Shown here in pieces: positions 1 to 64,000 of a DNA stretch of 64,000 nt. Below the pieces are notes generated by a model. It was not told where the DNA came from and did not search any database. It worked only from the letters and a program-made list of their open reading frames with translations. Each line of letters begins with the position of its first letter. The stretch's first letter is position 1. The translations under genes were made by a program, and so were the position numbers. The DNA comes from a virus, in IMG/VR virus record IMGVR_UViG_3300033571_022405, positions 1-64,000 of that record; one strand, written 5' to 3'.

Positions 1-60
1 CCTCTTAAAAAAGTGGTTGATACTATAGACAATATAGTTCCTCTTCCATGGAGAAAATAA
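1..60 (+). CDS. C-terminal end of an upstream gene (partial)
   Basis: The window opens inside a reading frame of 19 codons ending in VPLPWRK and the stop TAA at 58-60. The next gene starts at 62, only one base later, which is the tight spacing seen across the whole window. The fragment is too short to name a family. Confidence 0.5.
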   Translation, partial: PLKKVVDTIDNIVPLPWRK

Positions 61-61
61 A

Positions 62-385
62 ATGAATAAAAGCATTATTTGTTTATTGGGTGTTTCATTA
101 TTATGGTTCAGCGGACCATATTATGGATCTACGACCGCTCCAGTAACACTTGCTGGAGCTATTATTAAAAGCAAGCATTCAGACAACGCTGTTGTTAAAC
201 ACAAGCGCAAAGATTGTCCCGTTTGCAAAGGCAAGGGATGGTATATGAGTGGTGATGGTATTAAAAAAATAGAGTGTAATTATTGCGAACCAGAACAAGG
301 ATTGTCAACTCAAGCCGCGGCTGCCCCAGTCAAAAATGATTGTCCCAATGGTGTTTGCCCTATTAAAAAGCCACAAGGTAAATAA
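62..385 (+). CDS. Small secreted protein with DnaJ-like CxxCxGxG motif
   Basis: 107 residues. An N-terminal hydrophobic stretch after Lys3 (about residues 5-22) looks like a signal peptide, so the mature part is probably exported. It carries C52-P-V-C55-K-G-K-G and C72-N-Y-C75, spaced like half of a DnaJ-type zinc finger, then a last pair C94 and C99 near the C terminus. The start at 62 has GGAG at 50-53, 8 bases upstream. The gene precedes two small membrane proteins and may form an envelope-acting group with them. Similar small CPxCxGxGW proteins are, from memory, common in Planctomycetota. Function unknown; a zinc- or thiol-based role is inference. Confidence 0.7.
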   Translation: MNKSIICLLGVSLLWFSGPYYGSTTAPVTLAGAIIKSKHSDNAVVKHKRKDCPVCKGKGWYMSGDGIKKIECNYCEPEQGLSTQAAAAPVKNDCPNGVCPIKKPQGK

Positions 386-387
386 TA

Positions 388-786
388 ATGGATAATAAAG
401 AACAACTTAAAAATATTGCATTAAAAGTTTTAGAGAAGTCTAATCTTCCTAAGAATGATAATCATAGTTTCGACCCCTTTACTATTTTGATGATAATTAG
501 TATTATACTTACTTTGATAAGAATACTACAAGAATGCAATAAAAATAAATTGAATAAAGATTGCTCACTATCCGAGAAATACTCATTATATGGAGAACAA
601 GTAAAAGAGTATAGTGTTCGCCGAGGATGGTTTACTAAAATGAGAATCAAGAAACTCTTAAGAAGAGAAATGAAGCCTGATGATTATAATAAATATTCTT
701 TGTCAATAGTTAATAGTCTTTTAGACAACGGAGAAACCCTCACGGATGAAGAACTACAAACCCTAGTGGAGACAGCAAATGTTTAG
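388..786 (+). CDS. Hypothetical single-pass membrane protein
   Basis: 132 residues, no family recognised. Residues 31-47 form one hydrophobic helix that would span the membrane. A lysine/arginine-rich stretch (about 75-95) and an acidic C-terminal tail follow. It starts two bases after the previous stop with AAGG just upstream, and its 3' end overlaps the next gene by 8 bases, so the three small genes are probably co-translated. One membrane span with a charged tail fits a holin-like or spanin-like role, but nothing in the sequence proves it. Confidence 0.65.
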   Translation: MDNKEQLKNIALKVLEKSNLPKNDNHSFDPFTILMIISIILTLIRILQECNKNKLNKDCSLSEKYSLYGEQVKEYSVRRGWFTKMRIKKLLRREMKPDDYNKYSLSIVNSLLDNGETLTDEELQTLVETANV

Positions 787-1027
787 TTTATTAGTGTGGT
801 GTGTTTATGGTTTATTCGTGGGATCTATTGCTAAAAGCATAGTGCCCGGAGAAGAGAATTTTGGATTTATAAAAACCGTAGCTTTAGGCGTAGCTGGATC
901 CTATATGGGTGGAGCTATTCTATATTTAATAGGTAGTTACGATTCATTGTCTCCAGCCGGTTTATTTGCTGGTGCAGCAGGGGCTGTTTTATCACTAGTG
1001 TTATATAATAAGCTAACAACAAATTAG
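779..1027 (+). CDS. GlsB/YeaQ/YmgE-type (transglycosylase-associated) membrane protein
   Basis: 82 residues, almost all hydrophobic and glycine-rich, with about three membrane segments and the pattern VWCVYGLFVGSIAK...PG near the start, then GVAGSYMGG and a small-residue-rich last helix. This matches the small integral membrane family often labelled transglycosylase-associated protein (GlsB/YeaQ/YmgE), found in many bacteria and linked to envelope stress. The biochemical role of the family is not established. It overlaps the preceding membrane-protein gene by 8 bases. In a phage it could be a host-derived envelope modulator or part of lysis; both are inference. Confidence 0.75.
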   Translation: MFSLLVWCVYGLFVGSIAKSIVPGEENFGFIKTVALGVAGSYMGGAILYLIGSYDSLSPAGLFAGAAGAVLSLVLYNKLTTN

Positions 1028-1054
1028 TCAAAATATTACAAGAGTGTATTATAT

Positions 1055-1089
1055 CATAGATAGCTTATCTCGTATTATGGCTAACTATG
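1055..1089 (+). promoter_or_regulatory. Possible hairpin covering the start codon of the peptidase gene
   Basis: CATAGATAGC (1055-1064) and GCTAACTATG (1080-1089) can pair as a 10-base stem with one mismatch and a 15-base loop. The 3' arm contains the ATG (1087-1089) of the papain-like gene, and no Shine-Dalgarno sequence is visible in front of it. The pairing could restrict initiation, but the stem is AT-rich and weak, and chance pairing is possible in DNA of this composition. Confidence 0.25.
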
Positions 1090-2664
1090 TTAACACCCAA
1101 ACAATTATATTATCAATATTCTTTAAACCCCTGTATAAATTATGAGGGTGTGGGTACTCCTTATGACTTGATAAGGATGGTACAATTTTTGAAACATGTG
1201 AAGTATCCATGTTATAATAAAATTTCTCAAAAAATTGATGGTAGCGGAGCTAACCAATTAGGATTACCCTACAAGTTTTTGACCACTATAGATGCTGGAG
1301 CTTTTACAGAAATTCAACCCACTATTAAAAGCGGAACGTCCCATGCTGTACGAAACGGCTGTGATCTCGCCAGAGCGTGTGCCATAGAAGCTAGTAGGTC
1401 ATATACTAAATGGGAGCATCGAATGGCGACGGAATATTTAGAATATTTTTGTGGTAATTCTCTTTGGGATTGTTTGATGATGCTAGGACCAGATATTATA
1501 TCAGAAACAAATTTATCTGGTAGGGCTACTGGCTGTGGGGATATGAGTTGTATAGAAAATACAAAAAATGGAGGTACAATTATTGGTGCAGTTGGAGCGC
1601 CGCACTCCTGTGGTTTAGCTGAAGATGGGAGTAAAATATGCGGTAGTTGTGGAGCCTGTCCGGAAGACGATACTGGTGACAACCCTTGTTGTGGTGGAGA
1701 TTGTGTTCGCAGAATCAATGAATGTTGTGGAGGTCCAGGAACAAGTCGGTTTGATTTTTCGTATTTAGTACCGACTGAAGACAATTTATTTGGAGGAAAT
1801 GTTTTGTCTGGTTGGATTGATAAAATTTTGAAACACATAGGTATACTAAAAAGAAAAAGCTATGGGGGTTATGCTAATTTTATTAATAATACAGGATCTA
1901 ATTTTTATGCTTGTCATAATGACATGTTTCTAAAACATTTTCAATCATTAAATGGTTACGATTATATTAATAATACTGTTATAGAAATTAAAAAACAAAA
2001 CGAAGAAGACACTCAAAAATCTTTTTATGATTCATACGGCAATGTAGAGGATCTTAAAAATGTACAGAGAGCACGAACGATATCTGCTGTTACAACAAAT
2101 ATTATCTCTAGTGTTAAAGACTTATTATATAATGGATATGGTGTTTTATTATTTACTAACGTGGGTTTTCCAGACCAGAGGGACTCAACAGGTTTAACTT
2201 ATCCAGATAAAAATATTTATCATACATATAATATTATAGGATACGATGATACTAAAATTGAATATCCAGAATGTGTTTTTTTAATAGCTAATAGTTGGGG
2301 AGAATGGAATAGTGGAGGAGAACCTAGTTGGGGACCTATTCCTCCGGGTAGTTTTTTAATCACAGAAAGTCACTTAAATTGTATAACAAGATTCAATAGG
2401 GCTCCTGATTTTATAGATTGTCAAGATCAATATTGCCCACCGCCCTGTCTACCAGAAGATCAAAACAGGACCAGAGGTTGTACAGAACAAGGATCTTGTG
2501 TTCCTTTTGAGTGCTCAGACAGACAACGAGCATTTGGTTTAATAGTCGCATTGTCCCTAGTAGACGGCTTCCCTGCTCAAAATTTAGATTATAGACCTTT
2601 TTATCCTATACATAAATATAAATTATTAAATGATAATATGGGTCCTTTATATTTTAAACCCTAG
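1087..2664 (+). CDS. Papain-like (C1 family) cysteine peptidase with Cys-rich insert
   Basis: 525 residues. The papain fold is shown by an N-terminal segment ending in RNGCDLARACAIEAS, where C98 (or C92) is the likely nucleophile, the following YLEYFC segment, H379 in the YHTYNIIGYDD motif, and N402 in ANSWG, the classic Asn-Ser-Trp-Gly. The usual Trp after the catalytic Cys is absent (Ala instead). Residues about 150-215 are an insert full of cysteines (CGSCGAC, CCGGDC, ECCGG), and the C-terminal 80 residues are also Cys-rich. There is no signal peptide. It lies just before a repeat-built structural protein, so it may be a virion-associated protease or maturation enzyme. Fold confident, role uncertain. 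Confidence 0.75.
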   Translation: MLTPKQLYYQYSLNPCINYEGVGTPYDLIRMVQFLKHVKYPCYNKISQKIDGSGANQLGLPYKFLTTIDAGAFTEIQPTIKSGTSHAVRNGCDLARACAIEASRSYTKWEHRMATEYLEYFCGNSLWDCLMMLGPDIISETNLSGRATGCGDMSCIENTKNGGTIIGAVGAPHSCGLAEDGSKICGSCGACPEDDTGDNPCCGGDCVRRINECCGGPGTSRFDFSYLVPTEDNLFGGNVLSGWIDKILKHIGILKRKSYGGYANFINNTGSNFYACHNDMFLKHFQSLNGYDYINNTVIEIKKQNEEDTQKSFYDSYGNVEDLKNVQRARTISAVTTNIISSVKDLLYNGYGVLLFTNVGFPDQRDSTGLTYPDKNIYHTYNIIGYDDTKIEYPECVFLIANSWGEWNSGGEPSWGPIPPGSFLITESHLNCITRFNRAPDFIDCQDQYCPPPCLPEDQNRTRGCTEQGSCVPFECSDRQRAFGLIVALSLVDGFPAQNLDYRPFYPIHKYKLLNDNMGPLYFKP

Positions 2665-2679
2665 TATAATATAATTTAT

Positions 2680-5403
2680 ATGACACAACCGTCTTCTCCA
2701 GTCTTTTGTAATCCTAATAATTGGTACAAAGACGATCAGTTATCAAAACCAAACCGAGCTATTCCCAGAAATGAAATAGATGATGCAAGCATTATACCGA
2801 CTAATTATATTTTAAATTTATCTATTGATTCATGTTTTAATCGTATACCTTTATTAGAATTTACTAATTTAAAAATTATAGCTGGTACATTAATTGATCC
2901 AGAAGACCCGGTTTATTTTTCTTTTGGGTGCGAGAGAATGGAAGGGGAGATATTAATTATAGACCCCTACATACTATGTGAACACTGGGAATCAGACAGC
3001 GTGTGTGAGTGGTCTATTGCATCTTTATCTATAGATAGTGGAATTATTAAACATACTGTATTAGATATAGCTAAGTCGGGACTCATCTTGAATTCGCAAC
3101 TCGAAGACTGTTATATCAGCACAGAGACTGTTCAGTTTGTTAATACAGACATAACTAAAAGAAGAGAACAATTTCAAAATATTATACAAAGCACCTCTGG
3201 CATCTTCGACGCTTGCGATATTCAAGATAGTGGCATTTTGTTGGATGGCACATTTAGTTTTATTAACAACTCGATATCTATTGCTAGTGGATATGGTAAT
3301 TTTACTTTTGACAACAGCACAAATAACGGAGTTCTTGATGGCAAACTATTATTTATTAATAGTACTAATAATGGCGTTTTAAGTGGTCCTGTTGTTTTTT
3401 CTGGTAGTAATAATTATAGTACTTGTGTGGGTCCTACTATTTTTATTGATTCTAATAATTACGGTATCGTTTCTGGCTATAGTCAATTTTTAGGATCTTC
3501 TACTAATTATGGAGCTGTAGATGGCTTAAGTCTTTTTAGTGGGAATGCATCTAATTATGGCAAGCTTTTAAATAATACTAAATTTATTTTTGCTAACAAT
3601 TATGGTAAAGTTTTAGGCAATTCAATTTTAGAATATTCCACCAATCACGGTACTTTGACGAGTGGCTCCTGCGACTTCAGAAATTCTGCAAATGCTAGCA
3701 GCGGATCAATAGATGGCATCGGTATTATCAATTTTAATATGTCTTCAAATAATGGTGACATTTCTAGTGACGCTACTTGCAATATTCAGTTTTCAGATTT
3801 TTCTACAAACAATGGACATATTACCGGCTCCGGTATAAAAATAGAATTTTTAAATAATTCTCATAATGAAAACGATCTATCTCAGATTAATACATGCATA
3901 TTTCAATCTGGCTGTGAAAATAGGGGTAATGTTACAGATATTACTAATTGTATTTTTCAAAACTCTCCAAATAAAGGAAGTATTAATCAAGCCAAAAACA
4001 TCGCTTTTGATAGTAAAGCTTTGAATAATAATAGTATTAATGGTTCCAATTTAATTTATTTTTACAACCAATCACATAACCTAGGAACAATAAACGGTAG
4101 ACAAATATATTTTTATAACGGATCAAATAATGGCGCAAGCGGTAATATTAGCCAAGGCTCGGGATATTTCTATAGCAGCGGCATTAATTCTGGAACCATA
4201 AGACACGGATTGTTTTATGACAGTAGTTCTAATAAAAAGATAGTCAGTCTTTCTGGATCATTTTATAATCAATCTAAAAACTCAAATAAAATACAGTCTC
4301 TGGGTAATTTTTATGACAGATCCGTGTCGGACGTTGATGGCAGTGGTGTTAATATGTATTTTAATGGCAACAGCATAAATCAAGGATTGGGTGATTTTTG
4401 TTATTTTAGTGGAAGTAGTGTTAATAGTGGTATAATTAAAAATGGATCATTTTATAATGTTAGTAAGAATTATGGATCCGTAATAGAGGCTGCTATTTTT
4501 GGAAATGAAAGCAAAAACTATGGCATGGCGAACCTAGTCAATTTTATTGGAAATAGTCAAAATTATGGAACAGGTTTATCTGCTAGTTTTTTTTCTGAAA
4601 ATGCTATTAACTATAAAACCTGTTATGAAGCACAATTTGGCTTATATTCTATCAACAGAGGAGAAGTTGATTTAGGTACTTTTATTAATAGTGGAATTAA
4701 CGAGGGTAACATTTTATCTAGGGCTAAATTTTATAATTTTTCATCTAATAAGTCAGATATAGACGGTTCTATTATAGAATTTTTTGATTATAGTCAAAAC
4801 TTATCAAGTATTGAGTCTCAACAAAAAAATATTAAATTTTATAATTATTCTATTAATTTAGGTAGTATTAATAATGCTAATAATTTATTGTTTAATGACT
4901 CCAGTAAAAATAAAGATAACATTAAATTAAATGGCACAGTTACATTTAGTGGGGTTTTAGCAAACAACGAGGGCAATATCACTGGATCCGGTAATGTGTC
5001 ATTCTATTTTGGAACAAATAGTGGCAGTCTAGACAATGTGGGTGTCGTTACTTTTAATAATGCTACTAATGCCGGAAACACCAAAACCACATCTTATTTT
5101 ACTTCTAACAGTAATAATTTTGGAGCTTTGCTAGAAGGTTATTTTAATAGCGATAGTTATAACTTTGGTAAGGTACAGTTTGGTACATTTAGTTCCAGCA
5201 CGAACCAAGGAGATTTAAATCGTGGATTTTTTTCAAGATCAAACAATTATGGTACGATTCAATCTTCTGGTTATTTTATCAACTATTCTAATAATTATGG
5301 TTCTGTACTAGGTAATGCTGTGTTTGTAAGCGGCTCATGCAATTATGGAAACGTGGCTGGTGAAATTACATCAGATAACAGTTGTGTAGACAATCTCGAA
5401 TAA
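2680..5403 (+). CDS. Repeat-built beta-solenoid structural/adhesin protein
   Basis: 907 residues. About the first 200 form a non-repetitive head domain with several cysteines. From about residue 200 to the end the chain is a tandem repeat of 15-16 residues with consensus N-[YNH]-G-x-[VIL]-x-G-x-x-x-F-x-x-x-[SN], for example NNGVLDGKLLFINST followed by NNGVLSGPVVFSGSN. By spacing there are roughly forty or more copies. Regular Gly, Asn and hydrophobic positions predict one beta-solenoid coil per repeat, as in elongated fibres and adhesins. No Shine-Dalgarno sequence is clear; the AT-rich gap to the peptidase gene is 15 bases. Probably a virion appendage or surface protein; it lies on the strand opposite the main tail genes. 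Confidence 0.7.
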   Translation: MTQPSSPVFCNPNNWYKDDQLSKPNRAIPRNEIDDASIIPTNYILNLSIDSCFNRIPLLEFTNLKIIAGTLIDPEDPVYFSFGCERMEGEILIIDPYILCEHWESDSVCEWSIASLSIDSGIIKHTVLDIAKSGLILNSQLEDCYISTETVQFVNTDITKRREQFQNIIQSTSGIFDACDIQDSGILLDGTFSFINNSISIASGYGNFTFDNSTNNGVLDGKLLFINSTNNGVLSGPVVFSGSNNYSTCVGPTIFIDSNNYGIVSGYSQFLGSSTNYGAVDGLSLFSGNASNYGKLLNNTKFIFANNYGKVLGNSILEYSTNHGTLTSGSCDFRNSANASSGSIDGIGIINFNMSSNNGDISSDATCNIQFSDFSTNNGHITGSGIKIEFLNNSHNENDLSQINTCIFQSGCENRGNVTDITNCIFQNSPNKGSINQAKNIAFDSKALNNNSINGSNLIYFYNQSHNLGTINGRQIYFYNGSNNGASGNISQGSGYFYSSGINSGTIRHGLFYDSSSNKKIVSLSGSFYNQSKNSNKIQSLGNFYDRSVSDVDGSGVNMYFNGNSINQGLGDFCYFSGSSVNSGIIKNGSFYNVSKNYGSVIEAAIFGNESKNYGMANLVNFIGNSQNYGTGLSASFFSENAINYKTCYEAQFGLYSINRGEVDLGTFINSGINEGNILSRAKFYNFSSNKSDIDGSIIEFFDYSQNLSSIESQQKNIKFYNYSINLGSINNANNLLFNDSSKNKDNIKLNGTVTFSGVLANNEGNITGSGNVSFYFGTNSGSLDNVGVVTFNNATNAGNTKTTSYFTSNSNNFGALLEGYFNSDSYNFGKVQFGTFSSSTNQGDLNRGFFSRSNNYGTIQSSGYFINYSNNYGSVLGNAVFVSGSCNYGNVAGEITSDNSCVDNLE
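3250..5370 (+). repeat. Tandem 15-16 codon repeats (NxGxVxGxxxF)
   Basis: Coding repeat inside the 907-residue protein. Units of 45-48 bases recur in register, marked by the Asn-Tyr/Asn-Gly triplet. The copies are diverged in DNA and protein, so this is an old array kept for structure rather than a recent expansion. Confidence 0.8.
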
Positions 5404-5446
5404 CTCTAGATCCTTGACTCGATCTGTCTTTTTTCTATTACATGAT

Positions 5447-5908
5447 ATGAGACCTAGCTGGCAAGAATATTTTATTGGTTTGGCACACGCGGTGTCGATG
5501 CGTAGTCATGACCTACAAACCAAACACGGATGTATTATTACAGACTCTAACAATCGCATTTTAGGCGTTGGGTACAATGGTTTTCCCAAGGGTCTAGACG
5601 ATTCACAGCTACCTAAAACCAGACCAGATAAGTATCCTTGGATGATTCATGCTGAAAGAAACGCCCTATCTAATTGTACTATTAGGCCAGAAAATGGAAT
5701 AGCTTATGTTACTGGCCAGTCATGCAACGATTGTATCATGGCTTTGTGGCAAGAAGGAGTTACTAAAGTTTTTATGAAACAAGGACACGGCACACACCTA
5801 TTTGACCAAGAACAACAAAACAGATTTGATTTATTTATCAAAATGAGTGGCATGAGTATTGAATATATCAATCCTGATCTATCTTGGCTGCAAGGAATAT
5901 CTATATGA
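5447..5908 (+). CDS. dCMP deaminase (zinc-dependent cytidine/deoxycytidylate deaminase)
   Basis: 153 residues from the ATG at 5447. Converts dCMP to dUMP, the substrate for dTMP synthesis. The start MRPSWQEYF is typical of the family. H68-A-E70 supplies the zinc-binding His and the catalytic Glu, and S-C93-N-D-C96 supplies the other zinc ligands, with Ser where many homologues have Pro before the first Cys. The frame stays open upstream to a TTG at 5414, but the extra residues do not fit the family. The gene ends in an ATGA overlap with the first glycosyltransferase. Together with the dUTPase at 14142 it pushes pyrimidines towards dUMP. Confidence 0.92.
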   Translation: MRPSWQEYFIGLAHAVSMRSHDLQTKHGCIITDSNNRILGVGYNGFPKGLDDSQLPKTRPDKYPWMIHAERNALSNCTIRPENGIAYVTGQSCNDCIMALWQEGVTKVFMKQGHGTHLFDQEQQNRFDLFIKMSGMSIEYINPDLSWLQGISI

Positions 5909-6540
5909 TATCTTATTGTATTTCTACATACCAAGAAAAAAATGAAATTACCCAGCTCCTTAGTCTATTAAAGACTCACAAAACAGACAATGAAGAAATC
6001 ATAGTTTTGCAAACATATCAAAGAGATCTCGAAAAGATGTCTAGTTTATATACTGAAATTCAAGATATAATAAAATCTATGTCTGTTGATAAGTATGCAG
6101 AGTTTCATTTTGAAAATAATTTTGCTGAAATGAAAAACTATATGAATTCTTTAGCATCACAAAAATATATTTTTAATTTGGATGCTGATGAGCTTATAGA
6201 ACCAAAAACGCTTTTGACATACAGAGAAATACTTAAAGAAGCACAGGATATAGATCTATATCATTTGCCAAGAATTAATATTGTTGAAGGATTAACGCCA
6301 GAAGATGTAAAAAAATGGTCATGGAAAACCAACGAGTTTGGCTGGGTTAATTGGCCAGACTATCAACCTAGAATCTATCGAAATTCACCCTCCATTAAAT
6401 GGGAGGGTAGAGTTCATGAGCACATCACAGGACATACACAGAACGCAGTAATTAAAGCCTCCCCCGATCTTGCTATCATACATAAAAAAAATATTCTTAA
6501 ACAAAGAGAACAGAATACCTTTTATGAGACTTTAACATGA
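5905..6540 (+). CDS. Family 2-like glycosyltransferase (GT-A)
   Basis: 211 residues from ATG 5905, which overlaps the dCMP deaminase stop (ATGA). Begins with the GT2-type strand MISYCISTYQEKNEI, has the nucleotide-sugar/metal motif N91-L-D93-A-D95-E, and later WEGRVHEHI, the His-containing acceptor-side motif common in short GT2 enzymes. It should transfer a sugar from an activated donor in the cytoplasm; donor and acceptor cannot be read. It is the first gene of a seven-gene glycan module and overlaps the methyltransferase gene at 6537 by four bases. Confidence 0.85.
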   Translation: MISYCISTYQEKNEITQLLSLLKTHKTDNEEIIVLQTYQRDLEKMSSLYTEIQDIIKSMSVDKYAEFHFENNFAEMKNYMNSLASQKYIFNLDADELIEPKTLLTYREILKEAQDIDLYHLPRINIVEGLTPEDVKKWSWKTNEFGWVNWPDYQPRIYRNSPSIKWEGRVHEHITGHTQNAVIKASPDLAIIHKKNILKQREQNTFYETLT

Positions 6541-7142
6541 AAAAACACATTATACAAATTGGTGCCTGTGGAGGTAAAGATGAATTAATGAGTGCTGTTG
6601 GTCTTCGTATTGATAATACTCAAATACATTTGATAGAACCTCTAGAATCTAATTTTAAAAGACTTAAAGAAAATTATGAGCCGTTTACATTACTAAACGA
6701 TATAAAATTTTATAATTGTGCTATATCAAACTATACCGGAAACTTAGAATTATATTATCAAAAAGAACTAAGAAACAATATAAATAATCTTGATGAACAC
6801 TGCTCATTCAACCATGATCATTTGGTGACGCACGGGCACTCTGGTAACATAGCTGTAGTAAGAGTTCTGTGTTATAGCTTCACAGATTTTATAGCTCATA
6901 ATGGACTAGATGGTATAATAGAGCATTTATATATCGACACGGAAGGCCATGACTGTGACATTATATTAAGTATCGATTTTAATAAGCATAATATTAATAA
7001 TATTACTTTCGAAGCGGTGCATAGTGATGGTCCATTTAAGTCTGGTTCTAAACTACAAAAAACCATAGACTATTTAAAAGAAAATAATTATCAAGTGATT
7101 AAACATAACAATTTTGACATTACTGTAAGTAAACTATTATAG
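6537..7142 (+). CDS. FkbM-family SAM-dependent methyltransferase
   Basis: 201 residues. SAM-binding motif I is IIQIGACGG (5-13), followed by HLIEP (31-35) at the end of strand 2. The FkbM signature LYIDTEGHDCDII occurs at 131-143. FkbM enzymes O-methylate sugars or polyketides, so a glycan methyl-capping role fits its place among glycosyltransferases. The start overlaps the previous gene (ATGA at 6537). The length is typical for the domain alone. Confidence 0.85.
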   Translation: MKKHIIQIGACGGKDELMSAVGLRIDNTQIHLIEPLESNFKRLKENYEPFTLLNDIKFYNCAISNYTGNLELYYQKELRNNINNLDEHCSFNHDHLVTHGHSGNIAVVRVLCYSFTDFIAHNGLDGIIEHLYIDTEGHDCDIILSIDFNKHNINNITFEAVHSDGPFKSGSKLQKTIDYLKENNYQVIKHNNFDITVSKLL

Positions 7143-7150
7143 GGTTTAAT

Positions 7151-7738
7151 ATGTTTGAGTTTGACTATTTATCATCATTAGAAGATACAGATAAGTTTAG
7201 AGGTAGTATTTTATTAGATGCTAAGGCGGGACATAACTATAAAAATTTATATAATTCTGTTTTTATAACAAAACCAGAAACCATACTAGAAATAGGAACA
7301 GCTTCTTGTGGCTTTGCTAAATTTTTAAGAGACAATAAGATTGGTAAATTTTTAGTAGGAGCAGATCTAACCAAAGGCATTATTTCTCATCATATACCAT
7401 CTAAACTAATTTGGTGTGATTTATTTGATGATTTTTATGAGGGAGATGTCTCTTTAGATATTTTTTTAGACTGGTTACGCAACAAGCAATATTCATTTGA
7501 TCTAATAATAGACGATGCTTCTCATGAGTCTTCTCTCCAAAAACACTTGGTTAACACGTGTACTCAATTTTTATCTCCTAAAGGCGTCTATATTATAGAA
7601 GACATTATTTCTCATGAAGTAGCTGTAGATGTTTTTTCCTCAATACCTACACATTTAAGAAGTAAAGCATCTATTTATAACGCCAGCTTATCCATCAATA
7701 GATCAGACGATATCTGTATTATTATAGACTTAAGATAA
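7151..7738 (+). CDS. Class I SAM-dependent methyltransferase (CmcI-like)
   Basis: 195 residues. Motif I is LEIGTASCGFAKFL (46-59), then VGADLTK, and FDLIIDDASHE (116-126) followed by YIIEDI. The IDD.SH pattern is typical of CmcI/cephalosporin-hydroxylase-like and related sugar methyltransferases. AGGG lies just before the start. It is the second methyltransferase in a row, suggesting a glycan methylated at two positions or two acceptors; this is inference from context. Confidence 0.8.
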   Translation: MFEFDYLSSLEDTDKFRGSILLDAKAGHNYKNLYNSVFITKPETILEIGTASCGFAKFLRDNKIGKFLVGADLTKGIISHHIPSKLIWCDLFDDFYEGDVSLDIFLDWLRNKQYSFDLIIDDASHESSLQKHLVNTCTQFLSPKGVYIIEDIISHEVAVDVFSSIPTHLRSKASIYNASLSINRSDDICIIIDLR

Positions 7739-7742
7739 AATT

Positions 7743-8441
7743 ATGCACATTATATACAGAATATCTAATAATGGTTACAAAAAAAATAAACCAAATTACA
7801 TAAATAACTATTCCTGTTTTCATAATTTTTGTAATATTTTTCATAACTATCTGGCTAATTTATATATTATTGCCGATAACGTTAGTGGACAAACACTAGA
7901 GTTTTTAAGTAGCAAAGTTGATTATAAAAATATTCATTTAGTTTCTGTTGGGCACGGAGCCGGTACTTTTAATATCGCCCTAGATATGGCTCTCAAGCTG
8001 CCTTCAGAAGCCCAAATATATTTTGTAGAGAACGATTATCTACATAAGCCTCTGGCTGATAAAATTTTATTAGAAGGCTTTGGCCTTAATTTTCCTTTTA
8101 TTACTCTATATGATCATCCAGATAAATATCTTGACCCAGAATTAGGAGGAAATCAATTCTGTAAAGGGGGTGCTGAAAATACTAGGGTGTATTTAACATC
8201 GTCATGTCATTGGAAAATTACTAATTCCACAACCATGACATTTGCTAGTACAGGAGAAAACATAAAAAAATACGAGCAAATATTAAGGAAATGGACATCC
8301 TCTACACACCCTAACGACTTTCAAATGTTTATAGAACTTATGCAAAATCAAGCTTTTTTAATTTCTTCTATTCCGGGCTATAGCACTCATGGTGAAACAG
8401 AGTGGTTGTCTCCACTAGCCGATTGGGGCTCTTATGCTTAA
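7743..8441 (+). CDS. GT-A-like glycosyltransferase
   Basis: 232 residues. The N-terminal half reads like a GT-A nucleotide-binding domain: a hydrophobic strand with IIADN, then GHGAGTFNIAL, then IYFVENDYLH (92-101), in which E96-N-D98 stands at the place of the DxD metal motif. The C-terminal half has aromatic and polar acceptor-like segments, ending in a sequence with GETEWLSP. It starts 4 bases after the methyltransferase and overlaps the next gene by 8. Family assignment rests on this motif only. Confidence 0.6.
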   Translation: MHIIYRISNNGYKKNKPNYINNYSCFHNFCNIFHNYLANLYIIADNVSGQTLEFLSSKVDYKNIHLVSVGHGAGTFNIALDMALKLPSEAQIYFVENDYLHKPLADKILLEGFGLNFPFITLYDHPDKYLDPELGGNQFCKGGAENTRVYLTSSCHWKITNSTTMTFASTGENIKKYEQILRKWTSSTHPNDFQMFIELMQNQAFLISSIPGYSTHGETEWLSPLADWGSYA

Positions 8442-9249
8442 TTGGCTATTTGGCAATAAAAATGTTATAAATAAAAAAACACCAGTAGAAGATAATGAAA
8501 TCAAATTTAATCTAATTTTTCATTTTCATTGTATAGAGCATGAGAAGATTTGCTATGCCATATCCAAAATAAAAGAACATATTGAAATTTTTAATGGCTA
8601 TAAAATATTTACTCTTTCTAGTCCAGACAATAAATTTGACAATAATAAAATTTTTAATTTAATTATCAAAACATTTGAGTCACATGGTGTGCAATTTATA
8701 CCAGTTATCAATAACGTCGATAGTCGTGAAACCCTTCACTTTTTTGATAAAGCATCACCACTATTATTTCAATTACTACAAGCTAATAATATCAAATCTA
8801 GCTATACTTTTTATGGTCATAGCAAAGGATGTACTCATTCAGAAAAAGACTATGCGATAACAGCATGGGTAAATACATTATATAAATATAATCTAGATTT
8901 ATTTTTTAATAATATCAAGCCAATAATTTTAACTCATAAATATAAATTTATTGGATGCTTAAAAACTATATATGGTAATATGTTTGGTGTTAAATTTCAT
9001 TATGCTGGTACATTTTTTTGGTTTAACTCCGAACTACTAAGCCCGGAAACAAAATACAATAGGGGTGTCGATCATGCTCTGGGTTTAGAGATGTGGCCTA
9101 ATACCGTAGCAACAGATGAAGAATGTTATTCTGTATTCGATGCGATGACAGATAATCCATATAAATATGACTTTTGGTACAATCTTGTTTATAATAGGGT
9201 AATAGACAAGCCGTCCACCATTTCTTGCCCAAAGCTAGGATTAAAATAA
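8434..9249 (+). CDS. Putative glycosyltransferase-like protein with YGHSKG motif
   Basis: 271 residues. The motif Y127-G-H-S-K-G132 followed by Thr, and a later WFNSELL segment, resemble a group of poorly described bacterial proteins with a Y-x-H-x-K-G motif that sit in polysaccharide clusters. The N-terminal strand IKFNLIFHFH and the alternating pattern after it suggest a Rossmann-like fold. It overlaps its neighbours at both ends (8 bases and 1 base), so it is translated with the glycan module. Assignment as a glycosyltransferase is tentative. Confidence 0.5.
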   Translation: MLNWLFGNKNVINKKTPVEDNEIKFNLIFHFHCIEHEKICYAISKIKEHIEIFNGYKIFTLSSPDNKFDNNKIFNLIIKTFESHGVQFIPVINNVDSRETLHFFDKASPLLFQLLQANNIKSSYTFYGHSKGCTHSEKDYAITAWVNTLYKYNLDLFFNNIKPIILTHKYKFIGCLKTIYGNMFGVKFHYAGTFFWFNSELLSPETKYNRGVDHALGLEMWPNTVATDEECYSVFDAMTDNPYKYDFWYNLVYNRVIDKPSTISCPKLGLK

Positions 9250-10064
9250 TGATTTCAGCGATTGTTCCATCGTTTAAAAACCCCAAGTGCTTAAGCTTTT
9301 GTATTCAGTCTTTTTTAGAAACCAGAACAACCGAAAGCGAACTCATCTGTGTAATTGATGGATTTCCAGAATTATATGAATCTATCATACTATCGTATCA
9401 AGAAAATCCGTATGTTCATTTTGTTATTAATCCACAAAATAAAGGCATGCCGTTCTCTATTAATATAGGAGCATATTATGCTCATCATTCTTGGTTATTA
9501 ATTCTAAATGACGATAATGTTTTTCCAAAAGAATGGGATCGCATTTTATGTGATAAGATGACTCAGAATGTGGTGATATCCCCAAATCAAATAGAAAAAC
9601 AACATAGTATTTTTAATTTTATCACGCACGACTTTGGATCAGTAGATGATTTCAGATACAGAGAATTTTTAGAAATAGAACCCTCTTTTAGAACCTCAGA
9701 AGAACTAACGAACGACGGAGAGATATTTCCATTCTGCATTAGTAAAAAATTATTTATGGCCGTAGGTGGTTTTGATTTAATTTATCCGTCTCCGTTTGTT
9801 TGTGACTGGGATTTTTTCCTCAAACTAGAACTATTAAACATAACATTTATGCGTACTAGAAATTTAAATTTTTATCATTTTGGTAGTATAGCAACTAAAA
9901 AATCTACAGATACAAATGATGCTAGCACCTTTATCGGCAGCGAGCAGATAGCATCCACAATATTTGCTCAAAAATGGGGATTTGCTCCATATATACACAG
10001 GCCCTCAAATTCTCACAAGCCAAATGCAAAAGAAATAATTAGAGGTATTAATTTTTATGAATAA
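9249..10064 (+). CDS. Family 2 glycosyltransferase
   Basis: 271 residues from ATG 9249, a TAATG overlap with the previous stop. Clear GT2 pattern: MISAIVPSFKNP at the N terminus, LICVIDGF (32-39), NKGMPFSINIGA (64-75), then LLILNDDN (83-90) with the DD metal/nucleotide motif, and GGFD...CDWDFFLKLEL as the acceptor-side ED-like motif. It transfers a sugar from a nucleotide donor. Overlaps the epimerase by 8 bases. Confidence 0.88.
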   Translation: MISAIVPSFKNPKCLSFCIQSFLETRTTESELICVIDGFPELYESIILSYQENPYVHFVINPQNKGMPFSINIGAYYAHHSWLLILNDDNVFPKEWDRILCDKMTQNVVISPNQIEKQHSIFNFITHDFGSVDDFRYREFLEIEPSFRTSEELTNDGEIFPFCISKKLFMAVGGFDLIYPSPFVCDWDFFLKLELLNITFMRTRNLNFYHFGSIATKKSTDTNDASTFIGSEQIASTIFAQKWGFAPYIHRPSNSHKPNAKEIIRGINFYE

Positions 10065-11061
10065 AAAAAATATTTTAATTACCGGGGCCGCAGGATTATT
10101 GGGTTCTAATTTAGCTGACTATATTATAACTAAATATTTTAATGAATATAATGTTTATGGCATAGATGATCTGAGCGGAGGATATATTGAAAATATACAT
10201 CCTCAAGTAAACTTTTATCCAATTAATTTGCTAGATCGTAAAGTGGATGAAATTTTTGAACAAACACAGCCGGATTATGTGTTTCATTTAGCGGCATATG
10301 CGGCGGAAGGCTTGAGTCCATTTATTAGAAAATTTAACTACAAAAATAATTTAATTTGCACAGCGAACGTAATCAATAATTGCATTAAGCATAACGTAAA
10401 AAGATTGGTGTTCACTTCTAGTATGGCTGTTTATGGAAATAATCCAACACCATTTGATGAAGCGATGATTCCTCAGCCCATTGATCCGTATGGAATAGCC
10501 AAGTTTGCTTGTGAGATGGATATACAATCAGCTGGTCAACAACACAACTTGGATTGGTGCATTATTAGACCTCATAATGTCTATGGAAAAAAACAGAATA
10601 TTTGGGATAAGTATCGTAATGTTCTAGGCATATGGATGAACCAACACTTGAATAATAAACCTATTACTATTTTTGGAGACGGACAACAGCAAAGGGCTTT
10701 CAGCTATATTGATGATAGCCTAGAGCCATTATTCCTTTCTGCTGTTTTACCCTCGGCTTCCAAACAAATTATTAATCTGGGAGGCATACACGAATGCACT
10801 ATTGATAACGCAGCAGATGTTTTAATTCAAGTGATGGGCGGAGGCAGTAAAGTTTATCTAGAAGGTAGACACGAGGTTAAATATGCTTTTCCCACGTATC
10901 AAAAATCTGTTGACATTCTTGGATTTAGACATATAACATCTTTGCAGGATGGCTTGTCTGATATGTGGTCGTGGGCTCAAGCACAACCATCCAGACAGCA
11001 GTTTATATGGGATTCTTACGAGTTAGACAAGGGGATTTATTCATTTTGGAAAGTTCAATAA
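10057..11061 (+). CDS. NAD-dependent nucleotide-sugar epimerase/dehydratase (extended SDR)
   Basis: 334 residues. The NAD-binding Rossmann motif is G10-A-A-G-L-L-G16, with GIDDLSGG (35-42) ending strand 2. The catalytic pair is Y145 and K149 in YGIAK, with TSS at 120-122 giving the Ser. Length and layout match UDP-glucose 4-epimerase-type enzymes, which make an activated sugar for the transferases around it. The exact sugar is not determined by these motifs. Confidence 0.9.
   Translation: MNKKNILITGAAGLLGSNLADYIITKYFNEYNVYGIDDLSGGYIENIHPQVNFYPINLLDRKVDEIFEQTQPDYVFHLAAYAAEGLSPFIRKFNYKNNLICTANVINNCIKHNVKRLVFTSSMAVYGNNPTPFDEAMIPQPIDPYGIAKFACEMDIQSAGQQHNLDWCIIRPHNVYGKKQNIWDKYRNVLGIWMNQHLNNKPITIFGDGQQQRAFSYIDDSLEPLFLSAVLPSASKQIINLGGIHECTIDNAADVLIQVMGGGSKVYLEGRHEVKYAFPTYQKSVDILGFRHITSLQDGLSDMWSWAQAQPSRQQFIWDSYELDKGIYSFWKVQ
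11029..11034 (+). promoter_or_regulatory. Ribosome binding site deciding a TTG start
   Basis: AAGGGG lies 11 bases before a TTG at 11046. An in-frame ATG at 11007 has no comparable site and would overlap the epimerase gene by 55 bases, so the TTG start is preferred. Confidence 0.4.
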
Positions 11062-11876
11062 CCCTAGGTGAAATTGTTGATAGGTCTATATATGGTTCCG
11101 TAGGAACGCTCAAGAGTACTGGTGATCTCGATATTTTGTCTACATATGTATCTATTAATAGATCATTTTTAAGCAGATTTAGGGATTTAGTCTTCTCATT
11201 AAATGGACAGCAAGACCTGATCAATAAGGTAGAAGCAACGCTGTCTCCACTTATACCCAATAGTAAAATACATATTGTGGTCACGGAAAATTTAGGACAT
11301 ACTTTTGGTACATTTTTATCTGACTCGATAATTTTTGATTATGTTAAGTCTTTGGATTATGACTATGTATGGAAATTATCTAATGATGTTTTAGTAGAAG
11401 CATCTATTTTTAATAAACAGGTGTCTGCCAACAAAGACTTTTATTATATCAATAATATCGGCTACGGAGCTTTTTCTGATTATAACCAAAACGAATTATG
11501 TCAAGCCATATTAGATACAAAATATTGTTATCCACAGACTAATTTTTATATTATCAAAAAAGCAATCAATTTTATTCCTAGTCGTGATGAAATTTATGAT
11601 TTAAAAAATAAATACGATCAAATATGTCAACAAAACCCGGGTATTCAGCCATGGCATGCAATCCAGGGTTGTGATTGTGAGCATATGATTAAAGCTACCG
11701 TAGATAAAAATAATTTGAGTATGGAATATTTGCTATCAGAAGATAGCACAAAAAAAATTATTAATTGGATATACATTAACCAGATTCATGATGGTAGTCA
11801 CAAAAACATCGCTTATTCTGAGCTTGGAAATTTATGTCATATGCATTTCTTGAATGAGCAGAAGCATACTATTTGA
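11046..11876 (+). CDS. Putative GT-A-like protein, last gene of glycan module 1
   Basis: About 276 residues if translation starts at TTG 11046, chosen for its AAGGGG site; ATG 11007 is the alternative. It opens with ESSITLGEIVDR. In the middle, HIVVTENLGHTFGTFL leads to YDYVWKLSNDVLVE (105-118), which looks like the strand and acidic motif of a GT-A sugar-transferase fold, with N-D in place of DxD. A Cys-containing C-terminal part (GCDCEHM) follows. It overlaps the epimerase by 16 bases. No named family recognised. Confidence 0.5.
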   Translation: MESSITLGEIVDRSIYGSVGTLKSTGDLDILSTYVSINRSFLSRFRDLVFSLNGQQDLINKVEATLSPLIPNSKIHIVVTENLGHTFGTFLSDSIIFDYVKSLDYDYVWKLSNDVLVEASIFNKQVSANKDFYYINNIGYGAFSDYNQNELCQAILDTKYCYPQTNFYIIKKAINFIPSRDEIYDLKNKYDQICQQNPGIQPWHAIQGCDCEHMIKATVDKNNLSMEYLLSEDSTKKIINWIYINQIHDGSHKNIAYSELGNLCHMHFLNEQKHTI

Positions 11877-11899
11877 CTGGTGTATAGGTTTACTATCCT
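11873..11899 (+). promoter_or_regulatory. Candidate sigma70-type promoter for nrdJ
   Basis: TTGACT (11873-11878) overlaps the stop codon of the previous gene, and TATCCT (11894-11899) follows after 15 bases. The spacing is short and the -10 has four of six consensus bases, so this is only a candidate. The 70-base gap before nrdJ is among the longest here, and the same stop-codon/-35 overlap occurs in front of ssb. Confidence 0.35.
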
Positions 11900-11946
11900 A
11901 AAAATTTAAATTCTAATAAACAATAAATATCATTAAAGGAGATTTT

Positions 11947-14145
11947 ATGTCTGCTATTCAAGAGCTACAAAATTATACATTCGTTAGCAAATATGCTCGT
12001 TGGTTAGAAGACAAAAATCGCAGAGAAACGTGGAAAGAAGCGGTAGACAGAGTTAGGAATATGATGCATCTCAAGTACGATGAGTTTGGCATAGCCGAAG
12101 ATATCGACTGGGCTTATGATATGATGTATAAAAGAAAAGTATTAGGTAGTCAAAGAGCCTTACAGTTTGGTGGAGATCCCATTCTAAAACGTAACGCTAA
12201 AATTTATAATTGTACTGCTAGTTATTGTGATCGTCTCAGATTTTTTCAAGAATGTTTCTGGTTGCTGTTGTGTGGTAGCGGCACTGGTTTTAGCGTACAA
12301 AAGCATCACGTCGCTAAATTACCAGAATTAGAACATAATCCAAAAAATACTATAAAAAATACTATTACATATACTATAGAAGATAGTATCGAAGGTTGGT
12401 CTGATGCTCTGGGTGTTTTATTAAGCTCATATTTTAGTAAGCCCGTGGATGAATTCAAGCAATATAAAAATACCAATATTATTTTTGATTATTCTAATAT
12501 TAGGCCAAAAGGTTCTTCGTTAGCTTCGGGCGTAGGTAAAGCACCAGGACATGAGCCTTTAGCAAATGGTTTAGAAAAAATTCGAGCATTATTGGATAGA
12601 TGTATTAATAATGGGCAAAAAAAATTAAAGCCGATTGATGCATACGATATTGTTATGCACAGTAGTGATGCTGTACTATCAGGCGGTGTTCGTAGAAGTG
12701 CATCATTAGCACTATTTAGTCATGATGATGAAGAAATGGCTAAAGCAAAGACCGGCAACTGGTACATGGACAATCCACAAAGAGCCAGAAGCAATAATTC
12801 TGCACTATTAATTAAAGAGTCTACGAAGTTTGAAGATTTTTCCAAGCTTATGCAATCAGTGAAAGAATTCGGAGAACCCGGATTTATTTGGAGCGAATCT
12901 GATGCTATGATTTTTAATCCTTGTGTAGAAATAGGTATGTGGCCAGTAGATGAAGTGACAGGTAAAAGCGGATGGCAAGGATGTAATTTATCTACTATTA
13001 ATTGTTCTTCTGTAGTAGATGAAGATGATTTTTTTGAGTCTTGTAAAGCCGCAGCTATTATAGGTACACTACAAGCAGGTTTTACTAAGCTAGACTATTT
13101 AGGAGAAATTAGCGAAAGAATTTTTAATAGAGAAGCTTTGCTTGGTGTGTCATTGACCGGTACTATGGAAAAGCATGAATTAGTATTATCTGAAAAGGTT
13201 TTGACCAAGGGTGCAAAAATAGCAGTAGATACCAATAAAAAAATTGCGACCAAGATCAAAATCAATCAGGCTGCTAGAGTTACATGCCTAAAGCCAGAAG
13301 GAACATCTTCTAGTATGTTGGGTACAAGTTCTGGCATACATCCCCATCATGCAAAAAGATATATTCGCCATGTACAGGCAAATGTTTTAGAAGCACCATA
13401 TCAACACTTTAAGAAAGTTAATCCTCAAGCGTGTGCAAAGTCTGTATGGTCCGCGAACAATACAGACGAGGTGGTTAAGTTTCCTATTGAAGTGCCAGAC
13501 GGAGCTAAATTAAAGAATCAGCTTCCCGCTGTCGAGATGTTAAAAGTAGTAAAAGAAACCCAAAAGAATTGGGTGCAGTCCGGAAAGAACAGATCTTTAT
13601 GTACTCAAGAATATTTGAGTCATAATGTAAGCAATACAGTGACAGTAAAGCCAGATGAGTGGGATGATGTAACTCAGTTTATATATGATAATCGTAAGTA
13701 TTTTGCAGGCATTTCTTTAATACCTCAAAGTGGAGACAAAGATTATCCTCAAGCCCCATTCACTACAGTTTACACTAGTCGTGAAATAGTTAAAGAATAT
13801 GGAGACGCTGCTTTGTGGTGTTCTGGACTTATAGAGCTGGGTTTAAATGCCTTCAATAATAATCTGTGGGCAGCATGTGACTATGTAAGTCTTAACCAAA
13901 GCAAAGAAGCAGATTCTCAAGACAAACTATTGTTTTTAACAAAAATGAAAAGATTTGCTAATAAATATTTTGCTGATGATTTAAGACGATTAACATATTG
14001 TATGAAAGACGCATATAACTGGAAAATATATTGTGATTTATATGATTCGTTTAAGAAAGTAGACTATACCCAGTTGTCTGAAACAGAAGATAATACTGTG
14101 GGTATTGAAGAAATCAGTTGTGCTGGAGGGGCTTGTCTGCTATGA
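11947..14145 (+). CDS. nrdJ: Adenosylcobalamin-dependent (class II) ribonucleoside-triphosphate reductase
   Basis: 732 residues, the size of monomeric class II enzymes of the Lactobacillus leichmannii RTPR type. Reduces ribonucleotides to deoxyribonucleotides using B12 and no oxygen. Active-site elements: C89 in N-C-T-A-S as the first redox Cys, N324-P-C326-V-E328 with the radical Cys and the Glu, and C346 in GWQGCNLSTIN as its redox partner. C725 and C730 in SCAGGACLL are the C-terminal shuttle pair. AAAGGAG at 11935-11941 gives a strong ribosome binding site. The stop overlaps the dUTPase start. A cobalamin-making or importing host is implied. Confidence 0.95.
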   Translation: MSAIQELQNYTFVSKYARWLEDKNRRETWKEAVDRVRNMMHLKYDEFGIAEDIDWAYDMMYKRKVLGSQRALQFGGDPILKRNAKIYNCTASYCDRLRFFQECFWLLLCGSGTGFSVQKHHVAKLPELEHNPKNTIKNTITYTIEDSIEGWSDALGVLLSSYFSKPVDEFKQYKNTNIIFDYSNIRPKGSSLASGVGKAPGHEPLANGLEKIRALLDRCINNGQKKLKPIDAYDIVMHSSDAVLSGGVRRSASLALFSHDDEEMAKAKTGNWYMDNPQRARSNNSALLIKESTKFEDFSKLMQSVKEFGEPGFIWSESDAMIFNPCVEIGMWPVDEVTGKSGWQGCNLSTINCSSVVDEDDFFESCKAAAIIGTLQAGFTKLDYLGEISERIFNREALLGVSLTGTMEKHELVLSEKVLTKGAKIAVDTNKKIATKIKINQAARVTCLKPEGTSSSMLGTSSGIHPHHAKRYIRHVQANVLEAPYQHFKKVNPQACAKSVWSANNTDEVVKFPIEVPDGAKLKNQLPAVEMLKVVKETQKNWVQSGKNRSLCTQEYLSHNVSNTVTVKPDEWDDVTQFIYDNRKYFAGISLIPQSGDKDYPQAPFTTVYTSREIVKEYGDAALWCSGLIELGLNAFNNNLWAACDYVSLNQSKEADSQDKLLFLTKMKRFANKYFADDLRRLTYCMKDAYNWKIYCDLYDSFKKVDYTQLSETEDNTVGIEEISCAGGACLL

Positions 14146-14603
14146 TCAAAACTATATCAGGGGATAAGGGCACACATTTCATTAAATTTAAAATTGTTGA
14201 TTCTAGAGCATCCAGGCCATCTAGAAATAGTCCAGACGATGCCGGGGTAGATCTTAGATGTTTAGACGATATACATATTCCTCCTCTGGGTCGAATATTG
14301 GTTAGAACAGGATTGATGGTGGAGATACCCAAACACTATTATGGCAGAATAGCGCCAAGATCCGGTTTGGCTTTTAAAAATGGCCTAGATGTTTTAGCAG
14401 GAGTGATTGACTCTTCATACAGAGGAGAACTAGGAGTGGTGCTACATAATACAGACCCCTATGAGTCGATTAAATTAAAGGGAGGGGATCGTATAGCCCA
14501 ATTAATCATCGAAAAACACTATAATTTTGAGTTTGAGGAATCCAATGATTTGTCAGAAACTAGTCGATCCAATAAAGGCTTTGGATCTAGTGGATTACAA
14601 TAA
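14142..14603 (+). CDS. dut: dUTPase (trimeric dUTP diphosphatase)
   Basis: 153 residues from ATG 14142, overlapping the nrdJ stop (ATGA), with GGAGG at 14125-14129. All five trimeric dUTPase motifs are visible: DAGVDLR (33-39), APRSGLA (71-77), GVIDSSYRGELGV (87-99, with the catalytic Asp), GDRIAQLII (115-123) and the C-terminal SRSNKGFGSSG (141-151). Converts dUTP to dUMP and pyrophosphate, keeping uracil out of DNA and supplying dTMP synthesis. Confidence 0.96.
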   Translation: MIKTISGDKGTHFIKFKIVDSRASRPSRNSPDDAGVDLRCLDDIHIPPLGRILVRTGLMVEIPKHYYGRIAPRSGLAFKNGLDVLAGVIDSSYRGELGVVLHNTDPYESIKLKGGDRIAQLIIEKHYNFEFEESNDLSETSRSNKGFGSSGLQ

Positions 14604-14660
14604 GAAATGCTATATAAGTGGTGTATATTAATGTAAATTGGTATACCTGTCTTTATAGTC

Positions 14661-14666
14661 AAAGGG
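14661..14666 (+). promoter_or_regulatory. Ribosome binding site deciding the TTG start of phoH
   Basis: AAAGGG lies 6 bases before TTG 14673. No in-frame ATG occurs between here and the ATPase motif, so TTG is the only start that keeps the full domain. Confidence 0.55.
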
Positions 14667-14672
14667 TACGCA

Positions 14673-15407
14673 TTGAGAAAAAAAAATAACAAAAGCGCCA
14701 AGAGAAAATCCAGAACTATAGATGCTACAAACGAAATTTCGTCGCCTAGTCAAATTTACAGGAATAGATTAAGACCAAGATCAGAAAATCAAAAAGAATA
14801 TATCAGAGCAGTAGCAGAAAACACGATTACTTTTTGTCAAGGAGTTGCCGGTAGTGGTAAAACACACATTGCTATTGGCATGGCTTTAGAATATTTATTA
14901 GATAATAAAGTAGCTAAGATTATTATTACTAGACCAGTAGTAGAATCAGGAGAAAAAATAGGATATTTACCCGGTACAGCAGAAGAAAAACTACACCCGT
15001 ATTTATTGCCATTATTTGATGAGGTTAATCACTTCATATCTTCTGCTATGTATAGCAGCCTAAAAACAAATAATAAAATAGAAATTGTTCCATTAGGATT
15101 AATGAGAGGTCGTAATTTTCATAATGCATTTATTGTTGCTGATGAATGTCAAAACGCTTCGTATGATCAGTTAAAAATGTTATTGACACGTATTGGTAAT
15201 GGTAGCAAAATGGTTTTAACTGGGGATACCAGTCAGTCTGATTTACATAAACATATACAAGGTGGATTCTATAATGTTATTAGAGCCTTGTCTGGTGTTG
15301 ATGGTATAGGTATATCTAAATTAGAGTTATCAGATATCGTTAGAAATCCCATTATTGCAAAAATTATTAGTAGATTAGACAATTTCGAACATGAGACAGA
15401 TAAATAG
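14673..15407 (+). CDS. phoH: PhoH-like P-loop ATPase
   Basis: 244 residues from a TTG start preceded by AAAGGG. A basic N-terminal tail (RKKNNKSAKRKS) leads into the PhoH ATPase domain: Walker A G57-VAGSGKT64, a conserved TRPVVESGEKIGYLPG segment (86-101), Walker B IVADECQNAS with D157-E158, and LTGDTSQSD (182-190) as the sensor-like motif. PhoH-like proteins are common phage genes linked to RNA metabolism or phosphate stress in hosts; the phage role is not settled. It overlaps the HNH gene by 17 bases. Confidence 0.9.
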   Translation: MRKKNNKSAKRKSRTIDATNEISSPSQIYRNRLRPRSENQKEYIRAVAENTITFCQGVAGSGKTHIAIGMALEYLLDNKVAKIIITRPVVESGEKIGYLPGTAEEKLHPYLLPLFDEVNHFISSAMYSSLKTNNKIEIVPLGLMRGRNFHNAFIVADECQNASYDQLKMLLTRIGNGSKMVLTGDTSQSDLHKHIQGGFYNVIRALSGVDGIGISKLELSDIVRNPIIAKIISRLDNFEHETDK

Positions 15408-15978
15408 TCAATGCTTGGTATTAAATGCTGATTATTCTCCTTTGGGTATTATTAGTTGGAAAAGAGCTATTATTTGGTCATGTAAACATCAGCTAAATTC
15501 TAAATTTGGCGTTGATATTATTGACTTCTATAAAAACGATTATATACAGGGCACAAATAATAAAAAAATACCCATCCCGGCAGTAGTAAAAACTGTTAAG
15601 TATTTTAAGATAAATTATCAAAGTGTGAATTTTTCGAGAAAAAATTTATTTATTAGGGATAGTTATAGCTGTCAATACTGTGGGATTCAAAAAGACACAG
15701 CAGAATTAACCTACGATCATGTTATTCCTAAGTCTGTGTGGAAAAATAAAAGTGGTTCACCTACTTGTTGGACTAATATAGTTACGGCCTGCGTAGCCTG
15801 TAATAGAAAAAAGGGTAATAGAACACCATCACAGGCCAATATGCCACTAAGAAATCTTCCTATAGTCCCGAATAGAAGCTTAAAGTACTTGCCAGTATCG
15901 AACCTTCTCCTTAAGATAAGATCAGACATACCGGAGGAATGGTCTGTTTATCTACCCGAGTCTTATTATAATGCCTGA
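15391..15978 (+). CDS. HNH endonuclease
   Basis: 195 residues. The N-terminal CLVLNADYSPLGIISWKRAI is the hallmark of a bacterial/phage HNH family with its own N-terminal domain. The HNH centre has C94-Q-Y-C97, Y-D109-H110, N129, C134-V-A-C137-N, so the zinc-stabilised beta-beta-alpha-metal fold is complete. It may act as a free-standing nicking or double-strand endonuclease; the site is unknown. It lies between phoH and the FmdB-like gene and overlaps both, which argues for an established gene rather than a fresh insertion. Confidence 0.85.
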   Translation: MRQINSQCLVLNADYSPLGIISWKRAIIWSCKHQLNSKFGVDIIDFYKNDYIQGTNNKKIPIPAVVKTVKYFKINYQSVNFSRKNLFIRDSYSCQYCGIQKDTAELTYDHVIPKSVWKNKSGSPTCWTNIVTACVACNRKKGNRTPSQANMPLRNLPIVPNRSLKYLPVSNLLLKIRSDIPEEWSVYLPESYYNA

Positions 15979-16324
15979 ATACACATATTCTTGCGATAAA
16001 TGTAATACCGTATTTAGTATAGTATGTTCTATTCGTGAATATAAAGAAAAAACTATGTGTCCTCAATGCCAAAGTATAGATTTTGTATCTAGAAACTATT
16101 TAGAGGATTTGGGTAGTTTAAATACGTCCGTCATAAAAAATGATAGCGATCTAAAAACTATTGGAGATTTAGCCAATCGTAATAGAGATAAAATGAGCAG
16201 TGACCATAAAGCTAATCTAGAATCAAAACATAACGAATACAAAGAACAAAAATCTACCAAAGAATTACCGTCTGGCATGTCTAGAATACAAAAACCCAAT
16301 TTTAAATATCGTTGGTCCAAATAG
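15971..16324 (+). CDS. FmdB-like zinc-ribbon protein
   Basis: 117 residues. The N-terminal MPEYTYSCDKC is the typical FmdB start, and C8, C11, C30 and C33 form one zinc ribbon. The rest is a charged, probably helical tail (DRDK- and KHNEYKEQK-like). Members are called putative regulatory proteins, but the function is not known; a nucleic-acid or protein contact is likely. Overlaps the HNH gene by 8 bases. Confidence 0.8.
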   Translation: MPEYTYSCDKCNTVFSIVCSIREYKEKTMCPQCQSIDFVSRNYLEDLGSLNTSVIKNDSDLKTIGDLANRNRDKMSSDHKANLESKHNEYKEQKSTKELPSGMSRIQKPNFKYRWSK

Positions 16325-16338
16325 AGAGGCTACTTATT

Positions 16339-16740
16339 ATGAGCGACAACAGTTTTATTTATAAACCAGAAAGTAGATATACCGCAGAAAGCACCGATGC
16401 ATCATCAGAAGATAACTATTATACACTCGCTGGATTAGAAGACTTTATAGATACAGAAGGTAATCCTAGAGTGAAATTAGATTCTGAGAGCGTCTTTGCT
16501 AAAAAAATTATACGCAAAGATAATACTATAAAATATATTGTTAGACTTAATACTAGTGGCAAGTTTTATAATCCTGTGTCTATTTATGGTCAAGAACACC
16601 CAAAGAGTTTTTTGGATCGTGTGTGCAGATCTAACAATAAACACAAGGAAGTAAGTCAAAAAGTATTTGAGTGGTATGTAAAGTTTTTGTCTACTAAAAA
16701 TACGGCTTGGTTATCTAATGCAGAAAGAGAGGATGAGTGA
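16339..16740 (+). CDS. Hypothetical protein
   Basis: 133 residues from ATG 16339, chosen because GAGAGG sits about 10 bases upstream; an in-frame ATG at 16312 lies inside the previous gene. An acidic N-terminal third (residues 1-40) is followed by a compact part with FAKKIIRK and WYVKFLS. No family recognised. It belongs to a run of four unknown genes between the FmdB-like gene and recA, all overlapping or abutting, so a role in DNA metabolism is possible from context only. Confidence 0.7.
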   Translation: MSDNSFIYKPESRYTAESTDASSEDNYYTLAGLEDFIDTEGNPRVKLDSESVFAKKIIRKDNTIKYIVRLNTSGKFYNPVSIYGQEHPKSFLDRVCRSNNKHKEVSQKVFEWYVKFLSTKNTAWLSNAEREDE

Positions 16741-16741
16741 A

Positions 16742-17083
16742 ATGTCTAGAGTTAATAAAACACAAAAGTACGCGACTCTTTGGCTACATAGTCAAGGATG
16801 GTCTCTGTCTAAAATTTCTGGTGAATTGTCTTTAACAGATACTCAGGTGTCTAATGTTATTAAAACTAATACTCAAGACGAGGAAACCTCAAAAATTAAA
16901 ACAGTGTCTTCTCCAGTTAAAAAGCCCAGTTCTAAAAATCTAATGATTACAGAGAGCGCTGGTAAAACACGAAACGTGTCGATAATGACCAAAGAAGCCT
17001 CTCAATTAAATGATGAATTTAAAAAAGCATCACATAATATACCAAAAAGAGAAAAGGGAATCTTTAGGCCTAATCAAAAATGA
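16742..17083 (+). CDS. Small protein with N-terminal helix-turn-helix
   Basis: 113 residues from ATG 16742, with AGAGG at 16728-16732; ATG 16733 is too close to that site. Residues 12-41 (LWLHSQGWSLSKISGELS then TDTQVSNVIK) have the spacing and hydrophobic pattern of a helix-turn-helix of the sigma/replication-initiator type. The rest is Lys/Ser-rich and likely flexible. Could be a DNA-binding accessory or a transcription regulator; no close family recognised. Confidence 0.65.
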   Translation: MSRVNKTQKYATLWLHSQGWSLSKISGELSLTDTQVSNVIKTNTQDEETSKIKTVSSPVKKPSSKNLMITESAGKTRNVSIMTKEASQLNDEFKKASHNIPKREKGIFRPNQK

Positions 17084-17493
17084 ATCAAGATCATACAGAT
17101 ATCTTTAAAGATTTAAGCACAGAAGAAAAGGCTCTCTTAGAAAAAATAGAGACTAAACTATCCTCTGTGCTGCATGATGCTAAGACACATAAGTTTGATC
17201 ATTGGGATAAGATGTCTGACAATCCCGACTTTAGTAGTAAACATCCAGAGGTTTTACATCCTAAAACACTGACTGTAGGACCATATGAGATTACAGTAAC
17301 CATCAAAGCAGAAGTCTCAGAGGTTGATAGTAAAGGATATTTATCAGATAATATAGAGGTATTAGAAAAATTTTATCATATTCCTGTTAAGGCCAAAGAA
17401 GATTATCAACAATATATGAATAAATTTTTTGAAATCTTTCACGATTCTTTGGAAAAAACTTGTCAAAACTTTAATACAAAAAATGATGGATAA
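17080..17493 (+). CDS. Hypothetical protein
   Basis: 137 residues, starting in an ATGA overlap with the previous gene. The N terminus is helical and charged (STEEKALLEKIETKL), the middle has a beta-rich stretch (LTVGPYEITVTIKAEVSEV), and the C terminus is helical. No motif recognised. It sits in the tightly packed group upstream of the RecA-like gene. Confidence 0.65.
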   Translation: MNQDHTDIFKDLSTEEKALLEKIETKLSSVLHDAKTHKFDHWDKMSDNPDFSSKHPEVLHPKTLTVGPYEITVTIKAEVSEVDSKGYLSDNIEVLEKFYHIPVKAKEDYQQYMNKFFEIFHDSLEKTCQNFNTKNDG

Positions 17494-17917
17494 TTCTCCA
17501 GACAAGTATCTTTCTAAATATTCTAACGGCAAACAAGTCACCGCTGCTCAGTTCATTACGGAATTGATTTGTGAACGCAAGGCTATTTTGGATAAAGCAG
17601 ATCTTCATTATAAATTTTGGACTCAAAAAAAATGGGCAGCCTTTTATAGAAATCAAATAGCATCTGCTAATAAATTAGTTAAACAATACGAGCCCAAAGC
17701 TATAGTTCGCGCTCTACAGACACCACAGGGTAAAAAAATTTACTCTTTGCGGGCTCCTCACTTACCTTCTATAATAGAAGAACAAATCACTCTAATGACA
17801 CAAGAAAATCAAAATCTTACTCTGGCCATTAATAGAAATCAAAATAAGACATTTGGGCCTACAGAAATTTCTTCAGGTAAAAATATTATTTCTAAACTAA
17901 AAGGATTAGATCAATGA
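17483..17917 (+). CDS. Hypothetical protein
   Basis: 144 residues from ATG 17483 (17486 also possible), overlapping the previous stop by 11 bases. Mostly helical, lysine-rich, with YKFWTQKKWAAFYRNQ and SLRAPHLPSIIEEQ as its most distinctive stretches. It overlaps the RecA-like gene by four bases (ATGA), so it is probably translationally coupled to it. No family recognised; a recombination or replication accessory role is inference from position. Confidence 0.65.
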   Translation: MMDNSPDKYLSKYSNGKQVTAAQFITELICERKAILDKADLHYKFWTQKKWAAFYRNQIASANKLVKQYEPKAIVRALQTPQGKKIYSLRAPHLPSIIEEQITLMTQENQNLTLAINRNQNKTFGPTEISSGKNIISKLKGLDQ

Positions 17918-18933
17918 GTTTAAAAGATGACGTAATTAAAAATTTCGGCACAGAAATTATGCTAACTGCTAGTGCCGTTGTTGATAAAAAACTTATTACA
18001 ATCCCAGTAAGTCCTTCTCTTGATATTATCTTAAATGGAGGAGTACCAGAAGGAAGTTTCATGATTTTAACAGGGCAACCTAAGTGTGGAAAAACCACAA
18101 CCTCATTAGATTTTGCCGCAACAGCACAAAAACCCGAATATGCTTACGCTGGCTTTAAAGAAGGCAGAGAAGTGTATTACCTAAATATAGAAGGTAGATT
18201 AAAAAAGAGAGATTTGGAAGGTATACCAGGATTAAATCTAGAGCGTTTTCATGTCATAGGATCTCAACAAGGAAAAATATTACACGCAGAAGAATATCTA
18301 CAGATCGCCGAAAGAATTATAAACGAAATACCAGGATCAGTTTTAATCATAGACTCGTATTCTGCTTTATGTACAGAAACCGAGATTACATCGGATATGA
18401 ATAAGATGCAAAGAGCAGACGGAGCTAAATTATTAGCTAAGTTTTGTCGTAAAGTAGCAAACGTTATTCCGGTAAATAGAAATATTGTTATTGGTATTAC
18501 TCATTTAATGGGCAATCCCGGCACTGGTCACGTTGAATGGAAAGAAAAAAGTGGACAAGCTATTGCCTACCAAACAGATATTAAACTGAGAGCACAATTT
18601 CATAAAGCGTGGAAAGTTGGTTCATCAGAAGATGGTCAGCAAATTGGACAAGAAATACAATGGCAAGTTATTTGTTCTGCTTTAGGTTCTCCTGGCGGTA
18701 CTATAACCAGCTATATCAGATATGGACAAGGCATAGATAAGCAAATGGAGTTATTGATGTTGGCTGTGGATATTGGACTCATACATAAGGGCGGAGCATG
18801 GTACACGCTTACTTCTGTAGAAGACAAACCCAAATTTCAAGGAACAGAAAAGCTAAGACAATATTTAGTAGATAATCCCAAAGTTTATCATAGCTTATTA
18901 AAAGAAGTTAAAAGCACCATGGGTATCAAATGA
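17914..18933 (+). CDS. RecA/UvsX-like recombinase
   Basis: 339 residues. ATP-dependent strand exchange on single-stranded DNA. Walker A is G54-QPKCGK-T61 followed by TT; the catalytic Glu is in YLNIEG (E93); Walker B is VLIIDSYSAL with D147; GNPGTGHVEW... then SGQAIAYQTDIKLRA corresponds to loop L2 and the strand after it. Length is near bacterial RecA but with a short C terminus. The gene sits directly upstream of nuclease and helicase genes, and recombination-dependent replication as in T4-like phages is plausible. Both ends overlap neighbours by four bases. Confidence 0.9.
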   Translation: MSLKDDVIKNFGTEIMLTASAVVDKKLITIPVSPSLDIILNGGVPEGSFMILTGQPKCGKTTTSLDFAATAQKPEYAYAGFKEGREVYYLNIEGRLKKRDLEGIPGLNLERFHVIGSQQGKILHAEEYLQIAERIINEIPGSVLIIDSYSALCTETEITSDMNKMQRADGAKLLAKFCRKVANVIPVNRNIVIGITHLMGNPGTGHVEWKEKSGQAIAYQTDIKLRAQFHKAWKVGSSEDGQQIGQEIQWQVICSALGSPGGTITSYIRYGQGIDKQMELLMLAVDIGLIHKGGAWYTLTSVEDKPKFQGTEKLRQYLVDNPKVYHSLLKEVKSTMGIK

Positions 18934-19349
18934 ATGTCAAAGATTTAGATGGCAATACCGTAAAATGGCAATTAATAGGCGGTATCGCCCATGGAAGTAT
19001 AAAAAATAAATCTTCATTTCATCTAACCGCTAGAAATTTAATACATGAACTATTTCCAACTATGCAGGTTTTGGAAGAAGTAGCGATACCCTTAAGAAGG
19101 TCTGAAACATTATACTTAGATTTTTATATACCCCTTTTAAAGAGATGCATAGAAGTACATGGTGAACAACACTATAAGTTTGTGCCTTTTTATCATAATA
19201 ATTTATTAGGTTTTATCAAACACAAAAAAAGAGACCAAGAAAAACAAGAGTGGTGCCATGTCAATAGTATCAGCTATATAGAGTTGCCGTTTCACGAAAA
19301 ACTAGATGAATGGAAGGACAGAATTAAAAATGAGCACCAAAACAGCTAA
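18930..19349 (+). CDS. PD-(D/E)XK / Vsr-like small endonuclease
   Basis: 139 residues. The core reads E49...L-D64-F-Y-I-P followed by C-I-E75-V-H-G-E-Q-H81 and then K..RDQEKQEW, which matches the short restriction-like nucleases related to Vsr and the EDxHD homing enzymes. The late LPFHEKLDEW resembles the closing helix. It overlaps recA by four bases and the next gene by 20, so it is integrated in the operon; it could be a repair or recombination nuclease or a domesticated homing enzyme. Confidence 0.7.
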   Translation: MNVKDLDGNTVKWQLIGGIAHGSIKNKSSFHLTARNLIHELFPTMQVLEEVAIPLRRSETLYLDFYIPLLKRCIEVHGEQHYKFVPFYHNNLLGFIKHKKRDQEKQEWCHVNSISYIELPFHEKLDEWKDRIKNEHQNS

Positions 19350-19821
19350 AGAAGAACTACAGGATTGGGATGTTCTATTAGACGAGTACGAAAATCAACT
19401 CGGCTTGCCCAAATACAATCCCGGCGTATTATCTGAACAGGAACTCAATGGTTATTTGACGATGAGCAGGGACGAGCTGGAAAAATTAACACCAGAAGAC
19501 TGTGGACAAATTTCCTATAGGCTTGGTCAATTTTCTTTTCATATACAAAGAACCATTAATAGAGAAATAGCCAGACACAATTGGGCCGACGAAAACACTA
19601 AAGCTGCTATAGCAGATGATATCAACAACTATAAAGGCTATGGATACATAGAAAAATCTAATCAGGCTATTAAGCATAATGATAAGGCCCAGGCTCTCAA
19701 TAAAATAAAAATCTATGCTAAACAGAGAACTGATAGACTGTCTTATTTAGCTAATTCTATGAAGAATCTATCGGACATTTTATTATCAATTCAAAAAATT
19801 AAGAGTACTAAATATGGATAA
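19330..19821 (+). CDS. Hypothetical helical protein
   Basis: 163 residues from ATG 19330, which overlaps the nuclease gene by 20 bases. Predominantly helical and charged, with GQFSFHIQRTINREIARH, and a C-terminal stretch (LSYLANSMKNLSDILLSIQ) that could be a coiled coil. No motif recognised. It overlaps the next gene by 8 bases. Its place between recA and dnaB suggests a loader or accessory role, but nothing specific shows it. Confidence 0.65.
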   Translation: MSTKTAKEELQDWDVLLDEYENQLGLPKYNPGVLSEQELNGYLTMSRDELEKLTPEDCGQISYRLGQFSFHIQRTINREIARHNWADENTKAAIADDINNYKGYGYIEKSNQAIKHNDKAQALNKIKIYAKQRTDRLSYLANSMKNLSDILLSIQKIKSTKYG

Positions 19822-20194
19822 TATAAGTTTAAATCCTCAGCAAATTCAGCAAATGATTCAAATGTTACAGTCTATGCTTCCTCCCCAAGAAACTAAAACT
19901 GAGACAAAAGATCATGAAGCCGTGACTAATCCTACAAACAATAATATAAAAACCAACGACGTATCACATAGTCGTAATAAGTTTGACGATATGCCAGAAA
20001 GACGAATGCACAAAGAAGATGTAGAAGTTGATAAAAAATTAGCGACTCAGCCTCCTGTGCCAAGGGCTAGAAAATTTAAACTAATTAAGGTTTCTTGCAG
20101 GGTGTGCGGGAAAAAAGAAGAAGTTAATCCTGTTTTGATTACCGATTCTCTAGATAGATATAAGTGTAACAGGTGTTCAGGAACAGCGGGTTAA
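19814..20194 (+). CDS. Zinc-ribbon protein with disordered middle
   Basis: 126 residues. A short Gln-rich helix (QQIQQMIQMLQSML) is followed by a polar, probably disordered linker and a C-terminal zinc ribbon with C95-x-x-C98 and C118-x-x-C121. Such proteins often link nucleic acids and other proteins. Directly upstream of dnaB with a 24-base gap. Function unknown. Confidence 0.7.
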   Translation: MDNISLNPQQIQQMIQMLQSMLPPQETKTETKDHEAVTNPTNNNIKTNDVSHSRNKFDDMPERRMHKEDVEVDKKLATQPPVPRARKFKLIKVSCRVCGKKEEVNPVLITDSLDRYKCNRCSGTAG

Positions 20195-20218
20195 TAAAAA
20201 GGATACAGGAATATTTGT

Positions 20219-21676
20219 ATGATTTTATGTGATGTGGCCGCAGAACGCGCCGTTTTATCTGGCATTTGCAATTATGGCGAAGTGGCGTATTTGGACATAG
20301 CGGATATTATTCAAGACACCTCTTTTACTATAGATAGTAATGCTATTATATTTAAATGTCTAAAAACAGTTTGTGAAAGAGAACAAAAGCCAAGTATAGA
20401 TATAGCAACTATATTTTCTGTGGCAGAAGAGCTGGGTTTTTCTCATATAATTACAAAAAAAGAAGAAACCCAACACTTGAAGGCTATTATGGATTTTCCT
20501 GTTAGTCTAGATAATGTTAGAAAATTTGCAGCTAAAATCAGAAAATTAGAAATTGCTAGGCTATTGCGTAAACAGCTGGAACTAGCACAAGAAAAAATCT
20601 TGGATGTTAATGGCACAGAGCCTGTAGGGTCTATTTTAGGAATAGCAGAAGAAACTATTTTTAATTTCACCTCCTTGTTAAATGATACAGATAATCATCC
20701 GGTAACTATTGGCGAAAACATAGAGGAATATATTCTGGCTTTGGAATCTAATCCCATTGATCAAGTGGGTATTCCCACTGGATTTCCGGCCTATGATCAA
20801 TCTATTGGCGGAGGTCTAAGAAGAGGCACGGTTAATGTAATAGCAGCTAGACCCAAAACTGGTAAGACTTTATTATCGGATAATTTAGGTTATAATATAG
20901 CAAAACTGGGCGTACCTGTACTTAATATGGATACCGAAATGAATAAAGAGGACCATATTAATCGTATCTTAGCAATGATGACAGAGATTGAAATCAACAC
21001 TATAGAAACTGGTAAGTTTGCAGATTCTCCAGACAAAAAAAACAAACTAATATCAGCTTCTCGTCTATTAGCCAAAACGCCCCTATATCACAAAAGCATA
21101 GCGGGCAAGCCCTTTGAAGATCAGCTAGCTATTATGAGACGCTGGCTTCTAAAAGAAGTTGGTCTTAAAGATGATGGAACAGCTAAAGACTGCGTTATTT
21201 TTTATGATTATCTTAAACTTATGGATAGTGCTGGTATGAGCCAAGACTTAAAGGAATATCAAATTCTTGGTTTTATGATGACATCATTGCATAACTTTGC
21301 TGTTAGATACAAAGTGCCAATAGTAGCCTTTATACAGTTAAACAGAGACGGTATAACCAAAGAAAGCACCGATACGGCGAGTGGCTCAGATAGAATTATA
21401 TGGCTGTGTAGTAATTTCAGTATATTTAAAAGAAAAACGCCAGAGGAAATTGCGGAAGATGGTCCGGATAATGGCAATCGTAAACTAATACCATTAATTA
21501 GTAGGCATGGCGGAGGCTTGGATGACAACGATTATATAAATTGTCATATGCAAGGCTGGTGTGCCAAGATTACCGAAGGTAGAACTAAATTGGAAGTTGC
21601 TAATAATAGAGGAAGAACATCAGATGGCTTTATTGTTGAAGAACAAAATGCAAGTGAAGAAATCCCTTTTGAATGA
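20219..21676 (+). CDS. dnaB: Replicative DNA helicase, DnaB family
   Basis: 485 residues. Unwinds duplex DNA at the fork. The N-terminal domain (about 1-150) opens with AAERAVLSGI, typical of DnaB. The RecA-like motor has Walker A R211-PKTGKT217, a catalytic Glu in MDTEM (E240), Walker B in VIFYDYLKLM (D330) and the glutamine motif FIQLNRDG (Q373). The C-terminal tail is acidic. AGGA at 20207-20210 gives a ribosome binding site. The 3' end overlaps the primase gene, a common helicase-primase pairing. Confidence 0.93.
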   Translation: MILCDVAAERAVLSGICNYGEVAYLDIADIIQDTSFTIDSNAIIFKCLKTVCEREQKPSIDIATIFSVAEELGFSHIITKKEETQHLKAIMDFPVSLDNVRKFAAKIRKLEIARLLRKQLELAQEKILDVNGTEPVGSILGIAEETIFNFTSLLNDTDNHPVTIGENIEEYILALESNPIDQVGIPTGFPAYDQSIGGGLRRGTVNVIAARPKTGKTLLSDNLGYNIAKLGVPVLNMDTEMNKEDHINRILAMMTEIEINTIETGKFADSPDKKNKLISASRLLAKTPLYHKSIAGKPFEDQLAIMRRWLLKEVGLKDDGTAKDCVIFYDYLKLMDSAGMSQDLKEYQILGFMMTSLHNFAVRYKVPIVAFIQLNRDGITKESTDTASGSDRIIWLCSNFSIFKRKTPEEIAEDGPDNGNRKLIPLISRHGGGLDDNDYINCHMQGWCAKITEGRTKLEVANNRGRTSDGFIVEEQNASEEIPFE

Positions 21677-22799
21677 TCAAGCAAAACTTAAGATAGTTTG
21701 CGACGAAGTGTGTGACAATATACACGCTCTTTTAGATTTGTTTGAAATAGAGTATAGATCAAATAATAAAATGATTTCTATGGCTTGTCCCATACACGGT
21801 GGAGATAATATATCTGCTGTGAATTTATATCCAGAGGGCGATACTTATAGGGGTAACTGGAAATGCAGAACACATGGCTGTGAGAAAATTTTTAAGGGTT
21901 CCGTGCTCGGTTTTTTAAGAGGTATTATTTCTCATCAAAAGTATAAATGGGAAAAAAATGGGGACAAAGCGTGTTCATTTGATGAAGCCATAGATTTTGC
22001 TCTAGCGTTTATTAAAAAAGACATATCACACATCAAAATTTCTAAGGTAGAAAAAGATAAAAGACTGTTTACTAGCGTAGTCAATTATATTAATACTACC
22101 CCTAAAGAAAATTCTACTAAATTTCCTACCAGAAATCAGGTTAGAAATTCTTTAATCAGGCCCGCAGAATATTATATTAATAGAAATTATTCGCTAGACA
22201 CACTAGATAAATACGACGTCGGGGTTTGCAACAAGCCAGATAAAGAAATGTATAATAGAGTAGTTGTGCCTATATATGACAACGACTATAAATATATGAT
22301 AGGCTGTTCTGGTAGGAGTTTATTTGACAAATGTAATAACTGCGATTGTTATCATGACAGCAACAATGTTTGTCCCGATGAAGAAAAAAGATGGCAAAAT
22401 CCAAAATGGAAACATAGTGCTAACTTTAAAAGCCAAAATTGTTTATATAATTTTTGGTTTGCTAAAGAGAATATTAAAGCGACAGCCACAGCACTTATTG
22501 TAGAAAGCCCTGGCAATGTGTGGAGACTAGAAGAAAATGGCATACATAATAGTGTTGCTATGTTTGGTTCTTCTTTAAGCGATAGACAAAAAATTATTTT
22601 GGATTCTTCTGGAGCAATGACACTAGTAATCTTGACCGATAATGATGAAGCGGGGCGTAAAGCAGCAGAACAAATAAAAAACAAATGCAAAAACACATAT
22701 CGTATTTTTGTACCAACAATTAGCGCCAACGATGTTGGAGAAATGTCCTGTGAACAAATTAACACAGAAATTAAGGAGTTTTTAAAAGGTATTATATGA
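21648..22799 (+). CDS. dnaG: DNA primase (zinc finger plus Toprim)
   Basis: 383 residues from ATG 21648; ATG 21624, with GAGGA at 21609-21613, is an equally possible start. Makes RNA primers. The N-terminal zinc finger is C47-PIH50...C73-RTHGC78. A second Cys cluster (C229 to C242) interrupts the middle, unlike standard DnaG. The Toprim domain has ALIVESPGNVWRL (E286) and LVILTDNDEAG (D331, D333), the two-metal site. Overlaps dnaB by 29 bases and the kinase gene by four. Confidence 0.88.
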   Translation: MQVKKSLLNDQAKLKIVCDEVCDNIHALLDLFEIEYRSNNKMISMACPIHGGDNISAVNLYPEGDTYRGNWKCRTHGCEKIFKGSVLGFLRGIISHQKYKWEKNGDKACSFDEAIDFALAFIKKDISHIKISKVEKDKRLFTSVVNYINTTPKENSTKFPTRNQVRNSLIRPAEYYINRNYSLDTLDKYDVGVCNKPDKEMYNRVVVPIYDNDYKYMIGCSGRSLFDKCNNCDCYHDSNNVCPDEEKRWQNPKWKHSANFKSQNCLYNFWFAKENIKATATALIVESPGNVWRLEENGIHNSVAMFGSSLSDRQKIILDSSGAMTLVILTDNDEAGRKAAEQIKNKCKNTYRIFVPTISANDVGEMSCEQINTEIKEFLKGII

Positions 22800-23389
22800 C
22801 ATATATTATAGCTTTTGCCGGAAGAAAACAATCTGGCAAAACAACTTGTGCAGAAGCTAGTCTATATTTTTTTAAAGAACAGATAAATTTATCTGGTAAA
22901 ATTTACAACTTTGCCGATCCGCTAAAACAAGATATATGTATGAATATATTGGGGATGACACATAGTCAGTGTTATGGAGATGATATAGATAAAAACACAT
23001 TGACCAATATGTATTGGAATAATACCAACCTTACGGCGAGAGAAGTGATGCAATTCGTGGGAACCGATATTTTCCGCACATTAAAAAATGATGTGTGGGC
23101 AGGCGCAACCATTAAAAAAATCGTTTTAGAACAGCCAGAGGTCGCTATTATTGCAGATTGTAGGTTCCCCAACGAGGTTGAAGCGGTCAAATCAGCAGGG
23201 GGATATGTTATCAAATTAACTCGTAATCCTTATCATTCTACTCATTCGAGCGAAATTGCATTAGATCCAGAAAATTATGACTCTAACAATTTTGATCTTA
23301 TTATAGATAATAATACCATAGACATAAAACAACAAACTCAAATTGTCTTTTCCTTCCTGTCCACCCTCGTGAATAAAAACCATATATGA
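22796..23389 (+). CDS. Deoxynucleoside monophosphate kinase (T4 gp1-like)
   Basis: 197 residues. P-loop GRKQSGKT at 9-16. NFADPLKQDI and the TAREVMQFVGTDIFR segment are typical of phage dNMP kinases that phosphorylate dGMP, dTMP and hydroxymethyl-dCMP in T4; IIADCRFPNEVEAV marks the late conserved strand. It supplies dNDPs and fits the nucleotide-salvage set in the window. Overlaps both neighbours by four bases. Confidence 0.9.
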   Translation: MTYIIAFAGRKQSGKTTCAEASLYFFKEQINLSGKIYNFADPLKQDICMNILGMTHSQCYGDDIDKNTLTNMYWNNTNLTAREVMQFVGTDIFRTLKNDVWAGATIKKIVLEQPEVAIIADCRFPNEVEAVKSAGGYVIKLTRNPYHSTHSSEIALDPENYDSNNFDLIIDNNTIDIKQQTQIVFSFLSTLVNKNHI

Positions 23390-24429
23390 TAATAACCTAT
23401 CTTAGATCATCTAGTTATGGCACCCACTCTATGTGCCCACAACAATATTTTTTCGAATATATATTAGGAATAAGATCGCCGTCCAATAAAAAAGCAGACA
23501 AGGGAACCATATGCCATAAGGTTTTAGAGATTTTAGCTTTTATCAAACTGACTGAACAAAATAAAAATAAAAGTTTTGTAGACGATATTATTGGAGAGGT
23601 TAATATTGAAAAATATAATTTAGATACTATTACAGAAAAAATATATAAGTATTATACTAGCAAGTTTACACATCACGAATGGGATATTAAAGACTATAAA
23701 GATTGTCATACCTGGGTACACAAAGCACTAACGTATAACAATGGAATGTTTGATCCGAGAAATCGACATATCGTAGAGCCTGAACAACATTTTGATATAG
23801 AAATTAAAAAACCATGGTCATATTATAAATATGATACTAAAGAAGGTATACTAGAGGGTAATTTAGCTATTAAGGGCACTATAGACTTAATTACCAAGGT
23901 TAACGACAAGACTCTAGAAGTAATAGACTGGAAAACAGGAAGAAGATTAGACTGGGCAACCGGAGAAGAAAAAACACATCAAAAACTACAAAATGATCCA
24001 CAGTTAAGAATGTATCATTATGCTATACAGCATTTGTATCCAGAAATAGATCATGTGATGATATCTATTAATTTCATTAATGATGGCGGAGTATTTTCTA
24101 TTTGTTTTGATAAGAGCGACTTATATAAAACAGAATTAATGATTAAAGAAAAATTTGAAATTATTAAAAATACACAAAGACCACAATTAAACAAAAGCTG
24201 GAAATGTAACAAGTTGTGTCATTTTGGTAAAACCACTTTTGCCAATACTTCCATACTGCCAATTCTAGAATATAGAGATGGTCAACTAATCCCTAAAGAC
24301 CAATATATGACCAAGTGTGAACAAGTAAAACACGACACAGACCTAAAGGGGATAAAAGCTGTGATTGACGAATACCAAACTCCAGGCTATAGTATAGGAC
24401 ACTACAAAGCACCCGGAAGCTCTGAATGA
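23386..24429 (+). CDS. Cas4/RecB-like PD-(D/E)XK exonuclease
   Basis: 347 residues. N-terminal SSYGTHSMC17PQQYFFEY, H44 in GTICHKVLE, D167 in GTIDLI, E178-V-I-D181-W-K183 and Q206 in DPQLRMYHYAI make up the RecB-family nuclease motifs. C17 together with a C-terminal cluster (KCNKLC at about 272-277, and a later Cys near 313) is placed like the four Cys of the Cas4/AddB 4Fe-4S cluster, though the last spacing is unusually wide. Probably processes ends for recombination-dependent replication. It overlaps dnaE's first half by four bases. Confidence 0.85.
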   Translation: MIITYLRSSSYGTHSMCPQQYFFEYILGIRSPSNKKADKGTICHKVLEILAFIKLTEQNKNKSFVDDIIGEVNIEKYNLDTITEKIYKYYTSKFTHHEWDIKDYKDCHTWVHKALTYNNGMFDPRNRHIVEPEQHFDIEIKKPWSYYKYDTKEGILEGNLAIKGTIDLITKVNDKTLEVIDWKTGRRLDWATGEEKTHQKLQNDPQLRMYHYAIQHLYPEIDHVMISINFINDGGVFSICFDKSDLYKTELMIKEKFEIIKNTQRPQLNKSWKCNKLCHFGKTTFANTSILPILEYRDGQLIPKDQYMTKCEQVKHDTDLKGIKAVIDEYQTPGYSIGHYKAPGSSE

Positions 24430-26300
24430 AAACCTATAATCCCCTCCATTGTCACTCTACATACAGCTTATTGGACGGCCTACCACAACCCAAAGATATT
24501 GCACAACGATGCATAGAGATAGGGGCCTCAGCTTGTGCCCTAACAGACCACGGAAATATAGCCGGAGCTGTTAAGTTCTATGCAGAAATGAAGAAACAAA
24601 ATATTAAACCTATTTTGGGTTGTGAGTTATATTTGTGTGATGGAGACCCTACAGATCAATCTAAAGAAAACAAAAACCTAAGTCACTTTCTTGTTTTAGC
24701 AAAAAATTACGCCGGTTGGCAGGATCTCATTAAAATAGTTTCAGAAAGTAATCGTCCAGATTTTTTCTATCACAAACCTAGAATTAATTTAGAAACTTTG
24801 GGCTCATTATTAACTGGCAATATTATTGGGTTTTGTGGCCATCTAGGCTCTTACTTAGCAGATAAAATAACACATGAGAATCAGCTTATACCCGATTGGA
24901 AGACTGTTGGATTAACAGAAATCGGTAAGTTACAAAATGTATTTGGTAAAGAGAATTTCTTTCTAGAAGCCCAATTAATGGATAAAGAAAATACTCCATT
25001 ACAGATTATTTTAACGGATGCTATTAGAGAGCTAAGTAAGCTTACTAATACAAAAATTATCGGCACCCCAGACGCCCATTATTGTCGTAAAGAAGATGCT
25101 GTGGATCAAAGAGTTTTATTATGCAATAATCTTAAAACAACTTTTCCGGAAATTAGCAGAAAAATTAGTAATGACGAAGAAGTTCCGCTAGGCTGTTTTT
25201 TTACTTCGGATAATTTTCATATACTATCCCAAGAAGAAATGAATTTTTTGCACACAGAAGAAGAAATAGAAAATACCAGAATTATAACTGATATGTGCGA
25301 AGAATACAACATACTCAGTAAGCCAAATCTGCCCCCATTTGCCTGTCCTAATAATATGTCTGCTGATGAATACTTGAGAGAACTATGTCGCCACGGATGG
25401 AAGAATAAAATAGCGCCAGCCATAGATAAAGAATTACAAGTATCTTATGTCGATAGAATTAAATATGAACTAGAAGTACTACAAGGAGCCGGGCTGTCTA
25501 GTTACTTTTTAATTGTGCAAGATATAGTGGACTATGTAAGAAAAAATAATTGGCTACCCGGCCCAGGTAGAGGTAGTGCTGCTGGTTGTTTAGTTTCATA
25601 TCTTATTGGTATTACCAGTATAGACCCATTAAAGTATAATCTTTTATTTGATAGATTTTATAATGCTGGTAGAAATAGTAAAGATCATATTTCCATGCCC
25701 GATATCGACGTAGACGTACCTATCAATAAAAGAGAAAACATTATTGAATATATTAAAACGTGTTATGGTCATGACAAAGTATCTCAAATGATTACTTTCA
25801 ATACTATTAAAGGCCGAGGCGCTATAAAAGATGTTCTTAGAGTTTACGGCAATATCTCATTTGAAGAAATGAATAAAATTACTAAGGGAATTCCAGACGA
25901 AGCTAAAATAGCGGACGATCTTCAAGAAATGAAAGAGGAGACTGGGGAAGCCTCTATTATTAGGTGGGCTTTAGAGAATGAGCCAGAAAAACTCAAAGAA
26001 TGGTGTTATATTGACGATAATAATGAACTACAGGGGCCGCTTGCTAAAAGATTTGAACAGGCTATAAGATTAGAGGGCACCAAGTCTAATCAATCCAAAC
26101 ACGCCGCTGGCATAGCAATAAGTGCCCAATCACTAAACACCCTATGTCCTATGGTATACGATTCAAAAAACGATCAGATGATAGCCGGAATGGAGATGCA
26201 AGACCTAGAATCTCTGGGAATTATAAAATTCGATATTCTTGGCGTAGCGATGTTGGATAAAATTATGACAATAACAGACATGCTTAATAAAGGAGAATAG
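24426..26300 (+). CDS. dnaE: DNA polymerase III alpha, N-terminal part (PHP + palm)
   Basis: 624 residues, the front part of a C-family polymerase. The PHP domain keeps the full set of metal-ligand positions: H8, H10, D17, H42, E67, H116, C137, D216, H218. GPGRGSAAGCLVSYLIG (379-395) is the nucleotide-binding signature. The palm aspartates are D428 and D430 in MPDIDVD and D603 in IIKFDILG. The chain ends 21 residues after D603, where a normal alpha subunit continues into the fingers. The rest is encoded at 27185. 624 plus 541 residues is close to one full-length DnaE (1160 in E. coli). No intein-like segment at the end. Confidence 0.93.
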   Translation: MKTYNPLHCHSTYSLLDGLPQPKDIAQRCIEIGASACALTDHGNIAGAVKFYAEMKKQNIKPILGCELYLCDGDPTDQSKENKNLSHFLVLAKNYAGWQDLIKIVSESNRPDFFYHKPRINLETLGSLLTGNIIGFCGHLGSYLADKITHENQLIPDWKTVGLTEIGKLQNVFGKENFFLEAQLMDKENTPLQIILTDAIRELSKLTNTKIIGTPDAHYCRKEDAVDQRVLLCNNLKTTFPEISRKISNDEEVPLGCFFTSDNFHILSQEEMNFLHTEEEIENTRIITDMCEEYNILSKPNLPPFACPNNMSADEYLRELCRHGWKNKIAPAIDKELQVSYVDRIKYELEVLQGAGLSSYFLIVQDIVDYVRKNNWLPGPGRGSAAGCLVSYLIGITSIDPLKYNLLFDRFYNAGRNSKDHISMPDIDVDVPINKRENIIEYIKTCYGHDKVSQMITFNTIKGRGAIKDVLRVYGNISFEEMNKITKGIPDEAKIADDLQEMKEETGEASIIRWALENEPEKLKEWCYIDDNNELQGPLAKRFEQAIRLEGTKSNQSKHAAGIAISAQSLNTLCPMVYDSKNDQMIAGMEMQDLESLGIIKFDILGVAMLDKIMTITDMLNKGE

Positions 26301-26303
26301 AAT

Positions 26304-26492
26304 ATGAGTACGGTTAAGTTTATGGACCTAGAAGTTGGTTCTAAATTTAAAATGAATGGTATAGAATATGTTAAAACACCAGAAGAAAGAGTAAGTTGTT
26401 GTACATGTTTTAATGCTTGTGTAACTGCTAATTCTGACCAAAAAATACAGGTGCTGCCGCTAATTCAAGTAGAAAAAATAGAGAATGCTTAA
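26304..26492 (+). CDS. Small phage protein with SCC...NA motif
   Basis: 62 residues with a strong ribosome binding site (AAAGGAG at 26289-26295). Begins with FMDLEVGSKFKMNGIEYVK, a small beta-rich pattern, and has C32-C33-x-C35 and C39 in VSCCTCFNACV. Short proteins with this layout are, from memory, frequent in phages, with no known function. It lies between the two polymerase halves and abuts the exonuclease gene (TAATG), so it may be expressed with the replisome. Confidence 0.75.
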   Translation: MSTVKFMDLEVGSKFKMNGIEYVKTPEERVSCCTCFNACVTANSDQKIQVLPLIQVEKIENA

Positions 26493-27181
26493 TGATTAAC
26501 TATAATAAAATATGTGTTTTTGATTTTGAAACTGATGGCTCGGATCCCAGGGGTTGTAGTCCAGTACAAATAGCCGCTGTTATTGTTGATCCTATTAAGT
26601 TGGAAATTGTGCCTAATTCAGAATTTAATATCTTTTTTAAGCCAGAAGTGTTAGAAAAAAATGATAATTATGTTTATGAAACGGATATTCTGGATTTTCA
26701 TGCTAAGGTCAGAGGATCAACCAAAGAACAAATTTTATCTGAGTGGAAAGAATATCCAATACAAGATCAATCATGGAAATTGTTTACCAATTATTTAATG
26801 ATGCATCATACTCGATCATCTAAAAAGAGTCAGTTCAGCGCTCCTATCGCTGCGGGATATAATATCAATAGGTTTGATTTGCCTATTATAGATCGCTTGA
26901 GTCGTAAATATGGTAATGTGAATAAAGAAGACAGATCAGATATTTTTTATCCACGAGATGTTTTAGATATTATGAATTTGGTCTTTTATTGGTTTGAAAA
27001 CAATAATGATGTCAAAAATTTATCACTAGATACTCTTAGAGATTATTTAGGCATATCTAAATTAGGGGCTCACGACGCTCTAAAAGATGTAAAAGATTGT
27101 GCAGAAATATTAATTCGTTTCCTTAAGTTGCACAGAAATCTGAGTCAAAAAATAAAGTTTAAAGATTCTTTTGGGTCCTAA
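26492..27181 (+). CDS. DEDDh 3'-5' exonuclease (DnaQ-like proofreader)
   Basis: 229 residues. Exo I motif VFDFETDG with D11 and E13, Exo II YNINRFDLPI with D129, Exo III GAHDALKDV with H194 and D199, a complete DEDDh set. It is a stand-alone nuclease with no helicase or polymerase domain. Encoded between the two halves of dnaE, it is best read as the proofreading subunit of this polymerase, analogous to epsilon in bacterial Pol III. It starts in a TAATG overlap with the 62-residue gene. Confidence 0.92.
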   Translation: MINYNKICVFDFETDGSDPRGCSPVQIAAVIVDPIKLEIVPNSEFNIFFKPEVLEKNDNYVYETDILDFHAKVRGSTKEQILSEWKEYPIQDQSWKLFTNYLMMHHTRSSKKSQFSAPIAAGYNINRFDLPIIDRLSRKYGNVNKEDRSDIFYPRDVLDIMNLVFYWFENNNDVKNLSLDTLRDYLGISKLGAHDALKDVKDCAEILIRFLKLHRNLSQKIKFKDSFGS

Positions 27182-27184
27182 TAT

Positions 27185-28810
27185 ATGTCGAAAAAATTTC
27201 AGTATCCTTGCGGATGTTCTTTTAATGTGTCTTTGGATGGAGATAAGATCACGCAATTGATTTTTGATCCAAAAATAGAAAACATTGATCTAGATTGTCA
27301 AAGAACTTGGGATCTTATATCAGACGGTAATACCAAGGGGTGTTTTCAGCTAGAGTCTAGGCTTGGTAAGTCTATGGCTAAAAAATTAAAACCCCAAAAC
27401 ATGGAGCAGCTTTCTGCTCTTATTAGTATTTTGAGACCCGGATGTTTAGAGGCTGTTAGAGATGGAAAAACAGTTTCTAATCATTATATAGATAAAAAGA
27501 ATGGACTAGAATCAGTGGATTATTACCACTCAGTTTTAGAACCTGTTTTAAAAACTACATACGGAGAGATGATTTATCAAGAACAGGCGATGGAAATTGC
27601 CAGAGTTGTAGCCGGGTTTAATTTGCAAGAAGCAGACATGTTGCGTAAGGCCATCGGTAAGAAAAAACCAGAAGAAATGGCTAAAATTAAAATTAAATTT
27701 ATAGAGGGCTCACAAAAAGCAAATCTAGTATCATCGTCACAAGCAGAAGAAATTTTCGGATGGATAGAAAAATCTCAAAGATATTCCTTTAATAAAAGTC
27801 ATGCGGTTAGTTATGCTGTTAATAGTTATTTATCAGCTTACACAAAAGCTCACTTTCCAAGAATTTTTTTTGCGGCCTATTTGAGATTTGCTAAAGATAA
27901 AATAGACCCAAAAGCAGAAATCAAGGAATTAGTACAGAATGCTAATGAGATGGATGTTTCTGTGCGGCTGCCAGACATTAGAAACATGAATCAGTATTTT
28001 ATATTAAAGAATGAAAAAATTTATTTTGGACTAACAGATATTAAAGGTTTCGGTAAGTCCGTATTCGACAAACTCATTAAATTAAAAGATGAACAATTTT
28101 TAGATTTTGATCTTATGACATGGATAGATATGCTGATGAAAGTATTATTAAACATTAATTCTACATCGGCAAAAGCTCTCATACAAGCAGGAGCTCTTTC
28201 TTATCTCAATAAAAATAGATCTTCTATGTTATTTGAATTTAATTTAATGTCAGAACTAACTAAAAAAGAATGTTCTTTTATCACAGATAAAACACATAAA
28301 TACAAAAGTTTGGGGGATGCACTATATGATTTATATCATAATGGTAAATCAAACAAGAATCGTAAAAATATAATTTTAGGCTTAATTAATAATTTCAATA
28401 AGCCACCATACGCTCTAGAAGATAATCCTGATTGGATATCCGATATAGAGGATGAAACTTTAGGGTGCAGTATGACCTGCTCTAAGGTAGACATGTATGA
28501 TATAAGTATGACTAATATTACGTGTAAAGATTTTAAGAATGGCATGATTAAAGACAATCTTATATTATGCGGAGAAATAGAAGCCATCAGTGTTACTAAA
28601 ACAAAGTCGGGCAAAACTCCTGGACTAGAGATGGCTTTCGTAACAATGAGTGACGGCACAGGCTCTGTTGATTCTGTTGTTTTCTTTCCAGAGTCGTACA
28701 AACTATATAGAAATACGTTGTTTGAAGGCAACGTAGTTATAGTAAAGGGTAACAGATCGAAGTCTGGAGACTCTCTCATAGTTGAAAAAACGTATATTCC
28801 GAAAACTTGA
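27185..28810 (+). CDS. dnaE: DNA polymerase III alpha, C-terminal part (fingers, HhH, OB)
   Basis: 541 residues. After about 36 residues with C9-x-C11 and C38 the chain joins the C-family pattern at TWDLISDGNTKGCFQLES (41-58), then LISILRPG, GEMIYQEQAMEIAR and the fingers motif RYSFNKSHAVSYA (199-211). The C-terminal region includes a helix-hairpin-helix-like part and an OB fold (about 455-535, ILCGEIEAISVTKTKSG onward). No catalytic Asp is here, so it needs the product of 24426 to work. The YSFNKSH site, where cyanobacterial DnaE carries a split intein, is uninterrupted. Weak ribosome binding site. Confidence 0.92.
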   Translation: MSKKFQYPCGCSFNVSLDGDKITQLIFDPKIENIDLDCQRTWDLISDGNTKGCFQLESRLGKSMAKKLKPQNMEQLSALISILRPGCLEAVRDGKTVSNHYIDKKNGLESVDYYHSVLEPVLKTTYGEMIYQEQAMEIARVVAGFNLQEADMLRKAIGKKKPEEMAKIKIKFIEGSQKANLVSSSQAEEIFGWIEKSQRYSFNKSHAVSYAVNSYLSAYTKAHFPRIFFAAYLRFAKDKIDPKAEIKELVQNANEMDVSVRLPDIRNMNQYFILKNEKIYFGLTDIKGFGKSVFDKLIKLKDEQFLDFDLMTWIDMLMKVLLNINSTSAKALIQAGALSYLNKNRSSMLFEFNLMSELTKKECSFITDKTHKYKSLGDALYDLYHNGKSNKNRKNIILGLINNFNKPPYALEDNPDWISDIEDETLGCSMTCSKVDMYDISMTNITCKDFKNGMIKDNLILCGEIEAISVTKTKSGKTPGLEMAFVTMSDGTGSVDSVVFFPESYKLYRNTLFEGNVVIVKGNRSKSGDSLIVEKTYIPKT

Positions 28811-28834
28811 CGCTTGGCCGTCGGTTCCTATAAT
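28807..28834 (+). promoter_or_regulatory. Near-consensus sigma70 promoter for ssb
   Basis: TTGACG (28807-28812), 16 bases, then TATAAT (28829-28834). The -35 box overlaps the TGA stop of the polymerase gene. It is the best match to a bacterial housekeeping promoter I found in the intergenic gaps, and it lies 38 bases before the ssb start. Confidence 0.75.
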
Positions 28835-28872
28835 AGTGTAGTACATTGGTTATTTTTTTCAAGGAGAAATAA

Positions 28873-29244
28873 ATGAATATTAATATCTTACGTGGTAATC
28901 TTGCTCGTGATCCAGAAATGCGTGTTGTTAATACTAATGGTAAGCAGACTGCGGTAGTTAATTTTACCGTCGCTGTTTCTCGTGAGTATACCAAGTCCAA
29001 TGGAGAAAAGGACAAGGTAACAACTTTTGTACCATGTGAAGCATGGGATAGTGGCGCAGAAATTATCGGACAGTCCTTCAAGAAGGGCGATCTGGTTCTA
29101 GTAGAAGGATCATTACGTAATGATTCATGGGAAAAGGATGGAGTTAAGCATAACTCGTTGAAGGTTAGAGTTAATAACTTTTCTAAGATTACTAAGCTAT
29201 CTAAGAAGAGCAAAGAAGTTAATGAAGAAGTTGTAAGTTTCTAA
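28873..29244 (+). CDS. ssb: Single-stranded DNA-binding protein
   Basis: 123 residues. A bacterial-type OB fold: NILRGNLARDPEMR, then VVNFTVAVSREY, TTFVPCEAWDSGAEII and GDLVLVEGSLRNDSW, in the usual order. The C-terminal tail ends EEVVSF, a shortened version of the acidic tip with terminal Phe that recruits partners. Strong ribosome binding site AAGGAG at 28861-28866. It has its own promoter and terminator. Arg codons are mostly CGT (5 of 6) and Lys mostly AAG, unlike the AGA/AAA habit of its neighbours, which suggests high expression or a different origin. Confidence 0.95.
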   Translation: MNINILRGNLARDPEMRVVNTNGKQTAVVNFTVAVSREYTKSNGEKDKVTTFVPCEAWDSGAEIIGQSFKKGDLVLVEGSLRNDSWEKDGVKHNSLKVRVNNFSKITKLSKKSKEVNEEVVSF

Positions 29245-29267
29245 TCCATCAGATGCACTAAAAAGAG

Positions 29268-29295
29268 ATGGGGGTGCGAACACACCCCCATTTTT
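29268..29295 (+). terminator. Rho-independent terminator after ssb
   Basis: ATGGGGGTG (29268-29276) pairs perfectly with CACCCCCAT (29283-29291) across a 6-base loop and runs into TTTTT (29291-29295). It is by far the most GC-rich hairpin in this part of the window. Confidence 0.9.
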
Positions 29296-29297
29296 CT

Positions 29298-30977
29298 ATG
29301 TCTAAAACCAAACTTAAAATTTTGATGTGTTCCGAAGCTAGTTTTTTAAATTCTGGTTTTGGTACTTATGCTAGGGAAATACTGCAAAGGCTGCATCGTA
29401 CTGGTAAGTACGAAATCGCAGAATTTGCTTCTTATGGAAAGGTGAACGACCCTAAAGACGTGGGTATTCACTGGAGATATTATGCAAATGCTGTTGACGA
29501 TAAAGACCCTAGGGCTTCAGAATATAATAGCTCTATGGAAAATCAATTCGGCAGATGGAGATTTGAAAGAGTTCTTCTAGATTTTCAGCCCGATATAGTA
29601 GTCGATGTCAGAGATTATTGGATGAGTTCATACCAACAATTCTCTCCATTAAGACCATTTTATCACTGGGTCTTGATGCCCACGGTAGATTCTGCCCCAC
29701 AACAAGAAGAATGGCTCGATACATTCTTACACGCCGACGCTATTTTTACTTACTCAGATTTCGGCAGAGATACTCTGCTAGAACAAAGCAATAATAAAAT
29801 TAGATACATAGATACTACGTCTCCCGGCGTAGATCTTAATACATTCAAAGCTATAGACAACAGATCGGGTCTTAAAGAACATTTTGGTTTTGATCCGGAC
29901 AGCTTTATTATTGGCAGTATTATGCGTAATCAAAAACGCAAACTTGTACCAGAATTATTCTCCAGCCTTAAGGGATTACTCCATAAATTCAAAAGAGAAA
30001 AAAATCCTATTGGAGAAAAGACTTATCTGTATTTGCATACGAGCTATCCGGATGCGGGTTGGGATATTCCTCAACTACTTAAAGAATATAAAGTAGGCAA
30101 CAGAGTACTATTTACTTATAGTTGTAAAAATTGTGGATACTTTGCACCCAGCCTATACCAGCACCCTGTTTCATATTGCCCAAAATGTAGTCAAAAATCT
30201 TTTTCTATGCCTAATGTAAGTTCAGGCATTTCTTCACAAAATTTATCTGTTGTGATTAATCTTTTTGATATCTATGTGCAATATGCTATTTGCGAAGGCT
30301 TCGGCATGCCTCAAGTAGAAGCATCCTCTTGTGGAGTTCCAGTAGCATCTGTTGATTATAGTGCGATGAGTGATGTTGTCAGAAAAATCAATGGATATCC
30401 GATTAAAATTAGACAAGGCTTTAAAGAACTAGAGACAAAAGCTATTAGAGTATATCCAGACAATAACCATTTAATAGAAATTTTATCTGAATACCAAGCT
30501 ATGCCCAGCGTACTGAAAGAACAGAAACGGTTTGAAACCAGAAAATTAACAGAAGATCACTATAATTGGGACCATATTGCTGAAAAATGGGAAAAATATT
30601 TTGATAATGTACAATTGGTTGGTTTACAAGGAAAATGGGCAGAAAATCTTCCCGTATTGAACAGTATTGATTTACAGTCTTTACCTGTGAATAATAGAAA
30701 TCCATACGATATTGTTACCAAGATGGTATCAGCTCATATGCCCCATCACCAGTTCGCATCTTCTATATTGCTATTAAATATGATACGTGACCTAGACTAT
30801 GGATTCGCTATTAATGGTATACAAACAGAACCCTACGGTCTAGATAAGGCCACAGCCGTACTTAACAATATGATTAATAATAATAACTTAGCTCAGAACG
30901 CAAAGCATCATTTGCCAGAATTAAAAAATGAAGACTTTATTCAATATGCTCATATGAAAGAAAATATAAAAGAATGA
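29298..30977 (+). CDS. GT4-type (GT-B) glycosyltransferase with zinc-ribbon insert
   Basis: 559 residues from ATG 29298. The GT-B fold is shown by KILMCSEASFLNSGFGTYA at the N terminus, IGSIMRNQKRK (205-215) at the start of the donor domain, and the GT4 signature E333-GFGMPQVE-A (E333...E341). Between them C276, C279, C294 and C297 form a CxxC...CxxC zinc ribbon, absent from ordinary GT4 enzymes. About 120 extra residues follow the transferase domain. The ATG lies 2 bases after the ssb terminator's T-run and lacks a Shine-Dalgarno sequence. First gene of glycan module 2. Confidence 0.85.
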   Translation: MSKTKLKILMCSEASFLNSGFGTYAREILQRLHRTGKYEIAEFASYGKVNDPKDVGIHWRYYANAVDDKDPRASEYNSSMENQFGRWRFERVLLDFQPDIVVDVRDYWMSSYQQFSPLRPFYHWVLMPTVDSAPQQEEWLDTFLHADAIFTYSDFGRDTLLEQSNNKIRYIDTTSPGVDLNTFKAIDNRSGLKEHFGFDPDSFIIGSIMRNQKRKLVPELFSSLKGLLHKFKREKNPIGEKTYLYLHTSYPDAGWDIPQLLKEYKVGNRVLFTYSCKNCGYFAPSLYQHPVSYCPKCSQKSFSMPNVSSGISSQNLSVVINLFDIYVQYAICEGFGMPQVEASSCGVPVASVDYSAMSDVVRKINGYPIKIRQGFKELETKAIRVYPDNNHLIEILSEYQAMPSVLKEQKRFETRKLTEDHYNWDHIAEKWEKYFDNVQLVGLQGKWAENLPVLNSIDLQSLPVNNRNPYDIVTKMVSAHMPHHQFASSILLLNMIRDLDYGFAINGIQTEPYGLDKATAVLNNMINNNNLAQNAKHHLPELKNEDFIQYAHMKENIKE

Positions 30978-32101
30978 ATATTTTATTTGTAGGACCGTAT
31001 AGGCAAAATGATGGGTGGGGTTTAGCTACACAAAGCTATATAAAAGCCCTGGGCACTAAGTATAACAATCTCACTACTAGGCCCATTTTTTTCACCAGCG
31101 CTCCATCAGAATACGAACCAGATGAACAAATCTTGGCGTATGAGAATGCTTATTTTGATCAATACGATGTGGTTATACAAAAAGTATTGCCCCATAATTT
31201 ATTTCTCAATAAAAAATATGCAAAAAATATAGGCCTCTTTGTCTTAGAAACCAATAACATAGGACAGTCTACCTGTATTAATAATATCAATCAAATGGAT
31301 GAAGTTTGGGTACCTAGCAACAGAGAAAAATTGTGTCTACAAAAGTCTGGAGTCATTAAGCCCATCAGGGTTATATCCCAGCCTCTTGACATAGACTTTA
31401 TTAAAAATAATCAAACTCATAAATTAACTCTGCATCCTGCTATAGATAAAACCTTTAAATTTTATTTTATAGGGGAATATAATGAACGTAAAAATGTTTT
31501 GGATTTAGTCACAGCTTTTCATTTGGCTTTTGATATTACACAACCGGTGTCTTTGATTATTAAAAGTAGTATTGGGGGCATGAGCCCAGCAGAATCTCAT
31601 CGAGTTATCGAAAAAGACATAGATAATTTAAAAAGAAAACTTAATATTAGTACTAAATACAAAAAAGAATTAATTATTACAGAAAGACTATCCGATAAAG
31701 ATATCGTGGGATTACATAACTCTGGAGATTGTTTTGTAATGCCCTCTATGGGCGAAGCATTTTGTAGACCAGCAGCAGAAGCACTGGTTCTAGGTAAAAC
31801 CCCTATTGTGACAAACAATACTGGTATGACCGACTATATTAATAACGATAACGGCTGGTTGATCAAAAGTCATAAAACACCTGTTATATTGAATAATAGG
31901 CCGCTAACAAATGAATTTGATTTATATAATGCCCATGAATATTGGTATAAAATAGATATGTACAATTTAATAGAGCATATGAGATCCGTCTACGCTATGC
32001 ACAAATCAGAGAAACAAAAACTTGCCGATAAAAGAGAAGTCGGTAAAAGTATTATAGATCAATTTAGTTACCATAGTATTGGAGAGCGTCTATGTATCTA
32101 G
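30974..32101 (+). CDS. GT4-type (GT-B) glycosyltransferase
   Basis: 375 residues, overlapping the previous gene by four bases (ATGA). N-terminal MNILFVGPYRQNDGWGLATQ is the acceptor-domain start, FYFIGEYNERKNVLDLV opens the donor domain, and PSMGEAFCRPAAEAL carries the E-x7-E motif of GT4. Acts on activated sugars in the cytoplasm. Overlaps the next gene by 10 bases. Confidence 0.88.
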   Translation: MNILFVGPYRQNDGWGLATQSYIKALGTKYNNLTTRPIFFTSAPSEYEPDEQILAYENAYFDQYDVVIQKVLPHNLFLNKKYAKNIGLFVLETNNIGQSTCINNINQMDEVWVPSNREKLCLQKSGVIKPIRVISQPLDIDFIKNNQTHKLTLHPAIDKTFKFYFIGEYNERKNVLDLVTAFHLAFDITQPVSLIIKSSIGGMSPAESHRVIEKDIDNLKRKLNISTKYKKELIITERLSDKDIVGLHNSGDCFVMPSMGEAFCRPAAEALVLGKTPIVTNNTGMTDYINNDNGWLIKSHKTPVILNNRPLTNEFDLYNAHEYWYKIDMYNLIEHMRSVYAMHKSEKQKLADKREVGKSIIDQFSYHSIGERLCI

Positions 32102-33018
32102 GTTTTACTACGGGTAATATACTACAAAAATTTACTCAGGAACCATATAATATTCTATATGCTCCACAAAATAATTGTTTTGATCATACCTTGGTATCAT
32201 TAGATCATCATAAGTATTTTAATATTGTAAATGCTCAGGCCAAGCCCACAATATCAATACCCAACCTAATCAATCTAGAGCCCAAAGACCTCACATTGTA
32301 TAATTACAACTTAACTATAAGTAATAATATTATTGGTTATAGTCAAAATAATACATTTAAAAATTTTCATTTAAACGGTATTTTATGCACTCATTCAATC
32401 AGACCTCCGTATATTAAAAAAGAAGATCTAGCACTTATTAATCAAAGACTTAAAAAAGATGTTAAAATATTCTTCACCGGCGCTGCTCAAGAATCATGGA
32501 AACTAGATAATAGTTATCTAATCAATTATGGCATACCAGCAAACTTTAAAAGTTTATCTCCGTTCAACGAACGAACAAAAGACATTTTAGTTATAAACAC
32601 AGAAGGATTGCCGTATGCTCAACAAATTGCTGCCGTAGCAAAAAATGCTGGTTTGTCAGGAGACATTATAACTAATCTCAGCATGTCCACAAAGTCTCTT
32701 AACGAGATTTTCAATCACTATAAAGTAGTTATAGATTTAGCTGAACATAATATTATTAATCTTTTATGTGCTGTGGCTGCTGGTTGTGTGGGCGTCACTA
32801 TGTCTCATCCAGCAGTGAATAGAGAGTATGGGGATATTGATAACTTAGTTTTTGTTAATGAGCCAAATGAATTAATGAATATTGTTACTCAGAATCTTGA
32901 CCCAAAGAACACAGAAGATGGTTCAATAAGTATAAAAAATAAATTTAGTTTCGAATCTTTTGCAAAGGTATTTAATTCTGTTATTGTACAAACCAACAAC
33001 AAGGCATTTATTTTATGA
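32092..33018 (+). CDS. Putative GT-B-like protein
   Basis: 308 residues. The layout, with alternating strands and helices and a late VAAGCVGVTMSHPA followed by an ending like FSFESFAKVFNSV, resembles the C-terminal donor half of GT-B enzymes, where a Gly-rich turn precedes the last strands. No E-x7-E motif is present, so it may be inactive or belong to another GT-B family. GGAGAG at 32081-32086 is a usable ribosome binding site. It lies in an overlapping run of glycan genes. Confidence 0.5.
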   Translation: MYLGFTTGNILQKFTQEPYNILYAPQNNCFDHTLVSLDHHKYFNIVNAQAKPTISIPNLINLEPKDLTLYNYNLTISNNIIGYSQNNTFKNFHLNGILCTHSIRPPYIKKEDLALINQRLKKDVKIFFTGAAQESWKLDNSYLINYGIPANFKSLSPFNERTKDILVINTEGLPYAQQIAAVAKNAGLSGDIITNLSMSTKSLNEIFNHYKVVIDLAEHNIINLLCAVAAGCVGVTMSHPAVNREYGDIDNLVFVNEPNELMNIVTQNLDPKNTEDGSISIKNKFSFESFAKVFNSVIVQTNNKAFIL

Positions 33019-33437
33019 TTCATCAAATCAATATCACAATAGACGATAAAGAAGATTCAGTAGACGGTTGTTCTAATATTAATGTTAGTAATCTCAATCA
33101 AATTACTAATGGCTATGTTCAAAATATTAATTTTATAACCCTCGACAAATTACCCCAAGAAGATAGAAATCCTATATTTATAGAAGCTCTTAAAAAATTG
33201 ACTAGGGGTGGAACATTAACTGTTCGTTTTTTAAATCCAGAAAATATTTGTCACAAGATCAAGTTTGGTACTTTTAATGGCGAGCATTTTGCTAAGTTGG
33301 TGCTGGGACTAAAGTCTTGTTGGACTAATACAGATTTCTTGTCCTTTATTCATGCTGTGTCGGGCTTCGAGGTTGTCAAAAATATGCAAGATGATGTTTA
33401 TTCCATAGCCGTTATTCAAAAGATTAATGAAAAATAA
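33015..33437 (+). CDS. Degenerate methyltransferase-like protein
   Basis: 140 residues. The segment LDKLPQEDRNPIFIEALKKLTRGGTLTV (about 43-72) has the pattern of strands 4-5 of class I methyltransferases, where a helix and GG turn lead to strand 5. The SAM-binding motif I (E/DxGxGxG) is missing and the N terminus is short. It is either a truncated, non-catalytic relative or an unrelated Rossmann-like protein. It overlaps its neighbours by 4 and 11 bases. Confidence 0.45.
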   Translation: MIHQINITIDDKEDSVDGCSNINVSNLNQITNGYVQNINFITLDKLPQEDRNPIFIEALKKLTRGGTLTVRFLNPENICHKIKFGTFNGEHFAKLVLGLKSCWTNTDFLSFIHAVSGFEVVKNMQDDVYSIAVIQKINEK

Positions 33438-34128
33438 AATAGCGTCATATATATTATCTTATGAAATTACTAAGGGCATGAAGTCTTTTGGGCCTATTGG
33501 ACTGCTTAAACCTAATAATAACGCCAAAGAATTAGTACTACATCAAATAGATAACGTTGTTAAGTTTATGGGCGAAGCTACCGACATTAGCATAGTTGCC
33601 GGTTTTGGTTACGAAAAACTACAAAAAAAAATTCCTTCTCATATTAATATCATATTAAATAATTATTTTTTAACTACTAATCAAGGATACGCTTTTAAGC
33701 TAATTATTGATCACTACGACAATACTAAATATGATGGACTATTTATTACTTCTATAGATACTATGATTAGATGTAAAAAAAATAAAATTTTAAATACAGA
33801 TCAGTCTTGGATTGTGTCTCAAAAAATAAAAAAAAATCAAACGAAACATAAATTTCTAGGTTCAGTATCCAATTCTAATGGCAATATAGAATATATCTTT
33901 TATGATATTGGCGCCCATATTTGGTCTGGAATGGTATATTTATGTAATAAAGACTTGACAACGATTGCCAATAACATAGATACATATTATGACAATATGT
34001 TCTTATTTGAAATTATTAATAAATCTATTGGACACAATATTTGTTATAAAGAACTAGCTTTAAACCACGACGAATTAATACATATAACCGGCTTAAAAGA
34101 TAAAAATAAAATTAAAGAGTACGCATAA
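33427..34128 (+). CDS. Nucleotidyltransferase-like (GT-A fold) protein
   Basis: 233 residues. DISIVAGFGYEKLQKKI (53-69), then a strand ending in NNYFLTTNQGYAFKL (78-92) and FITSIDTMIR (106-115) follow the order of sugar- or choline-phosphate nucleotidyltransferases of the LicC/RfbA type (G-Y-x-x-x-x-I, N-x-x-Y-x-x-T-N, then the acidic strand). The N-terminal GxGTR-like loop is replaced by a Gly/Lys-rich stretch, so activity is uncertain. In this module it might prepare an activated precursor. Confidence 0.5.
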   Translation: MKNKIASYILSYEITKGMKSFGPIGLLKPNNNAKELVLHQIDNVVKFMGEATDISIVAGFGYEKLQKKIPSHINIILNNYFLTTNQGYAFKLIIDHYDNTKYDGLFITSIDTMIRCKKNKILNTDQSWIVSQKIKKNQTKHKFLGSVSNSNGNIEYIFYDIGAHIWSGMVYLCNKDLTTIANNIDTYYDNMFLFEIINKSIGHNICYKELALNHDELIHITGLKDKNKIKEYA

Positions 34129-34916
34129 TGACCAAAAAGAAAATACTAGCACATCTAAACCACGAAAACGAATATAAGTCATTTTTACATAACTTATTCA
34201 GTTTAAGTTCTGATGAATATGATATTTCTGCTGTGAATTTTCACGGCAATTTATTTGAGGTTTATCATCAAAACAAACCAGATATTATTATTGGTCCAGC
34301 CAATGAGTATTCTCAAGAAATGCATGATTTTATTACAGATCATGCTGCCAACGTAAAGATTAGTATTTTTCTTAATGTTCCTATTAAAAATGATGAAATT
34401 GGAGTCTTTTGGAACAAGCATAAGATTCTGTGTGTTGGTAAACGAAGTAATATGGCCACAGATCGGATTGCAGACTATGAATGCCTATATGATAGACTAT
34501 ATGATGATAAAATCTTTATGCTCAGTAATCAGACTAGAAATAATAAAACAGCAGTGATGTTGTCTAGCGATAACGAAATAAACGACACTGTCCTGTCTGA
34601 TGTTTTATATCCTAAGTGTCAAGAAAAAATAGTTTTATTTAATTCTGCTAATTATCAGAACCCACAAAATGTGGGTGTGTTATCTCCTCCAGATATCAAT
34701 TTAGTATTTAATAGCTATTCTTATTTACTAGATTTGGACAACTCCTATAATATAGAATCTCAAATTTGTGGCATTCAAAACATATCTATAGAAGGCGACA
34801 TTCTAGAGAATATAAAGTCTGTTAAGCTAAGGTCATTAGCGCCATTTGATTCAACACAATCTTCATATGGAGCATTTATAAAAAACATATTCTTAAAAGC
34901 TCTGAAAGGAAATTAA
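34128..34916 (+). CDS. Hypothetical protein in glycan module
   Basis: 262 residues, starting in a TAATG overlap. KKILAHLNHENEYKSFLHNLF and the later NKTAVMLSSDNEIND suggest two alpha/beta units, the second beginning like the donor half of a GT-B enzyme. No signature motif. Associated with the glycan module by position only. Confidence 0.5.
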   Translation: MTKKKILAHLNHENEYKSFLHNLFSLSSDEYDISAVNFHGNLFEVYHQNKPDIIIGPANEYSQEMHDFITDHAANVKISIFLNVPIKNDEIGVFWNKHKILCVGKRSNMATDRIADYECLYDRLYDDKIFMLSNQTRNNKTAVMLSSDNEINDTVLSDVLYPKCQEKIVLFNSANYQNPQNVGVLSPPDINLVFNSYSYLLDLDNSYNIESQICGIQNISIEGDILENIKSVKLRSLAPFDSTQSSYGAFIKNIFLKALKGN

Positions 34917-34919
34917 AAC

Positions 34920-35387
34920 ATGGATATTGGCTTTTATTTGTTAGACATTGCTGCCGACAACGAGCAACAAAAAAATATACTGAATAGTATAAACGAGCTG
35001 TGCAAAAAATTACCATATAGCAATATTGTATTATTTAATAATCAATTTAATAATATAGATTTAAATCATAAATACTATATACTACATATTCAACAAGCTA
35101 AATATTTTGATGGTATCTTATTTATATTTGATACTAAAAGTGCCATGTTGACTAAAACTTTTCCGGGTCCCAAAAAACAGGTCTTATATATTTCAGAACC
35201 TGAATGGTCAAAGAATCCCGGGCTGCCGTATGGTTTTTGGCACAGCATTTATATGCAAAATAACTTGGAAGTAATCACCAATAATAAAGACACCTACGAA
35301 CTATGCAACATATGTTGGAAACAGCCGCTGTCTCTCATGTCGGAATTCAATAGCGAGGAGATATATAATGTCATCACAAAACTATGA
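34920..35387 (+). CDS. Hypothetical protein
   Basis: 155 residues. Alternating hydrophobic strands (FYLLDIAADN, SNIVLFNNQF, GILFIFDTK, KQVLYISEPEW) suggest a small alpha/beta protein. The W-containing PEWSKNPGLPYGFWHSIY stretch is the most distinctive part. AGGA precedes the start. Its 3' end contains the GAGGAG site used by the next gene, which it overlaps by 20 bases. No family recognised. Confidence 0.6.
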   Translation: MDIGFYLLDIAADNEQQKNILNSINELCKKLPYSNIVLFNNQFNNIDLNHKYYILHIQQAKYFDGILFIFDTKSAMLTKTFPGPKKQVLYISEPEWSKNPGLPYGFWHSIYMQNNLEVITNNKDTYELCNICWKQPLSLMSEFNSEEIYNVITKL

Positions 35388-36156
35388 TAGTCTGAATGAT
35401 AAGACTAAAAAACAGCTAATATTAGATACTTATTTAAATAAAAAAATGAGCTTTGGCGATATTGCTGAACAGTATAACACATATGCTAATAAAATTAGAA
35501 GAGATGCAAAAAAATTCAAAGTTCCGATCAGAGACAAAAGTCTTGCTCAAAAAAACGCTCTATCTACAGGTAAGCATAAACATCCCACAAAAGGAATGTC
35601 CAGAAGTGAAGACACCAAAAATAAGATAGGTAATGGGGTGATGCAGTCGTGGGAGAGTTTGTCTGCAAAGGAACTGAAACAAAGAAAACAAAAAAGTAAA
35701 ACCAACTGGGAAAAATTAAGTATCGAAGACAAAGAAAATATTGTTAAAGCAGCGAATGATGCTGCTAGACTTAGTAGCAAGGTTGGTTCTAAGCTAGAAA
35801 AATTTCTATTAAACAAGTTACTAGTGGATGGTTGGCACGTAGATTTTCACAAAGAGCAAATATTATCAAATACCAAGTTGCAAATAGACCTTTTTCTGCC
35901 TACTATAAATTTGGCTATTGAGGTGGATGGACCATCACACTTTTTGCCCATATGGGGCGAAGATGCCTTGAAGAAAAATCAAAAATATGACGAGAAGAAA
36001 AACGGTTTAATTATTGGTAAAGGACTTAAACTAATTAGAATTAAACAAACTCATGATTTTTCACAAGCTCGTAGCAACGTCTTATATAAGAAATTATTAG
36101 AAGTACTCAATAATAAGCTTTATCAAACAAATAGTCTTATAGAAATAGAGGATTAA
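35368..36156 (+). CDS. Homing-type endonuclease (NUMOD-like motif + EDxHD/Vsr-like domain)
   Basis: 262 residues. N-terminal helix-turn-helix (about 14-52), a NUMOD3-like basic stretch GKHKHPTKGMSRSEDTKNKIG (68-88), then a Vsr/EDxHD-like nuclease core with D174 in QIDLFLP, E185-V-D187-G-P-S-H191 and a final KLIRIKQTHDF. This matches free-standing homing endonucleases of the I-Bth0305I type. Strong ribosome binding site GAGGAG at 35355-35360. It sits between a glycan gene and an ssDNA-annealing candidate; no intron or intein is visible next to it. Confidence 0.75.
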   Translation: MSSQNYDSLNDKTKKQLILDTYLNKKMSFGDIAEQYNTYANKIRRDAKKFKVPIRDKSLAQKNALSTGKHKHPTKGMSRSEDTKNKIGNGVMQSWESLSAKELKQRKQKSKTNWEKLSIEDKENIVKAANDAARLSSKVGSKLEKFLLNKLLVDGWHVDFHKEQILSNTKLQIDLFLPTINLAIEVDGPSHFLPIWGEDALKKNQKYDEKKNGLIIGKGLKLIRIKQTHDFSQARSNVLYKKLLEVLNNKLYQTNSLIEIED

Positions 36157-36160
36157 TTAA

Positions 36161-36892
36161 ATGGCGAAGGACAAAGAAAAGAAATCGTCTGTGGTTAGTA
36201 ATGAAACAAATGGAGTTGTCAAGAATGCTGAGGTCGTGGTAACTACTGATAAGCCCAAGACTAGTGATTTGTCATGGACAGACTATGTACTTGGTCTGCT
36301 TTCAGATGACGAAAAAATACAAGGCAATCCTACAACAGACGGACTAAGACGCATATTTGAAGAAGCATTAAATTGTATACTCATCAGTTCTACTTCTAAT
36401 GTTACTCAGTCCCCTGAGCCCGGTAACGAAAAAAGAGCCACGGTAGTACATTCGATTACATATTTAGCTAATGAGCAACATATTACTATAGACGGAGCAG
36501 CAGATGTTTATTGGGGGAATTGTGATAAAATCTATAGAAATCATCCTGTTGCAGTAGCGGAAACCAGAGCAGAAGGTCGTGCTTTAAGAAGAGCGCTAAA
36601 GCTAAGAAAGGTAGTAGCAGCAGAAGAATTAGCAAAGGAAATAGAAGACCATCCTGATGAAAATAGTGTTTCTAAAATTAGCGTTAATCAAATTAATTTT
36701 ATTGATGTGATTGCACAAAGGCTAAACGTTAATGTGCATAACTTAATAAAATCACTTGCTATCGACCATGATAACATATATAATATATCACATGATCAAG
36801 CTATTAGCGTAATACAACAATTGACCGCTTATCAGCAAGATACATCAAAACTTACTACAGATATGTTAGGCTATAACCCACAATGGAAATAA
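36161..36892 (+). CDS. Possible ssDNA-annealing (Rad52/Erf-like) protein
   Basis: 243 residues. A disordered, charged N terminus (1-35) is followed by NPTTDGLRRIFEEAL and an AVAETRAEGRALRRALKLRK helix (about 130-150). A conserved A-E-T-R-A-x-x-RALR helix occurs in phage annealing proteins of the Rad52/Erf type. The C-terminal part (KISVNQINFIDVIAQRL then a helical pair) resembles their accessory domain. The link is motif-based and uncertain. A zinc-ribbon gene follows immediately. Confidence 0.5.
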   Translation: MAKDKEKKSSVVSNETNGVVKNAEVVVTTDKPKTSDLSWTDYVLGLLSDDEKIQGNPTTDGLRRIFEEALNCILISSTSNVTQSPEPGNEKRATVVHSITYLANEQHITIDGAADVYWGNCDKIYRNHPVAVAETRAEGRALRRALKLRKVVAAEELAKEIEDHPDENSVSKISVNQINFIDVIAQRLNVNVHNLIKSLAIDHDNIYNISHDQAISVIQQLTAYQQDTSKLTTDMLGYNPQWK

Positions 36893-36895
36893 CTT

Positions 36896-37228
36896 ATGAA
36901 AGTCTTTTACAAAGCTAGTGATAAATTGTCTTTTGAGCTGGAAGCATCTGGACAAAAAGAAATTTTTAAAGAATTAGCTTTGATTCAAGAGATTTTTTCT
37001 GAAGAAAAGTGTGGACTATGTAAGAGTCAAAACTTAAGATTTATAGTAAGAAACGTAGAGGGCAATGATTATTATGAGTTAAGATGTGCTGATTGTGGCG
37101 CAGTATTAGCTTTTGGACAGCATAAGAAAGGCGGAACGCTCTTTCCTAAGCGTAAAGATGATGACAATAATTGGTTACCAAACAACGGTTGGCACAAATG
37201 GCAAAAAAATCAGCAGGACAAAGGTTAA
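36896..37228 (+). CDS. Zinc-ribbon protein downstream of annealing candidate
   Basis: 110 residues. C39-G-L-C42 and C64-A-D-C67 form one zinc ribbon, followed by LAFGQHKKGGTLFPKR and a C-terminal NGWHKW. This small family is, from memory, common in phages next to DNA-annealing genes and has no described function. It starts 4 bases after the previous stop and overlaps the next gene. Confidence 0.7.
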   Translation: MKVFYKASDKLSFELEASGQKEIFKELALIQEIFSEEKCGLCKSQNLRFIVRNVEGNDYYELRCADCGAVLAFGQHKKGGTLFPKRKDDDNNWLPNNGWHKWQKNQQDKG

Positions 37229-38151
37229 ACTCCTTTAGTTACTGGGACAATTGGGTTTTAACTCTATACGATAGTGGTGTTTTACAAAGCTCCATTTTTC
37301 ATACAGTATTACTATTAATACTAGCCCTGATATCTTTAGGCGAAAATGATACTAAGCCCATAGTATTAACCTTGTCATTTAATACTCAAACAGACCAGCA
37401 AGTATCTCATGAAGAATTTCCATCAATAGAAATATTAGAGGATCAAGCACAAGAATCTCTAATCGGTCAAAGCGCAAGTTCTAAGATGGTTGATGCTGTA
37501 GTTCATGAAGAATCGGTTGATGTTAAATTCCCCGAACTTGATGTTGCGGACAATAGTTCTGAAACAGCATATGTCGCCTCTTTGGATCCTCAAATTTTAA
37601 ATAAGTTAGTACCCGATCAGACACCCCAAAATATTAAACAACCCGCAGCAAAGCCAACCCAGGGCTCTTATACAGCATCTAGGGGGCTTGGGACTGGTGA
37701 CCAAGGTACTGGTGATAATGGCCATATTAGAGAAATACAAAAACGTCTCAAAAAATCTAATGCTGGCACTGGAGATTTACAAATTTCTATAGCCTGGAAT
37801 ACCACAGACGATATAGATTTGCATGTTAATTATAAGTCTACTAAAATAAACTCATACAGCTATATATGCTGGATGTATAGAAATGGTATAGACGGGGTGT
37901 TCTTAGACGTTGATAAAAACGCGTTTCCAACAGACTTAACTGATAAGCCGGTAGAAAATATTTTTTGGCCCAAAAACAGCCAGCCTAAAGGAGAGGTTGT
38001 TATTGGACTACATTTTTTCAAAAGTTGGTCTGGTAATAGCAGGGTTCCTGTTACTGTGTTAATTAACAACAAAGGAGAAATCACCACTAATCAATATACT
38101 GCTATATATGGATTAGAACCAACAGAGGTTTTGCGTTTTAAGGTAAATTAA
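37198..38151 (+). CDS. Membrane-anchored protein with DUF2135-like domain
   Basis: 317 residues from ATG 37198. A basic N terminus and a single transmembrane helix (31-47, SSIFHTVLLLILALISL) lead to an acidic, low-complexity linker with GTGDQGTGDNG (165-175). The C-terminal domain, with LQISIAWNTTDDIDLHV (194-210) and VENIFWPKNSQPKGE, resembles DUF2135/YfaP-type domains, which have W..tDDLDLHV at this place. From memory, single-helix proteins of this style are common in Planctomycetota. The last 14 bases overlap the opposite-strand gene. Role unknown; envelope location is predicted. Confidence 0.65.
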   Translation: MAKKSAGQRLNSFSYWDNWVLTLYDSGVLQSSIFHTVLLLILALISLGENDTKPIVLTLSFNTQTDQQVSHEEFPSIEILEDQAQESLIGQSASSKMVDAVVHEESVDVKFPELDVADNSSETAYVASLDPQILNKLVPDQTPQNIKQPAAKPTQGSYTASRGLGTGDQGTGDNGHIREIQKRLKKSNAGTGDLQISIAWNTTDDIDLHVNYKSTKINSYSYICWMYRNGIDGVFLDVDKNAFPTDLTDKPVENIFWPKNSQPKGEVVIGLHFFKSWSGNSRVPVTVLINNKGEITTNQYTAIYGLEPTEVLRFKVN

Positions 38152-38614
38152 TAGGACCCCATTTATCCGCAGGGCATTTTTGATTACGATGGGCTAGCTT
38201 ATTTTTATGATTAGCTTCTCTAACTACTACGCAGCCACATAGTAAGCAAGAACTATCCTTAAAGTATTCGCAAGTATTGCAAATAGCTAATCTGTTGTTA
38301 ATCTCTTCTTGGGTGCATAATTCTTCTGTTTGATTTTCTGTAACGACATTATTGATAGCTTCTTTTTTAGCTTCCTCTAATATAAGCTCTGGTATTTTTT
38401 TATCAGATAGGTGGGTGGGTTTAAAAGTATTAGGGTCTTGTAAATGATTTTTATGTATGTCGTGTGCTAGATCCTCTATCTTTTTAAAACACATAATTTT
38501 GGTATTAGGATCTTCTAAGCCAACAGTTAAACCACAATACTCGCATTTATATAATGGCTTATTATTAAACGAAGAGCCCGTGCTCTTTAAATCACAGTAA
38601 GCAGTATTATTCAT
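38138..38614 (-). CDS. Zinc-ribbon protein (DUF6171-like)
   Basis: 158 residues from ATG at 38614, which overlaps the stop of the giant gene by 8 bases. A first ribbon half C24-E-Y-C27-G-L, then a helical middle, and a C-terminal Cys cluster: C112-N-T-C115, C123-L-L-C126-G-C128 and C147-P. The last part (CNTCEYF...LLCGC...KCPADKW) matches a small family seen at the end of phage tail modules. The gene is the last of the minus-strand block. Function unknown. Confidence 0.75.
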   Translation of the reverse strand: MNNTAYCDLKSTGSSFNNKPLYKCEYCGLTVGLEDPNTKIMCFKKIEDLAHDIHKNHLQDPNTFKPTHLSDKKIPELILEEAKKEAINNVVTENQTEELCTQEEINNRLAICNTCEYFKDSSCLLCGCVVVREANHKNKLAHRNQKCPADKWGPINLP

Positions 38615-41600
38615 AGTTAGTTTTCCCGTATCTACAACAATAATTGGTATCATCACAACCATTAACATCAGTATCATAACACTGAGCTACATTGCTGCAA
38701 CCAAAAGTCTTGTGTTTTTCGGATATATTTAGTGATCCTATAGGATTATGTGATGTAACCTGATTGCATTGTTCTACTAATGCCTCTCCCTTAAATACGT
38801 CTTGTATAGTTTTTGGTCTACGATAAGTATAAGTATAATATGCTACTGTAAATCCTATCGTGCCTTGTGTAACCACCGGATCACCAAAAGTTGCTCTGTA
38901 AGACATAGAAGGATAATTAATTTTAGTATACTTAACTTCACTACACGAATCAGGCACCACCCCCTCCACAATGTCGCCCACCGTATATTTATTTTTATTA
39001 TTATGACACGGTGCGGTATTTAGCCAAATTTGAGACATTTGTTTTTTCCATAAAGATACTATGCGTTCGCCAGCTTTACCATTAGAATATGGAAAACTAA
39101 CCGGAATATTACAGCCTCCCACAATAGATGAATCATTACCTCCTACGCAAACAGACGGTTCTGAATAAGAAATACAGGTGCTCCAAGGATAAGAATCTGG
39201 AGCATTTTTACCACATTGTCCACCGCCGCCTGTGCCTTCTCTTTGATAACACAAAGAGGCTCTTATGCCGCAATATCCTGCCAACCACACACTACCACCC
39301 ATACCAACAGGACCATCGATGTTAGGGTTACCGTCTGTTAATATATATCCTAAGACACAAGTTCTTTGTTCTTCTATAATATCCCAGGGTTGCTGTTGAG
39401 GATTCATTGTTAATTTTGGTTCTTGGTTTAAACAAGATCCACAATAGCTATCTATGGTGTCGCTAACTGTAAAGCTATTATCTGGAACCGATACACTGAT
39501 TAATGGACAAGCATTGTTGCTCGTTAATTCTGTAAAATACCAACATTTACTTTGTCCAGAAGCTAGGTTTATTGTAATGCTGGTATTAGTATAGTTCACA
39601 GAGCATAATTGTTGTGGACATAAAGGATTATATGCATTATTTTGAGTTCTAGATTTTACATCATAAATATGCCATTTTGTAGGAATAGCACCTGGACATT
39701 CTATCCATATACAGTTTTCAGTAGACCGGCCGCCAGATCCTCCTCCCATAATCTCTCCAGGATCATTAGTGGTTCCTGCAGAGGTTGATGAGCAAGCTTT
39801 AGAAATAGTGATTATTCTATTATTAGAAGGATAGTTTATTCGTCTCTTATAACCTTTTAAAGTAATATTATATCTACAATATTCAAAATTATAATCAAAT
39901 TCGTTATAGTCATATTGCAAGCCGTTACACACACATAAAGATGCATTATTGGTATTTCTACAATAGCCATATTCCCAATTAGCGCATTCACAACTTTGGG
40001 AAGTATTACCAGGATAAGGTGGATAAGAACCTCCTCCAAAAACATTATATAACTTATTTTTAGTTAATGGATCTTCATAATCTAGAGTGAAACACGTGCC
40101 GCATGAAGGCTGGGTGATATTAATGCCGTCTCCTATCGCTCCAGGCTGATTTATCATTAACCCACCATTAAAATCTTCTACTTCTCCTGTATTAAAGAGT
40201 CCATCTGCTGATACTTGTGTTCTCATTGGTTTAGGATAACATCCTCCAAACGCTCCTCTAGCGTAGGTGCTAAAACTAATTTCTGCCTCATTACTCGCAA
40301 TAATACTACATCCCTGTGGTATTCCGTCTTCTACAGACCGAGCAACATTATGATTAGTTTGATACCATCCGCCCTGGTTTCCGGCGCAAGGACTGTATAC
40401 AACATAAGTAACACATGGCCCATTACCCACTGGCCCTAATCCTATTTGTAATGGTTCTGACCAATATGGAAATGATACGTCTGTTAATTCGTCTTCGGTA
40501 CAACCTTGGTCACACGGCTTGGGACACTGTTTAAACAATGTAGCTCCGGTAGTAACTCTTGATAAAGAATGACTATATTGTTGTAATTCTTGACATGTTT
40601 TAATTAAATTATATGTAGTATTACTATCTGGAGAAGAACACGGTCCTCCACATACCGCAATGGAATTATTATCCACATATTCTTGATGTATAATTCCCTC
40701 AATAGATTCACCATTATAGTTGGCCTGAATTTTTATATCTCCATTCTCTTTAATCACACCACAAGAAAGATTATGGGAGCCTATTCTTATACTAACTGAC
40801 TTACCAACTTTTAAGGTTCCTTGTACAGATATGGATCCGGTGATTATTCTGTTTTCTACTGGGGCGGTTGTATCATATTCATATGGAATATTTTTATATA
40901 TATCTTTGGCAGTAACTTTGGGGTCTGTATGCTTTAATAAATCCATATATGTGATGTTTTGATTTTGATTATTTAATGTATTTAAATTAATTTTTTGTTT
41001 TTCTCCATACATTAATCTAAATAACATTTCATTAGCAAATATATCTGTGTCCACTACAGTAGCAGAATGATCATTTACTATTGAGCTTTCTAATGCTGCT
41101 TGATAGTCTTCGTTTAAAACAGATAATCTATTATTATTGTTTAGGGAATCTCTTTTGGGTCTTAATGGCAATAATGAACAAGAAGAACCCGAACTAACAA
41201 TTAAAGGATTTTCTGGGGATAATTCAAAGCGCTGAATATAGTGAGGTTGATTATTACCTAGAGGGTTATAATTACCTCCTTCATAAGATATAATATATGG
41301 CACACTTTCTGGTATGCCGGTAATGGGGATATTTTTTTCTTCATAGATTTTATATATGCCGCTACAAGATGTTGAACCAACGGTTTTAATACCACACGAT
41401 TTGCTTCCGCAAGTATCTAAAGCGTCTGAATCACAATATACAGGAAATCTTACAAATGGAGACGTTCCAGTAACTCTTGTCAAATACTCAGTTTCAAAAT
41501 TAAAAACATTATAAGATGTAATCTCTGAATTTGGAACGGTTGGGAAAAATGTTTGACGGCATCCATCAGCATTATAATTAGTAGTACAATCAATATCATA

Positions 41601-44600
41601 TAATTGATATGGCACATCATCTATTCTAAATGTATCAGAATACATTTTTTGATCAAAAGTTAAACAAGACTTTAGGTCAAATGCTGGGTCTATATTAATC
41701 CAAAATAATGCTGATCCTGTTACTGGATTATGATATGATTCCCAGTCATGGTCAATGTCTAAGTATTGGTGGATACCACTTATTTGCACCGTACCCGAAG
41801 GTGTTGGGGCGCTGAAACTAAAGCGATTAGAAAATATATTTATATCTATATATGGTAAATAATTATTAAAATTAGATAATAAATTATTGTTAATATTATA
41901 GTTATCTTGATTTTCTGTATTATATTTTTGATGTATACAATAATACACATTGCCATTATAGTTGCAGTCATCCTCACCATTAAATAAAGCACGAAAGTTA
42001 TAATGATTACTATTAGAATTTACAATTAATTTATAAAAATTATTTAGATATAAACTACTAGGATAGATACGCTTATGGTCATGGATAGTAAAATTATATT
42101 TTGTAATATCATTAATAATATTGCCGTCAAAATTTAAAATATCTGACCATTTAGCTCTGTCAGGAAGATTCTTTAAAAATTGCACATTAGCAGAAGAGTC
42201 GCTATATGTATTGCTGAGTATTTGTCTAATTTTTTCTTCAAAAGATATTGATCGCAGTTCTGGATTTATGCTAGTCAAATAGGGATCTAATTCTTTCTTT
42301 AGTGTTTGTTGAAGAGACTGATACAACGTGATCTGTTGTATTTTTTCTGGTAAATCCCCCAGATCTCTTCTCCTACCATCTAGCACAAAATATGTATAGG
42401 CTTTAGGACGAGCGTTATTTCTTATATTTTGTTTTTTTATTATATTACCATAAGTATCAACATATTCTATTTTTAAATATTTAGCAATAAATGGGGATGA
42501 ATTTTTACTATAAGATTCTTCTATAAATATAGACGGTATAGAGCTAATCTTTTTATAAGAATTATGTATATATCCATCTGAATTAGTAGCTAATAAATCT
42601 ATGTTAAGATTGCTAAAATTAGTATACAAAAAATCATAATAACTATCTGATCCTCGACCGGTTAATAAATAAGAAGCTACGACTCTTTTATCTCCGTATC
42701 CTTTATACATCCAAATTTGTTCTTTATTCACAAGATGCACATAAGGATTAGTCTCATTAATTTTTTCTATAACGGTGCTTTCTAAGCCGGCTATAGATGT
42801 AGCATTAGACTGTGTGGGTAAAAACTCTTCTTCGAACATAAAATATGGACGAATACCTTCTATACGAATTACTTTGTTGTTAACTTCTTCAATATTAAAA
42901 ATTTCAGGAATAAATGGATATGATAGATCATATTTTTTTGCTACAGCTACTGACAAAGGAAAGTCGTTGAAGCGTCTTGTTTCGAACACGTCATTATCTA
43001 AAGGAGATCTCAAATAATTAAAAGTAATATGTTTTTTAGGAGAACTAGGTATTAATATAGGACAAGTTTGTTTATAATCTTTATGAGTATATTCAAAAGC
43101 TAGTGGTGGACCACTATAAGCTTTATTATTGGCTATATAACCAAATAAATTTGAAGTATTATATATATACCATTGATTATTAATATTTAAATACAACCTA
43201 AGCTTAGAAACATCGTTATTTAAATTTTGAATTTGGTTTAATACGTCTTTAACTTTTTTAGTTAGATCTCCAATGAATACATAGCTTTGGAATCTTTGCG
43301 GAGAAGTAGTAGTTGTTTCAACACCCGTTATTGGATCGGTATATGTATTTTCAATAGGAAAAATATCTCGATCATAATCAAAATAATACTCATCACGAAC
43401 ATAGGAATAATTAGTAAATAAAGGGCCAAAAGGTGAGGTAGTATTAGAGTATTCTAATCCTTTGTTTGGATGAAAAGCCCCGGCGCTTAAAGTACCCATG
43501 GGTTGAATAGGATGTATACCAAAATTTAATATTTGTTTTCTGGGTATTCTGGTAAATTTAATAGGAACTATAGTTAGTTCATCTCCGCGACCGCCGTATA
43601 CTGTTTCATTAGAACAAAACGTGCCACTTGGAGGATATAAATATATACTATTTCCCATAAGAGAAACTAAATATGGATTAGTTAAAACAACATTAATAGC
43701 TCCAATTGAATCATTTTTAGTAGAGATAATCTTTTTTTGTTTATCATATAATGTTTTATTATTAATTTCTACTTTATTTGCAAATCTTTGATAGCCAACA
43801 TTAGTACTAGCTTCGGTTTCTCCGTATTCATTTTCGCTATAATTATTAGGATTGAATAAATCAACATTTTCTAGAATTTCTGCCCAAACATCCGCATGAT
43901 TAGTATTAAAATTAGAAATAGTAAAAGACCAAGAGTTTTTTACATAATTGGGTAAATTTAAGCTAATAGATTGTTCACATCCGTATGGAAATTCTGGATC
44001 AATTTTTTTAGATAAATAGTTTAAAACAGAACCTATTCTTGGATGATTAGGAATACGATTATTAGATTCTATAAATAACTTATTAATATAATCTTCTGAA
44101 TATCCGCCATAAGCTTTAAATGTAGGTCCGTATTTAGTCGATAAATTAGGAGTAAAAAATACCGGATCATTAGTAAAAGTGAAAGAGCTATCCCTGCAAT
44201 TAAATAAAAATGATGGCACCAAACTTAATCCATAACATTTACACGGCTCATTGTTAGGAAAAGCTATACAATCAGCAGAAGACTCCGAACTACTTCTTAG
44301 TTTCTCTATCTTAACAGAATATAGTTTGATACCAACTTTTTTAGTGTCAAATTGAATAGATACATCGTGTCCATCTGTGTTACTACTAGAAGATGAGTTT
44401 TGCAGAAAGTAGGTGGATCCCGAAATTGAACTAAAAACATTAGATTCAAAATAAACGCCGTCTTGATGATGAAATGCTGCCTTGTCTATTCGGGGATCAA
44501 ATACAAACGCGTTATACTGTCTTTTAAAATATAGTGTACCGTCTATGATTTCTCTAGGTATTCTGGTTCCTATCAAACCGGCTTGTGGATTTTCGCTATT

Positions 44601-46694
44601 ATTGTAAAAATTTGCCAATTTATAATCACAAAAATTATCTGGTGTGCCGTCTCCGTTCTTACAAACATTATTATCTGTACTAGTTACTAGTCCGTAGGAT
44701 GATTGTGGACCACAATATCTACAACTATTAGTAGAGCTACTAGTAATAATTCTTGGATAGGTATTATTAAATATGGAACAACCACTGGAAGCTATAATCT
44801 CTTTTATTTTATTATTATTTAAAGATAGTTTTGCGGTTTGTACCACTGCTGCTATTGTGTTCTCTCCGTTATTACAAGATGTTGCATAGTTTTTGATACT
44901 ATTAATTTGACTACTTAAAGTATGTTTATGTGATAAATTTTGATTATATGAAAATATGTTACCCGTAAATTCTGAACAATCAATTTCTGTACTACACTGG
45001 GGCTGATTTTTTACTAAAGAATTTTTAACTACTATATCATAATTTAAATCTATATAACACTGGTCTTTAATTTTTGTATCATAAGTTAAAGATAAAGTAG
45101 AATCCATAGGACACCACAAATATCCTCCATATTTATTTGCTAATGTATTGATTAAATCACTTTTTGTTTTTATAAAACCAAAACCATTAACACTACCAAT
45201 AAAGCTAGTAGACATATCTCGATTATAATCTAAATTTTGTCCAAAATTATTAATAGTAATATAGTTTTTCTCTTCGTTCTTTCCTCGGCCCTCTAAAACA
45301 GATGGAGCTTCATCAAAACCGGCTACCTTATTGGGTTTTAATAAATCAATAGTAATTTCGTCATATTGAGGAGCTGTACATAACATAGCTGCCAAACGAA
45401 ATTTTTTGATTGGCTCATTGGACGTTAAATTAATTAACTGATCATTTTTATCTATTCTAGCATAAATATTTAAAAATCTAGAGTATAGATTACTAGAAAT
45501 ATATGTAAATTCTGATCCGCTAGGAATAACGCCTGTAACTATATTATTTTTAATAAGTTTTAAGCCGGATGGACAGCTTTTAATATCTGGATTTCCTCTA
45601 TTAGCTATTGGGGGAGGCTCTGGTCCTTGATTAGTTGCCCAAAAAACATCACCAGGAGCAATATATAAATCTATGCCTTTAATGGGCCTTGTGTCATCTT
45701 TTTTGTCTTTATCAAAATGTCTATACCATCCTAAAATACCTTCTTTATAGTTCCATTTCCAATAAGATCCTAATCTTTCTGTTTTAACAAAAATATTGTC
45801 ATAAGTATGATTGGTAAAGCCATAAGGAGAAGTAAAATCTTCTGCTTTGGGCAATAATTTAGAATAAGAGTCTCTTACAGAACCTTGCTCGGGGTCACCT
45901 ATTAAACCACTAAAAATAGGATAATAAGGATTGATACCCGAATAGGAAGGATTAACTGTGGTTAAAATAAAATTACCACAAGTTTTATTTGTTTGCATTG
46001 CTCTAGCATATGCTTTATCGTGATCATCTTTGCTATTATATGAAGACGTTAAAGGATCATAAGGAATTTCCGATAAACATGGCTTTAACACCCAGTCGAT
46101 ATAAAATTTATTAGAAGTGTAAGAAAAACTATTAAGCTGCGCTCCGCCCTGGGAAAATACAAAATGCTCAAAACCCAGTCCTCCATTGGTTATGGAAGGA
46201 AATTCTTGTAAATATTTGAAGTCTGAGAATTGATTGATGTATTTTTGATTAATATAAGGAATTTTTGCTAAATAATCATCTTTTTGCATTCTTGTGTCGC
46301 AAGCGCCGCTTGTGCAGTCAGCAATAAAAGATTGAGTTGATTCGTTGCCGTCAGTGTCTTTTAATTTCCAAGACTTAGAAAAATTCGTAGGAAGCATAGA
46401 TAAGCAATAAGAGCAATTAAATGCCGTATCGGACTCTAACTCATTATAATCATTAGAAATATCAGAAACACAATTACAAGGATCAAAAGGGTTGTTGATA
46501 GTGGTGCGAGCCGGAGACAATAATTCCCCATACTCTGCTTTCTGGTCTGGTTTTATTATAATAGGAAGCCACAAGCCGCTGATAGAATCGTCGTATGAGC
46601 GTATAAACTTTTTTAAGCTATCAATATTACAATCTAAGTTCTCTATATTTACGTCACTAAATAAAGATTTATTAAATATAGAACAACATCCCAT
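38607..46694 (-). CDS. Giant cysteine-rich tail/structural protein
   Basis: About 2695 residues from ATG 46694 (MGCCSIFNKS), with AGGTG about 9 bases upstream; a GTG at 46706 is the alternative. No enzymatic domain is recognised. The chain is rich in Asn, Tyr, Ser and short beta-like segments, as in phage structural proteins, and has dozens of Cys, densest in the last 800 residues (for example GSKSCGIK, QSCECANW, CVCNG, CGSCLN, NYCCRY). It follows the 1752-aa hub-like gene and precedes a zinc-ribbon gene. Probably a tail tip, fibre or baseplate component; the Cys may bind metal or form disulfides in the virion. Confidence 0.7.
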   Translation of the reverse strand: MGCCSIFNKSLFSDVNIENLDCNIDSLKKFIRSYDDSISGLWLPIIIKPDQKAEYGELLSPARTTINNPFDPCNCVSDISNDYNELESDTAFNCSYCLSMLPTNFSKSWKLKDTDGNESTQSFIADCTSGACDTRMQKDDYLAKIPYINQKYINQFSDFKYLQEFPSITNGGLGFEHFVFSQGGAQLNSFSYTSNKFYIDWVLKPCLSEIPYDPLTSSYNSKDDHDKAYARAMQTNKTCGNFILTTVNPSYSGINPYYPIFSGLIGDPEQGSVRDSYSKLLPKAEDFTSPYGFTNHTYDNIFVKTERLGSYWKWNYKEGILGWYRHFDKDKKDDTRPIKGIDLYIAPGDVFWATNQGPEPPPIANRGNPDIKSCPSGLKLIKNNIVTGVIPSGSEFTYISSNLYSRFLNIYARIDKNDQLINLTSNEPIKKFRLAAMLCTAPQYDEITIDLLKPNKVAGFDEAPSVLEGRGKNEEKNYITINNFGQNLDYNRDMSTSFIGSVNGFGFIKTKSDLINTLANKYGGYLWCPMDSTLSLTYDTKIKDQCYIDLNYDIVVKNSLVKNQPQCSTEIDCSEFTGNIFSYNQNLSHKHTLSSQINSIKNYATSCNNGENTIAAVVQTAKLSLNNNKIKEIIASSGCSIFNNTYPRIITSSSTNSCRYCGPQSSYGLVTSTDNNVCKNGDGTPDNFCDYKLANFYNNSENPQAGLIGTRIPREIIDGTLYFKRQYNAFVFDPRIDKAAFHHQDGVYFESNVFSSISGSTYFLQNSSSSSNTDGHDVSIQFDTKKVGIKLYSVKIEKLRSSSESSADCIAFPNNEPCKCYGLSLVPSFLFNCRDSSFTFTNDPVFFTPNLSTKYGPTFKAYGGYSEDYINKLFIESNNRIPNHPRIGSVLNYLSKKIDPEFPYGCEQSISLNLPNYVKNSWSFTISNFNTNHADVWAEILENVDLFNPNNYSENEYGETEASTNVGYQRFANKVEINNKTLYDKQKKIISTKNDSIGAINVVLTNPYLVSLMGNSIYLYPPSGTFCSNETVYGGRGDELTIVPIKFTRIPRKQILNFGIHPIQPMGTLSAGAFHPNKGLEYSNTTSPFGPLFTNYSYVRDEYYFDYDRDIFPIENTYTDPITGVETTTTSPQRFQSYVFIGDLTKKVKDVLNQIQNLNNDVSKLRLYLNINNQWYIYNTSNLFGYIANNKAYSGPPLAFEYTHKDYKQTCPILIPSSPKKHITFNYLRSPLDNDVFETRRFNDFPLSVAVAKKYDLSYPFIPEIFNIEEVNNKVIRIEGIRPYFMFEEEFLPTQSNATSIAGLESTVIEKINETNPYVHLVNKEQIWMYKGYGDKRVVASYLLTGRGSDSYYDFLYTNFSNLNIDLLATNSDGYIHNSYKKISSIPSIFIEESYSKNSSPFIAKYLKIEYVDTYGNIIKKQNIRNNARPKAYTYFVLDGRRRDLGDLPEKIQQITLYQSLQQTLKKELDPYLTSINPELRSISFEEKIRQILSNTYSDSSANVQFLKNLPDRAKWSDILNFDGNIINDITKYNFTIHDHKRIYPSSLYLNNFYKLIVNSNSNHYNFRALFNGEDDCNYNGNVYYCIHQKYNTENQDNYNINNNLLSNFNNYLPYIDINIFSNRFSFSAPTPSGTVQISGIHQYLDIDHDWESYHNPVTGSALFWINIDPAFDLKSCLTFDQKMYSDTFRIDDVPYQLYDIDCTTNYNADGCRQTFFPTVPNSEITSYNVFNFETEYLTRVTGTSPFVRFPVYCDSDALDTCGSKSCGIKTVGSTSCSGIYKIYEEKNIPITGIPESVPYIISYEGGNYNPLGNNQPHYIQRFELSPENPLIVSSGSSCSLLPLRPKRDSLNNNNRLSVLNEDYQAALESSIVNDHSATVVDTDIFANEMLFRLMYGEKQKINLNTLNNQNQNITYMDLLKHTDPKVTAKDIYKNIPYEYDTTAPVENRIITGSISVQGTLKVGKSVSIRIGSHNLSCGVIKENGDIKIQANYNGESIEGIIHQEYVDNNSIAVCGGPCSSPDSNTTYNLIKTCQELQQYSHSLSRVTTGATLFKQCPKPCDQGCTEDELTDVSFPYWSEPLQIGLGPVGNGPCVTYVVYSPCAGNQGGWYQTNHNVARSVEDGIPQGCSIIASNEAEISFSTYARGAFGGCYPKPMRTQVSADGLFNTGEVEDFNGGLMINQPGAIGDGINITQPSCGTCFTLDYEDPLTKNKLYNVFGGGSYPPYPGNTSQSCECANWEYGYCRNTNNASLCVCNGLQYDYNEFDYNFEYCRYNITLKGYKRRINYPSNNRIITISKACSSTSAGTTNDPGEIMGGGSGGRSTENCIWIECPGAIPTKWHIYDVKSRTQNNAYNPLCPQQLCSVNYTNTSITINLASGQSKCWYFTELTSNNACPLISVSVPDNSFTVSDTIDSYCGSCLNQEPKLTMNPQQQPWDIIEEQRTCVLGYILTDGNPNIDGPVGMGGSVWLAGYCGIRASLCYQREGTGGGGQCGKNAPDSYPWSTCISYSEPSVCVGGNDSSIVGGCNIPVSFPYSNGKAGERIVSLWKKQMSQIWLNTAPCHNNKNKYTVGDIVEGVVPDSCSEVKYTKINYPSMSYRATFGDPVVTQGTIGFTVAYYTYTYRRPKTIQDVFKGEALVEQCNQVTSHNPIGSLNISEKHKTFGCSNVAQCYDTDVNGCDDTNYCCRYGKTNYE

Positions 46695-46699
46695 AATTC

Positions 46700-49600
46700 T
46701 CAGCACCTATATGACTGTAAAACCCAGACACCATTAATATAAGAAAACAAGCCCTTGTCCCCATTATTAACATTAAAGTCTAAAGGATTATCAAATTTAG
46801 TATTATAGGTAGTATTATTAGTATTATTATATATAGTATACATATCTACAGAGTTATCTCCCGCTATAATACCAGAACTAGTATAAACTGTGCTATATAT
46901 GGGTTCATAAAAACCATTTTCTCCATTATATTTACAATAAACCGGGGCTGCTCTGGGTGCTGGTCTGACCCCTAGTGTGTCCTTAACAAAAACTAGTCTT
47001 CTTATACCAGACGGTAGAGGACTATTATCTATTTGATCTTCTAATATTGTTCCTCTAGATGGTTGTCCTTTTACTAGGTCTGTTTCTAGTACAATCCATA
47101 CCGACTTATAATTTGCTCCAACTGTCCATACACCAGCTTTTTCGTCCCATCGCAAATCTATAGGACCAACCGGCCATGTGCCGGGTAACTGTCCCCAGCC
47201 TTTATAAAAACTATTTTCTTTATATGGTTTAGTCCACGAGCCATCTGGATTTCTAGTTTGATTTTTATATATATGATTATCTTTCTCGTCTTTCACTGGT
47301 TGTCCGTTTTGAAGCTTATATTCACCAGAAGCATTAGGAACAGGATAGCCCTCTAAATCATAACCCCAACCGTGTACCATTAGCGGTCCTCGTAAACCAA
47401 AAAATCTCATATTATTAGATGGCGTAATGCCTATGGGTTGTTGATTATTAGCTTGGCAATAATCTATATAGTTTTGATCATAATCTAAAAAGTTTTTTTC
47501 TATATCTGCACTATAAGCAGGCTTAAGCGAATTTTCATTTTCTGGTACGGTTAAGCCAAATCCTACCAGATCTATAGAGTGAGAAGTAAAATCATTCTGT
47601 TGTCTATTTTGATAACAGCTAAATTCGCCACTAGGTAACAATATAGGATTTAGTGTTCCATAATTAATAACAGGATTTCCACTAAGTCCACTCAAAGCAT
47701 TCAAACTATTGCGCGAAATAATAGTAAGATCATCTTCTCCGCTTGCTAAAATATATGGCGGAGTAGTTTCTTTTGGAGAGGCGCTAATATATTTTCTTTT
47801 ATCTTTCTGTACATCTTCTTCACAGAATGGACAGGGTTTTTCTTTTATTGTGATTTTTAAATTTTGTAACTCAGAAATCGATCTGGGCAAACCGTTTTTA
47901 TTACGAGACAAATCATATCTTTCCCAAGAATATTCGTTGCTACCTTTACAAAAAGGACATCTAGAACGAGGATATTTAGTAATATTATATGTAGAGCCGT
48001 ATGGAGTAGGATAAAAAGATATAGGAGACAAAAGACCGTCTAAACTCATAAAAGACTTATTAGCAAAATCATCCTGAATTTCTCTGGGCAATTCTTGTAT
48101 ATCTTGTACTGCTACGTTAGTTAAATATCTAGCCATATCTTTTGGTCTATATTCAACATTGTTGCCATATGGTTTTTGAGACCAATATGGACTAAATCCT
48201 AAATCAGTAAAAGCATTATCAACAGAGCTAGTATAATGCACATGGGGATATGCTCCTCCTGCTAGTACTTCTAAAGGACTCCATCTTAATGGCTTTGGTG
48301 TTTCTCCAGGAGCTAGTCCATTTCCTTGTGAACTAGTAAAAGCATTGCTTTTGAAATATGCTGTACTATCGTTAACTTTATTATTTAGTTCTCGTCGTCT
48401 TTTTAAGAATTCTAAATTAATTTGTTTAATTCTATCTGCATTTTCTTTATTGAAGAATCCTATTTTTTTAACATAGGTTCTTAAACCATACCTTGTTGTT
48501 ATTCCACCTTCTCCTATAGAAATATTAATATTATTAATAATAGGCCCAGCAGTTGCGTTTGCAGATTCTGATAAAATACCACCAATACCATATGGAGCAT
48601 TACCAGGACCAGCAAACACCAAACCAGCAACATCCAAAGTTCCTTGTTCAGTAATCTGTTGATAGTTGATATCGTCCTTAATTCTATTCATAACAGCAGC
48701 GTCTAGAGCATCCATACCACCATACTCCCACGGCACTAGTCCGGTGTCTACGTCTACCTTAACCCCACCAACAATATTATTTACTAAATTATCTACATTA
48801 TTTAATCCAGGAAAAATTAAATTACCAACTAAACCAGGATGATTAATCCATGGGCCATAAGTTGCCCTATTGAATTGCACAGGTAGGGCGGCGAAGGCTG
48901 GACAAGAAGCTTTTTTCATCATTCCCACATTCTGTGATGAATTATTTATAGTTAAGGAAGGTTTGTTACCAGCTAATCTTAAAACACTAGCCAGGCCCCA
49001 GCTAAATAAAATAGTAGATAAATTATTTAAAGAATTTTTCAATCTAGGGCCAGAAGTTGACGCTCCTCTAGGCATAGTGGACCCATTGTTTAGTATGCAA
49101 ATAGCGTCATGCAAGCAACAAAAGAATAACGAATCTTCTGTGTCATTTTTCCCGCCTCCTACCAAAATTGGCGATGGAGTAGAAATTACGGCTCGTGGTT
49201 GTCCATCTAAATACAAAATTTTATCATTAGCAGTAGACTTTACATACATTTTATAATGCCAAGAATCTGGTATAGATGTTCCGTGTGCAGTTTTTAAATT
49301 TAACATAGAGGAGTCGGTGTTACCGAGTCCCCCCAAGCTTTTAAGAGGACTTGTATATTTAATATAAAGATAGCTATCAGGATCTAAATTATGCTCTAGA
49401 GGAAAGTAAAAGAATGGCTCTAAATTATTATTGGCAGTTACAGCACTTTGAGTTTGTACAAGCCTTAAACTTCCAATTAAATGAGGATTATTAAGATTGC
49501 TTAAATTAGTTGTTATCCATAAGTCTCTGCTTCCTAGTTCTCCATTAGCATTGAATCCTAAAATTGGTTGAATTTTACCGTCGTCGCCACAAAATAAATC

Positions 49601-51958
49601 TGCTTGTGTAGAACCAACAACCATAGTATCATCTATAACATTGCCCGGTTCTTCCCATGCTCCGTCTGGAGATATTTCCCAATCGGTAAATATTTTCCCG
49701 GAACCGGGGTAGGCAAAATTACCAAAAGATACTTTTAAATCGCCGTCTCTATACCATTGCATACGGGGGGTACGAACCATGTACTGTTTACCATAATGCT
49801 CTTGTGCTATTTTTTGAAAAAATGCATGCACCTTTTGTAAGTCGTTATATAAAAATTTAACATATGGCTGGGCATTGTCTATGTTGATAGCATATGGTCG
49901 TGGATCGTTAGCTTGAACAGCACTGGATTTTGATATAGAATTCCAATTAATAATACTAAGACCAGCTAAAAATTTATTCTTATTAGCAAATTTAGGATAA
50001 TTATTTCTAAAAGAGGCATATAGCAAATCCGCAATATCAGTAGAAAATATATTATCAAAACAATAAGTAAACCAAGATTCGAAACCTGAACCAGCAGCCC
50101 TTAATTCATTTTCTAATACTACAAATTCACCATTAGAAAAATATGGTTTAGATAATATTGTAGTAATATCGTTGGTGCGAAATGCTACTTGTAGTTGCCC
50201 CATTTTTGTGTCAAGAAAGACCTTGCGTGGTTCTTGATATGATACGCTATTAGACGATTCGCTCTGACCACTATTGTCTCCGTGAGTGCCAAAAAATGGA
50301 GATATTAAATCTAAATATAACGGATAGCTATTTGTGTTTCTTAAAAGAGGATTTTGAGACGTAGTATTGTCTTGAGTAACCACCTGCTCAGAAGGATAAT
50401 AATTGCCTTTAGCAATAGTTAAAGAATTACCCAAAGAATCTGATTGATTAAAATTATCAATAGTATTATTTTGACCGACAGCGGCACCACCATCAGTAGA
50501 ATATTGATTCATTCTATAGTTGCCTTCATCTGGCACTCTAATATAGTTATGCTGTCCATCAGAAAAATCATAATTAATAAACGCTCCACCACCATCTTTA
50601 GCATATGGGTCGAATACTAAACTAGATTGTTTATTAGACAAATGTGTGGACAGCACTTGTAATAATCTTTTTTGTGGTCCTCCAATATACATAGATCTTG
50701 TTTCTTGATCATTAAATTCTTGTCCGTAGTTGTAAGAAACTATCTTTTGTCCTTGGGTCACAGCTTGATTAATAATATTTCTAATAATATCTTTTTTAGG
50801 CTGTACCCTTCGACTAACTGTCTTAATTTTTAGTATACCGGAAAAATTTCCAGACAGATCTTTTTCGAAACTAACATAAAAATCAAAACCTGCTCCACTA
50901 CAAATACGGGAAATAAAATCTAAAATACTAATATAAGAACTAGAAATATATAAATCATTGGGCGGAACAGGTACTTCGCTAATATCTAATTTAAGTAAAG
51001 TTCTAGATATACCATCTATTGCAGGGATATTTGGGGACAGACCCAAGTTTGCCAAACTAATACTTAAGCCATCAACTGTCATATTAGTAGATGAGACATT
51101 AACAAAGCCACCCTCTAAAGTTGTTAAATGTTTAGCTACAATAGCTCCATAAGGAGAGTATGGTCCTTGAGTACCGTTTGTTAAGTCTTGTAAGGCTCTA
51201 TATATTTGTAAAGCAGATACTCCTCCGTCGGTTTTACCCGCTGTGCCGAAACCATAAGATTCTAAATATCCATATATATTAAAAACATTGGGCACATTAC
51301 CCCTTTTGACAGAACCGCTAAAATCTCCTAAAGTTAAGCTTGGTACAGCAATATTATCGTTGATAATAGTAGATATAGAACCAATATAATTGTCTATAAT
51401 TAATTGACATCCGCCCAATAAGCTTGCATAGCTTTTTATATTTACTTCATACTGTAAAGAATTATTAACTTTCCAATCCGCAATAACTCCACCAAACTCT
51501 ATGCCGTCCATAAACTTAAAATAAGCAGGGGCCCCTATGATATCGTAGTATTTGCCTACAAACCCCGGATCTGGACCGGCCCAATAGCCTTTTCCATTAA
51601 GTGTCCAATATACTTTACCCGGACTATCTTCTGCAAATTGATTTAAAACATTTTTTATAACTGGTCTATGTAAATTTTTACTAGCATCATCAGAAATACC
51701 ATTAACATTATTTAACGCTGTGGATGGAGCATTTGCTGGTAAACTATCTTTGCTAGTGGCTAAAGTTCTTAGGGGTCCGGATCTTTGAGAAACCGGATGA
51801 TGACACGAATCTTGTGTTAAGTTTACTGTAATATTACTAGCATCTGCGCCCCAACCCAAGTTCATATTAAAGCTAGTAACACTACACCCTAAAAAGAGCG
51901 TTTGTTCGTATGGGCCTACTTCTATAAATGAGCCACCGCAAGTTTTAATTGAAGGCAT
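46700..51958 (-). CDS. Large baseplate-hub-like tail protein
   Basis: 1752 residues, with AAAGGA before the ATG at 51958. About residues 340-440, ISILDFISRICSGAGFDFYV followed by LKIKTVSRR and GQKIVSYNYGQEFNDQE, resemble the gp27-like hub domain of phage baseplates. Later comes a Cys cluster (SRCPFCKGSN, then KPCPFCEED) that forms an internal zinc-ribbon-like unit around residues 1340-1390, and a C-terminal region with repeated Gly/Pro/Asn loops. The order after tape measure and fibre supports a hub or tail-tip role. Confidence 0.7.
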   Translation of the reverse strand: MPSIKTCGGSFIEVGPYEQTLFLGCSVTSFNMNLGWGADASNITVNLTQDSCHHPVSQRSGPLRTLATSKDSLPANAPSTALNNVNGISDDASKNLHRPVIKNVLNQFAEDSPGKVYWTLNGKGYWAGPDPGFVGKYYDIIGAPAYFKFMDGIEFGGVIADWKVNNSLQYEVNIKSYASLLGGCQLIIDNYIGSISTIINDNIAVPSLTLGDFSGSVKRGNVPNVFNIYGYLESYGFGTAGKTDGGVSALQIYRALQDLTNGTQGPYSPYGAIVAKHLTTLEGGFVNVSSTNMTVDGLSISLANLGLSPNIPAIDGISRTLLKLDISEVPVPPNDLYISSSYISILDFISRICSGAGFDFYVSFEKDLSGNFSGILKIKTVSRRVQPKKDIIRNIINQAVTQGQKIVSYNYGQEFNDQETRSMYIGGPQKRLLQVLSTHLSNKQSSLVFDPYAKDGGGAFINYDFSDGQHNYIRVPDEGNYRMNQYSTDGGAAVGQNNTIDNFNQSDSLGNSLTIAKGNYYPSEQVVTQDNTTSQNPLLRNTNSYPLYLDLISPFFGTHGDNSGQSESSNSVSYQEPRKVFLDTKMGQLQVAFRTNDITTILSKPYFSNGEFVVLENELRAAGSGFESWFTYCFDNIFSTDIADLLYASFRNNYPKFANKNKFLAGLSIINWNSISKSSAVQANDPRPYAINIDNAQPYVKFLYNDLQKVHAFFQKIAQEHYGKQYMVRTPRMQWYRDGDLKVSFGNFAYPGSGKIFTDWEISPDGAWEEPGNVIDDTMVVGSTQADLFCGDDGKIQPILGFNANGELGSRDLWITTNLSNLNNPHLIGSLRLVQTQSAVTANNNLEPFFYFPLEHNLDPDSYLYIKYTSPLKSLGGLGNTDSSMLNLKTAHGTSIPDSWHYKMYVKSTANDKILYLDGQPRAVISTPSPILVGGGKNDTEDSLFFCCLHDAICILNNGSTMPRGASTSGPRLKNSLNNLSTILFSWGLASVLRLAGNKPSLTINNSSQNVGMMKKASCPAFAALPVQFNRATYGPWINHPGLVGNLIFPGLNNVDNLVNNIVGGVKVDVDTGLVPWEYGGMDALDAAVMNRIKDDINYQQITEQGTLDVAGLVFAGPGNAPYGIGGILSESANATAGPIINNINISIGEGGITTRYGLRTYVKKIGFFNKENADRIKQINLEFLKRRRELNNKVNDSTAYFKSNAFTSSQGNGLAPGETPKPLRWSPLEVLAGGAYPHVHYTSSVDNAFTDLGFSPYWSQKPYGNNVEYRPKDMARYLTNVAVQDIQELPREIQDDFANKSFMSLDGLLSPISFYPTPYGSTYNITKYPRSRCPFCKGSNEYSWERYDLSRNKNGLPRSISELQNLKITIKEKPCPFCEEDVQKDKRKYISASPKETTPPYILASGEDDLTIISRNSLNALSGLSGNPVINYGTLNPILLPSGEFSCYQNRQQNDFTSHSIDLVGFGLTVPENENSLKPAYSADIEKNFLDYDQNYIDYCQANNQQPIGITPSNNMRFFGLRGPLMVHGWGYDLEGYPVPNASGEYKLQNGQPVKDEKDNHIYKNQTRNPDGSWTKPYKENSFYKGWGQLPGTWPVGPIDLRWDEKAGVWTVGANYKSVWIVLETDLVKGQPSRGTILEDQIDNSPLPSGIRRLVFVKDTLGVRPAPRAAPVYCKYNGENGFYEPIYSTVYTSSGIIAGDNSVDMYTIYNNTNNTTYNTKFDNPLDFNVNNGDKGLFSYINGVWVLQSYRC

Positions 51959-51968
51959 AATAATTCCT

Positions 51969-53621
51969 TTAGAAACATCTTACCCATTCCCAGGTTTTAG
52001 ATCTTACTAATCTTCCTTCGGATGGGTTCCAGTTAGTGGTATCACTTTTTACATAAGATCGTATACCCTGCGCATTAGTATTATATACTAATTGTTCTGG
52101 TTTACAAGAATCCACAACATTATTAATTTCGGTATATTGATTAGCAGGAAATTGAATATTTCTTAAGCTAGAGGGTCTGGGTAATACAACTTCAAAAGTT
52201 ACACTTCTGCTGGAAGATGTGTATGTGCCTAAGTCTTGTAGAATAGGACCTAAAGAACGACCCAACACGAAAATAGAAGCAATATTAGGGGTGGCTCCTT
52301 GATCATCAATAGTTAAACTTTCACTTAAAGAATTACTGATAATATTTTGTGTTCTATTATTAAAGCTCCAACTGTATGTTACGGTGCCTTTGGCCGGATC
52401 AAATCCTTCAGTAATAGAAATGGGTATAGGATGCAACCCATTTTCTTGTGGTTTAAAAGGAGCAAATGAAGCGCTCCAACTAAAATCTCCATATGTTGAA
52501 CCGGTAAAAAATACTGATCTAGCTCTATTATAAACTTGACTTTTAATTCCACTATATCCGCTCATAGCGTGATAAAATTTAGTACCCAAGTAAGATTGTG
52601 GCACATGAAAATTAGACTTTATGGTGGTATCGATAGTATCTCTAAGATTTCTGTTATTGGTTTCAGAATCTAAATATTTAGCTTGTGTTTTATCATAAAC
52701 TAATCCACTATTAAAAGGCTCTAATCCCTGAATTGTACCATTAATGGTGACTGTGCGTATTAGATTGCTATCCAAAACACTCTCTACTGTAAAAGCATCT
52801 ATATATGGATTGTTATTAGCAGAGGTTGGGATACCTATCCAACTATCTGTAATACTATAAGAGCCAGCAACTTCACTAGCATTAATATTTCTAGCAAAAT
52901 TAAATAATTTAATATTAGTATCATTAATAATACCAGTAAATGTGGGATAAGATGATAGTTGATAATTAACCCATTCTTTAGCTCTGGATATTGCTGTAGT
53001 ACCACCGGTAGGTGGTGTAGGCTTATTATCAGAAGGTAAAAAAGTATATTTACCAATGGCGCCTAAAGTTCTAGTAATTCTATAAAAAGGATATTCTTTA
53101 CCTTGATCAAACGGCATTACTCTATTACTATTTAGTAATGATAAATTAAAAGCTCCCTGAGCATAACTATTTTCGTCTAAAACTTCTAGTGTCCAATCGT
53201 CTTGAGTACTAGTAACATAAAAGATACCAGATCCCGTATTTGCTACTTCTGAAACTAGTTCTATACTATAATCTATAGTGGACATCCAATTATTGGAACT
53301 TTTATTAGCACTATATCTATTAATTTTAATGCCACTATATTTATAGTTATCAGTATTACATCCAAAACTAAAAGTTCTACCATCGTAGGTAAAAGCATCT
53401 CTCAGACCACTTTCTTTAGTTAATAAATATGCTAGCCCACTAGCTCCACTAGCAAAAATCTGTCCCTCTAATGTAATATTAACCGTGGCTCCAACACACC
53501 TACCAGCGCCATCTCTTTGATAGTCTTGACCAATAGATATCATAGGAACGGGATATCCGCTTTTCGCGGAAAATTGAAAATCTCCGTATTTCATTATTAC
53601 TGGCGAAGTATCTGTAGACAT
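51969..53621 (-). CDS. Tail/baseplate structural protein
   Basis: 550 residues, with AGGA upstream of the ATG at 53621. It opens with PVIMKYGDFQFSAKSGYPVP and a GRCVGATVNITLEGQIF segment, a beta-rich pattern typical of distal-tail and baseplate wedge proteins. It contains a repeated FTGI/FTGS and GSGIFY style loop set and ends WEWVRCF. No named family. Gap to the fibre gene is 34 bases, and the hub gene follows after 10. Confidence 0.6.
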   Translation of the reverse strand: MSTDTSPVIMKYGDFQFSAKSGYPVPMISIGQDYQRDGAGRCVGATVNITLEGQIFASGASGLAYLLTKESGLRDAFTYDGRTFSFGCNTDNYKYSGIKINRYSANKSSNNWMSTIDYSIELVSEVANTGSGIFYVTSTQDDWTLEVLDENSYAQGAFNLSLLNSNRVMPFDQGKEYPFYRITRTLGAIGKYTFLPSDNKPTPPTGGTTAISRAKEWVNYQLSSYPTFTGIINDTNIKLFNFARNINASEVAGSYSITDSWIGIPTSANNNPYIDAFTVESVLDSNLIRTVTINGTIQGLEPFNSGLVYDKTQAKYLDSETNNRNLRDTIDTTIKSNFHVPQSYLGTKFYHAMSGYSGIKSQVYNRARSVFFTGSTYGDFSWSASFAPFKPQENGLHPIPISITEGFDPAKGTVTYSWSFNNRTQNIISNSLSESLTIDDQGATPNIASIFVLGRSLGPILQDLGTYTSSSRSVTFEVVLPRPSSLRNIQFPANQYTEINNVVDSCKPEQLVYNTNAQGIRSYVKSDTTNWNPSEGRLVRSKTWEWVRCF

Positions 53622-53655
53622 ATGTTTATCCTAAATTATCCTATATTCTAAAAAC

Positions 53656-56600
53656 TTAATATAATGTAGCTCCGCCCGGATGATTAATTTGAGTAACAAA
53701 AGCTGTAGCAGACCAAAGGGCTGTATATCCGACTGCGCCACTAGCCTGAATAGTTAATCTTGGAGAGTCTGTAGTATTTATCGCCGTACCCATTCCCATA
53801 CCATTCGGCATAGCCTCACCATAATATCTAAGAGTTTCTGTACCAAGTTTAGTAAATTTAATACCACTTGCTGTTCTTATCAAAGAACCTTCGATAACAA
53901 ATCCTCCTCCATTTCTGGTAGCGTTAGGATTAGGCGTTTGAGTAGAACCGGCTTGCCATAGAACCGAAGCTTCAATTCTATAAGTCCATACTCTATCATA
54001 TTCAGTATTAGTAAAATCTGAAAAATTACCTAAATTAATACAATTATTTGATGTTTCTACAACATTTATAGAATCCTTAGACCAATTGGTTACCAATGGC
54101 CTAATTTGAGATCCGTCTGTAGTGCGTGTTCTCAAATAGTACCTAGCATATTGTGAAGAACCATCATAAAAATCGTCTGTGGGCTTAAATGAGCCTGCGG
54201 CATATGTATGATTATGGTTAGTCCTTGTACATAAAGACTTGTAACCAAACTCTATACCTTTAGATGTTTGTAAATCATTAGCAGTTCTAGTGGATTGATA
54301 AGCCTTTAAGAATCTAGAACTGTTCCATGAATCTCCGTCCCACACAACATAAGTACCATCATCTAGCGTACTTAAGTCTGTGCCATCGCTTTTTCTTTTT
54401 GTAAAAGAAATGTCTACCAAGAAATTGGAGCCGCCCTGCGGGGTAGAATATACGTTAATAGGATAACTGGGGAAGCCAACGTCATCACTAGAGTAACCAC
54501 TCATCTGGGTTTTGATATCCAAAAGACTAGGAATTAAATTACCATCCCCATCTGTTCTAAGATATAAACCAGATGCAACAGAACCCGCTCCGTCTCCGAT
54601 TCTTAAGCTTCTAGACCATGATCTGCCATTTACATATAGAGCTACTCCATTGGTATTTCTGCTTAGTGCATCATTTAATTCTGCGTTAACAGCAACAGAA
54701 CCTGTTGGTAATATATGAAAACCTGCGCGAGTAGCAGCGGGTGATGTGCCAGATCGTAACACAGAAAATCTTCCACCCAAACCAAGATTATTAAATGTTG
54801 TATCTATTTGTGGATTAGAGCTTAAAATAATATTATATAATGCATCAAATGTTGACGTAGATAAAGAATCATAGGAAACAATACCTGTCGCACCCATGGC
54901 CATAACTCTTTGAGAGTTAACCCACCTTAAACTAGTATTACCGGTTGTTGATAATCCTTCATTAGCAAACAAAATACTATTAGCCGGAGTAACCGCTGTA
55001 CTAAGTCTACCACTGTTATTTACAAACAAGTATGTGCCAGTTAATCCTGTTGGTAGATTAACAAAATTCGAAACGGTTAATCCAGAAAAATTACCAGAAT
55101 TACCAGCGATATTAAAGATGTCTAATCTGTTTTGACTAAAGTTTGTATCAAATAATGTGCGAGCAAAATCTACGCCGCCACTACCTCTAATTCTGAATCT
55201 ATAGTTCGAAGCATCATCATTAACAAATAAACCACTAGATGTAATATAAAAACCATTATTACCGCCTAAATTAAAATTAATCTGATTAGTAGACGGAGTA
55301 TAAATAACATTATTTAAACCGCTGGCTACTTTATCATTAACTCTATATAATAAGCCTCCGTCTGCTCCAGAAATTCTTACAGGCAACTGCCAAGATCCCA
55401 CACCATTAATATCTGTTGCTAAAACATATTGATCTGGTGCGGCAAAACCCATTCTAAATCCGCTAGTGGTTATTAAACCACTCACTGATAGTGCAGAAGT
55501 GGGGCTGTCTGTGTTGATGCCGACTCTATTATTATTTAGTGTGGCATTAATAATTGAAACATTATTATTAGAAGACTTGACAATAAAATTATTTTGTGCT
55601 TGTCCAGAATTAATTATTAGAGCAGAATCATTTAGTATGATCTTATTGTCATTGCTTGAACCAATATAAACAGTGTGGTCGGCTATACCTGTGATATTGT
55701 AACCAAGCACTAAATTCTTAACTCCAGATATAGTATTATTATTTCCTATAATGACACCACTACTAAATAGATAAGAATTGTTGTTGCCTATAATGGTGTT
55801 GTGCGAACCGTAAACGGGGTCTGTTTCAACGCCGCCAGCGCCACCCTGGCTTTGATATGGCATAACTAATCCGCTAACAGTAGTAATCGGCTGGTTATTA
55901 TCGTCGAAAGTATTATTGATACTATAGAACCCGTTGGATGAGTCTATAGCCATAGGTATAGTAACAGTAATAGTGGTAGTATTATCTATAGTATTTTCTA
56001 CCACGTTTGATATTTCTCTGACAAAAGTATTTGCTAATGACGGAGGATTCTGTAAGCAAACGAGAATCTGATCTCCTTCTATATATTTATTTAATATTCC
56101 GATACTAGGAATAATAATATTAGCGCCGGTATTGTCTGTGGTATAAAATTGATTACGAGTAGAACCCAAAGCATTATTACGTCCATATACTATATTATTA
56201 ACTCCGTCTAATCTATTGGATGTACCAATAGCTATGCCGCTAGACACCACTTGATTATAACCAATAACAATATTACCACTACCAAAAACATCTACTTTTT
56301 TATCTGCTGTATTGAAAACTACAGATTCTCTTCCAATGACTGTGGTTTTACTACCAACAGTACCGATTCTATCTCCGATTAAAAAGTTAGAATTACCTAT
56401 ACCATAAGAATTAGACGCATTTTTAACATTATTATACGATCCAATAATATTAACATTAGAACCAGAAATAGCATTTTTGTTACCTACTATTGTATCAGTA
56501 TTACCACCATATATAACATTATTAATACCAGCAGATATAGAATTATTAATAGAACCAGTGGTGCGACGAGGTGTTCCACTTATAGACCCAACAGAATCTA

Positions 56601-58023
56601 CATAAACTCCTGTTTGGTTATTAAGAACTCCTAAAACTAAGTTATTATTACTAGTGGGTGGAACAGCATTGGTATCTCCTATGATACAGCTGTTGGTTAT
56701 AGAGCCGCTAGCATTATTCGCGTTGCCGACGATCAAAGAGGTAATAATATCTCTAGTAACATTGTTTTGTCCCACCAAAAGTAACTTGGTTGGTGTGCCG
56801 CTTGCCAAATTATTATTGATACCGATAATAATACTTTCTTCTAGGCCCTCTCTGGTATTATTACCCATGCCAACTAATATAGTATTATAAGAATCTAATA
56901 AGTTAACATTATTACCTATGATTAAACCACTATTAACATTAATTATATTTTGATCTGAACCTACGCAAATTAATTTAGAACCTATAATATTTTCATTGTT
57001 GCCGTGAACAATATTGGTGTTGCCGGTTAGAGAAACAAACGATCCTATTAAACTATTATTAGAACCACTAATAGTAGTAGCGTTGCCTATATAAATATTG
57101 TTATGGCCAGCATTTGTGGCACCGACACCTAAAACAATCCCTGATAGTCCAGATATAGACGATAGTTGTGTGAGTCCTACGGTAGCAGAAGATACTAGAT
57201 CGTTGTTGTTGCCCAATAATATATTTGAAGAACCCGAAACATCAACATTACGACCCACAACAGTATTTTGAGTACCACTAACATATAGTAGCTCACCGAT
57301 AGTAGTATTATTAGCACCAATTACATTAGACAAATTAACTAGAGCTAGTGTTTGGGCGCCATTAACACGATTATAATTACCTACAACAATACCACTAGTA
57401 TAAAGTCCAGTATTTTGAACACCAATACTAATGAGGTTATGTCCGGTTGCTTTGATATTGCTACCTATGAGAGTATAATTAAAACCAGAACCGGTAGAAT
57501 TACCACCTAATATGGTATTAAATAGACTGGCTTGGAATACTGGCTTATTTACTCCCTTGTCATCTACAGTAAAAATCATTTCGCCACTGGTAAAGCCGGT
57601 AACAGGATCTAATATCTTGGACATAATTTGTCCATAGTATATTTCTTGATAGTTGGTGTCTCTACCAGCTAAATTAATAATAGCAGGATAGCTGCCTGTT
57701 TGGGGCGGGGTTTGTGGGTTATGAACTAGTAAAAGAGTTACTCCAGTAGGACAATTAGTAACACTTTCTACAATAAGTCCATCTTTAGCACACGGAGCCA
57801 CTACGTGTAATATAGCGTCCGGTAGTCCGGTGCCTACGCCTAGTCTGCCTGTAGAAGCATCAAAATAAAGAGACCCATTGCCTGTGCCATAAACAGCAAA
57901 ATCTATATTGGCTTTGTTGGTGTTAAAACTAGTGTTAATGCCAGTTGTGTTAGACAAAGTAATATCTGGTATTAAACCAGAACCAACATATAAAACCCCG
58001 GAAATTCTTTCTGACATTGACAT
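53656..58023 (-). CDS. Tail fibre with YadA-head-like 14-residue repeats
   Basis: 1455 residues with a perfect AGGAGG site (complement of 58033-58038), 9 bases before the ATG at 58023; the start overlaps the tape-measure stop (TAATG). Residues about 170-870 contain many 14-residue units like IIGNNNTISGVKNL, the [IV]-x-G-x-x-N-x-x-x-G-x-x-N pattern of YadA head repeats, with one interruption near 620-740. Before and after are fibre motifs (GRLGVGTGLPDAILHV and RVGINTDSPTSALSVSG). The C-terminal 400 residues are unique and may be the receptor tip. Confidence 0.8.
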   Translation of the reverse strand: MSMSERISGVLYVGSGLIPDITLSNTTGINTSFNTNKANIDFAVYGTGNGSLYFDASTGRLGVGTGLPDAILHVVAPCAKDGLIVESVTNCPTGVTLLLVHNPQTPPQTGSYPAIINLAGRDTNYQEIYYGQIMSKILDPVTGFTSGEMIFTVDDKGVNKPVFQASLFNTILGGNSTGSGFNYTLIGSNIKATGHNLISIGVQNTGLYTSGIVVGNYNRVNGAQTLALVNLSNVIGANNTTIGELLYVSGTQNTVVGRNVDVSGSSNILLGNNNDLVSSATVGLTQLSSISGLSGIVLGVGATNAGHNNIYIGNATTISGSNNSLIGSFVSLTGNTNIVHGNNENIIGSKLICVGSDQNIINVNSGLIIGNNVNLLDSYNTILVGMGNNTREGLEESIIIGINNNLASGTPTKLLLVGQNNVTRDIITSLIVGNANNASGSITNSCIIGDTNAVPPTSNNNLVLGVLNNQTGVYVDSVGSISGTPRRTTGSINNSISAGINNVIYGGNTDTIVGNKNAISGSNVNIIGSYNNVKNASNSYGIGNSNFLIGDRIGTVGSKTTVIGRESVVFNTADKKVDVFGSGNIVIGYNQVVSSGIAIGTSNRLDGVNNIVYGRNNALGSTRNQFYTTDNTGANIIIPSIGILNKYIEGDQILVCLQNPPSLANTFVREISNVVENTIDNTTTITVTIPMAIDSSNGFYSINNTFDDNNQPITTVSGLVMPYQSQGGAGGVETDPVYGSHNTIIGNNNSYLFSSGVIIGNNNTISGVKNLVLGYNITGIADHTVYIGSSNDNKIILNDSALIINSGQAQNNFIVKSSNNNVSIINATLNNNRVGINTDSPTSALSVSGLITTSGFRMGFAAPDQYVLATDINGVGSWQLPVRISGADGGLLYRVNDKVASGLNNVIYTPSTNQINFNLGGNNGFYITSSGLFVNDDASNYRFRIRGSGGVDFARTLFDTNFSQNRLDIFNIAGNSGNFSGLTVSNFVNLPTGLTGTYLFVNNSGRLSTAVTPANSILFANEGLSTTGNTSLRWVNSQRVMAMGATGIVSYDSLSTSTFDALYNIILSSNPQIDTTFNNLGLGGRFSVLRSGTSPAATRAGFHILPTGSVAVNAELNDALSRNTNGVALYVNGRSWSRSLRIGDGAGSVASGLYLRTDGDGNLIPSLLDIKTQMSGYSSDDVGFPSYPINVYSTPQGGSNFLVDISFTKRKSDGTDLSTLDDGTYVVWDGDSWNSSRFLKAYQSTRTANDLQTSKGIEFGYKSLCTRTNHNHTYAAGSFKPTDDFYDGSSQYARYYLRTRTTDGSQIRPLVTNWSKDSINVVETSNNCINLGNFSDFTNTEYDRVWTYRIEASVLWQAGSTQTPNPNATRNGGGFVIEGSLIRTASGIKFTKLGTETLRYYGEAMPNGMGMGTAINTTDSPRLTIQASGAVGYTALWSATAFVTQINHPGGATLY
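55650..57520 (-). repeat. Tandem 14-codon YadA-head-like repeats
   Basis: 42-base coding units with a fixed Gly and Asn spacing, for example VVGNYNRVNGAQTL and VVGRNVDVSGSSNI. The array is broken near 55810-56170 by non-repeat sequence and resumes briefly after it. Copies are diverged, with no long identical DNA stretches. Confidence 0.8.
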
Positions 58024-61000
58024 TATGATTTGCCTCCTAAAGCACCTTCAGTATCTTGATTTAGTTTGTTCATAGCATTATTAACTTCTCTTAAAACCAT
58101 AGACTGTATAGATTCTGTTGTTAAGTTTTCTAAAGTACTTGCTCCATTAAATACCACTTCAACCTTATGATTACCTTGTACATTAATGACCGGCGGTAAG
58201 TTTAGTCCCTTAAGTTGACCAATAAATGCTTCAAACTTTGTAGTAAACTGGCTAATACCGTCTAAAGATAATGAGCCACTTTCACCATTGTCTCTATTGT
58301 TAGATACACCGCCTTGCTGACTTTGAAAATTAGTATTAGATGCAAATGTTGCTATTTGATTTAGGAACGGAGTTGCAGTAGATAATGCTTGAGTAAATTG
58401 TGTTACATTTGTTGTTAAGGGTCCAAATATTTGATCAAAATTAGGCATACCAGCAGCGGGAGAAGCTATTTGGGTTGTTGCTGTGGCTACTGCTCCTTGT
58501 TGAACAGTAGCTCGTCCAGCAGGATTTGATATATCCGGAAAATATCTTTCATCTATCTGTCTGGTTCTGCTATCAGCATACGAAGAGTTGGTATTCTTAA
58601 GTGTCTCTTGGTCTGTTTTAGACAGGGAAGCAAAAGAACTATCTCTTATTTGTTTTTGTTTAGATTCTTCCGGCATAACGTTGAATCTTATCTCGTCAAA
58701 TCTCTCCTGGTCACCATCTTTAGCTTTTCCAGATGCTATTCTGCCTCTAATCTGTTTTTCTTCATAGGCTTGAGCCTTCATGGCTTTTTGAGTTTCATAC
58801 CCTGCTCGCTTTTCTTGTCTATCAGCAGCAGCAGCAAATTTTCTATCTCCTCTCACTTCATTAACGCTACGACCCTCTCTGAAAGCTTGTTGTATAGGAG
58901 TTTCACCAGGCAGTCCTCGTCTGTTTTCATCTACTGACGATCCTAATACTCTTCTTTTGGGATCTTCTGATCTTGTTTTTTCTGCTGGTAGATTTTTATT
59001 AAGTTGATTAATACCTTGTAATATACCAGACAATAAAGTTAAGGCTTTATCTTGACTAGAAGATTCTCTAGGTCCTATACCAGCAGAACCTATTCTCATT
59101 CCGTCTTGAGCATATATCGGAGATACTACTCCTCCGTTTGCTAGACTATTATTATTAATAGCTTTTAATAATGGCAAGTGCTTTTGAGTAGATGATCTGT
59201 TTATAACAAATTCGCCAGGAGTAAGCATTGCCGGAACAGTGTCTGTGCCTTTGGGTTCGTATGGAATTAACGTTCCTTCAGCAGCATATATTAATCCACC
59301 AGTATATTTCTTTTTAGGATTACGATATTTATTATATGGTAATTTATTTCTTTTTTCATTTAATTGATTGCTTCTAACATTTTCATTTCTCGCAGAATAT
59401 CCTCCGGAAAAGGGATTTGATCCGCCCAAATAATCATAACCAAAAGCGCTACCTGCTGTTAAACCACCAAGAATAGCATTTCTAGCTCCAAATTTTAAAA
59501 GACCCCCAATACCAATCTTGGATGCTCTGCTGGTTCCTTTAGCTATTGAAGCTATGCCAGAAGCAGTTCTTGCAACTCCGCTGGTGACCAACTCATTAAT
59601 ATCTCTATTTAAGAAATTACTGATCTCTTTAGATTTTTTTGTTGATGAGACTTTAGTAGTGGAATCTCTGTCTGTAATATTAAATTTCCTGCGATCTCCG
59701 TATTTTTTCGCAATATCATTAAGCTGATCATTAGTAAAACCCGCATTTGCTTCTTTAAGAGATCTAGGCTCCCCTGCTCCACGAGTAACCGAATTTGCAG
59801 ATGAAGCTTTTGGAGCCGCTTTACTACTAGAAACAGTGGCGTCAGCCACCTTTCCCAAATTCCTAGTACTATATGCAGCAGCAGCGGCTTCTGCTTCGGG
59901 CACAAATCGCATAGGATTTTGACTCGCTAATGATAAGGGATTAGTAAATGGAGTATTCGATCTCCTATATAAGTTATTCGCTGCTTGCTGCAATCCTTCC
60001 AATGGCACAAATTGTGTTTGTGCAGCCGATTCTGTGTATTTTCTAATTTTATTTAATCTGTTAGCATTTGCCACAGCTTTAGCTCCTACTCCAACACCTA
60101 TGTAAGATGCAGGATCTAAAACCGTATCTGCTGCGATGTTAGAATAATCATAAACTTTCTGGGTAGTAGCATCAGACCCCGCAGTATATCTTTTCTCAAT
60201 TTCTTGTCTTTGTTGACCCATTTCGTTAGCATAATTTATGCCGTCTCTATCTCCTGATAGAGCAGCAAACGAGCCGCCAACCCTAGTTAAGCCTTCCCTA
60301 ACTCCGACGGAACCGGCTTCTATAAGAGTATCTAATTTTTGTGAAAAAGCGTCTGATGCTGCTTGTTCTTGATCATTAGCTGATGGCCTAGCTATTAATG
60401 ATGCTCCTTTAATTATACTTAATAAACCCGTTTGTAACCCATATCTGCTAGTTTGTGCGGCACCAGAAGCAAATTGAGTGATCGGATTATCTGTATAAGC
60501 TGCTAACGCCCGATCAGTCATGGTTCCTTTAGCAACATCTTGTTCATAAGCGATGTCTTTTATAGCTTGGTCATTTCTTTGTTTGATTTCCAGTCTTACT
60601 GCCTCAGCATTTTGTGCTACGCCTGGAGTTTTTCTAGCAAACACGCTATTTAAGCTTTGGTCTAATGTGTCTGCTTGTTGATTAGTCATTTCCGAATTTT
60701 CAGCTACTAATTCTCGTTTAGCTGCTAGTCTTGCATTATTTGTACTAATAGTATTTGATCCGATATTTGCTATTCTTTTTTCTCTAGCCTCTTGAGAAGC
60801 CGCCATCGCATCATTACCTACTTGTATTACTGCATCTCTATAAGCTTCTTTGGAAGGTGGCTCAGTACCAGAAGAGCCCATAGCCTTAGCAATTTTTTCT
60901 TCTTGTTTTTGACGATAATAAGCTAACCACTCTTCGTGTGTACGTTCAACAACACCTCCCTCATTCATAAACTGTAGTAATCCCAAATTTTTAGATGAGG

Positions 61001-63989
61001 CTTTTTGATTAACCACAAATTCACCAGCAGAAAGCATAGCGGGTACTGTATCCGAGCCTTTACTCAAATAACCGCCGCTACTAGCATAAACTATGCCACC
61101 CCTACTTCTTCCAGCTGGTCTTGGACCAAACTGAAATGGTTCTGGTTCTTCTTCCCATCTAAAACCATTGTTATCTACAACCATCCGTCTCCTGCCTCGT
61201 GGCTGCTGTGGTTGCTGTTGAGGTTGTGGTTGATTAGGCATCTGATTTCCGGGTCTACCTATTCCATTTTGAGCATTATTATTCTGAGCATTTTCAAAAG
61301 CTCCTCGTAAAGCATCCATAGCCTTTATCAAACCCTGATTAGCATTAGCTAAAACAGCGCTTTGTTGATCTAGTAAATTTTTATTTAAATTATTTGTTGC
61401 TTCTATCAATGACTTTTGTTCAACAGCAAGCATAGCTTGCAGCTTCATAATTTGCTTATCTTCTTCTGGGGGCTGTCTTAATAAAGAAATAATCTGTCTA
61501 AAAATAGGACTATTTTGTAGTCCTGTTCCTTGTGCTCGTGCAAAGTTTTCTAACAAATCTGCACGCATAGTATTAACTTCTTGACCTTTTAATCCACTAA
61601 TTTGTACTAGATCATTAAACATGCCCAAAGCTTTTTGAGTTTGTGCGGCAAAAGCTTGTTGAGCAGCTGACATTGCTTCAACAGGAGAACCGCCTCTATT
61701 AATAGTTTCAAAATATGCTCTTTGTGCTGCTGTAGATTGATTAATAGTAACTAAGTTACCATTTAATGTACGATTTAATACAGAGTATGTGTCATTTAAA
61801 TCTGCTAATTCTTCAGGAGTGCTACCTACTAATTTTTCAGCGAAACCTACTCCAGCCTGTAATCTATTTTCTCTTTCGCTATTTATTCTTTGTATTTCTC
61901 CCAATATATCATTAATATTTTTTTCTATAACACCAGGTAAACTACCTAATGCTCCATCTACATTCTTTATTTCTCTATCTAATTTGATTAAGCTAGTTTG
62001 CAGAACAGATATACCTCTAATATTCAATGCTTGAGTAGTAGTGGCTTGTTGTAATTTTGCTTGAATTTCTTCTCTATTTGCCATCAATAATTGTCTTCTA
62101 GACATCAAGGTATTAGAATCCATTTCTCTAGGATTAATACCAAACCGAGTAGCGCTCTCAAGTCTATTAGCTCCTAGTCTCGCATTAATATCTACATCTC
62201 TACCAAAAATTTCTTTAAGTCTAAAAGAAGTATTAATCAAGCCAGACTGTAATCCCACTAAATTATCTTGTATTTGTTGCTGTATAGCGGCTGCTTTTTC
62301 AACTTGCTGACCATAACTATTCATTATTTCGCCAAGGGTCTCAAATTGATTTTTGAGCGTATTAAACGAAGCTTTACTATATTCTATGATTTGTCTAAAG
62401 CCTTCAATATCTAAAAGCTTTTGAGGATCTATTTCTCCTCCTGGGTTGTCTTTGCTTTGTTGTGCAATGGCCCCTTTTAGTTGTTGTCGAACGGTGTCTG
62501 TGATACGATTATCTCCAAAAATCGGAATCATTTGTCTAGTTAATTCATTTACTATTTTATCAGATATATTTTCATTGTTCCCAGTTTTTTGAGCTTGAAC
62601 AGCAATATTTCTAATAGTATTTTCAATATTATCCCCAAAATTATAAAATGCTTCTACGAATTTACTGTCTTGACCAAACATGCCACTAACTTGTCTAACT
62701 GCTCCCTGTCTTTCAGCAGCAGAATATGCGTTAGGATTATCTAATATATTGCGTGATCTAAATGAAATATTAGGAGACGTCTGATTATTTAGTAGTTCAT
62801 CAGATCTTTGGGCTACGGCATCAAACTCAAACTTGGCTCTACTCAAAGCCTGATTCATATTTTCAAATGTTTGAGTTATACTCACAGAAGCTAATTCTAA
62901 TGTTTTAGCTAATTTTTGAGACGCTGCTATTCTTTGTTTATCTGCGCTTAAAGCTCTTTCTGCTTCTGTAGATAGTAAGAAATATTTATCCGCTAATGCT
63001 TTTTGTCTTTCTGCCAAATTAACCGCTATTTTAGGATCAGTTTTAGCTTGCTCGTTTAATTCTGCTGATTTTTGTCTATATTCTTTATCTGCTTCTAGTA
63101 TATTACTTCTTATAGCTGCCGCGCCGGATGTGCCAAAAGAAGACAAAGCCTGATCAAATGTAAATCCTTTTTCAATTTTTGTTGTTAATGCTTTGCGAGC
63201 TATATCAGAACCCATTCTATTCTGAGAAGCTTCCTGCTCTGCAATATCTTGAGACGATAAATTAGAGTTTTTATAAAATCCTAATGTTAATCTTTCTAAA
63301 GAATTTTTACCAAAATAAGAGTCTAAAGTATTAGATATAACCCCAGGTTGTCTCTTTAAATTTTCATTTTCAATATTTTTAGATTCTTCTAGACCAATAT
63401 TTCGCAAACTTGCTAAAATATTTTGATTAGCAGCTGCATTATTAGGTTGTCTTAATAATTTTTCTATATTCTTTTCTGCAGTATCAGCTTCTTTATCTAT
63501 TTTTAGTTTACTAAGTTCTATTTCAGCTTCGGCCACGCCCTTATTAAAATTATCTACAGCAGACACAGCTCCTAACATGGCACCAGCAAAAGCTCCCATC
63601 GGACCAAATTGAGCACCAATAGCTAATGACGAAGTAACTCCTGTAATAGCAGATGAGTATCCTCTATTCTGTACCTTGTCGGTACCTAGTGCGTTAACAA
63701 TAGCGTCTCCAATTGCTGGTCCTATAAAAGCTAAAGATAAACCAAAATTTTGTAAATTGAATCTACTACCAGTATTGGCATCTGCCCCATTGGCTGCCGG
63801 AGTATTAGCTGCCGGAGTATTAGCTACTGATGATCTAGTGAAAAATCCTCGTACTCTACTAGTAGAATTTTGAATAGCCTGAAAAGCTCTTTGACTTAAT
63901 GAGGATGATCTAGACACATTTTCTGCAGAAGTGGCCGCTCTTTGCATATATTGACTAATCACTCTAGACGATGCTTCAGCAGCGGCCAT
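58023..63989 (-). CDS. Tail tape-measure protein (5' end probably outside the window)
   Basis: At least 1988 residues, with long Gln/Asn/Ala-rich helical regions typical of tape measures, which set tail length and help DNA exit. The ATG at 63989 has no Shine-Dalgarno sequence, and the frame is open upstream to the window edge, so the true start may lie beyond it. A hydrophobic stretch occurs near residues 85-150. Two copies of a G-[ST]-DTVPAML-x-x-GEFV motif, at about 60955-61085 and 59131-59260, mark conserved modules seen in other tape measures. A Gln/Pro/Arg-rich linker (about 61180-61260) separates domains. Confidence 0.85.
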   Translation of the reverse strand: MAAAEASSRVISQYMQRAATSAENVSRSSSLSQRAFQAIQNSTSRVRGFFTRSSVANTPAANTPAANGADANTGSRFNLQNFGLSLAFIGPAIGDAIVNALGTDKVQNRGYSSAITGVTSSLAIGAQFGPMGAFAGAMLGAVSAVDNFNKGVAEAEIELSKLKIDKEADTAEKNIEKLLRQPNNAAANQNILASLRNIGLEESKNIENENLKRQPGVISNTLDSYFGKNSLERLTLGFYKNSNLSSQDIAEQEASQNRMGSDIARKALTTKIEKGFTFDQALSSFGTSGAAAIRSNILEADKEYRQKSAELNEQAKTDPKIAVNLAERQKALADKYFLLSTEAERALSADKQRIAASQKLAKTLELASVSITQTFENMNQALSRAKFEFDAVAQRSDELLNNQTSPNISFRSRNILDNPNAYSAAERQGAVRQVSGMFGQDSKFVEAFYNFGDNIENTIRNIAVQAQKTGNNENISDKIVNELTRQMIPIFGDNRITDTVRQQLKGAIAQQSKDNPGGEIDPQKLLDIEGFRQIIEYSKASFNTLKNQFETLGEIMNSYGQQVEKAAAIQQQIQDNLVGLQSGLINTSFRLKEIFGRDVDINARLGANRLESATRFGINPREMDSNTLMSRRQLLMANREEIQAKLQQATTTQALNIRGISVLQTSLIKLDREIKNVDGALGSLPGVIEKNINDILGEIQRINSERENRLQAGVGFAEKLVGSTPEELADLNDTYSVLNRTLNGNLVTINQSTAAQRAYFETINRGGSPVEAMSAAQQAFAAQTQKALGMFNDLVQISGLKGQEVNTMRADLLENFARAQGTGLQNSPIFRQIISLLRQPPEEDKQIMKLQAMLAVEQKSLIEATNNLNKNLLDQQSAVLANANQGLIKAMDALRGAFENAQNNNAQNGIGRPGNQMPNQPQPQQQPQQPRGRRRMVVDNNGFRWEEEPEPFQFGPRPAGRSRGGIVYASSGGYLSKGSDTVPAMLSAGEFVVNQKASSKNLGLLQFMNEGGVVERTHEEWLAYYRQKQEEKIAKAMGSSGTEPPSKEAYRDAVIQVGNDAMAASQEAREKRIANIGSNTISTNNARLAAKRELVAENSEMTNQQADTLDQSLNSVFARKTPGVAQNAEAVRLEIKQRNDQAIKDIAYEQDVAKGTMTDRALAAYTDNPITQFASGAAQTSRYGLQTGLLSIIKGASLIARPSANDQEQAASDAFSQKLDTLIEAGSVGVREGLTRVGGSFAALSGDRDGINYANEMGQQRQEIEKRYTAGSDATTQKVYDYSNIAADTVLDPASYIGVGVGAKAVANANRLNKIRKYTESAAQTQFVPLEGLQQAANNLYRRSNTPFTNPLSLASQNPMRFVPEAEAAAAAYSTRNLGKVADATVSSSKAAPKASSANSVTRGAGEPRSLKEANAGFTNDQLNDIAKKYGDRRKFNITDRDSTTKVSSTKKSKEISNFLNRDINELVTSGVARTASGIASIAKGTSRASKIGIGGLLKFGARNAILGGLTAGSAFGYDYLGGSNPFSGGYSARNENVRSNQLNEKRNKLPYNKYRNPKKKYTGGLIYAAEGTLIPYEPKGTDTVPAMLTPGEFVINRSSTQKHLPLLKAINNNSLANGGVVSPIYAQDGMRIGSAGIGPRESSSQDKALTLLSGILQGINQLNKNLPAEKTRSEDPKRRVLGSSVDENRRGLPGETPIQQAFREGRSVNEVRGDRKFAAAADRQEKRAGYETQKAMKAQAYEEKQIRGRIASGKAKDGDQERFDEIRFNVMPEESKQKQIRDSSFASLSKTDQETLKNTNSSYADSRTRQIDERYFPDISNPAGRATVQQGAVATATTQIASPAAGMPNFDQIFGPLTTNVTQFTQALSTATPFLNQIATFASNTNFQSQQGGVSNNRDNGESGSLSLDGISQFTTKFEAFIGQLKGLNLPPVINVQGNHKVEVVFNGASTLENLTTESIQSMVLREVNNAMNKLNQDTEGALGGKS

Positions 63990-64000
63990 TCTGTCGGATC

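Follow-up and report, generated by a model that had tools for sequence, protein, structure and literature searches.

The α subunit of a DnaE-type DNA polymerase III (Pol III α) is encoded by two genes in a large lineage of uncultivated phages, with an N half that carries the PHP and palm domains, a C half that carries the fingers, and the gene of a DEDDh exonuclease between them. We consider it very probable, judging from sequence, that the polymerase was broken, probably once, and that its halves and the proofreader assemble non-covalently as the phage replicase. In the proposed scenario, a DnaE-type Pol III α would have been broken at the linker between palm and fingers in the ancestor of this lineage, with each half retaining its own domains and active-site residues. 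Both chains would be products of a single compact operon, probably with translational coupling, and would unite without a covalent bond into the replicative polymerase, and the DEDDh exonuclease would join the same complex as its proofreader. Since the fingers are missing from the palm chain and the catalytic aspartates from the fingers chain, neither should polymerise alone. The original prediction had called such a two-chain, non-covalent enzyme the simplest reading, and the present sequence analysis supports it as the probable one, in that the split is kept throughout the clade, the break bears no intein and the virus records yielded no family A or B polymerase. To our knowledge, replicative polymerases of the Pol III α family are single chains. 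A lineage that seems to depend on a polymerase divided at the border of metal-binding palm and fingers would show that both parts can evolve as subunits. It may also offer a naturally split polymerase for use as a tool, and it makes the proofreader testable as a structural part of the core.

The window, the whole stretch of 64,000 bases that was analysed, is part of the 92,164-base virus record IMGVR_UViG_3300033571_022405 (Table 1). As predicted, the palm and fingers halves, with an exonuclease gene and a gene for 62 aa between them, are present as ORFs with the expected Pfam domains: PHP (residues 7-183) and DNA_pol3_alpha (315-606) in the 624-aa protein, and DNA_pol3_finger (30-179), HHH_6 and OB (tRNA_anti-codon) in the 541-aa protein. 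These genes are tightly spaced, with 3 nt after the palm gene, a 1-nt overlap between the 62-aa and exonuclease genes, and 3 nt before the fingers gene. The exonuclease combines the DEDDh residues with the RNase_T family match that characterize DnaQ/epsilon and is the sole RNase_T-family match in the record. Another record (L002, 112,254 bases) encodes an identical C half within a matching layout.

Table 1. Split polymerase locus and neighbouring genes in window coordinates
Feature	Position	Strand	Evidence
DnaB-type helicase, upstream, same gene cluster	20219..21676	+	Pfam, PHROG
Toprim primase, start uncertain; ORF overlaps helicase	21561..22799	+	Pfam, PHROG
Deoxynucleoside monophosphate kinase	22796..23389	+	Pfam, PHROG
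PD-(D/E)XK nuclease (CAS4 label)	23386..24429	+	Pfam, PHROG
N half of Pol III α, PHP + palm, 624 aa	24426..26300	+	Pfam, PHROG, alignment to 2hpi
Catalytic Asp codons, palm chain	D428 25707-25709; D430 25713-25715; D603 26232-26234	+	
62-aa protein	26304..26492	+	no Pfam or PHROG match
DEDDh (DnaQ/epsilon-like) 3'-5' exonuclease, 229 aa; D11, E13, D129, H194, D199	26492..27181	+	Pfam RNase_T
C half of Pol III α, fingers + HhH + OB, 541 aa	27185..28810	+	Pfam, PHROG, structure match
C-half start, residues 1-26, C9-G10-C11, predicted short beta strands	27185..27262	+	model, profile
Single-strand DNA-binding protein (SSB)	28873..29244	+	Pfam, PHROG

Over the two chains, the domain set of a DnaE-type Pol III α (PHP, three-Asp palm, fingers, HhH, OB) is complete, and it is carried by two ORFs rather than by one polypeptide. 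The break had been placed in the linker just after the third catalytic Asp, and the alignments agree. The halves tile the 1190 positions of phrog_405 as 42-616 and 622-1070, with five positions between, and they meet on the solved α chains: palm residue 615 corresponds to residue 630 of 2hpi in the sequence alignment, while residue 23 of the fingers model corresponds to residue 639 of 2hpi and 4iqj in a structural alignment of large rmsd. By these alignments, the break position is the linker between palm and fingers. Single-chain DnaE (PHROG 405; 2hpi, 4iqj, 5fku) has the same domains in the same order with the same active-site residues, and the two halves tile its chain; in contrast, the enzyme studied here is made from two genes, bears a CGC segment at the start of its C half, and stops near the position of E. 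coli α residue 1075 in the structural alignment. The fingers model (mean pLDDT 83.2) matched 4iqj with a Z of 17.9 (rmsd 11.4) and 7pu7 with a Z of 17.4 (rmsd 7.9), and the mean pLDDT of the palm model was only 66.7, too low for its use.

The active-site residues are strongly conserved. All three aspartates that had been claimed for the palm (D428, D430 and D603) are present in 72 of 72 aligned palm sequences. The PHP residues D17, H42, E67, H87, H139, D216 and H218 occur in all 72 relatives and H8 and H10 in 63 of them; we take these residues to be metal ligands. Exonuclease residues D11, E13 and D129 are found in 71 of the 72 sequences, with one gap, and H194 and D199 in every one, as are K204 and H206 of the fingers.

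The CGC segment lies outside the sequence-profile alignment to solved α, where matches begin at residues 27-29. Structural matches of the C half to solved α begin at 13-24, so that the segment may partly overlie the usual linker. Of the 298 relatives with a complete fingers start, 282 have CGC within their first 60 residues; 16 fingers proteins lack it, and among the 15 of these that were displayed, 12 keep C-x-C and three do not. Speculatively, and with little commitment on our part, this N-terminal segment may be proposed as the best candidate for a latch or docking element that replaces the lost linker.

To follow the split among relatives, IMG/VR was scanned with the C half, with the exonuclease, with a palm alignment and with the fingers sequence from a distant relative. 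At most 80 loci per scan were taken from 252, 143, 459 and 170 confirmed matches; they are 41-100% identical to their respective queries, and several share a contig. Altogether 305 loci were collected, two of them from genome collections. Both halves are present in 297 loci, representing 150 distinct fingers sequences, and the other eight miss one half from the stored stretch. None of the 297 is fused, so that close relatives with an intact single dnaE, an outcome that would have spoken against the original prediction, were not encountered. The exonuclease gene stands between the halves in every one of the 297. On the other side, the genome-collection loci L232-L309 are all fused (78 of 78), and L230 and L231 are split.

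The distance from palm stop to fingers start varies from 647 to 4,788 bases, approximate values for which the earliest possible ORF starts were used. The earliest fingers start lies −62 to +8 nt from the exonuclease stop in 71 of 74 loci, a spacing that suggests translational coupling. L045 and L319 have extra genes that separate the exonuclease from the fingers, and such insertions, together with the distances of up to several kilobases between the halves, speak against read-through. For instance, the insert at L045:4355-7847 contains a DUF1559 gene and thyX among others. DUF1559 is typical of planctomycetes, and the gene is a possible hint at the host. A gene similar to the 62-aa gene was found in 70 of 72 aligned relatives, and several loci of the L231 group carry a dissimilar gene of 69-80 aa at its place. 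Individual genes are themselves interrupted in some relatives: the exonuclease of L063 is spread over two ORFs, and the palm occupies two ORFs in loci of the L357 type (L357, L358, L361, L363, L365 and L366; 432+294 aa, 810 bases between) as well as in L025/L100 and L377 (430+168; 456+277). The palm frame of L384 (record G008) has several stops beside an intact fingers gene, which may reflect error or decay.

A tree unites all 23 split rows (SH-aLRT 100) and separates them from the rows labelled bacterial, so that a single break suffices; the tree was built by a quick method from 48 hand-chosen rows without L395, its 15 "bacterial" rows being 14 of the 78 genome loci plus L158, and long branches call for caution with L394, L397, L398 and the second phage group described below. 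L158 (AFYI01000001.1) is a Salmonella contig filed among phages, with dnaE amid ordinary chromosomal genes.

Outside the clade, phage matches reached at best 34.6% identity with the N half and 31.5% with the C half (within the best 60 of 1,276 or 1,350 records), and bacterial matches to the C half reached 40% over part of its length. The question had been raised whether relatives are single-chain. Within the clade all 297 loci with both halves proved to be split, and outside it dnaE is a single ORF in six of nine phage loci (L157, L394-L398). The other three have dnaE broken elsewhere: LilyPad (318|809 aa), Jayan (410|77|634) and Alicyclobacillus phage KKP_3916 (four ORFs). The fragmented dnaE region of KKP_3916 contains a group I intron according to Rfam (L161:2703-3036), the only one among those three. 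Over the dnaE of L398 (JX006077.1, 3654-6800), a 'Na+/proline symporter' is annotated in antisense, likely a false annotation. DAC19-type Bacteroides phages were considered as relatives and rejected: the six records were the only exonuclease matches in the phage collection, at about 30%, but the gene of 555 aa that follows the DAC19 exonuclease is a terminase, and a 24.6-kb stretch of DAC19 gave no palm or fingers match.

The palm end and the fingers start show no intein blocks in the aligned relatives, and no Rfam family reached threshold in window positions 20000-33000. The earlier claim that neither end looks like an intein thus gains weight, since both ends are clean in the aligned relatives whereas inteins at other places of these genes are easily recognised in relatives. 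It had also been stated that the break differs from the cyanobacterial split-intein site, and indeed SFNKSH is unbroken at C-half residues 201-206. GRG|C marks a break within the palm gene of L035, L042, L050 and L131; the first piece carries an N-intein, and the next starts with residues resembling a C-intein. In the case of L035 (4050-7126), the C-intein ends in HN, followed by a serine, and the pieces are separated by an endonuclease-like ORF, although the Pfam scores for Intein_splicing (34.4 bits, cut-off 35.8) and the endonuclease (22.6, cut-off 29.1) are both below threshold. A contiguous intein was found in the fingers at RPG|C in L114, L131 and L136, with Pfam confirming that of L131. 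All these inteins occupy places other than the palm/fingers break, and the split intein in the palm gene serves as an internal positive control for the absence of inteins there.

A second phage group (L392, at G018:C141, and L400-L416), reached through one of the contigs in the MAG behind L231, has its break at another position. Its gene order is helicase, primase, nuclease, a putative PHP gene of 232-260 aa, an exonuclease of 204-221 aa and palm+fingers, the last being a single PHP-less chain of 847-859 aa. The order PHP, exonuclease, palm/fingers was observed at 15 of 17 loci, and the two exceptions are cut by contig ends: L410 lacks the stretch preceding the exonuclease, and L416 lacks both. 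The PHP gene of L392 scored 25.4 bits in Pfam (cut-off 26.4) and matched the palm alignment in hhalign with probability 86 (E 5e-6), while the PHP motifs of this group look degenerate; from these comparisons, the PHP assignment appears good but not strong. An exonuclease gene is thus located in the Pol III α seam of two groups that differ in their break (palm|fingers in one, PHP|palm in the other), which allows a test of whether gene order is linked to assembly. Whether the two split groups are sisters is unsure because of long branches. Contigs C141, C285 and C418 of G018, a MAG labelled Lokiarchaeota, carry Pol III parts like those of these phages and are probably binned phage contigs.

Distances for 28 pairs among eight cluster genes were also correlated over the 89 loci left after filters. 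The three highest correlations, exonuclease-fingers (0.865), palm-fingers (0.864) and palm-exonuclease (0.838), were followed by fingers-primase (0.823), and the flanking nuclease and SSB reached 0.63-0.70 against palm, exonuclease and fingers; these values are confounded by linkage, which may explain part of them. On the basis of the second group and of these correlations, we lean towards a gene order palm-exonuclease-fingers that aids assembly. A stronger version, in which the exonuclease would clamp or chaperone both pieces in the two phage groups and the gene order would record the assembly order of three chains, seems to us rather doubtful.

Regarding the role of the enzyme, each of the 17 virus records of relatives (92-231 kb) contains one palm and one fingers gene; extra matches are pieces of one gene in G008 and G009 (palm, in two pieces in G009) and in G014/L136 (fingers, with an insert). 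A second complete polymerase, which would have weakened the original prediction, did not turn up: none of the 18 virus records, including that of the window, yielded a family A or B polymerase, but the records may be fragments, so that a second polymerase could be missed. PolB matches are present in the MAG behind L231, which stands outside these 18 records. The RNase_T family was detected in 16 of the 18; G015 and G016 are below threshold, though loci L311 and L315 from them carry the exonuclease gene when compared more closely. In all loci reaching that far, the polymerase genes lie downstream of helicase and primase. The split enzyme is likely the replicative polymerase of the phage, although the stops in the palm frame of L384 and the absence of a beta-clamp match from the 18 virus records count against this reading.

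Several other explanations of the locus were weighed. An origin of the split in a sequencing or assembly artefact has a negligible chance of being correct. A few bacterial polymerases are fragmented, usually by frameshifts and in some cases perhaps through sequencing errors, according to the accessible part of PMC3919608, but the same layout recurs in 297 loci, which include 150 distinct fingers sequences, and the identical C half was recovered from a second record, so that the assembly error that had been named as a risk was not found. It is also highly improbable that the halves are joined after all into a single chain, by protein trans-splicing or by RNA splicing. Both processes have models close at hand, in the split intein of the palm gene of four relatives and in the group I intron of the L161 dnaE; however, the break itself shows neither intein blocks nor, in the searched part of the window, an Rfam match, and conserved genes, at times kilobases of others, lie between the halves.

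The remaining alternatives concern function. The exonuclease gene in the seam could have arrived by a chance insertion that disrupted the polymerase gene, in which case the exonuclease would not be structurally tied to the polymerase. Since the small gene differs in the L231 group and other genes enter the gap, the seam tolerates insertions, but the exonuclease is present in all 297 loci, an exonuclease is again found at the break of the second group, and the first has distances that track those of both halves, so that we regard this origin as unlikely. Finally, the split enzyme might be an accessory or repair polymerase while the host or an unrecognised phage polymerase copies the genome. Jumbo phages with a split minimal Pol III α beside a B-family polymerase provide a parallel, as far as the accessible text of PMC7824862 describes them, and a beta-clamp match is missing from all 18 virus records. 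The lack of PolA and PolB matches in the same records and the location downstream of helicase and primase argue against an accessory role, which appears quite unlikely.

Compared with known systems, the non-covalent two-chain replicase proposed here would combine familiar elements in a different way. In cyanobacteria, dnaE is likewise divided into two genes, with the break within the fingers at the FNKSH site and mended by an intein; here it falls in the palm/fingers linker and comes without an intein. Fractured genes with a split intein and a homing endonuclease were reportedly described by Dassa et al. in 2009. Such genes likewise enclose other genes, whereas Pfam, PHROG and alignment detected no intein halves or endonuclease at the palm/fingers break. 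PolC is one chain with an exonuclease inside the PHP region. It also pairs a polymerase with a DEDDh exonuclease, but the two are separate genes in the phages studied here, which sets them apart from a single-chain enzyme.

For the jumbo phages of group 2.2, we refer to a 2021 report presumably by Iyer et al. According to the accessible text of this report (PMC7824862, 2021), these phages have a split minimal Pol III α without other Pol III domains, with genes far apart, and also a B-family polymerase; synthesis of one strand or repair was suggested. Split phage polymerases are therefore already known. The likeness, taken from the same text, is that large phages encode the catalytic core of Pol III α in two separate proteins. 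However, when compared by description, the enzyme analysed here keeps PHP and OB, its genes form one cluster with the exonuclease inside, and no PolB was found in its virus records. The available portion of the PaBG paper describes no split Pol III α. Among other phages, MIJ3 has a PolB split with a split intein, as stated in the accessible part of PMC6892783. The OM43 phages MEP401 and MEP402, another phage group that can be likened by description, encode their DNAP in two genes separated by a small ORF, for which the authors consider an intron possible (accessible part of PMC10580990). Among the papers listed, whose coverage excludes most subscription papers, no published description of the palm-exonuclease-fingers arrangement was found.

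Beyond the replication cluster, four giant ORFs of 1455-2699 aa, among which that of 1988 aa gave no Pfam match, occupy the minus strand of the window at 38607-63989, and one giant ORF of 4009 aa lies on the minus strand at L391:1093-13122; all of them are perhaps virion genes.
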